Source of the DNA: a virus
DNA: 31,429 nt
Strand: one strand, 5' to 3'
IMG/VR virus record: IMGVR_UViG_3300047440_000274
Span: 1 to 31,429 of that record
The translations under genes and the position numbers were made by a program. Below the pieces are notes generated by a model, which did not search any database, was not told where the DNA came from, and worked only from the letters and a program-made list of their open reading frames with translations. Positions 1-31,429 of the stretch are shown here, piece after piece (position 1 is the stretch's first letter; the number at the start of each line of letters is the position of its first letter).

Positions 1-91
1 CGTGACCGGTGGTGCACCGGAAAAGTGCATACCCCCCCACCTAATAAAACGCGCGCGAGTCGAGTCATCGAGACAAGAATCGCGCGAGCGC
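1..91. other. Left edge, possible cos-proximal non-coding segment
   Basis: No complete gene lies between the HNH stop at 92 and the edge. Positions 6-20 are an inverted repeat (CCGGTG, 3-base loop, CACCGG), and within it 11-18 (GGTGCACC) is a perfect palindrome. A run of seven C lies at 32-38. In cos-type phages the segment between the HNH gene and the small terminase usually contains the packaging site, so this could be part of a cos region. That is inference; no cohesive end can be proved here. On the minus strand an ATG at 66-68 opens a frame that runs off the edge and continues at the right end if the window is circular. Confidence 0.35.
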
Positions 92-451
92 TCACGTCTT
101 TGCTCGACCGAGCGGTCGTCGTGCGTTGCCGAATCCACCATCGAAGCGCGCCGTCTTTTTGTCGTGATGCCGCTTGCACAAGAGCCAGAGATTCGCGCGC
201 GCAAAGAATAACTCGCGACTGCCGCGATGCGGCTCTCGATGATCGACGCACAAGCCAGCCTCACGACACTCAGGCCACTGGCAACGACCGAGCGCATCGC
301 GCCGCACTTGTGCTCTCAGCAGTTGCCATGCGTGCGACTCATACATCGCAGTGACCGCCGGGTCACGCATCGCGTGCATGCGTGCTTGTTGCTCCTGCAG
401 GTAACGCTTACTGTGCGCCGCCGCTGGGTTCCTCGAGACTCTATTGCGCAT
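92..451 (-). CDS. HNH endonuclease
   Basis: The 119-residue product carries a complete HNH nuclease core in its C-terminal half. It shows a cysteine pair (C57, C62), the D70-H71 dyad, N87, then C92 and H95-H96 followed by lysines, matching the zinc-bound beta-beta-alpha metal fold. The N-terminal half is basic. The ATG at 451 overlaps the upstream gene by 11 bases, which fits the tight spacing of the operon; a longer upstream frame is arginine-rich and unlikely to be translated. Phage HNH proteins of this type normally sit beside the terminase genes and assist cleavage at cos. Here the gene is last in the left operon, at the window edge, while the terminase is at the other edge. Confidence 0.85.
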   Translation of the reverse strand: MRNRVSRNPAAAHSKRYLQEQQARMHAMRDPAVTAMYESHAWQLLRAQVRRDALGRCQWPECREAGLCVDHREPHRGSRELFFARANLWLLCKRHHDKKTARFDGGFGNARRPLGRAKT

Positions 452-686
452 CGCGTTTGGCCAATCGTTCACGCAATGCGACCATGTTGCGCGCGAGCGA
501 ATTGTGATACCCGATAACCTCCTCGCGCTCATCCTTCGGCAACGCGGCCAGCATGTTCGCCGTGTTATAGGCGAGCGCGATGAGTTGTATCTGCTTGGCC
601 CTGCCGACGAGCGCTCGCCACAATTGCGTCGCGAGCTCAGTCGCCTCACCGCTTATCTCGAATAGTTCAATCTCATCGCTTTTCAT
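441..686 (-). CDS. Small hypothetical phage protein
   Basis: The 81-residue product is acidic at the start and looks mostly alpha-helical (long runs rich in A, L, E and R). I do not recognise a family and see no cysteine motif or membrane segment. A purine-rich site (GAGGTG) lies just before the ATG at 686, and the gene follows its upstream neighbour after 13 bases and overlaps the HNH gene by 11. It is clearly an operon member; the function is unknown. Confidence 0.65.
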   Translation of the reverse strand: MKSDEIELFEISGEATELATQLWRALVGRAKQIQLIALAYNTANMLAALPKDEREEVIGYHNSLARNMVALRERLAKRDAQ

Positions 687-699
687 TGTGCACCTCGCA

Positions 700-1344
700 T
701 CATGTGCCGAACCCTTTCACCTTCCACGCTTCTCGCATTGCTGGCTCGTCGAGCGCTTCATACCAGTTGCCGTCGAAGCCTTGCCAATAGATGAGTTTGC
801 TCTTGCGTTGCCCCCAAGAATTATAGACGTAGTGATCCTTAGTGAATTCTTGACGCAGTCGCCGCCCTTCGTTGCGCATGTAGGCCGACCAATGCTCGGC
901 GGGCTTCATATTCATCACGATGCCATACAGCGTGACGAGCGCCATGCGCTGCACTGCCGCCTCGTAATTCGCGAAAGCGGGAAACCAGGCTTGAGACAAC
1001 TCCCATGACTGCACATAGCACTCGGCTTGCTCATCGTCGCACCATTGAGCGCGCACGGTTTGCATCGGCACAATCAAGAGACTCTCGCGCCGCCGCTCGG
1101 TGACCGTGACGCCCATGCGAGCGATGAGCGCGCGACGTGCGCCCGCTGAGCGTGCTTGCAACGTAGACAAGTGCACATTACGCACCGCAATCTCAAGCGC
1201 GCGGTCGAGCACATAGGGCGCATGCACGAGCCGATAAATACACAGGCGCACTAATTTGTCGGACCGTTTCACGCATGCGTCGAATCGCTTGCCTGTTGGC
1301 TCGACGACTTCCTTCGCGATGATCTTATCGACGTGCGAAAGCAT
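700..1344 (-). CDS. Hypothetical phage protein, 214 aa
   Basis: I do not recognise the family. The N-terminal half (about residues 1-75) is basic; the C-terminal half is rich in aromatic residues (W and Y clusters around 125-200). There is no signal peptide or membrane span. I chose the ATG at 1344 because GAGGG lies seven bases upstream and the longer frame adds only an arginine-rich stretch with shadow-like composition. It sits between small unknown genes and ahead of the HNH nuclease, so a role late in early expression, near packaging or replication, is possible but not shown. Confidence 0.6.
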   Translation of the reverse strand: MLSHVDKIIAKEVVEPTGKRFDACVKRSDKLVRLCIYRLVHAPYVLDRALEIAVRNVHLSTLQARSAGARRALIARMGVTVTERRRESLLIVPMQTVRAQWCDDEQAECYVQSWELSQAWFPAFANYEAAVQRMALVTLYGIVMNMKPAEHWSAYMRNEGRRLRQEFTKDHYVYNSWGQRKSKLIYWQGFDGNWYEALDEPAMREAWKVKGFGT

Positions 1345-1364
1345 AAAAAGGCCCTCTTGCTCAG

Positions 1365-1568
1365 TTATCGCGGCGCAAACCCAGCGAGCGCGAGCGCGTC
1401 GCGCACTTGGTCGCATGCGTGGCGAATGTCATACGCTTCATCCTCGTCAACTGCACACCCACGAAACTCACGCCACCCGGCGCGCTTCATGAACTGCGCG
1501 AGCGCTAACGCCTCATCGACGGTGAGCTCGCATGAGATAGTCACCATCGTCTGGTCAATTCTGCTCAT
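1365..1568 (-). CDS. Small hypothetical phage protein, 67 aa
   Basis: A short acidic protein; the middle contains an A/L-rich helix and the C-terminal half another helix rich in D, E and A. The ATG at 1568 overlaps the upstream gene by 14 bases. The longer frame reading from 1811 has shadow-like composition (many C, R and S) and is rejected as the start. No family recognised. Confidence 0.55.
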   Translation of the reverse strand: MSRIDQTMVTISCELTVDEALALAQFMKRAGWREFRGCAVDEDEAYDIRHACDQVRDALALAGFAPR

Positions 1569-1854
1569 GATGTTCGACCTCGAGAAGCTTAGCGGCGCGC
1601 AATTCGCGATTCGCATCGCGCATATACACCTCGAACACAAACGCGAGCTTGTTATCAAATAGCCACAACTCTCCGCGGTGCCATTTAGAATGACCGCCCC
1701 CCTCAAGTATCGCGGCCCGAATCTCTCGCCATTCGCGCGCAGTGCGTGCACATGGCACACCCGCCCGGTAATCAAAGCCGCGAATCTGTCGGCGAGTGCT
1801 TTGAGTGTCATCGCGCCGCCTAAGTAGCGCGCTGAGTTGCTGCTCGTTCCGCAT
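1555..1854 (-). CDS. Small hypothetical phage protein, 99 aa
   Basis: The product is basic at the N-terminus and has a central region with the pattern HSKWHRGELWLFDNKLAFVF, which alternates like beta strands. It overlaps the preceding gene by 35 bases, so the start is less certain than for its neighbours; ATG 1854 is the first start in the frame whose product has normal composition. No family recognised. Confidence 0.55.
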   Translation of the reverse strand: MRNEQQLSALLRRRDDTQSTRRQIRGFDYRAGVPCARTAREWREIRAAILEGGGHSKWHRGELWLFDNKLAFVFEVYMRDANRELRAAKLLEVEHHEQN

Positions 1855-2116
1855 CGGCGCGCTCCTGAAATTTAATCTCGGCAAGACGTAAGACCGAGCG
1901 AGTGTGCATCTCAAGCACTTCGCGGCGCGCATCGAGCGAGTCGAAGCCTGACAAAAAAGTGCTGTGCACGTCGAGCAGCGCAGTCGCTTGCAATAATGGC
2001 GGATAGCCGACCAGCTCGTTACAGCATGCCTCGCTGATTCGCTCGGCATCGTCTGTCAATTGATCGAGTGTGAGATTCGTCTTGCCAAAAGCATCGAGTG
2101 AAAACAGTGTGAACAT
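1820..2116 (-). CDS. Small hypothetical phage protein, 98 aa
   Basis: Predicted mostly helical soluble protein with two adjacent cysteines near residue 32. A strong GGAGG lies before the ATG at 2116, and the gene begins 14 bases after the methyltransferase stop, so it is translated with that operon. No family recognised. Confidence 0.65.
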   Translation of the reverse strand: MFTLFSLDAFGKTNLTLDQLTDDAERISEACCNELVGYPPLLQATALLDVHSTFLSGFDSLDARREVLEMHTRSVLRLAEIKFQERADAERAATQRAT

Positions 2117-2130
2117 GGTGCCTCCGCGTT

Positions 2131-3549
2131 TTAGAATTTTTCCGGCGTCGAACTAAATTCGACACCGAAGCCCGTGCGCTCCTTCATGACCTCATCGAAT
2201 CGTTGCCCGGTCGCCTCGAGGTGAATATCGACCTCGCGAAAGCAAGCGCGAAAGCGAATCACAGCGACATCGCAATACTCGCCCGCGAGCTCACACGCGC
2301 GCGCGACTCTATGGGTGCGCTGCGCCGCGATGAGTGCGGTGCCACTGCCGCAAAATGGCTCATAGAGAATCTCGCCTGGGCTTGTGAATGCATCGAGCAT
2401 GAATTGCGGCAACGCGACCGGAAAGACTGCGGGATGGTCGATGCCTTCTCCGATCGCTCCTTTGTGCCGCATGATGCGCACGACCGCGTCGGGAATTTTT
2501 GTGTCTTGAATCGGCTGGCCTCGGCTGCCATAGCCTTGAATGGTGCCGTCTGCATTGCGCATGCCCGCGTCGCCCGTGTGAATATCGCCCGCGCGTGCGC
2601 ATGGCACAAACTTGTTGGGCTTTCGCTTCTCGCGATTGAAGTGAAAAATAAACTCAAACGCGGGCGCAAACCTGCCGACCCAGTCGCCCGGCATGCCGGG
2701 CCCTTGATCCCAGACATACCAGCCGAAGCGCCGCCAATGCTGCGCGCGCATCCATGCAATCCACTCGTCCCAATACGGCACGAGCTCGCCCTCATCGTGC
2801 ACGAGCCCTAAATTCACGAGCACTTGACCATCGTCGCGCATCGGCAATTGACCGAACACGCCGCACATGAGACCGAGCCAATCGCTGCTCGTGCCTCGAT
2901 AGTTTCGCTGGCTCGCATAGGGCGGCGACGTGAAGCAAAGATGAGCACGCTCCTCGAGCATGAGCGCCGCGACGACGGCCGGGTCGGTCGCATCGCCACA
3001 AATGAGTCGATGCTTGCCGAGAATCCACACGTCGCCCGCTTGCGAGACTTTGACGGGCAAGCCTGACGGCAACGCATCGGCATCGTCGTCGCTCACGTCA
3101 GGCTCATCGCTCGCGTCGCTCGTGGCGATGAGTTTCGCGAGGTCCGAGTCACTGAAGCCCATGAGCGAGGTATCAAAGTTGAGGTCGGTGAGCGTGCGCA
3201 ACTCGGCGGCAAGTTTGGCCTCATCCCACGTCGCAAGCGTCGGCAATTGATTGTCGGCGATGATGTAGGCGCGCTTTTGTGTCTCGGACCAGCCTCGAGC
3301 GACCATGACGGGCACGCGCGCGAGTCCTATCGCTTGCGATGCCATCACGCGCGCATGGCCTGCAATGATGACGCCCGCCTCATCGACGAGCACGGGCACC
3401 GTAAAGCCCCACTCTCGAATCGACTTGGCCAGCTGCTCGATTTGCGCCTTCGAGTGCGTGCGTGAATTTTGGGCGTGCGGTGTGAGCTCGCCGAGCGGTC
3501 GCAACGAGACCTCGGCGGCGGGCCATTGTGATTCGAGACTCTCGCTCAT
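2131..3549 (-). CDS. ParB-like nuclease domain fused to DNA methyltransferase
   Basis: The 472-residue protein has two parts. Residues 16-85 form a ParB/Srx-type domain, including the loop IIAGHARVMAS. Residues 170-435 form a DNA amino-methyltransferase with the catalytic motif TSPPY (207-211) before the SAM-binding motif EPFCGSGT (397-404), the order of beta-class N4-cytosine or N6-adenine enzymes. An acidic linker (147-159) joins them. No restriction endonuclease is nearby, so it is probably an orphan methylase that modifies phage DNA against host restriction or tunes expression; this is inference. The ATG at 3549 has GGAG upstream (GAAGGAGAGC) and is preferred over a start 30 bases upstream. 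This fusion is common in phages and prophages. Confidence 0.9.
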   Translation of the reverse strand: MSESLESQWPAAEVSLRPLGELTPHAQNSRTHSKAQIEQLAKSIREWGFTVPVLVDEAGVIIAGHARVMASQAIGLARVPVMVARGWSETQKRAYIIADNQLPTLATWDEAKLAAELRTLTDLNFDTSLMGFSDSDLAKLIATSDASDEPDVSDDDADALPSGLPVKVSQAGDVWILGKHRLICGDATDPAVVAALMLEERAHLCFTSPPYASQRNYRGTSSDWLGLMCGVFGQLPMRDDGQVLVNLGLVHDEGELVPYWDEWIAWMRAQHWRRFGWYVWDQGPGMPGDWVGRFAPAFEFIFHFNREKRKPNKFVPCARAGDIHTGDAGMRNADGTIQGYGSRGQPIQDTKIPDAVVRIMRHKGAIGEGIDHPAVFPVALPQFMLDAFTSPGEILYEPFCGSGTALIAAQRTHRVARACELAGEYCDVAVIRFRACFREVDIHLEATGQRFDEVMKERTGFGVEFSSTPEKF

Positions 3550-3597
3550 GCTCGTGCTCTCCTTCGGTGGCGACAACATCGACGACTAGAAAGTGCT

Positions 3598-4965
3598 CTA
3601 TATACCTGGGCCGGTAGTCTCATCTCTATGTGTAGAGATAGTAATTAAGTTGTCTATGTTGTCACCTGTCGCCTCGGCGACAAATTGATACGTCGTGCGC
3701 CGATACTTGCCACGCCGACCGATGCAAACCCAGCCCGCGCGCCGCATGGCGTGGCCGATGCTTGTCTCAAGCTGGCGGCGCGCGCCGATGTTGTGGCGCT
3801 CGTGCTCGCCGCATATCGCCTCATAGACTTCATTGACGGTGGTGACGGTGATCGGTTGCGGCGTCGCCTCGAGACATCGCTCAAGCCATAGCCGCACGTC
3901 CTCCTCGACTTCGCTCACGACTCGGTGCTCCTCTTGCACGCTTGCCGCCAATTTTTCCTCGGCTTTCGTGAGATACCATTGCTCGCCCGCGTCGTAGGCG
4001 GCGACCGCTTCGGCCCATAGCTGCGCGAGATTGTCGCGCAGTAGCCTCAAGTCAATTTGCCCGCATACTATCGGCCAGAATCGGCGGTTGCCCGTGTAGT
4101 CGCGCAAAAAGCGAATCTCATTCGTCGTGCCGAGGAACACGCACGAGCGCAACTGGTTCACGACCGAGCGCCCGTATGATTGGCGGTAATGATCGACGAC
4201 GCGCGAGACAAAATGATTCATGACCTCGATGCGCGAGCGACTGAGCGATGACAATTCGCCGACCTCGATAATCCATGCACCTTCGAGCTCTTGTATCGCG
4301 TCTTTGGTGCCAAATTGCGAATTGCTCTCGACCGTCCACGGCGCGCCGAGCACTTGCGCAAAGGTCGATTTGCCGACCCCTTGAGATCCCACGAGCACGA
4401 GCATGTGGTCGGCCTTACAGCCCGGACGCATCACGCGCGCCACCGCTGAAATTAAAAAACGTCGCAGCACGCCGCCCAAGTATTCACCATTGCCGCTCGC
4501 ACCGAGCACCTCAATGAGTACGTCTTTGATTCGTGGCTCGCCATCCCATTTGAGCGTGCGAAGCCAGTCGCGAACCGGGTGGAATGAATTTTTGCCGGCG
4601 ACCGAGTGCACGACGCGCGAGACGGTTTTTTCAGAGTTGACGGGTATGTCGAGACACTGCAAAAGATTCGCGAGGTCAACATCATCATCGTCGAGCCAAT
4701 CACTGCCCGGTGTGAGTGTTCTCCACGGTGGCGCGCGTTGCAATTCGATGCGGCGCGTGAGCTCGTTATAGCGCACGAGGCCTTGCAATTCAGGGTGATG
4801 CTCAAACGCGATGAATACATTCGCATAGTCGCCGCGAAACTCTTTTCGATTCGCAGTCAATCGGAGGTACTTTTGCCAGCCCTCGGCGCGCGCTTTGCTT
4901 TTGAATCGCTCACGCTCTTTTGCGACTCGCTCTTGCTCGCGCACTTGGTCGTCGAGTTTGCTCAT
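3598..4965 (-). CDS. VapE-family replicative helicase/ATPase
   Basis: The 455-residue product matches the virulence-associated protein E (VapE) family, superfamily 3-like ATPases that replace replicative helicases in many phages and islands. Visible motifs are Walker A GSQGVGKST (193-201), Walker B WIIEVGEL (231-238), the sensor GTTNE (279-283) and the arginine motif GNRRFW (292-297). The C-terminal part (about 370-440) looks like a winged-helix DNA-binding region. The start ATG overlaps the stop of the primase-like gene in an ATGA, so the two are translationally coupled and probably act together at the phage origin. Confidence 0.9.
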   Translation of the reverse strand: MSKLDDQVREQERVAKERERFKSKARAEGWQKYLRLTANRKEFRGDYANVFIAFEHHPELQGLVRYNELTRRIELQRAPPWRTLTPGSDWLDDDDVDLANLLQCLDIPVNSEKTVSRVVHSVAGKNSFHPVRDWLRTLKWDGEPRIKDVLIEVLGASGNGEYLGGVLRRFLISAVARVMRPGCKADHMLVLVGSQGVGKSTFAQVLGAPWTVESNSQFGTKDAIQELEGAWIIEVGELSSLSRSRIEVMNHFVSRVVDHYRQSYGRSVVNQLRSCVFLGTTNEIRFLRDYTGNRRFWPIVCGQIDLRLLRDNLAQLWAEAVAAYDAGEQWYLTKAEEKLAASVQEEHRVVSEVEEDVRLWLERCLEATPQPITVTTVNEVYEAICGEHERHNIGARRQLETSIGHAMRRAGWVCIGRRGKYRRTTYQFVAEATGDNIDNLITISTHRDETTGPGI

Positions 4966-5384
4966 ACGTTTGTCGCCGCCTCACGCAATAAGCCTACCGC
5001 CTCGAGGACGCGCGCGCGGTCGTCGTCATCGAGCGTCACACCGTTTGCGATGTTCTCGCCCGCGAGCGCGATGATGAGCGCCTCATGAGCCATGATTTTG
5101 AGTACGTCCGACGCGGCGTGAAAATGCGCGCGCGCACTACGCTGCGCGGGCAAATTGTGGGCGAGCGGCGCGGGAAATAGGTCGCCGAATTGCATGCCGA
5201 GCGCATCGAGCACCGCCTCGACATCACAGCCCGCAAAGTCATGCAAGAGAATGCGACCGTCAGGCAACTCGACAATCGAAAGCGAGGGCGACTTGTCCTC
5301 GTGCGCTGGACATCGAGCGACCCATCGAGCCGCGCCGCGTTTTTTGACGCCTGCCAATCGCGCGAGTAGCGGCTCGACTGTCAT
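4962..5384 (-). CDS. CHC2 zinc-finger primase-like protein
   Basis: Short protein (140 aa) with a primase-type zinc finger: CPAHEDKSPSLS (C25, H28) followed by LLHDFAGCDVEAVLDALG (H48, C53) and the DLFP motif typical of phage CHC2 proteins. There is no Toprim or polymerase domain, so it is not a complete primase. It may recognise the initiation site while the VapE protein supplies the ATPase. It couples to VapE through an ATGA overlap. The C-terminal 60 residues are helical with no known motif. Confidence 0.8.
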   Translation of the reverse strand: MTVEPLLARLAGVKKRGAARWVARCPAHEDKSPSLSIVELPDGRILLHDFAGCDVEAVLDALGMQFGDLFPAPLAHNLPAQRSARAHFHAASDVLKIMAHEALIIALAGENIANGVTLDDDDRARVLEAVGLLREAATNV

Positions 5385-5387
5385 GCA

Positions 5388-5645
5388 CTAGCCCGCCTGC
5401 AGGTGTGGCGCTTGTGGTGTGACCCAATTGAGACGCATGCCTTGCGCGTCGAGTCGCTCCTCGACTATGTGCTTGCACAGGCCGCGAAACTCCTCACGCC
5501 ATTCATCCGACAACGCCTCGCCGCATAGCATGAGCGACGCCACACGATATTGCTCGCGCGTGCTCGTGACGACATAGCCATTCGCATACGAGCCCTCCTG
5601 ATGAATGATGAGGCTCGCCGTGAGCGTGACGAATTCGCGCGGCAT
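5388..5645 (-). CDS. Small hypothetical phage protein, 85 aa
   Basis: Unrecognised. The N-terminal part (residues 5-35) reads like beta strands and the middle (40-65) like a helix. GAGG lies five bases before the ATG at 5645. It sits between the double helix-turn-helix regulator and the primase-like gene, with 3-15 base gaps on either side, so it is co-transcribed with the replication genes. Confidence 0.65.
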   Translation of the reverse strand: MPREFVTLTASLIIHQEGSYANGYVVTSTREQYRVASLMLCGEALSDEWREEFRGLCKHIVEERLDAQGMRLNWVTPQAPHLQAG

Positions 5646-5660
5646 GACGACCTCGCGAAG

Positions 5661-6155
5661 TCAAAGAGCCGAGGCGCCTAACTTCTCGTGATGCTTCGGC
5701 CCGCGACGGCCGCGCGCGACTTGCTTGAGCGTGCGCGCTGGTTTGTTTGCTGGCCTCGGCCGCGCGAAGCCGCCCGTCTCTTTTTGTAGCCACTGCTCAA
5801 TCTCTTTTGCGCTCCAAAGATAACGGCCTGAGCCAATCTCTCGACGATGCGGCGCGGGTGCGTGGCCTTGCTTGACCCAATTCGAGTACGTCTCGGGATA
5901 GATGCCGATGCGCTCGCAAACTTGCTCAATCGTAATCATGCCTTGCGTCGCTTGGGCTTGCTTCTCAGCCCACTCGATGACCTGATCCGGGCGGAACATG
6001 CGAGTGCGGTCGTGGCCGACTGGCTTCGGAAAAGACAATTGCGCGAGCCAGCGATTGATAGTTGAGAAGTGCACGCCGAACATCGTGGCGACTTCGGTGA
6101 CAGTGAGAAGCGTCTTGCATGCCTGCAATCGCGCGATGACTGCTGAGAATTCCAT
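5661..6155 (-). CDS. Tandem helix-turn-helix regulator (MerR/excisionase-like fold)
   Basis: The 164-residue protein has two helix-turn-helix units in a row. Residues 16-66 contain LLTVTEVATMFGVHFSTINRW, and residues 73-126 contain a second unit of the same type (MITIEQVCERIGI..., ending in a GRYLWSAKEIEQWL wing). The tail is basic (ARGRRGPKHHEK). This layout matches AlpA/excisionase or MerR-like winged HTH proteins duplicated within one chain. It is the first gene of the early operon, divergent from the lysogeny genes, the usual place for a Cro-like or excisionase-like switch protein. GGAG lies seven bases before the ATG at 6155. Confidence 0.75.
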   Translation of the reverse strand: MEFSAVIARLQACKTLLTVTEVATMFGVHFSTINRWLAQLSFPKPVGHDRTRMFRPDQVIEWAEKQAQATQGMITIEQVCERIGIYPETYSNWVKQGHAPAPHRREIGSGRYLWSAKEIEQWLQKETGGFARPRPANKPARTLKQVARGRRGPKHHEKLGASAL

Positions 6156-6190
6156 GACAATCTCCGCTCATCTCAAAAAACGGGTCGATA

Positions 6191-6219
6191 CAAATAGTCC
6201 TCGGCTCGCTCGTTGTCAA
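6191..6219 (-). promoter_or_regulatory. Predicted early promoter (sigma70 type)
   Basis: On the minus strand a perfect -35 box TTGACA (6214-6219) is followed after exactly 17 bases by TATTTG (6191-6196), a partial -10 match. Transcription would start near 6184, about 30 bases before the ATG of the double-HTH gene. Confidence 0.6.
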
Positions 6220-6242
6220 TCAGACATTTTCCGGCGTAGTAT

Positions 6243-6269
6243 TTGAGTCGCCTTAGCGCTGTATATATT
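6243..6269 (+). promoter_or_regulatory. Possible lysogeny promoter
   Basis: A weaker plus-strand pair, TTGAGT (6243-6248) and TATATT (6264-6269), spaced by 15 bases, lies ahead of the cysteine-rich gene at 6329. The candidate operator inverted repeat starts inside it, which would suit autoregulation. Spacing is shorter than ideal. Confidence 0.35.
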
Positions 6270-6328
6270 TCGAGCATCAAAGCGAATACAGTATCAGCGT
6301 GTTTTTTTATTCACTAGGAGTGCATCAC

Positions 6329-6604
6329 ATGGCGAAGAATCTTTGTGAGACCGATGGGTGCGGTGAGGAAATCAGCGAGGGGTGTGGCTCGCACGGCGGC
6401 TTGCCGATTTGTAAGAAGTGCCGCGCCGTGCAGTATTACTGGAAAAAACAAGGACCAAAAGCATTCGAGCATCGTCGCGAGGTGCTCACCTTTTGGACGG
6501 GTCGCCTCGACTACTTGAGCACGCACGTCGGCAAGCTGGTGAAGCAAGCGAAGCAACGAGTCATCGCCGCGCGCAATGGCGCATCGAATCAACTCCATCA
6601 CTAG
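6329..6604 (+). CDS. Cysteine-rich (zinc-ribbon-like) small protein
   Basis: The 91-residue product has five cysteines in its first third (C6, C11, C19, C28, C31) and a histidine at 22. The last pair (CKKC) resembles a zinc knuckle, followed by an aromatic and basic helical tail. This fits a small metal-binding nucleic-acid-binding protein but no specific family is recognised. The start is fixed by AGGAG at 6316-6320, eight bases before ATG 6329. It opens the plus-strand lysogeny operon, 11 bases upstream of the XRE gene, so it may be a co-regulator. Confidence 0.7.
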   Translation: MAKNLCETDGCGEEISEGCGSHGGLPICKKCRAVQYYWKKQGPKAFEHRREVLTFWTGRLDYLSTHVGKLVKQAKQRVIAARNGASNQLHH

Positions 6605-6615
6605 ACGAGACCATC

Positions 6616-6990
6616 ATGACAAAAAAAACAAAGACCGCCGACATCGCGTGGCCAATTCGACCAGCCCTCGGCGATGAAATGCGACGAAAGCTTGCGACCT
6701 CCCTCACCGAACTACTGAGCGACCACAAGCTCACGCCCGCCGAATTTGCGGGAAAGGTGTTTGGACGTGACCCAAAAAATAACTCGCCGCTGAATGCCGA
6801 CGCGATTCGCAGCTATTTGAGCGGCGAAAAATTCCCCAATGAGTCGAATGCCGGGCGTCTCGCGAAAGTGCTCAAGGTGCCGCTCTCGCGCTTGTTGGCA
6901 CCGAAGGGCCCACTCATCACGCCGACACCTCGAGCGACGCGAACGAGCGACGCGAACGAGCACCGCATCGAGCACGCCGCCGCCGCTTGA
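6616..6990 (+). CDS. XRE-family HTH repressor-like protein, frameshifted by a duplication
   Basis: The 124-residue product has a helix-turn-helix domain at about residues 16-92, with DAIRSYLSGEKFPNESNAGRLAKVL as the core and the typical VPLSRLL ending. It lies in the lysogeny operon, divergent from the early operon, where the CI-type repressor is expected. After residue 106 the frame is altered by a perfect 13-bp tandem duplication (6936-6961). The resulting tail is short and alanine-rich, and ends at TGA 6988-6990. Removing one copy puts the gene in frame with a well-formed 3' extension to 7129. The ribosome site before ATG 6616 is weak (GAGA). Whether the short product is functional is unknown. 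Confidence 0.75.
   Translation: MTKKTKTADIAWPIRPALGDEMRRKLATSLTELLSDHKLTPAEFAGKVFGRDPKNNSPLNADAIRSYLSGEKFPNESNAGRLAKVLKVPLSRLLAPKGPLITPTPRATRTSDANEHRIEHAAAA
6936..6961 (+). repeat. 13-bp perfect tandem duplication inside the XRE gene
   Basis: GACGCGAACGAGC occurs twice in direct succession (6936-6948 and 6949-6961), preceded by a further partial copy CGAGC (6931-6935). Because 13 is not a multiple of three, one extra copy shifts the frame by one. Confidence 0.95.
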
Positions 6991-7129
6991 GTTGCCAAAG
7001 GACGCGCCGCCTCTCACCTTCGAGCTCAAAGACTACAAACGCGACCCACGATTTGCGACCGTGACCATCTCGGGCACTGTCGAGATCGACGTTGCAATGG
7101 CAATCTTTGCCCTAGTGCATCGCAAATAG
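6991..7129 (+). pseudogene. Displaced 3' end of the XRE gene
   Basis: In the +1 frame relative to the XRE gene, this stretch encodes PKDAPPLTFELKDYKRDPRF followed by a beta-strand-like GTVEIDVAMAIFALV and a stop at 7127-7129. The composition is that of a true protein, but no ATG or GTG with a ribosome site opens it; the only ATGs in the frame lie in an arginine-rich shadow stretch. With one 13-bp copy deleted it joins the HTH domain through a T/S/P-rich linker, giving a protein of about 166 residues. It is probably a C-terminal oligomerisation segment. Confidence 0.7.
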
Positions 7130-7192
7130 TTCACGAGACCGAATCTCTGGGCACTTATAAGTAGCAGACACCGCCCCCGGTATATAACAAAG

Positions 7193-7274
7193 GGGCAACT
7201 GCCAAGACGCGCGAAAGGAGGCGAGGCGCGCTCTAGTGCAACTCGGACCCCTCACATTCTGAGGGGTCTTTTTT
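7193..7274 (+). ncRNA. Putative small structured RNA with a Shine-Dalgarno-like loop
   Basis: A -10-like TATAAC (7183-7188) precedes the stretch and a strong terminator ends it, yet no reading frame is contained. A hairpin forms from AGA-C-GCGCG (about 7205-7213) and CGCGC-TCT (about 7226-7233) with one bulged base. Its loop displays AAAGGAGG (7214-7221), identical to a near-ideal Shine-Dalgarno sequence. It could be a regulatory RNA or just the terminated 3' end of the lysogeny transcript. No known RNA family is recognised, and the -35 box is poor. Confidence 0.35.
7246..7274 (+). terminator. Rho-independent terminator
   Basis: A perfect 9-bp stem, GACCCCTCA (7246-7254) with TGAGGGGTC (7260-7268), a 5-base loop and six T (7269-7274). 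It would end transcription coming from the lysogeny operon, separating it from the integrase. Confidence 0.9.
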
Positions 7275-7395
7275 ATGCGTCGATGGGCGACAAAAATGAG
7301 GTCTCAGTCGAGCGAACGAGCGCCGACATACTCTGAGGCATTCGCCCTTATTCGAGCGCGCGGCCAAGTGCCTGATTCGTCTAGTGGCTGATTGT

Positions 7396-7454
7396 TGGGC
7401 GGTGCATTCTGAGCGCTGTGTGAAAGCAGTGCTCTACCGCTGAGCTAACCGCCC
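7396..7454 (-). tRNA. tRNA-Val(CAC)-like element lacking the T arm
   Basis: The minus strand reads a perfect 7-bp acceptor stem (GGGCGGT with ACCGCCC), TA at positions 8-9, a perfect 4-bp D stem (GCTC/GAGC) with loop AGCGGTA containing A14, GG and A21, and an anticodon loop TTCACAC with anticodon CAC (valine). The anticodon stem has three good pairs, one G-T and one mismatch. Only about nine bases (TCAGAATGC) lie between it and the acceptor stem, so the variable loop and T arm are missing. Total length is 59 bases instead of about 75, and no CCA is encoded. It is either a decayed phage or host tRNA, an att-related fragment, or a minimal tRNA-like RNA. Confidence 0.5.
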
Positions 7455-7641
7455 GAGTCGTGCTTTGCGAGCATTCTTTTTTGCTGAAAGCCCTATTTTT
7501 ATAGCCTTTCGATGCATTCATCTCGCTCATCGACGTATCGAATTCGCCCCCTCGCCTATTTAACCTTTCTGGTCGTTTTATGCACTCGGACACTCGTCCC
7601 CTAGTTCAACCCTATACCACGGGCGGCTCGTTTGGTGTATG

Positions 7642-7669
7642 CTTTCAACTTGTGTTTTATCGTTGAAAG
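7642..7669. repeat. Inverted repeat before the integrase
   Basis: CTTTCAAC (7642-7649) and GTTGAAAG (7662-7669) are perfect 8-bp inverted arms with a 12-base spacer, 38 bases before the integrase start. There is no T-run after it, so it is not a terminator. It may be an operator for integrase expression or a recombinase binding site. Confidence 0.6.
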
Positions 7670-7706
7670 TTTGACCCCTTAACTCGACCACCTGGAGACC
7701 GACATC

Positions 7707-9197
7707 ATGAGATCGCAGCATTGGACCGACGAGCAAGTCGCCGACATTCCGACGCCTCGCAAGAGCCCCAAAATCTACAAGCTCACCGACGATGGATTGT
7801 ATCTGAAAGTGTACAAGACGGGCTCGCGCTCGTTCGGCTATCAGGCCACGAATGCCGCTGGCCATTATCAATTCTACCCATGGGGGCAACATGCGCCGAG
7901 CGATGCGCGCACGCCTGAGACGCTCACCTTCCACGAGGCATACGAAAAATTGCTCGCGCACAAGTTGACGCTCTTGACGCAAAAAAGCGGCCACGCACTG
8001 CCGCCGAAAGCGCTCATCGACAAGACGACCACGCTCGGCCAGCTCGCCGCCGATTACTTTCGCAAAGATGTCGAGACGCGCGACATCTCGACCGACCACA
8101 AGAATCGAATCATGCGCACGCTCACGAATTACTTTTTGAATCAGCCCGTCGCCGAGGGCGTCGGCAAATGGCGCGACGTGCTCGTCGTCAATTGCGCTCG
8201 AGGCGATGTTCACGAGCAATACACGCACTCGCTCATGAAGGTGCAAGACCGCGCCGCCAAAGGTGGCGATAGGCGCGGCAAGTGCACGCTCGCCAAAGAG
8301 TGCGACACCTTCGCGCGCGGCCTGTTTGCGTTTGCCTGCACTCGGCAACTCTTGACCATCGAGAGCGTGCCGCCGAAACTTAAAAAAGCGAATGCACCGC
8401 GCAACGTCTCGCGCTGGCTTCCCATCATCGAGATTGAGTCGCTACTTAAGGCCACGAGCCCGCAAGCGATCGCCAACAACGACGCGCGCCGTCGCAACAT
8501 GGGCGAGTATGAATTGACCCAGTGCGACGACAAATTGCTCGACACCTTCGGCGCGGTCTTTTTGCGATTGACGCTTGCGACCGGGCTGCGCATCGACTCG
8601 ATGCGACTCGCGCGCCGCGAGATGCTCAACAAGCACTCGCGCGGCATGTGGACCATTCGTCACGTGGACCTCAAAGAGACGGCCGCGCAAAAGCAAGCAC
8701 CGACTGACCACTATATTCCGCTCACGCCTTTCATCTTGCGCGAGCTCGCACGTCTCGATGACTTAAGCGGCGAGCATGACTTTTTATTTACTGAGCGCTG
8801 GATCGGCGACGGCACGCAAGTCGAGCCACGCTCTAAGAGTTGGGCGAGTCACTTGGTCGGCAAGCACGACGACGAGCTCAGCATCGACCCCGATGACCCC
8901 TGGCGCGCGCACGCACTGCGCCGCTCGCACAATGACTGGATGCAAGAGCTCGGCGTGCCGACCGAAGTCATTCATAAGGCGAGCGCGCGTATGCCGCAAG
9001 GTCTTGCAAAAACGTATCTCGTGAGCGAGATGCGCGACCACGTCGTCGATGCTTTCGAGAAGTATCACGACTTCCTCGATGCGTGCGAGCACGGCAAGGG
9101 CGAGGATTGGATGGCCGATATTCGCGGCGAGCGTCTTGCGGCACGTCGCCAAGTGAATGAAGCGCGTCGCGCGCGTCTTGGATTGCCAGCGCTCTAG
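7707..9197 (+). CDS. int: Tyrosine recombinase / phage integrase
   Basis: A full-length 496-residue integrase. Residues 1-100 resemble the arm-binding domain of DUF4102-type integrases (LTDDGLYLKVYKTGSRSFGY, then a WG.. beta hairpin). About 105-225 is the core-binding helical domain. The catalytic domain shows R295 (ATGLRIDSMRLAR), HALRR with H402 and R405, and nucleophile Tyr437 (AKTYL). The usual LGH just before the tyrosine is replaced by HKASARMPQG, a mild deviation. GGAG at 7694-7697 lies nine bases before ATG 7707. It catalyses integration of the phage into the host chromosome. It is monocistronic, with its own region upstream and terminator downstream. Confidence 0.95.
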   Translation: MRSQHWTDEQVADIPTPRKSPKIYKLTDDGLYLKVYKTGSRSFGYQATNAAGHYQFYPWGQHAPSDARTPETLTFHEAYEKLLAHKLTLLTQKSGHALPPKALIDKTTTLGQLAADYFRKDVETRDISTDHKNRIMRTLTNYFLNQPVAEGVGKWRDVLVVNCARGDVHEQYTHSLMKVQDRAAKGGDRRGKCTLAKECDTFARGLFAFACTRQLLTIESVPPKLKKANAPRNVSRWLPIIEIESLLKATSPQAIANNDARRRNMGEYELTQCDDKLLDTFGAVFLRLTLATGLRIDSMRLARREMLNKHSRGMWTIRHVDLKETAAQKQAPTDHYIPLTPFILRELARLDDLSGEHDFLFTERWIGDGTQVEPRSKSWASHLVGKHDDELSIDPDDPWRAHALRRSHNDWMQELGVPTEVIHKASARMPQGLAKTYLVSEMRDHVVDAFEKYHDFLDACEHGKGEDWMADIRGERLAARRQVNEARRARLGLPAL

Positions 9198-9221
9198 TAC
9201 AAGAGCACGACTCACACCACG

Positions 9222-9253
9222 AGCGCCGAGCATTTGCTCGGCGCTTTTTTTTT
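9222..9253 (+). terminator. Strong rho-independent terminator between convergent operons
   Basis: A perfect 10-bp stem AGCGCCGAGC (9222-9231) / GCTCGGCGCT (9236-9245), a 4-base loop and a run of nine T (9245-9253). It ends integrase transcription. The opposite strand lacks a T-run, so it is directional, although the hairpin may also slow late transcription from the other side. Confidence 0.95.
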
Positions 9254-9262
9254 GCGTCTCAA

Positions 9263-9634
9263 TTAGCGATGACGCTCATGCTCGCGCGTGAGCACGTCGA
9301 TGAGACGCGCCTCGCCCGCGTCATCGCCGAGCAAGTCGAGCGGCCGTTTGTCGTCGAGCGATGCAAGCGGCGAGCGAAGCCATAACGCCGCCTCCTCAGG
9401 CTGATAGAGCTCAGTCAAGAGCGCGACAATGCGCGCGACATTCGCGGCACTGCCCGGGTCCGGTGTGAGCATCGTCTTGCACTCCTGCGGTTTAATCGGT
9501 TCGGCGGGCGCTTGCTTCACATCGCACTTCGCAAACGCACACCACACGACATGCGTCTCGCGCACGCACGGCCGCGCGCTCGGCAGTGCGCATGCCGCAA
9601 GCATGGGCACGAGCACGAGCGCGAGCACTTTCAT
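9263..9634 (-). CDS. Lipoprotein-like leader fused to an MbcA/ParS/Xre toxin-binding-like domain
   Basis: The 123-residue product starts with a lipoprotein signal: a basic start, a hydrophobic run and the lipobox LAAC (C15). A cysteine-containing linker (C23, C32, C37, C52) follows. Residues 64-118 (ALLTELYQPEEAALWLRSPL, then RPLDLLGDDAGEARLIDVL) closely resemble the C-terminal toxin-binding domain of Xre-MbcA-ParS antitoxins, which bind RES-type toxins. An internal ATG at 9472 with AGGAG nine bases upstream (9482-9486) could give a leaderless 69-residue form of just that domain. No RES toxin is in the window. As the last late gene before the terminator, the leader could alternatively be an Rz1-like outer spanin. 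Domain assignment is by pattern only. Confidence 0.65.
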   Translation of the reverse strand: MKVLALVLVPMLAACALPSARPCVRETHVVWCAFAKCDVKQAPAEPIKPQECKTMLTPDPGSAANVARIVALLTELYQPEEAALWLRSPLASLDDKRPLDLLGDDAGEARLIDVLTREHERHR

Positions 9635-9924
9635 TCGAGCGCATCGGCTTGCACGGGCGGCGGCAATGGACGCGCGTCGCCGTTGAGCTTGCGACGTTGC
9701 GCTCGCTTGCCATCGCTTGCGACCTCGAGCGGCGCGGGCTCTTGCTTGACGGCTTGCGAGAGCACGAGTTGCCCCTCAGTAATCGCCGCGAGTAGCGCCT
9801 CGCACTGGTCGAATGCTTGGCGCTCGTTGCGCGTGAAGGCCGCGCGCGATAAAAAGTTGAGCGCATTGCGCGCGACCTCGACCGGGTTCACTTGCACTGG
9901 CTGTGTATTGTTGCTCGTGTTCAT
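9631..9924 (-). CDS. Small hypothetical late protein, 97 aa
   Basis: Soluble, alpha-helical in the first two thirds (residues 12-60), then a proline-rich tail (PLPPPVQ). No membrane span, so not an obvious holin. GAGGG lies before ATG 9924, and its stop overlaps the lipoprotein start in an ATGA, so the two are coupled. No family recognised. Confidence 0.65.
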   Translation of the reverse strand: MNTSNNTQPVQVNPVEVARNALNFLSRAAFTRNERQAFDQCEALLAAITEGQLVLSQAVKQEPAPLEVASDGKRAQRRKLNGDARPLPPPVQADALE

Positions 9925-9939
9925 ATGTTGCCCTCGATG

Positions 9940-10515
9940 TTAAGAGATGAGCGGCGTGTAGTTTCCGCCATTGACGAGACCCGCGGTCGTGGCGGGCCAC
10001 GACCAATAAGAATCGGCACCGCCGCCGCCTGCCGTGAAATTGGCACTCGATGACAAGAAGGTGCGACCGTTGAGAACGATAGACGTGAAAAGCCCGCGCA
10101 CTTGCGCACCGACGACCACGAATTGAAAAAATGCCGGGTCGCCGAGAATGTTGTGCAATACGTCCTCCATGTTGGTAATCGTTTGGCCTTTGAATGCGCC
10201 CGGCGACAAGGTGCCCGCCGCCCATATTGAACTGAAGCCGACGCCATCGGAGCCGAAGCCGGTATCGTATGAAGTCGCGTGAAGTGCATACGACGTGCCG
10301 AGCGGCTCGCTGATATTGCGAAACAAACTCGCAAGGTCAGTGCCCGCCGCTTTGAATCCGGTCGCGGCAATCGGTGTGCCTGAGCCGATGGTCTCCCAGC
10401 GATTCGAGACATCGACGCCGCCGACTTTGAAGCCGACATCGGCGCGCTTCGCATTCACGCGCGCCATGAATCGCGAATCGAGATCGACGCCGCCGGTGAG
10501 TAGTCCACTCGCCAT
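9940..10515 (-). CDS. Hypothetical late (probably tail-associated) protein
   Basis: The 191-residue protein is rich in G, S, T and F with beta-strand character. It contains two similar short stretches near the start, GVDLDSRFMARVN and GVDVSNRWETIG, and further GFKAAGTDLASLF, suggesting a small repeated motif (G-x-D-x-x-x-x-F/W). GGAG lies before ATG 10515, overlapping the previous gene's stop region. Its place after the fibre gene suggests a fibre or tail accessory part. No family recognised. Confidence 0.6.
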   Translation of the reverse strand: MASGLLTGGVDLDSRFMARVNAKRADVGFKVGGVDVSNRWETIGSGTPIAATGFKAAGTDLASLFRNISEPLGTSYALHATSYDTGFGSDGVGFSSIWAAGTLSPGAFKGQTITNMEDVLHNILGDPAFFQFVVVGAQVRGLFTSIVLNGRTFLSSSANFTAGGGGADSYWSWPATTAGLVNGGNYTPLIS

Positions 10516-10518
10516 GAC

Positions 10519-10902
10519 TTACTCCACTGGCGGCGGCGGTGGCGTAAATACTTGTGTGAGCGCATCGCTCACCGCGTCCATGTTCACACAGTACACCTCG
10601 ACGAATTGCGCGCCTGAGCCAATGCTCGGCACTTGCGTCACCAAGAAGCCGCCGCTCGCAATCGTTGCGACCATCGCCAATTGACCGAGCAACGGGTCGG
10701 CACTCGGCTCGATGATCGACGGCGCGGGCGCATCTTGTGCAGCGAGTGCGGGCGCGCCTGCGACCGGGTCGAACATCTTGCCGAGCCAATAGACGACCTC
10801 GGCAATCGTGAGCGCGTAGACGGTATCTATCGCGGGCGGCAGTGCGCCGAGTTGCGTGACGATATAGCCATTTGAAATATATTTGACGTTTGCCTGAATC
10901 AT
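10519..10902 (-). CDS. Hypothetical late protein, 127 aa
   Basis: Unrecognised. It has an N-terminal beta-like segment, a helix with AEVVYWLGKMF, an A/P-rich stretch and a C-terminal run of prolines (TPPPPPVE). A moderately hydrophobic stretch (LLGQLAMVATIASGGFLV, about residues 71-88) could be membrane-associated but is short and lacks the charge pattern of a typical holin. GAGGG precedes ATG 10902. It follows the fibre gene by 12 bases. Confidence 0.6.
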   Translation of the reverse strand: MIQANVKYISNGYIVTQLGALPPAIDTVYALTIAEVVYWLGKMFDPVAGAPALAAQDAPAPSIIEPSADPLLGQLAMVATIASGGFLVTQVPSIGSGAQFVEVYCVNMDAVSDALTQVFTPPPPPVE

Positions 10903-10914
10903 GGTCGTGCCCTC

Positions 10915-12879
10915 TTACGTTGCGAAGTGAATGCCGCGCGACTCTTGCCAATCAGCCAGCAAGAGCACCGCGAGACGGTCGTAGGAAATTGTTTTACCGT
11001 TGCTGAGTTGCGGACATATCTCCGCGACCTCCTCAGCAATCATGCCGAGTTGCTCTTGCGAGCCTTTCGCGAGTAAGCGATACATGATCGGCCGCAAGCG
11101 TGACAGCATCTCAGCGGCGCGCGTCGGCTTGCCGGTCTCGCGTTTGATCTTGCGCGATGAAGTTGCATTGAAGCTTGGCCCTTCTAACGGGTATGCGCAT
11201 ACAGCTAGTGAGCTATTTGTCCGATACAACAACCATTTTGTGTCACCTTGAATATAGATCCCCGAGTTTGTCCCATTTGACATCAACGACATATTGTTGG
11301 TCGCGTCATAAACGATAAGGCCGGTAAACGCGTTGACTGTGCCTTGGATGTAGTGCCCGCAATAAGTTAGGCCAGCATTGAATCCATAGACGCGCGAGGT
11401 GTCGCCTGCATAGTTAAGACTAATCGCTTGCATCTGCGCCGCGACCGCAAGCGTGCCCGCCGATGTCAGCGTCATATAATTTTTTGTTCCTACCGCGCCG
11501 ACGTACCAGCGAAAACCTAAATCGCCCGCGCTGCGATTCACGAACTCCATGAAGCCCGCCGCGCCCGCCGTGAAATTCACTTGCGTCGTGAGATATAGCG
11601 CTGCATTCACCGTGACCTTCGTTGCATTGAATGCCACCTCATCGACCACATGCGCGGTCCGGTCCACCGTCATGAAATTATTGCCTAACGAGAGCGCGTC
11701 ATTGAGTGCGCCCCATTGCAACTGCCCTGCCGTATTCGCGCGGATTCGCCACAAGCGCTCATTCGCGAGGGAGAATTTATCATTGAGAAAGAGATCGAGC
11801 GATGTCGCGGCACTCGCCGATTGTGTGATGTCCAAGCGATTAGTGCCAAACTCCACCTTCACAATCTCCATCCCGCTTCGTGTTACGCCTAGCCATTGAG
11901 TCGCCAGCGTGACTGCATCGTTTGCCGCATACGCTCGAAACTGCCCGCCCGCGACATCCGTGAACCACAAGCGGTTATCGACGGCGGCGTTTGTTTGGTT
12001 CCAATACTGGCGCGGATTGATTGACGCTAAAGTAATCGGCCCGTCTGCATTATTAAATATGTGCTTTCCTGTCCACGTCGGCGCAATCGCTTGCGATAAC
12101 GCGGGCGCACCATCTGAGCGTGTGAATGTCACCGCGACGCCATTGACTGCGGCGAGCCCGACTTCCGCAGTTGGATTTGCTGGCGCGCCGCTACCACTCG
12201 CGCCCGGTGGCCCTTGAATGCCTTGTATACCTTGCGCCCCTTGTGGAATGGTGAGGCTCAATGTCTGATTCGGTGGCACGCCGGTTATCGTTGCATCGGC
12301 GGCGCTTCCCGGCGCGCCCGTCGTGACTGAGCCAATTGCCAGCGAATTCGCTGGCCCTGCAGGTCCGACTGCGCCGACCGGCCCTTGTATACCGGCGGGA
12401 ATAGCGAGATTCAATACTTGCGCTGGCGGTGTGCCGGTTATCGTTGCGGCGGCGGCGCTTCCTGGTGCGCCAGTCGAGACGACCCCTATCGACAATTCAT
12501 TCGCCGGGCCGACTGCTCCAATCGGTCCAACGGGTCCGACTGGTCCAATCGGTCCGACTCCACCTTGCGGCCCCGTTGCGCCTGCAGGTATTCCGAAACT
12601 AATCGTCGGCGGTGATACGCCATTGTCGATGACGACCGTCGCTGGCGAACCGGCTGGCAACGTATTCACCGGGCCCGCCACGTAATCGGCACCGGCGCCT
12701 GCCGCCACAATGTCGGGCAATGCCAACCACGGCCGCACGCCGTCGCCGACTTTCATGACGGGCACACTCGCGCCCGCATTGGCGACGCCAATCTCGCCGA
12801 TGAGGAGCACCGGATTCGTGGTCGCAAAGTACGTGCTCGTCTTTGCCAAAAGTTTAACGCGAGCCAATGTCGTCTCCAT
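10915..12879 (-). CDS. Collagen-like tail fibre with C-terminal S74 self-cleaving chaperone domain
   Basis: The 654-residue fibre starts with a region typical of phage fibre N-termini (NPVLLIGEIG ... MKVGDGVRPWLALP). Collagen-like Gly-X-Y stretches lie at residues 98-126, 161-177 and 211-230, separated by two copies of a 38-residue repeat (130-167 and 181-218, each with GAPGSAA.ATITG.PP). A long beta-rich shaft follows. The C-terminal 90 residues match the peptidase S74 intramolecular chaperone: S574/S575 with K579 (SSRKIK), then MLSRLRPIMYRL and LGMIAEEVAEICPQL. In this family the domain trimerises the fibre and then cuts itself off. GAGGTGA precedes ATG 12879. It probably binds the host surface. 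Confidence 0.9.
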   Translation of the reverse strand: METTLARVKLLAKTSTYFATTNPVLLIGEIGVANAGASVPVMKVGDGVRPWLALPDIVAAGAGADYVAGPVNTLPAGSPATVVIDNGVSPPTISFGIPAGATGPQGGVGPIGPVGPVGPIGAVGPANELSIGVVSTGAPGSAAAATITGTPPAQVLNLAIPAGIQGPVGAVGPAGPANSLAIGSVTTGAPGSAADATITGVPPNQTLSLTIPQGAQGIQGIQGPPGASGSGAPANPTAEVGLAAVNGVAVTFTRSDGAPALSQAIAPTWTGKHIFNNADGPITLASINPRQYWNQTNAAVDNRLWFTDVAGGQFRAYAANDAVTLATQWLGVTRSGMEIVKVEFGTNRLDITQSASAATSLDLFLNDKFSLANERLWRIRANTAGQLQWGALNDALSLGNNFMTVDRTAHVVDEVAFNATKVTVNAALYLTTQVNFTAGAAGFMEFVNRSAGDLGFRWYVGAVGTKNYMTLTSAGTLAVAAQMQAISLNYAGDTSRVYGFNAGLTYCGHYIQGTVNAFTGLIVYDATNNMSLMSNGTNSGIYIQGDTKWLLYRTNSSLAVCAYPLEGPSFNATSSRKIKRETGKPTRAAEMLSRLRPIMYRLLAKGSQEQLGMIAEEVAEICPQLSNGKTISYDRLAVLLLADWQESRGIHFAT

Positions 12880-12887
12880 AGGTCACC

Positions 12888-13112
12888 TCAATCATCATAG
12901 TGATATGGCACGAGCAAACCGCTCGCGCACATATCGGCGAATCGTTCCTCGAGCACCGCGCGCGAGCCCATCTTTTTGTCGAGCGCAATCGCGAGCGCCT
13001 CTTGCAACGTGCGCGGCCCGACAAAAATCGCGGCGGTGCGCGCGCACTCACTACAGCATCGCGGCGCATGCTTTGCACGTATCCACTGCGGCGTCATGTT
13101 AGACATCGTCAT
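12888..13112 (-). CDS. Small cysteine-containing protein between tip and fibre genes
   Basis: The 74-residue product has a CCSEC cluster near residue 25, a central helix rich in A and L, and an acidic end (YHYDD). It overlaps the J-like gene by 14 bases and ends eight bases before the fibre gene. ATG 13112 is chosen; ATG 13106 is also possible. No family recognised. Confidence 0.6.
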   Translation of the reverse strand: MTMSNMTPQWIRAKHAPRCCSECARTAAIFVGPRTLQEALAIALDKKMGSRAVLEERFADMCASGLLVPYHYDD

Positions 13113-15924
13113 TGGGTAGCCCTCGCTCAAGACTGAATGCCGGCATTGGCGGCAGTGCCGCGCCATCGCCTGCAAAGACTTCGGCGCGCCAATTCATCCC
13201 GATGAGGCGCGTATAACTTTGACCGGGCTCGATGTTGGTCACGAGCCACGAGCGAATGACGGCGCTCGCGCTTTGATAGACGACGAAAATCGTGCCGAGC
13301 CCCTCATCGCGACCTTTGATGGCAAACGCGGGCGCACGCGAGAGCACGACATTGCGAAGGCCTGCGCCTTGTGTCACGGGCATCGAATCAACGGCGCGAC
13401 CATCTTGCGAGCGAAGCATGATGGTGAAGCCGCCCGCCGCAAGATCGACCTCGCGGTCGAGCGTGAGCGCAAGACCCGCGACCGCGATGACTTCGCCCGC
13501 ATTCTGCGCGAGGTTTGCGATGTCGTCGGTCACGTTGACCACGTCGCCGATATGAATGAGCCGCGCCTCCTCGGTCGCCTCCATCGACAATGAGTCGCGC
13601 CGATACTTCGCTCGGTTCCATTCGTAAGCGGCGCGACGCCATGCTTGCGCCCAAGTCGCCTGCGGTGGCAAGACGCGCAAAGGATTGATCGGCGTGACGC
13701 TCTCGGGATACTGGTACTCGCGTTGCTTCCACCCGTTCGCGCGGTCGAACCACGTCACGACGACGCAATCATTCTCTGACTCATTTTGCATTGCGAGCGC
13801 GACTTGCTCACCGTCCGGCGACTTGCTTCGGCCCGTGAATAACGCGAGCGGCACCTTGCCGCCTTCATCGCGCGTCACAAATAACTTTCGCCCGATGCGA
13901 TACACCTGACACCGCACGACCGACGCAATCATCTGCAATTCCGCGTCGATGTCTTGCATCTCATCGAGCGTCAGGCTCACTTTACCTTGGTCGCCACCGT
14001 CGAGCGCATCGAGCGCCGCTTGCACGCTATAAATTCCGGCGAGATCAATCTCGGCGTCGCTCTTGTGCGCGCCGTCGTTTGCCTTCATGCGCGCGATGAG
14101 ATTGTCGGCCCACTTCTCGGTAGGACCTGGCGCACTCCATGCGCTACCACTCCACGTCGGCAAGCGTCGCGTCGCGATGACGTTGAATGTGCTCTCACCG
14201 ACGCTCGCGGCGCTCAATGAATTAAAGACAATCATTTGCGTCACGGTCACGTCGGGGTACGAATGCCTCGGGATATTTTTTACGGCGCGCAGTAGTTTCC
14301 ACTTTGTGTCCTGCACATATTGATCGGTCGATGAGTCAATCGCGATGGGCGTCGTGCGCACCGTGCGCACTTCAATCGGGCCGACCATGCCAAGGTCCTC
14401 GGCGACGCGCACTATCTCAGTCACGCGCAATGGCGTCGTCGAGCTCGATGTGTAAGTGTAGGTCAGACTCACGACCGTCGCGGGCGTCGCGACTTGGCGA
14501 AACTCCGCGAGCACCGACACCGTGAACGAGTTGCGCACGCCGCTCACGTAATGCGCGAGACCACTCGGAAACTCAAAGTCGAGCCATACTTGTTCGGGCT
14601 GCTCAATCGGCGCGACAAACCAATTTGTATATTCCGGCGCATCGACGTACGGCGTCGGCTCAAAATCTTGCGCACGCACTGCCGAACCGCCGCCCGGCAC
14701 AATCGTCACCGCACTCGACCAGCCGCCAAAGTATTCGAGCGCGAACACGGGCAAGGTGTGGTCCATATTTTCGACGGTCACATAAGTCGCACCGGGCAAC
14801 GCGCCCGGATAAAAGTCGGCGCGCTCGAAAGCAGTGACGCGGCCCATGAATAAAAAGGGCGGCCCGCCCGCGAGGAGGCCGGTCGCAACGTGAATCAAGT
14901 CGCCGACCTCAACGCCGAGATAAGAGTGAAACCATATCTCATGCGAATTGCCTCGAGGATTCGTTTGCCATTCACCCGGCAAAATCACGTCGCGAGTATT
15001 GTCGGGATTAAATACCGCATTCGCCGTCTCATCGACGACGATGCCGTCGAGCGTGTAGACATAGGGCCCGACTGTTTGGTCCTCCGGCGGCACGCCAACC
15101 ACAAAAAAGTCGCGCGTATTGTTGAAGGTGCCTGTCACCCAGTACGCATTCTCAATGCTGAGCGAGATGCGCGTCGGCGTCGTCACCGTTCTCGTCTCCG
15201 CGTCAAATATCACGCCCGTCACGACGGTCGCCGCATCTTGCGCGACGAGCGAGATACCATCGACGGTCGGCGCGGTGCGAATCGCTTGCAGTGTGCTGAT
15301 ACTGCTACCCGGTGGAAAATCATTCCACGAGACGCCGTCAATCGAGGCGACGGGCGTATCGCCCAAGCGTCGCACGCCTAAGTCATACTCGCCACGACCG
15401 ATGACAAAAAACTGGATGATGCTTTGCGTATGCGGCCAGTACCACTGCTCGACGGGCGCAGTCAAAAGATCAGGATATGAGCGCACGCGCCCTAAAATCT
15501 CCGGCACTCGCGCACCCGCGCGCAGTCGATTCGATTGGCCCGCGAGTTGATTATTCGGCGATTGTTTATTTTCCTGCTCGGTGTGCGGTGAGACTTGGTT
15601 GCGGCGCGAAAAATAATTTGTGACGACGCCAATGAAATAGGAGATCGCAAACGAGATGATGAGATTCGTGACGAACGGAATGACCGGGCCCGCGGGCTTC
15701 ACGGTCACGATATACGTCGCGCCCTCCTCGACGAGCGTGCGCTCGTGCACGCTCGTCTCTATCTCGCCCTCGGCGAGCGCTTGCGCTTTGTGCAGCATCC
15801 ACGATGCGCCGAAGCCTTGCGGATAGAGTCGGCGCAGTTCACTCGCGAGCGTCGCGCCCTCATTGAGGCGATGATGCTCGCGCACGCCGCGAAGCGGGTC
15901 ATGCATGACGACTAGCCGCGCCAT
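13099..15924 (-). CDS. J-like tail tip / host-specificity protein
   Basis: A 941-residue structural protein. A hydrophobic stretch at about residues 79-104 (VIPFVTNLIISFAISYFIGV), followed by basic residues, is the mark of tail-tip proteins of the lambda J class and relatives. The rest is beta-rich, with fibronectin-like or tip-attachment features (many T, V, Y strands; QVYRIGRKLFVTRDEGGK). ATG 15924 was chosen because it overlaps the NlpC stop by 13 bases and begins the normal-composition frame; the upstream extension is arginine-rich and rejected. It forms the central tail tip and probably contacts the receptor and starts DNA passage. Confidence 0.85.
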   Translation of the reverse strand: MARLVVMHDPLRGVREHHRLNEGATLASELRRLYPQGFGASWMLHKAQALAEGEIETSVHERTLVEEGATYIVTVKPAGPVIPFVTNLIISFAISYFIGVVTNYFSRRNQVSPHTEQENKQSPNNQLAGQSNRLRAGARVPEILGRVRSYPDLLTAPVEQWYWPHTQSIIQFFVIGRGEYDLGVRRLGDTPVASIDGVSWNDFPPGSSISTLQAIRTAPTVDGISLVAQDAATVVTGVIFDAETRTVTTPTRISLSIENAYWVTGTFNNTRDFFVVGVPPEDQTVGPYVYTLDGIVVDETANAVFNPDNTRDVILPGEWQTNPRGNSHEIWFHSYLGVEVGDLIHVATGLLAGGPPFLFMGRVTAFERADFYPGALPGATYVTVENMDHTLPVFALEYFGGWSSAVTIVPGGGSAVRAQDFEPTPYVDAPEYTNWFVAPIEQPEQVWLDFEFPSGLAHYVSGVRNSFTVSVLAEFRQVATPATVVSLTYTYTSSSTTPLRVTEIVRVAEDLGMVGPIEVRTVRTTPIAIDSSTDQYVQDTKWKLLRAVKNIPRHSYPDVTVTQMIVFNSLSAASVGESTFNVIATRRLPTWSGSAWSAPGPTEKWADNLIARMKANDGAHKSDAEIDLAGIYSVQAALDALDGGDQGKVSLTLDEMQDIDAELQMIASVVRCQVYRIGRKLFVTRDEGGKVPLALFTGRSKSPDGEQVALAMQNESENDCVVVTWFDRANGWKQREYQYPESVTPINPLRVLPPQATWAQAWRRAAYEWNRAKYRRDSLSMEATEEARLIHIGDVVNVTDDIANLAQNAGEVIAVAGLALTLDREVDLAAGGFTIMLRSQDGRAVDSMPVTQGAGLRNVVLSRAPAFAIKGRDEGLGTIFVVYQSASAVIRSWLVTNIEPGQSYTRLIGMNWRAEVFAGDGAALPPMPAFSLERGLPNDDV

Positions 15925-16343
15925 GAGTACACCTCGACAACTTTGAAGCGCTCGCTCATGCGCGCCCAGGGTGTGAGCGTCACCGAGCCGCGCGAGCCTG
16001 AGAGCACGCCCGCCCAAGCATGCAAGACGCCACGCGCGCCGAGTGTCACGCCGACGTGATGCAAAAAGAGTTGACCTGGGAAAGCCATGCCGACGACATC
16101 GCCGGGCGTGCCGGGTGGCTCGACGCGAGCCCATCGCTCCGATCGCTGCTCGGCTTGGATGGTGTGCAAGGCCTGCGCGCCGACGCGGTGATAGTCCTCG
16201 ATGAGCGGCGAGTCGAGCGCAAAGTATTCGCGGCGGACAAATTCGATGAGACCCCAACAATCAAAGCCGCTCGACGGACTACTTCCGCCTTGCACGTACG
16301 GCGTGCCGATGAGATCGAGCGGTGTGCCTGCGATTGCATTCAT
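15912..16343 (-). CDS. NlpC/P60 (C40) tail peptidase
   Basis: The 143-residue product has the NlpC/P60 catalytic set: Cys29 in GFDCWGL, His96 in LFLHHVGVTLG, and a third polar residue, probably H108 in VLHAWAG. Such proteins cut peptidoglycan peptides and in lambda-like tails (K protein) help the tail cross the cell wall. The ATG at 16343 overlaps the upstream stop in an ATGA. It lies in the standard place between minor tail and J-like genes. It is the only recognisable wall-degrading enzyme here and is more likely used for entry than for lysis. Confidence 0.9.
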   Translation of the reverse strand: MNAIAGTPLDLIGTPYVQGGSSPSSGFDCWGLIEFVRREYFALDSPLIEDYHRVGAQALHTIQAEQRSERWARVEPPGTPGDVVGMAFPGQLFLHHVGVTLGARGVLHAWAGVLSGSRGSVTLTPWARMSERFKVVEVYSWRG

Positions 16344-16834
16344 AAATAAGCCAGCGAGGGATAGTCGTCGATGGTGTAGCGTGAGCCCGCGACAATGTTC
16401 GGAAAGGCGCTCGCGGCACATTGAAACTCGACGACGAGCCGCGTCGCCGTGATATTCGTGACCACGAATTGAAGCGGCGAGAGTTGCGGCGCGGCGCGAT
16501 AGGTATCGAGATAGAGTCGCCACGTCAGGCCAATCGCGACCGTGCGCTCAGCGTCGGTCATCGCGCGAATTTGTGACATCACATAGCCGCCGAGCGCATC
16601 GAGTCGCAACGTCATCTCACTTTGAGTCGTGCTCGTTTGCTTCGGCAATTCCGCCTCAAAGCCGACCGCCTCGGCAACGAAGGCGACCGCGCCCTCAGTC
16701 GTTGCGGCAAACTTCTCGCCATAGTCGGTGACCCATAACGAGCCCCACTTTGGGTGAATGAATTCGAGCACCTGCACGGCTTGCGCATCGACGCCGCCAT
16801 GCTGAGTCGCCCATAGTTCATAGTCGGTGGCCAC
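16340..16834 (-). CDS. Minor tail protein (DUF1833-like)
   Basis: The 164-residue protein resembles the DUF1833 minor tail family (start ATDYELWA, then VLEFIHPKWGSLWVTDYGEKF and a later LRLYLDTYR-like strand). I place the start at GTG 16834, overlapping the upstream stop as TAGTG, because GGAGG is seven bases upstream; the GTG at 16840 is too close to that site. It probably links the tape-measure end of the tail to the tip. Confidence 0.7.
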   Translation of the reverse strand: MATDYELWATQHGGVDAQAVQVLEFIHPKWGSLWVTDYGEKFAATTEGAVAFVAEAVGFEAELPKQTSTTQSEMTLRLDALGGYVMSQIRAMTDAERTVAIGLTWRLYLDTYRAAPQLSPLQFVVTNITATRLVVEFQCAASAFPNIVAGSRYTIDDYPSLAYL

Positions 16835-17331
16835 TAGCACACCTCCGACGCGATGAGCTCAAGTGGGTAATCGTCGGCGATGATGTTGGCCGAATCAAGA
16901 TCGCACTCGACAATATCGGGCGCGTCGCCAGTGTCGTGAAGTATCGCGCCGAAAGTTTCGAGCAAGTGCTCATCACATAGCGACTCATCGACGCGCAAGT
17001 GCGCGAGCACCGCGCCGAGTTGCCAGCCTCGGCCCTGCGGCTTCATATCGTACTCATTGACAAACGCGAGCACGACACCGTGACCGATCCACGGCGCATA
17101 CCATTCGCCGTCGTGATTCTTGATGACGCTCGCATACCACTGCTCAAAGGCCTCGGCCTCTTGCGCTGTGAACCATATCTCGAGTTGATACGTGCCGCCC
17201 GCGTTGCGCCGTGCGAGTCGCGTGCGCGTCGGACCCGTGAGCACGTCGATGACATCGAGCGCATTCGCGGCGTCATACGACATTGAGTCGGCTTGCGGCG
17301 CGGGCAATGTGTCGGGATAGCGCGCGGTCAT
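16834..17331 (-). CDS. Minor tail protein, 165 aa
   Basis: The region YQLEIWFTAQEAEAFEQWYA, followed by NHDGEWYAPWIGHG, is typical of small phage minor tail proteins near the tape measure gene. It is similar in style to the next upstream gene (both contain a QWY/QWH strand-helix and a W-rich strand), so the two may be distant duplicates. The ATG at 17331 overlaps the upstream stop in an ATGA. The exact role is unknown. Confidence 0.65.
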   Translation of the reverse strand: MTARYPDTLPAPQADSMSYDAANALDVIDVLTGPTRTRLARRNAGGTYQLEIWFTAQEAEAFEQWYASVIKNHDGEWYAPWIGHGVVLAFVNEYDMKPQGRGWQLGAVLAHLRVDESLCDEHLLETFGAILHDTGDAPDIVECDLDSANIIADDYPLELIASEVC

Positions 17332-17702
17332 ACAATCGACTCTCGTTCTATCTCGACCACGAATTGCAGCATGAAGGCATCATGCAGCGAGCGCCTCGCC
17401 TGCCATGGGCCGACAAACTTCGCACGCACTCGGCGCGTGCGGTCCCATAGCCACAAGTCAATATAGAACGGCCGCGCGCCACTCGCTAAGTCGTTGCGAT
17501 GCCATTGCGTGAAGGCCGACCACTGCGCGAGCGATTGATTGACATTGATGCTCGCGGTGATGGGCGCGGCCGCGTCGCTTTTTTTCGAGCGCGTCGGCGC
17601 ACCCGTCAAACTCGACAAGACGGTGCGATTGCCTGGGTGCAGTTGAAAGCTATCGCGCTCGATGCACCCAAGGTGAGACGCGCTCCAATATGGCGTCGTC
17701 AT
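17328..17702 (-). CDS. Minor tail protein, 124 aa
   Basis: Located directly after the tape measure gene, the position of lambda M-like tip proteins. The sequence has W-rich strands (YIDLWLWDRTRRVRAKFVGPW) and a C-terminal strand, LQFVVEIERE. Two bases separate it from the tape measure stop. A resemblance to DUF2460-type or M-like proteins is possible but not proven. Confidence 0.65.
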   Translation of the reverse strand: MTTPYWSASHLGCIERDSFQLHPGNRTVLSSLTGAPTRSKKSDAAAPITASINVNQSLAQWSAFTQWHRNDLASGARPFYIDLWLWDRTRRVRAKFVGPWQARRSLHDAFMLQFVVEIERESIV

Positions 17703-17704
17703 AT

Positions 17705-20395
17705 TTAACCTCGCCGCCGCAAAGCGTAGGTCTTTTGAAGCGCGCCCGCCGTCGCGCCGTAACCGCTGCGCATGCTGCGCGTCATTCGCTCCTCAGCCAT
17801 TTGCGCACCTAACTGCGCGGCCTCGAGAATGATGCTCGTGCGATTCTGTGAGCGCTCGATGCGGGCGCTCGCTTGGACGCCGGTATTGTTGATGACTTGG
17901 ATATTCGAGGGCTGTGCATTGACGCCGAGCTTGCCGCTACTCATGCGCGCGAGCGGCATCACGGCCTCAGGTCCCGCCTCGCCCATGAGACCCGTCTGAC
18001 CGCTCGCCATCGGAAAAATCGTCGGCGAGCTTACGATGCCGCCGCTCGCCATCGGCACGAGTCGCCCGTGATTGAATGCCTCGCCGCTCGCCGCTTTGAT
18101 GCCGATGAAGTTGCCAAACTTGGTGCCCGCGAGCGACTTCATTATCATCATTTGAATGATGAGCCGCCCGACTTCCCGAATCGTGCTTTGCACGAATCGC
18201 TTCATATTGAATTCCCCATCGGCGAGGAAGTCTACAAAATTACCGACGACCGTTTGCGCCGCCGAGCGCCACGTCTCAGTGACGAGGTCGCCCTTCTCGG
18301 CAATGTGCTCAAACGCAAGGTCGAATCGCTTGACGAGGTCATCGGTGAGCAAGCCCTTCTCGTCGAGCACGATCATCGCTTTGTTGAGCTCATTGATTTG
18401 CGCGGCCGCGCGCTCGCTCTCGGTCATCGTCATCGCGGTCGCTTCACCGACGACCTCCCAGGCATGCGCGGTCGAGTCGAGCGCTTGTTGCGCTCTTATC
18501 AATTGATCGACGTACTTGCGAATTTTTTCGCGCTCATCATCGCCGAAGGTCTTGCCCGCAATCGCGAAGGCCTTCGCCCATGACTCCTCAAGATCGGCGC
18601 GCATGAGACTCGCCTCAGCACTCGCGCGAAAGGCATCGCCCGCGTCTGCGCCTTCGGTCATTTGTATGTTGAGCGCTTCGAGATCGGTCTCGGCTTGCTT
18701 CGTATTCTTGCTGATTTGTTTCATCGCCTCATCGAATGAGGTTTGTACCTTACGCGAGCTCTCGGCGATTTTTTCTTGAGCACGAGCGACGAGCGCGAAT
18801 TGCACCTCGGTCGGCTTCATCGTTTTTTGCACTTGCTCGAAAGCGCGCGCGAGCGCTTCGGTCTCCTTCGCGGCGCGCTCGGTATCGGTCATCGCGCCAC
18901 TCATCGCGCTTTGCACGAGCGCCACCGCCTCGGCGGTGGCCTTCGATTGTGTGGTCGTCTTGGCAAGCGACTCGACGAAGGCGTCAATCTGCCGCAACTC
19001 CTCTGGCCCTAGTTTCAATTTTTGTTTCGCAAACGAGTCCTCCATCGTCTTGCGAAAATCACGGCCCGCCGCTGCCGCTTGGAGTTGCGCACGATAAGCG
19101 TCGGCACTTTGTTTGCCTTGCTCGAATTCGATTCGCAACGTCTCCATCTCATCGGCGGTGTCGCCCGCTTTCGTCTTGAGACCGTCGAGCGTCTTTTTGA
19201 AATTCTCATAGACCTGCACTTGCTCGTCGGTCAATATCTTTGGCGACTTGTTGCCCGGTGTATTTAAGCTGCCGCCATTCATCGCGGCGGCTTGTGCATC
19301 GGTGGCGGCAGTAAAATCCTCGGTGAATTTTTTCTTGCGCTCAATAATCGCGCGCAGTCGCGCATCGGACTCGGCCGACTGCTTGTCAATCGTTGCGCCG
19401 AAGCCTCGACCAAAGAGCTCGCCCGCCGTCGCGAGATTGTTGAGTAGGCGATTGAAGCCAATCCCTAAGCGAATGAAATTCTCAATCGTGAGGTCAATGA
19501 AGGTCGCAATCTCAATCTCGACCGTCTTGAGCGCAAACTTGACCGCGATGCCCATGCGCTGCGCATTGCCCGCGACATCTTTGAAAAATTCGCCCGATGC
19601 TTGGAGCGACCGAGCGAGCGACTCGGTGAGACCGATGCCCTCATTGAATTCGCCAATCATTGCGCCGAAGCCGCTTTTCGCGCTCGCGAATGCATCCTTG
19701 AGCGTCGGTGCCATCTCGCCAACTCGTCGCGCGACTTCGGGCGCGGCGCGGCCGAGGCCTGCGAGCATCGCCTCGCTCGTGAGCTCGCCTTGCTCGGCCA
19801 TGAGTCGGAGCTCGTCTTTTGTCTTGCCGAGTCCAACTTGCAACGCTTTGATGAGCTCAGGCGACTCTTTGAATGCTTGCTTGAATTCTTTGAGGGACAT
19901 GCCGCCATCCTCGAGCGTGTTCGCGAATGCGGCGATGCCTTGCTGTGCTTGCTCAGCGCTCATGCCTGAGAGTCTCATCGTATCGGCGAGCGTCTTGGAA
20001 AGGTCGAGCACTTGTTGCTGTGAGAGACCCAGCCCCTCGGTCGCATCGTGTAGTTTGTTGAATGACTCCGTCGCCATCTCGACCGTCGAGGAGGTCGCTT
20101 GTGCTTGGTCGATGAGCGCCGTTTGCACCGCTTGCAATTCCGCCGCCGAGTCGGTCGATTGTCTCAGCGTGTTCGCCATCGCGGTATAAGCGTCGGCGAC
20201 TTTGAGCGCCTCGAGCGCGAGCTTGGCCATCACTGCTGCGCTCGCGACAATGCCGAGGCCTTTCAATCCCTTCATGAGCTTTTGCGCTTGCGTCTCCATC
20301 GACGCGAGTGAATTCGCGGCGGCTCTTGTGTTCTTGTCGATGTTGGTCGTCTCGATGACGAGTCGCCACGCGAGCGTCTTGGTGTCGTCGGCCAT
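17705..20395 (-). CDS. Tail tape measure protein
   Basis: The longest protein of the tail operon after the J-like tip: 896 residues, mostly helical and coiled-coil. An N-terminal hydrophobic segment lies at about 45-67 (GIVASAAVMAKLALEALKV), and an apolar segment sits near 775-800. The glycine-rich end (GGIVSSPTIFPMASGQTGLMGEAGPEAVMPL) is the classic C-terminal motif of lambda-family tape measure proteins. The middle has two related segments, each with a TESERAA/TDTERAA motif and an EESWAKAF/EDSFAKQK motif, an internal repeat of roughly 150-170 residues. Length sets the tail, here about 130 nm by the usual 0.15 nm per residue rule. Confidence 0.95.
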   Translation of the reverse strand: MADDTKTLAWRLVIETTNIDKNTRAAANSLASMETQAQKLMKGLKGLGIVASAAVMAKLALEALKVADAYTAMANTLRQSTDSAAELQAVQTALIDQAQATSSTVEMATESFNKLHDATEGLGLSQQQVLDLSKTLADTMRLSGMSAEQAQQGIAAFANTLEDGGMSLKEFKQAFKESPELIKALQVGLGKTKDELRLMAEQGELTSEAMLAGLGRAAPEVARRVGEMAPTLKDAFASAKSGFGAMIGEFNEGIGLTESLARSLQASGEFFKDVAGNAQRMGIAVKFALKTVEIEIATFIDLTIENFIRLGIGFNRLLNNLATAGELFGRGFGATIDKQSAESDARLRAIIERKKKFTEDFTAATDAQAAAMNGGSLNTPGNKSPKILTDEQVQVYENFKKTLDGLKTKAGDTADEMETLRIEFEQGKQSADAYRAQLQAAAAGRDFRKTMEDSFAKQKLKLGPEELRQIDAFVESLAKTTTQSKATAEAVALVQSAMSGAMTDTERAAKETEALARAFEQVQKTMKPTEVQFALVARAQEKIAESSRKVQTSFDEAMKQISKNTKQAETDLEALNIQMTEGADAGDAFRASAEASLMRADLEESWAKAFAIAGKTFGDDEREKIRKYVDQLIRAQQALDSTAHAWEVVGEATAMTMTESERAAAQINELNKAMIVLDEKGLLTDDLVKRFDLAFEHIAEKGDLVTETWRSAAQTVVGNFVDFLADGEFNMKRFVQSTIREVGRLIIQMMIMKSLAGTKFGNFIGIKAASGEAFNHGRLVPMASGGIVSSPTIFPMASGQTGLMGEAGPEAVMPLARMSSGKLGVNAQPSNIQVINNTGVQASARIERSQNRTSIILEAAQLGAQMAEERMTRSMRSGYGATAGALQKTYALRRRG

Positions 20396-20396
20396 A

Positions 20397-21179
20397 TCAA
20401 ACTCCCGCCGCCGTTTGCGGTAGCGCTCGGAATACGAGGATTGGAATGCCCTTCTCGGAGTGGAATTTATTCGGCGCGGGTGGCGACTCTTTTGTCCAAC
20501 TACAAAAGACCGTGAAGTTGATGCGCTTTAATTCCGGGCGCAATTGCCGCGCGGCGAGTTGCATGAAGCCCATCGACTTCGCCATGCCCGCGTCGCGACC
20601 GTCGGCGAATTTTTGGCCGCTCTTGTCTTTGCGAGGCTTGCGATATTTTTTCACAATCGCGCGCGAGTGCAGCGCGTAATAATTCGCGAACCATGCGTAT
20701 TCCGCGCGCGGCGCAAGAATCAATCGGTCGGTCGCGCGAATCGACAAGTCGCCCGGCAGTGACTCGCCGAGATAGGTGAGCGTGCCCTTCTTGCCGCCTT
20801 GCTGTAAGTACCACGACCAACGGTCGGACAAAACGCCCGTATGCCGTTTGGTGCCACGCTCGATGGCCTTTCGCAATACATCCTTCGCGCGGCCGAGCGT
20901 GCGCGTCAATACCGCCGACACAAAATAGACGTGCACCTTCCACATAGCCTGCTGGATAGGCTTTGTCTTTGAGCCATCGACGATGGCCGTGAATTGTTTG
21001 CTATTGCCAGCGGCATGCTGGCCGCGAATGCCTTCTATTGTTTTAGCTCGCACCCAAAGAGGCGCCTGCTGCGCCACTTGCTTGAGGTCGCCGCGCAAGG
21101 TCTCCGTCCACGTCTTGCCGCTTTTCGTCTCCCGATACGCTGGCGCGATGACTTTCGGTAGGTCTTGACTGTTTGGCAT
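20397..21179 (-). CDS. Hypothetical tail-operon protein, 260 aa
   Basis: Basic protein between the tail chaperones and the tape measure. No family recognised. The first 90 residues are helical with many K, Q and A. The region 140-190 (LIRATDRLILAPRAEYAWFANYYA) and the end (RINFTVFCSWTKESPPAPNKFHSEKGIPILVFR) look alpha/beta. The ATG at 21179 overlaps the frameshifted chaperone frame by 137 bases, so a later start is possible. Only one base separates its stop from the tape measure ATG. Confidence 0.6.
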   Translation of the reverse strand: MPNSQDLPKVIAPAYRETKSGKTWTETLRGDLKQVAQQAPLWVRAKTIEGIRGQHAAGNSKQFTAIVDGSKTKPIQQAMWKVHVYFVSAVLTRTLGRAKDVLRKAIERGTKRHTGVLSDRWSWYLQQGGKKGTLTYLGESLPGDLSIRATDRLILAPRAEYAWFANYYALHSRAIVKKYRKPRKDKSGQKFADGRDAGMAKSMGFMQLAARQLRPELKRINFTVFCSWTKESPPAPNKFHSEKGIPILVFRALPQTAAGV

Positions 21180-21480
21180 CGAGTAGCCCTATGTCTATCG
21201 CATCGGCAAATTGCACGAGCTCGATAAATTCATCGACGCGCGTGACCTTGTACGCCTGAGCCCATGCCATGACCGCACGCCACGGTATCGGCCCGACGAG
21301 TATCGTCATCCCTACCGCCAACTGGCGCTCGCTTCGTAAGTCGGCGAGCGCCTGCATGACGTGAACTAAATGCGTGGCCTGCGGCGGTCGCCTTTCGAGT
21401 GCGGGCACTTTCACGCCCGCACGCGCGAGACTCGCTAAGCGTGAACCGAAGCCGCTCCATTCCGCCGACCACGCGAGGAT
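21043..21480 (-). CDS. Frameshift extension of the tail assembly chaperone (gpT-like part)
   Basis: This reading frame has no good start of its own but follows exactly in the -1 frame from the A7 slippery site of the upstream gene. Slipping at A-AAA-AAA (21480-21486) gives a fusion of 142 + 145 = 287 residues that continues with ILAWSAEWSGFGSRL and later WAQAYKVTRVDEFIELVQFA. Lambda G/GT and many other siphophages use the same trick in the same position, directly before the tape measure gene. The C-terminal part after about 21180 overlaps the next gene. Confidence 0.8.
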   Translation of the reverse strand: MLAWSAEWSGFGSRLASLARAGVKVPALERRPPQATHLVHVMQALADLRSERQLAVGMTILVGPIPWRAVMAWAQAYKVTRVDEFIELVQFADAIDIGLLDAKQSRPTESHRASVSGDEKRQDVDGDLARRPQASGAAGASLGAS

Positions 21481-21905
21481 TTTTTTATGGCCTCCTTATC
21501 ACGCTGCACCGCCTTGCGGTCTTGCTGCGCCTGAAAGTGCTCGCGCGAATTCGCCGTTGAGCGCACGCGCGTCCACATATCGGGCGCAAGTCGCATGAGC
21601 TCCAAAAAATTCTCGCGCGTATACGGCACGTCATCGCCGTCGTCGTCTTTGAAGCCACGCCACGCGACGACCACATGCGACGCATAAAGCGATTTGAGAT
21701 CCTCGTCAATCTCAGAGTCGGGCACATCGGCCGGGTCGCGCTCACCCATCACGCGACGAATGAGCTCAGCGAGCGCCACCGTGAAAGCGCGATTTGCGCC
21801 ACCGGAACGGCGCAAGACCATCGTCCGACCGCGACCGAGATCGAGCGGCACACCCTCGACCTCGAGCGCTGTATCGCTTTGCCAATCATTGATATTCGCG
21901 AACAT
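21435..21905 (-). CDS. Tail assembly chaperone (gpG-like)
   Basis: The 156-residue product carries TMVLRRSGGANRAFTVALAE and ARENFLELMRLAPDMWTRV-type helices characteristic of phage tail assembly chaperones. The ATG at 21905 has GGAGG upstream (GCGGAGGTTTC). Near its end lies the seven-adenine slippery site that makes the longer GT-like fusion. The chaperone pair is thought to wrap the tape measure protein while the tail tube polymerises around it. Confidence 0.85.
   Translation of the reverse strand: MFANINDWQSDTALEVEGVPLDLGRGRTMVLRRSGGANRAFTVALAELIRRVMGERDPADVPDSEIDEDLKSLYASHVVVAWRGFKDDDGDDVPYTRENFLELMRLAPDMWTRVRSTANSREHFQAQQDRKAVQRDKEAIKKSSRGRRNGAASVHA
21480..21486 (-). other. Programmed -1 ribosomal frameshift site
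   Basis: On the minus strand the zero frame reads GCC-ATA-AAA-AAA-TCC, giving a perfect A-AAA-AAA heptamer in the right phase (X-XXY-YYZ). One base back opens a frame of 145 residues. Zero-frame translation stops about 45 bases downstream at 21435. Confidence 0.85.
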
Positions 21906-21922
21906 GAAACCTCCGCAAGTCA

Positions 21923-22906
21923 TCACGCCGGGACAGTCGGCGCGCGAGTGATAACGACGCACGAATCAACGGTCGGCACTGCGCCGGTCGTCGTGACGAG
22001 CGCTTGCAATGTCACCGCGAGCACGACATCGGTATTCGTGCCGCCCGCCACTTGCTGCGCGGTCGCGACGCGAATGCGCGGGAAGTCGAACGAGTAAGTA
22101 TTGCCGAGCGAATCGGCGGCACTGAATGCAAACTGTATCTCCTGACTCAGTAGGAATGCGTCCATGAGTTGCTTCGTCGCGTCTTGGATATAAATTTGCG
22201 CGGTGACTTCGGCCTCAAAGCGTCCGAGCACGACCTCAGCGGCACCGACTGTGCCGAGACACTCAATGGCGCGCGCGTTGTTTTTGAAGTTGACCGCCAT
22301 CGTCGAGAGACACCAACCGACGTACGGCGTCGCCTCGATGGTCACAGTGATCGGAAATACTTCCGAGCCAATCATGACGGGCTTCGTGCCTGGGTCGGCA
22401 TACACTGCGCCGACTATCTCGGCATCTGCGCGGCTGTACGTGCTGCCGAGAATCGTCACGCTTCCCGTGTTCGGCCCGCCTGGAGTGAAAGTCAATTGCA
22501 TCGCATCGACTGCCGCCTCGACGATGCGGTGGAAGTCATACGTCGGCACGCCCGCATCTATCGTGAATCGCTTCTCGATGGTGTAGGTCTTAAGAAGCGG
22601 CCCGACTTCCAAGCGGTCGGCAAGCGTCACGTCCCAATCATTGCCGAGCACCGCCGACAACATCTCCTCAAACCAGTCATTGCGCGACATCTCAAAGGCA
22701 ACGTCGCCACCGCTTGCGCCGCCCGCGACAATCACGTCGCTCACTTGTCGCGCCGGATTGAGCTCGTTTGAGAGCGTCGTCGTCGGATTGTAATTGAGCC
22801 CTTCGCTCGTGATGCGCGCCACCAAAAAAGGCGGCGTCGCGGGTGTCACTCCTGGCGTCGTCTCGCGAACAAACGCGAGGCGGAAAAGATCGGCTGAGAC
22901 TGTCAT
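21923..22906 (-). CDS. Major tail tube protein
   Basis: The 327-residue protein begins SADLFRLAFVRETTPGVTPA and continues with a beta-sandwich-like pattern rich in T, V and G, including GGASGGDVAFEMSRNDWFEEML, as in long phage tail tube proteins. The C-terminal third (about 200-327) may be an added Ig-like surface domain. It lies just before the chaperone gene, the standard order. The ATG at 22906 follows the previous stop by two bases. Confidence 0.85.
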   Translation of the reverse strand: MTVSADLFRLAFVRETTPGVTPATPPFLVARITSEGLNYNPTTTLSNELNPARQVSDVIVAGGASGGDVAFEMSRNDWFEEMLSAVLGNDWDVTLADRLEVGPLLKTYTIEKRFTIDAGVPTYDFHRIVEAAVDAMQLTFTPGGPNTGSVTILGSTYSRADAEIVGAVYADPGTKPVMIGSEVFPITVTIEATPYVGWCLSTMAVNFKNNARAIECLGTVGAAEVVLGRFEAEVTAQIYIQDATKQLMDAFLLSQEIQFAFSAADSLGNTYSFDFPRIRVATAQQVAGGTNTDVVLAVTLQALVTTTGAVPTVDSCVVITRAPTVPA

Positions 22907-22908
22907 GA

Positions 22909-23364
22909 CTAGGCCCTCGCTCGTTCAAGGATGGGAGACTCATTTACTAATCGGTCGAACTGGTAACGCACACTCACAAAGACACCAAAAAACGCACCGC
23001 GAAAGTCGCCGCTATTCATCTCAATGGCGGGCGCGCAATCGACGACGCGCAATTGCCCGGTCGCATCGGCCCAATTCGTGAGCGCATCGCGCAAGATGTC
23101 TGAGCCCGCAATGACTGGCGCGTCGCCGATTTGCTGCTCGCAAAAAATTTGCACGACCGCGGTGCCTTGCTCACGCATGAGCGTCGGTACACCGAGCGCC
23201 GCGCGCGACTCATCGCCGACGACGAATTCCATCGAGAACCATTTGCCTGGCAATGCTTTCGCCAGCGATGCAAAGTTGATTGACTCGACCCACTCAAAGC
23301 CGACCGGCACGAGCACTGCTTGTGCGACCGCTCTCATCTGCGCGCGTACATAGGCGTGACTCAT
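22909..23364 (-). CDS. Tail terminator-like protein
   Basis: The 151-residue protein (SHAYVRAQMRAVAQAVLVPVG ... FVSVRYQFDRLV) has the length, location and beta-alpha-beta look of tail terminator (gpU-like) proteins that cap the tail tube at the head end. The ATG overlaps the previous stop in ATGA at 23361-23364; the longer start gives a short non-native extension. Assignment rests mainly on position. Confidence 0.65.
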   Translation of the reverse strand: MSHAYVRAQMRAVAQAVLVPVGFEWVESINFASLAKALPGKWFSMEFVVGDESRAALGVPTLMREQGTAVVQIFCEQQIGDAPVIAGSDILRDALTNWADATGQLRVVDCAPAIEMNSGDFRGAFFGVFVSVRYQFDRLVNESPILERARA

Positions 23365-23708
23365 CCTTGCACTCCGCACCGATACGCGATGAGCCGCCCA
23401 CTGCCACGCACCTCGCGCACGACCATCACGCCGCGACGCCCGTCATCTATCACGACGCTATCGCCTTTCATCGGCGGCGCACCGGGAAAGTCGCGCGCGT
23501 CAAACGTCACCTCGAGCGCATATTGCTCGATGGCATTCGCGAGCTCGACGGCGGTGACATACCGCACGCGCGCCTTCATCGCGCGCGCATCGCCAACAAT
23601 CGCCGCCGCCGAATAGGTCACGGGCTGGCCACACGTTTGTATCGCGTCCTGCAGGTCACGCACGTCTCGCCCAGTCACCGCGAATATGTTGGCGGTCGGC
23701 ATGCTCAT
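23361..23708 (-). CDS. Head closure / head-tail joining protein
   Basis: The 115-residue protein has DARDFPGAPPMKGDSVVIDDGRRGVMVVREVR, a beta-barrel-like stretch typical of small head closure proteins. It sits between the connector and the tail terminator, matching the usual order. It would seal the head after DNA packaging. Family assignment is by position and pattern. Confidence 0.65.
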   Translation of the reverse strand: MSMPTANIFAVTGRDVRDLQDAIQTCGQPVTYSAAAIVGDARAMKARVRYVTAVELANAIEQYALEVTFDARDFPGAPPMKGDSVVIDDGRRGVMVVREVRGSGRLIAYRCGVQG

Positions 23709-24355
23709 ACTCCAATCATGGTGCGCGAGCGAAAGGGCTCAAGCATCGCCGCGACGCTTGTCAATTCTGGCGGCACCGCTTGACCGGCGAAGGCCTCGCC
23801 CGCATACATCGACGAGTCGCGCGTGATGGTGAGACCATCGACCGAGACCGAGCGATTGTTGCCCGGTGCATTGACGACTTCCGATAAATTGCCCGTGCCG
23901 CCGGTTGCATTCCACCGGATATAAAAAGCACGCATGACCGCCTCGACAAGATTCGCGGGCCACTCGCCGTCGCCATAGCCGCCGATGTAATCGACGGTGA
24001 CCGGTGCCTCAATCTCGCCACAGCATGCGCGGCGCACATAGCACTCGCGCGGTCGCCATTGCAAAACGCCGTCGCTCTTGCGTATGCGCCAGCCGCTTAT
24101 CGCGCGTGCATCTTGAGAGACGCTATTCACGACCGAGACGGGAAAGCGATACAGCAAGAGCGACGGAAAGTGCATCTCAGGCGGCTCAAAATCCTGCACC
24201 TCTGGCGCGCTTTGAATGCCGCGCCCGAGATACGATTCGATGAGCGCAATCGTCGCCTCGAGCATCGACTCAATCGCATCGTCTTTGCTCACGTCGCTCG
24301 ATTCGATACCGAGCGCCGCTTTAATCTCATCGACGGTGGGCAGGCTAGTTGCCAT
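23705..24355 (-). CDS. Head-tail connector (gp6-like)
   Basis: The start of the 216-residue protein, ATSLPTVDEIKAALGIESSD followed by an ALIESYLGRGI helix, matches the phage gp6-like connector family, which docks under the portal ring. WRIRKSDGVLQWRPRE and GGYGDGEWPANLVEAVMRA also fit that family. The ATG at 24355 overlaps the previous gene by 11 bases. Confidence 0.85.
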   Translation of the reverse strand: MATSLPTVDEIKAALGIESSDVSKDDAIESMLEATIALIESYLGRGIQSAPEVQDFEPPEMHFPSLLLYRFPVSVVNSVSQDARAISGWRIRKSDGVLQWRPRECYVRRACCGEIEAPVTVDYIGGYGDGEWPANLVEAVMRAFYIRWNATGGTGNLSEVVNAPGNNRSVSVDGLTITRDSSMYAGEAFAGQAVPPELTSVAAMLEPFRSRTMIGV

Positions 24356-24902
24356 CGCTCGCCCTCCCGTTGCCGCTTGGCTTTGCGTCCTTGCCGCACT
24401 TCACGGCGAGCGTCCAATACTGCGCGCCGTCATCGGTGCCCGGTGCAATGCCCTCGACCTTCGTGCGCGCAATCCACAGCGAGCCACGATTCGTGACCGC
24501 ATCATTCTGAAAATACTTTCGCTCGGCTTCATACGTGCCGTGATATTGAAACGGACGAAAGCCCAGCGCGACGCGCACACCATCGCGCTCGCTACTCAGC
24601 CACAAGAAGCCCTCGACATCGGCTTGAATGCGAAAGCCTTGCACGACCTTTTGCATCTCGGTGCGCGACATCTTGACGAAAGCATCGAGCGTGCGCGTGC
24701 GCTCCTCCTCATGCTCGGCGCGCGTGATGCGTGCGCCAATGCCGGCATTGACTTGCTCGACCGCCGACGCGAGCGCACCGACTTGCTCGACGAGCGGCGC
24801 AGTGCGTGCACTCACCGCATCATCGACGCGCAATGGCAATGCCTTTTGCAAACCACGCAAAACAGAATCGAGCACAATCTCAGCGAGCGCGATGGCTTTC
24901 AT
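24345..24902 (-). CDS. Hypothetical head protein with coiled coil and carbohydrate-binding-like tail
   Basis: The 185-residue protein starts at ATG 24902, overlapping the portal stop in an ATGA. Residues 25-100 look like a coiled coil. The C-terminal part has the pattern F-Y-G-Y ... NDAVTNRGSLWIA ... G.APGTDDGAQYWTLAVKCG, similar to the small W/G-rich module found next to portal genes in some phages (often annotated as carbohydrate-binding-like). Function unknown; perhaps a capsid decoration or portal-associated protein. Confidence 0.6.
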   Translation of the reverse strand: MKAIALAEIVLDSVLRGLQKALPLRVDDAVSARTAPLVEQVGALASAVEQVNAGIGARITRAEHEEERTRTLDAFVKMSRTEMQKVVQGFRIQADVEGFLWLSSERDGVRVALGFRPFQYHGTYEAERKYFQNDAVTNRGSLWIARTKVEGIAPGTDDGAQYWTLAVKCGKDAKPSGNGRASDGN

Positions 24903-26362
24903 GCTGCGGCCCTCAGTTGCAAGTCGGCAGTGACGCGCTCGTCGCAATAGCGCGTGAGGCGCGCGCGCTTCTCCTCATCGGTGCCCGCGTCCTCATCGTC
25001 GTCGAGCGTCTCGTCATCGGTAAGCGGTGCGTCATCGCTGCCCGCTGGCGGCGCGGTTTGTTGTGCGCTCATCGCTTTGTCGAGCTGCTCACCGCTGCGC
25101 GAGAGCGGTATGTATTGCATTTGAATGAGCGGCTCGTCGCCGCCTTTCTTCGGCGGCAGTTGCTCCTTGCGCCGCGCCTCATTGATGGTCATGACTCCCG
25201 ATGAGATCGCCTCTTTGTAGGCGGTCATTCTTACGTCGAGCTCCATGCGCAAGAGCGAGTCGAGATCGAATTCGCAATACACCGATGAGCCAAGACCAAA
25301 GACTTGCTCGATGCGCGCCTCGATTGATTCGAGATGATATTGAAGCGTCTGCGCGTAATAGTTGCGCGCGAGTTGCTCGGAATTTTTGTAGGAAATTTTC
25401 GAGGCGTCCGAAATCATATACATGGGCACGCGAAAGCATCGCGCCACGTCCTCGACCGACCATCGCAACTGCTCGATGAGTTGCGCATCGGCGGCATTGA
25501 TTGAGAGCGGCTCCCACTTAAGGCCACCGTCTAAAATTGCGGCGCGGCCCATCGAGCCCGCCTTAAAGCATTGCTCCCACATAGTGAGCTGGCGCGTCTT
25601 TTCCGCGTCGCCCATGTGACCCGGCACCGTGAGCACACCCGATGCGCGGCTCATGTTGGAAAAAAACGAGAGCGAATTTTGCTGAATCGTTTGCCCGGTT
25701 TGCGCCGAGTAGATACCGGCGACGAGCGGTGAGATGCCGACGAGCGGGTGCGTCATGCACAAGAGACGATGATGAAGCATATCGCGCGCGGGAATGTATT
25801 CGCTTTGAATGGCCTCGACGACTTGTTTTTGCGAGGTGCGATACCACACCGACCCATCAGGCGCGACCATCGCTTGACAGAGACGCGGGTCGAGCAAGTG
25901 CATCGCGGCGACGACGTTGCGCGCGTCGCGCACCAAGAGCGCGTAAGTGTTCCCGGTATACAAGCATGACGCCATGAACTGCGCCCAAAAATCGACGCGC
26001 GTTTGATAGGCGTTAGGCGACCACAAGACGCGCGCCGCTGGGTGCTGGTCGAAAATATCCGACGAGCCATCGGCATTCTCTTTGCGAATGCGCGGCGGCA
26101 ATTTTGAGATGTCGCTTGCGATGGTCGTGATGCAGGCATAGACGGCGGAAAAAATGCCACCGGGCCCGACGCATTCGCGATTGTGCTGCCATGCGCCCGC
26201 ATAGGGCTCGTGCACATAGCCATGAGAGAGCGGTGCCGATGACGATGAGCCCACCCAAGTGAGACCGGGAGACGGTGCCGCGCGAGTGACCTCAGCAACG
26301 GGCGGCGTCGGAGACGCCGCCCAGTTTGCCGCTCGCTGCAATACTCGCGAGAGCACGCTCAC
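24899..26362 (-). CDS. Portal protein (HK97 family)
   Basis: The 487-residue protein matches HK97-type portals: VYACITTIASDISKLPPRIR, FWAQFMASCLYTGNTYALLVRD, NGLS-like region GISPLVAGIYSAQTGQTIQQN, and the basal LRWSVEDVARCFRVPMYMI followed by SYKNSEQLARNYYAQTLQYHLE. The C-terminus is acidic and low-complexity. It starts at a GTG (26362), two bases after the capsid stop TAG. Twelve copies form the DNA channel of the head. Its place after the capsid gene is unusual. Confidence 0.92.
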   Translation of the reverse strand: MSVLSRVLQRAANWAASPTPPVAEVTRAAPSPGLTWVGSSSSAPLSHGYVHEPYAGAWQHNRECVGPGGIFSAVYACITTIASDISKLPPRIRKENADGSSDIFDQHPAARVLWSPNAYQTRVDFWAQFMASCLYTGNTYALLVRDARNVVAAMHLLDPRLCQAMVAPDGSVWYRTSQKQVVEAIQSEYIPARDMLHHRLLCMTHPLVGISPLVAGIYSAQTGQTIQQNSLSFFSNMSRASGVLTVPGHMGDAEKTRQLTMWEQCFKAGSMGRAAILDGGLKWEPLSINAADAQLIEQLRWSVEDVARCFRVPMYMISDASKISYKNSEQLARNYYAQTLQYHLESIEARIEQVFGLGSSVYCEFDLDSLLRMELDVRMTAYKEAISSGVMTINEARRKEQLPPKKGGDEPLIQMQYIPLSRSGEQLDKAMSAQQTAPPAGSDDAPLTDDETLDDDEDAGTDEEKRARLTRYCDERVTADLQLRAAA

Positions 26363-26364
26363 GA

Positions 26365-27768
26365 CTAAGCCGCTTTCGACTTGGTCGTTTGCTTTCCATC
26401 ATCGCCCGATGCACCGAGCGCGATGACTGGCGGCACATACACCGTCCACGCGATACCCGACATCGTCACGACGGCGGTATTGTCTACTCGCATCCAGTAG
26501 GTGTACTGCTCGGCGCGTAGCAATATCAAATTATTTTGGAAGGCGCTCACGAGCGAGATCGCCGGATCGACTGGCGCGGTGTCGAGTTGAATCGACGCCT
26601 CGCGCGACATATCAATGGTGATACCTGGGTCCTCCGCCAAGAGCACGCGCGCTTGGTCGAGCAAGATGATGCTCGTCGAGGGCTGCAATGTTGAGTCGAT
26701 GATCGGATAGCCCAAGAGCGAGCCGCTCGCGCCGACGCTGGGATACTGCAAACTGCCCATCGGCGTTTGCAAACTCGCAAGCCACGTCTTAGTGACTGGG
26801 TTCATGATCCATGCAGGACGCTCACCGCCTTCGCCACCGTTCAACAAATTCACCATCTGCGTGAGGTCGTTGCGTACATTGTCGAGCGTATTGCCAGAGC
26901 TCACGATGCTTTGCCCTGCAGGTAGTCCCGCCAGAATGCCGCCCGGTCGAATGCCCGCAACTGCGGCCGTCTGACCAATAAATTCCGCATTCTTGGTGCG
27001 CGCGATGGCATTGACGAGACCGTCGCGCAAAAGAATCTCGGAGTTGGGATCTGAACTGCGCGCGAGCTCGTCGCTTTGTCCGGTGATGAGCGCTAGCTTG
27101 GTCGTCGGAATGGTGATGAGATCATAGGCGCCTTTTCCGAATGGCTTTGGCTTGCCTTCGCCGACCCACTGCGCCGTGCCGATGGGCGTAACCTCCTTCG
27201 GTATTTTCACATTGAATGGCACCGCCCTCAGCGACAAGCGGCTCACAATCTCAAGCGGCTTGATGAGCGCGATGAATTCATTCGCGAGCACCTGTTGAGT
27301 CGCGAGCACGCCCGCCCAGGCGGGATCGGACATCATCGCGGGCAGTACCGCTGCGCGCACATGCAGGCCCAGCATCTCAGCGTGAAGCGCTTGCTCAATC
27401 TCCGGCGTATCGCGCCACATGGTTCGCGCAATCTCGCGCGCTTGCATGATGTTGCCACCGCTAAAGCACTTTGCACGCACCATGCGAATCATGCCGATGC
27501 CCGGCGGCATCGCGCGATTGCCACCGCTCACGCGAACCTCTTGCACGACGGGCGTCGCTTGCCGTGCAATGATTGACTCCATCTCGCGCAATCGTTCGCT
27601 CGCCGCGTCGATGGTCTTGACCTCGGCGGCGCACTCATCGAAGGCGGTCGTCTCCTCCGCGTTGAACACGCGCGCATCCTTTTCGATTCGCGCGCGCAAC
27701 TCCTCCATCGCCGCGACTTTAATGCCGCGCTTTTTTAAGAGCTCGGCGATTTGCTCAGAAATTTTCAT
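26365..27768 (-). CDS. HK97-fold major capsid protein
   Basis: The 467-residue protein has an N-terminal helical scaffold (delta-domain) of about 90 residues, then a capsid domain (TQQVLANEFIALIKPLEIVSRL, GEGKPKPFGKGAYDLITIPTTKLALIT, GGERPAWIMNPVTKTWLASL). The prohead protease gene just upstream would remove the delta-domain. ATG 27768 with GGAG eight bases upstream is preferred to a start 48 bases upstream. Confidence 0.9.
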   Translation of the reverse strand: MKISEQIAELLKKRGIKVAAMEELRARIEKDARVFNAEETTAFDECAAEVKTIDAASERLREMESIIARQATPVVQEVRVSGGNRAMPPGIGMIRMVRAKCFSGGNIMQAREIARTMWRDTPEIEQALHAEMLGLHVRAAVLPAMMSDPAWAGVLATQQVLANEFIALIKPLEIVSRLSLRAVPFNVKIPKEVTPIGTAQWVGEGKPKPFGKGAYDLITIPTTKLALITGQSDELARSSDPNSEILLRDGLVNAIARTKNAEFIGQTAAVAGIRPGGILAGLPAGQSIVSSGNTLDNVRNDLTQMVNLLNGGEGGERPAWIMNPVTKTWLASLQTPMGSLQYPSVGASGSLLGYPIIDSTLQPSTSIILLDQARVLLAEDPGITIDMSREASIQLDTAPVDPAISLVSAFQNNLILLRAEQYTYWMRVDNTAVVTMSGIAWTVYVPPVIALGASGDDGKQTTKSKAA

Positions 27769-27802
27769 GACAGTCACTCCACAAAAAAGATTCGAGTGAT
27801 GC

Positions 27803-28435
27803 CTAACGCGGCCCATAGATTTTTGCTGCGCGCACCCGTGCGCCGACTAACTCCGTGAATATCTTGCGCTGATGTTCGACAAGCGCGTCGGACACGAGCG
27901 CACGGTCAATAAACTTTGCAGGCACACCGAGCGAGCGCGCAATCGCGAGCGCGTGCGCATTCGCGCCGACGTTGCACAACGAGAGCTCAAGTAGTTCGGG
28001 ATTGTTGTATTCATAGCCGCCGGTCCATTCGTCATTATCGTTGCGAATGAGCTCGACATCGGCGGGCGCGACCGTGAAGCCGACACTCACCGCGCGAATG
28101 ACTTTCGCTTGCACGAGTCGAAACAACTGGTCGGCAAACGGATTGACACCTTGCTCGGTGAAGTTAGCCGTCACCATGAGACGCCGACCCTCGACGCCGA
28201 TCGGTTGCACGTTGCCAATCGCGGGCACGCTTTGGTCGTGGTTCCACAAAAAGACCGGATTTTTTTTGAACGGCACGAGATTCCATGATGCCTTGACGAT
28301 GTCGCCGTAGCGGTCCACTGATTCGTCGCTTGCGAGGAAACTCACGCTCCTCGCGTCGTCGTCGATTGACTCATCGTCGATTGACGCTTGCAAAAATAGC
28401 GGGCCGCTTGCGACAGTGTTTCGGTCGATGCGCAT
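27803..28435 (-). CDS. Prohead protease (S78 family)
   Basis: The 210-residue product has the HK97 protease pattern: VSFLASDESVDRYGDIVKASWNL, NPVFLWNHDQSVPAIGNV (catalytic His in the NHD motif), and AVSVGFTV (catalytic Ser), followed by the ELLELSLCNVGANAHALA motif. GAGGAGC precedes ATG 28435. It processes the capsid delta-domain and other head proteins during maturation. Confidence 0.9.
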   Translation of the reverse strand: MRIDRNTVASGPLFLQASIDDESIDDDARSVSFLASDESVDRYGDIVKASWNLVPFKKNPVFLWNHDQSVPAIGNVQPIGVEGRRLMVTANFTEQGVNPFADQLFRLVQAKVIRAVSVGFTVAPADVELIRNDNDEWTGGYEYNNPELLELSLCNVGANAHALAIARSLGVPAKFIDRALVSDALVEHQRKIFTELVGARVRAAKIYGPR

Positions 28436-28449
28436 AGGTGATGCTCCTC

Positions 28450-28633
28450 ATGCGCGGGACCGGATGAACCGTCGCCCGCAAAAATAAGTGCGGACTACTT
28501 GGGCGAGGGCGATGGCTTTGGTTGCGGCTTCGGCGTCGTATGCCGGGATTTACTAGATGGGCGGTGCCGCACTGTTTGCACGTTCGCAACTCCGAGATGA
28601 GAGATGCGCGAGACCGGATGAACCGTCGCCCGC
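28450..28633. repeat. Pair of 30-bp direct repeats
   Basis: The two copies (28450-28479 and 28604-28633) differ at only one base (28457 G, 28611 A) and are 154 bases apart. Both contain GACCGGATGAACCGTCG. They may result from duplication of a small segment, or be binding sites for a phage protein. Confidence 0.85.
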
Positions 28634-28701
28634 TGGTCGTCGCGCGCTAAAGTAGGCGCGACTTTCCGCGCCGTCAAGATGCTCGCATTTAATCGTCGCA
28701 T
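28495..28701 (-). CDS. Possible small proline/lysine-tailed protein
   Basis: A 68-residue frame starts two bases after the large terminase stop and ends in KPQPKPSPSPK. The composition is basic and one repeat copy lies inside it. No Shine-Dalgarno is evident. Alternative frames in the same gap also look plausible, one with a CKQCG cysteine motif, so the true coding content here is unresolved. Confidence 0.3.
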   Translation of the reverse strand: MRRLNASILTARKVAPTLARDDQRATVHPVSRISHLGVANVQTVRHRPSSKSRHTTPKPQPKPSPSPK

Positions 28702-28703
28702 CG

Positions 28704-30677
28704 TTACATTTGACCCAGCATGAACACGCTGCCGCGCCCTTTGTTGTCGGCGTCGAGCACCATGCGCCGACCGAGCGCCATGAGGAGCGCGACCGTGCCG
28801 TCGATTTTTTGCATCTTGTTATTGCGGTCCTTGACTGGCCGAATGTCGCCATTGCTATTCATGAAGGCCTCAGTGCACGCGATACACCAATCGAGCACGG
28901 GATTGCCGCCGTGATGCAATCGACCTTGACGCACAAGCGCCTCGAGCTCCTTCATCGGCATCGTGAAATTCGCAAGCGTCGGTCGATACTCGATGCACGG
29001 TATGCCCTTCTCATCGAGACGCGATGCAAGATTGAGCGCTTGCCATGGGTCATAGGTGACATCGGTGATGATGAATGATTCGCTCGCCGTCGTGATGTCG
29101 TTCTCGATGACTTGTTGGTCGATGGTCTCGCCTTCGCATGACGTGATGAAACCGTCGCGCGCCCAGCTCGGATAGGACGCATTGTCCGAATCTTGAATCG
29201 TGGCTTGCGGCAAATAAAAATTCGCAAAGACGTAATAGTGCTCGATGCCGTCGAGCTCGCGCCGGAATACTTTCACGACGGCGGCAAGGTCAATCTTGGC
29301 GGCGAGGTCCATGCCTATCACGCACTCCTCGCCTTTGAATTGCTCCTCACGCAACGACGCATCGGCGCACGCATTCCACCGAATCATCTCCATCCAAACG
29401 ACCGACGCGCTCGTCCATATATTGAGATGCTTTTGCTTGAATGCGTTTTGTAGTGAGGAGACATTCTGAGCGCGCTCGGCGAGCGTCGCGATGACCTCAG
29501 GCTCAACGCTCACGCCCCAGTTCGGATTCGCTTTGCGCCAACTCTTAGGACTGCGCCAGTCGTCATCGTCGTCGATGGTGTAGATGATGCCAAAGTAGCG
29601 CTCATCGTTTATCTCTTGCTTGAGCACTCGTTGCGTATATTTCCACTGTTCGTATCCGATGCCCGACTGATTACTCGCCGCCGTCGTGATAGCGAGAATC
29701 ATCGCTTGCGCGCGCTTGCCGGTGGCGGTAATCAAAACGTCATGCACTTCTCGCGTCTTGTGCTTGGCCAATTCATCGAGCACGGCGAAGTGCACATTCT
29801 TGCCGTCGAGCGCATCGGCATCTCGCGAGAGCGGCGTGAACATCGACGCGCTCGACTCTTGCGTGATGACATTGCGCGACGTGCCGACGCCGTAGCGTTG
29901 TTGGAATTCGCGGTCACGCTTCACCATATTTTGCGCCATCACAAAAACGATGCGCGCTTGCTCGCGCGTCACGGCCGCCGCGTACACCTCCGCACCGCCC
30001 TCACCATCGAGCGCGAGCATGTAAAGCGCGAGCGGTGCCGCGCCCGTCGATTTGCCATTGCCTCGAGGCACTGCGACAAAGACATACCTGAATCGGCGCT
30101 TGCCCGTTTTTTTGTCGAGCCATCCAAGCGCCGACGCATAGATAAATAATTGCCACGGGCCCAGCTTGAGACGCTTACCAGCGCGCGGGCCCTTTATCTC
30201 GCGAAACAACTGCAAGGCCTTGAGCGCACGCTCGGCGCATGGCGCATTGAATATATACGGCCAGTCATCGCGCTCGATGGCCACGAGGTCGCGCTCGTGC
30301 CGCTCGCATGCTTGGCGCACGTATTGGCAAGCGTCGATTCTGCCGTCGAGCACGTCGCGCGCGTACTGAAAGCCCTCGGCAACATTGGGAAACTCTTTGG
30401 CAAATTCAACCAGGTCGAGGTCGCGAATCGCGCGAGGAGACTCGACGAGACCCGCGCGCGTCAGCGCTTGGGAAATTTTTTTTTGAACCTCGTCGGCTTC
30501 CTCGTGGCCCGGCTCATCGTCATCGGTCGCGACGCCCGCGAGACGCTCACTCTCGCGACGTGCTTGTCGCTTGATATTCTCGGCCTCGCGTCGAGCTCGT
30601 TCGCTTTCCCATTTTCGCGGCCTGCCGATGACGGGCTCAGGCGGCGGCAAAAATCCATCGAGCACAAATTGATCCAT
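28704..30677 (-). CDS. terL: Large terminase subunit
   Basis: The 657-residue protein is a complete Terminase_1-type motor. It has Walker A PRGNGKST (204-211), Walker B VHFAVLDE (295-302) and a motif III-like ILAITTAAS (327-335). The nuclease half has D457 in VIGMDLAAK, D539/D543 in ITDVTYDPWQAL and D626 near the end. The N-terminal 80 residues are basic and acidic low-complexity. ATG 30677 is chosen over a TTG at 30695, which would overlap the small subunit gene by eight bases. It packages DNA into the prohead and cuts it. Confidence 0.93.
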   Translation of the reverse strand: MDQFVLDGFLPPPEPVIGRPRKWESERARREAENIKRQARRESERLAGVATDDDEPGHEEADEVQKKISQALTRAGLVESPRAIRDLDLVEFAKEFPNVAEGFQYARDVLDGRIDACQYVRQACERHERDLVAIERDDWPYIFNAPCAERALKALQLFREIKGPRAGKRLKLGPWQLFIYASALGWLDKKTGKRRFRYVFVAVPRGNGKSTGAAPLALYMLALDGEGGAEVYAAAVTREQARIVFVMAQNMVKRDREFQQRYGVGTSRNVITQESSASMFTPLSRDADALDGKNVHFAVLDELAKHKTREVHDVLITATGKRAQAMILAITTAASNQSGIGYEQWKYTQRVLKQEINDERYFGIIYTIDDDDDWRSPKSWRKANPNWGVSVEPEVIATLAERAQNVSSLQNAFKQKHLNIWTSASVVWMEMIRWNACADASLREEQFKGEECVIGMDLAAKIDLAAVVKVFRRELDGIEHYYVFANFYLPQATIQDSDNASYPSWARDGFITSCEGETIDQQVIENDITTASESFIITDVTYDPWQALNLASRLDEKGIPCIEYRPTLANFTMPMKELEALVRQGRLHHGGNPVLDWCIACTEAFMNSNGDIRPVKDRNNKMQKIDGTVALLMALGRRMVLDADNKGRGSVFMLGQM

Positions 30678-30687
30678 GCGCGAGCGC

Positions 30688-31152
30688 TCAATCAATACTC
30701 GACCATGACGACTCGCTCGGGAAAGTCTCGCTCAGCGGCGCGGCCATGCGCACGCGACCACTCGGCGTCGCGCCAATCTCGGCGAGCGCGATGCCGAGTT
30801 GCTGCCATAAGTCGCGCGACAATCTTGTGAACGGTTGCAACTCTAGTTTCGAGCTCGCGCCATTTTTCATGACCATTCCGAATTGACGCACTTTGTCGTC
30901 GGCTTCATTGACGCGCGCCCATAGTCGCGCGACCTTCACAAACGCGGCACCATCGCCCGTCGCGTGTATGCCGGGCTGATAGATATGCTCAATCATGTAG
31001 TCCCACATCTCGCGCTCGGCGACGCTGAGCACGGTGCCCGGTGGCAAGACTGGCGCGCTCGCGACTTTCGGTTTGTCTTGGCGCAATCGCTCGTGATGCG
31101 AGTCGCCTCGTATGAGTTTGAGCACCGATGAGGTCGGACGGGTCCCAGGCAT
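30688..31152 (-). CDS. terS: Small terminase subunit (P27 family)
   Basis: The 154-residue product fits P27-type small terminases: a PGTRPTSSVLKLIRGDSHHE start, then PPGTVLSVAEREMWDYMIEHI and AFVKVARLWARVNEADDKVRQFG. It recognises the packaging site and feeds DNA to TerL. The start is set at ATG 31152 because family members begin just before the GTRP motif; no strong ribosome site is visible, so expression may be coupled to an upstream frame. It ends 11 bases before the TerL ATG. Confidence 0.85.
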   Translation of the reverse strand: MPGTRPTSSVLKLIRGDSHHERLRQDKPKVASAPVLPPGTVLSVAEREMWDYMIEHIYQPGIHATGDGAAFVKVARLWARVNEADDKVRQFGMVMKNGASSKLELQPFTRLSRDLWQQLGIALAEIGATPSGRVRMAAPLSETFPSESSWSSID

Positions 31153-31248
31153 GACGCACACTCGACTCGCGCGCAACGTAGTGATGACCTAGCAGCGAGT
31201 GAGCCGCGAACATGGCGCGATAACAAAATGACCCGGCACGCATCTCGC

Positions 31249-31429
31249 TCATGCCGCTTGTAACGCGATTAGAGACGAGAAGCCAGCCAGAGACGCGACG
31301 AGCGCACCGACTAAATGCGCGGGCGGCAGGCGAAGGCTCGCGCGGCCTGCAATGACGCGCGTCACAGATTCTCGGTTTGAAAGCGTGCGCCCGTCTGTTT
31401 TTTCTAACTTGGCGGCGTGAACAAACGAC
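31249..31429 (-). CDS. Partial gene at the right edge (3' end only)
   Basis: The minus strand is open from the edge to TGA 31249-31251 and encodes 59 residues that include VRVIAGRASLRLPPAHLVGA-like sequence ending in a hydrophobic run (LVGALVASLAGFSSLIALQAA). Of the three frames this one has the best composition. If the window is circular, the frame continues into positions 68-1 and starts at ATG 66-68, giving 82 residues. A downstream ATG (31252) overlaps its stop in an ATGA. Function unknown; the apolar C-terminus might be membrane-associated. Confidence 0.4.
   Translation of the reverse strand, partial: SFVHAAKLEKTDGRTLSNRESVTRVIAGRASLRLPPAHLVGALVASLAGFSSLIALQAA

Follow-up and report, generated by a model that had tools for sequence, protein, structure and literature searches.

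A 13-bp tandem duplication interrupting an XRE-type regulator gene in a temperate phage, and its probable origin by replication slippage

The 31,429-base stretch of phage DNA analysed here (the window) carries an XRE/HTH regulator gene that is interrupted by a perfect tandem duplication of 13 bp. The duplication is probably a recent slippage event in the regulator of a temperate phage, by which the protein has lost its C-terminal tail and the regulator has probably been weakened or altered, and not an evolved switch. Most likely it is an ordinary mutation causing loss or alteration, and one that could potentially revert. The locus illustrates clearly that a single slippage event at a short microhomology can suffice for a natural temperate phage to lose its lysogeny regulator or have it altered. 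The affected DNA bears an intact putative attP site and an integrase gene and is therefore probably from a non-integrated phage. It also cautions that an isolated two-copy repeat should not be taken as a phase-variation switch.

The repeat tract and the interrupted reading frame

The interrupted gene, the tract and the displaced tail are located as follows.

6616..6990, + strand: XRE/HTH regulator gene truncated by the frame shift, 124 aa, HTH at about residues 18-95; weakly assigned in PHROGs to phrog_4 transcriptional repressor (E 8.9e-5)
6931..6961, + strand: maximal perfect tract of period 13, CGAGCGACGCGAA, 31 bp, 2.4 copies, containing both copies at 6936-6961
6962..7129, + strand: C-terminal tail of the XRE gene, shifted to the +1 frame; identity to the tails of the two intact relatives, 71% and 63%

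Two perfect 13-base copies had been reported in the earlier note, and direct reading of the sequence and a tract scan both confirmed them, positions 6936-6961 consisting of GACGCGAACGAGC twice with zero mismatches. The tract is laid out as CGAGC-GACGCGAA-CGAGC-GACGCGAA-CGAGC, with 8-base spacers and the CGAGC words at 6931, 6944 and 6957. A scan of the whole window for perfect tandem duplications with periods of 7-60 and a matched run of 12 or more detected this tract only. In sequences simulated under Markov models of order 1, 3 and 5, runs of at least 12 were found 0, 0.2 and 0.1 times per window, respectively, and the observed run of 18 was reached 0, 0 and 0.03 times. The duplication is far above chance, with approximately none expected in the window. 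The sequence GCGAACGAGC, also present at 7312 and 30595, was considered as a binding site and rejected, because the duplication accounts for two of its four copies and the other two lie in unrelated places.

The duplication shifts the frame of the XRE gene, leading to a stop at 6990, and about 15 unrelated residues stand in place of the tail, while the remainder continues as an open +1 frame up to 7129. Both the truncation and the clean continuation are as the earlier note described, and the length of about 166 residues that it gave for a one-copy protein agrees with the 167 aa of one intact relative. The frame survives with one or four copies only. As a 51-codon open frame arises in 19% of shuffles, the open +1 frame is by itself weak evidence, and it is homology that settles the identity of the tail.

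Intact relatives and the origin of the duplication

A search with the tail alone identified IMG/VR records 3300047468_000036 and 3300046783_000012, and a search with the gene upstream of the regulator identified 3300046724_000277. These three records represent two distinct phages and were all that the collections searched gave. In all three the regulator is encoded by an uninterrupted ORF, of 175 aa in the first two, which are identical at the protein level, and of 167 aa in the third. The earlier note had proposed a comparison with relatives, and a full-length regulator was found in all of them, with the HTH half and the tail in a single frame in three of three records and none encoding only the short form. 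The linkers of both distinct relatives were free of the 13-bp repeat. Programmed +1 frameshifting was rejected because the relatives read the regulator in one frame throughout. Two further loci recovered via the upstream gene (L007 and L008) were chance matches inside a helicase and were discarded.

The tail motif of the relatives, PPPLELPKxAxPLxF...RFAT...AIxALxxRK, matches the out-of-frame segment of the window. The HTH half is 45% and 43% identical to those of the relatives and is less conserved than the tail, as would be expected if DNA-binding specificity diverges. Comparison of the window tail with that of the intact locus L006 gave a dN of 0.26 and a dS of 1.81 (dN/dS ~0.14), and 14, 10 and 27 differences at codon positions 1, 2 and 3, respectively, an excess at the third position. 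The low dN/dS and the third-position excess suggest that the tail was translated until recently. As the window tail is still strongly conserved, it is likely that the full-length frame is ancestral and that the break is recent, the ancestral state being read from relatives whose HTH halves share only 43-45% identity with that of the window and whose linkers are too diverged for base-by-base alignment.

The greater conservation of the tail, seen when window positions 6616-7129 were compared with L006 and L003, was accompanied by no match to a Pfam family, and the tail could possibly represent an undescribed oligomerisation or partner-binding motif. The regulator family thus combines a variable HTH domain, a conserved short tail that belongs to no recognised family and a small cysteine-motif protein encoded upstream.

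Perfect tandem duplications were also found in the relatives, but elsewhere, with periods of 9 and 15 bp that are both in frame, and the 13-bp duplication is the only frame-breaking one among the window and its relatives. Searches for a near-identical record or one-copy DNA of the window phage found neither, and a flank-pattern search of IMG/VR viral contigs for forms with one to three copies found none. No DNA similarity to the locus was detected in 50,697 phage records, nor a protein match for the intact relative, and a pattern scan of 84,980 prokaryote genomes for the tail or the upstream protein revealed no relative.

The favoured account begins with a one-unit ancestor carrying two CGAGC microhomologies 13 bp apart, between which replication slippage would have generated the second 13-bp copy. 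A single slippage would explain the duplication because the one-unit sequence already holds two CGAGC words 13 bases apart, and the observed copies lie head to tail and are bounded by the short repeat expected in the single-copy sequence. Located in the flexible linker that joins the HTH domain to the conserved short tail, the duplication would have shifted the frame, replacing the tail with unrelated residues and ending the protein at 6990 with the HTH domain whole. The resulting allele probably weakens or alters the regulator, through loss of oligomerisation or of a partner contact.

When the window was scanned for frame changes relative to the relatives, the XRE gene was the single case among real genes; the other changes flagged were antisense ORFs or gene junctions on manual inspection. 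An assembly, amplification or sequencing artefact, the true genome having one copy, is unlikely, even with a virus record that is metagenome-derived and a break that is isolated within an otherwise conserved gene. Ordinary reads are longer than the 31-bp tract, thus an extra copy would not normally arise in assembly, and the rest of the window consists of intact ORFs that tile the DNA tightly and barely overlap, which argues for a low error rate.

Genomic context and the predicted role of the regulator

The genetic context of the regulator includes the following features.

5661..6155, - strand: first gene of the leftward operon, two HTH_17 domains (excisionase/AlpA-like)
6156..6328, no strand: intergenic region from which the regulator operon and the leftward replication operon diverge, with one weak sigma-70-like site at 6213-6242
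6329..6604, + strand: upstream gene in the same operon as the XRE gene, 91 aa, with CxxxxC/CxxC motifs that resemble a zinc ribbon by eye; its counterpart in the relative G001 is 66% identical
7245..7269, + strand: terminator-like hairpin with a T-run, 3' of the XRE gene
7419..7456, - strand: 5'-half of a tRNA gene, putative attP core, tRNA-Val-like by reading of the anticodon loop, at the same place in both relatives
7707..9197, + strand: tyrosine integrase, 496 aa

The regulator is divergent from the early lytic operon and linked to the putative attP site and the integrase gene, an arrangement like that of CI. The leftward replication operon encodes the double-HTH protein, a primase zinc finger and a VapE-like helicase. 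No convincing operator repeats, and none that are conserved, were found in the divergent region 6156-6328.

In all three phages a tRNA 5'-half lies between the regulator region and the integrase gene (~6990-7030 in L019 and ~6350-6390 in L022). Because the half occupies the same position in both relatives, the three are putative attP sites, which appear to correspond to different valine-type tRNAs. In the window the tRNA half is internal and single, and the DNA was probably assembled from a non-integrated phage.

Pfam HTH models matched the regulator below cut-off. An AlphaFold2 model of the intact L006 protein, built from a two-sequence alignment (mean pLDDT 60.8), was confident for the HTH at ~18-90 (pLDDT 80-90), disordered in the linker at 93-134 (<50) and poor in the tail. 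The top Foldseek matches of this model were XRE DNA-binding domains (LexA-like, BldD, C-proteins, lambda CI and TP901-1 CI), with TM to target of 0.6-0.78 and a best E of 3.6e-3, none reaching E 0.001. The regulator is thus predicted to have an XRE/lambda-repressor HTH fold. As the break falls in the linker modelled as disordered, with the HTH domain intact upstream, the 124-aa short protein may still bind DNA.

It is plausible that the XRE gene encodes the immunity repressor, given the divergent operon, the attP site and the integrase, and, the double-HTH protein aside, the window has no other XRE candidate. A second XRE gene (5450-5851 of L012) is present in the relative G001 and could hold the immunity-repressor role. 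This second gene and a small winged-helix-like gene together occupy 5166-5851 of L012, between the first XRE gene and attP, and a counterpart is absent from window positions 7130-7418.

A TP901-1 CI protein without the last 43 of its 180 residues retained repression on a plasmid, and eight of eight TP901-1 clear mutants were altered in the promoter, the Shine-Dalgarno sequence or the first third of cI (PMC4892519). Loss of lysogeny through the truncation is possible but not implied, because the HTH domain is kept and TP901-1 CI tolerates C-terminal truncation. The earlier note's alternative proposal of a recent mutation towards virulence therefore holds in part. The full-length, repeat-free regulators of the relatives and the conserved tail support a recent mutation, whereas virulence is unproven, with the HTH domain intact, the immunity role drawn from context and the TP901-1 precedent for tolerance.

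The same precedent and the modelled HTH domain would also accommodate selection of the 124-aa form as a functional variant, such as a tail-less repressor with altered oligomerisation, and a tail-frame TTG within 5 bases after the TGA could allow the tail to be made as a separate peptide by reinitiation. Such a selected short form is nevertheless distinctly unlikely, as every relative retains the tail as part of a single protein, where it is more conserved than the HTH, and no ribosome-binding site was seen before the TTG.

Several further features of the window were recorded. A C-terminal Xre/MbcA/ParS toxin-binding domain (PF09722, E 2e-6) is fused, in the single ORF at 9263-9634 (- strand), to an N-terminus that resembles a lipoprotein, possibly Rz1; in G001 and G002 the counterparts of the two parts appear as separate ORFs. 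The gene at 1368-1811 (- strand) encodes a protein with a C-terminal DUF7706 domain (E 1e-24), and positions 12505-12559 encode a Gly-rich region of collagen-like triplets, with short in-frame repeats, within a 654-aa tail-type protein.

Phase variation and comparison with known systems

The earlier note had also suggested a phase-variable lysis-lysogeny switch, in which the copy number of the 13-mer would flip the repressor between functional and truncated forms. Slippage can add or remove tandem copies, the effect on the frame is exact and the gene's surroundings, which include attP and the integrase gene, could plausibly form an immunity region, but this proposal is very unlikely to be correct. 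There are two copies only, where contingency loci have many short units, a third copy would likewise break the frame, none of the relatives found carries the repeat, no alternative copy-number form was found in viral contigs, and selection for maintenance of the repeat has left no sign. A slow reversible switch, with the duplication forming and collapsing at the microhomology pair to give full-length or tail-less repressor and lysis- or lysogeny-biased subpopulations, is similarly hard to credit. As the related phages have the full protein without the repeat, the duplication is better explained as a chance mutation than as a built-in switch.

In the contingency loci of Neisseria and Haemophilus, short units form long arrays, and relatives retain them. 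The interrupted XRE gene resembles this simple-sequence-repeat phase variation in that copy number sets the reading frame. It differs in having two copies of a 13-mer (2.4 in the maximal tract) in one phage only, and, whereas a contingency tract would be kept in relatives with varying copy number, both distinct relatives are without the tract.

Microhomology-mediated tandem duplications (MTDs) frameshift genes and can revert (review PMC13207564), and that review attributes their description in fission yeast ssp1 to Dan et al. 2021 PNAS. The phage duplication is like the ssp1 MTDs, as the review presents them, in being a short two-copy duplication that is bounded by microhomology, shifts a coding frame and could in principle revert. 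It differs in occurring in a phage, presumably through replication slippage, and in being known from the two-copy allele alone.

The frame shift also recalls the clear-plaque cI mutants of TP901-1, in which frameshifts or stops affect a small, non-LexA-like CI encoded beside a divergent lytic promoter region (PMC4892519). However, within cI the clear mutations of TP901-1 all lie in the first third, the rest being in the promoter or the Shine-Dalgarno sequence (PMC4892519), whereas the break in the window regulator comes after the HTH domain.
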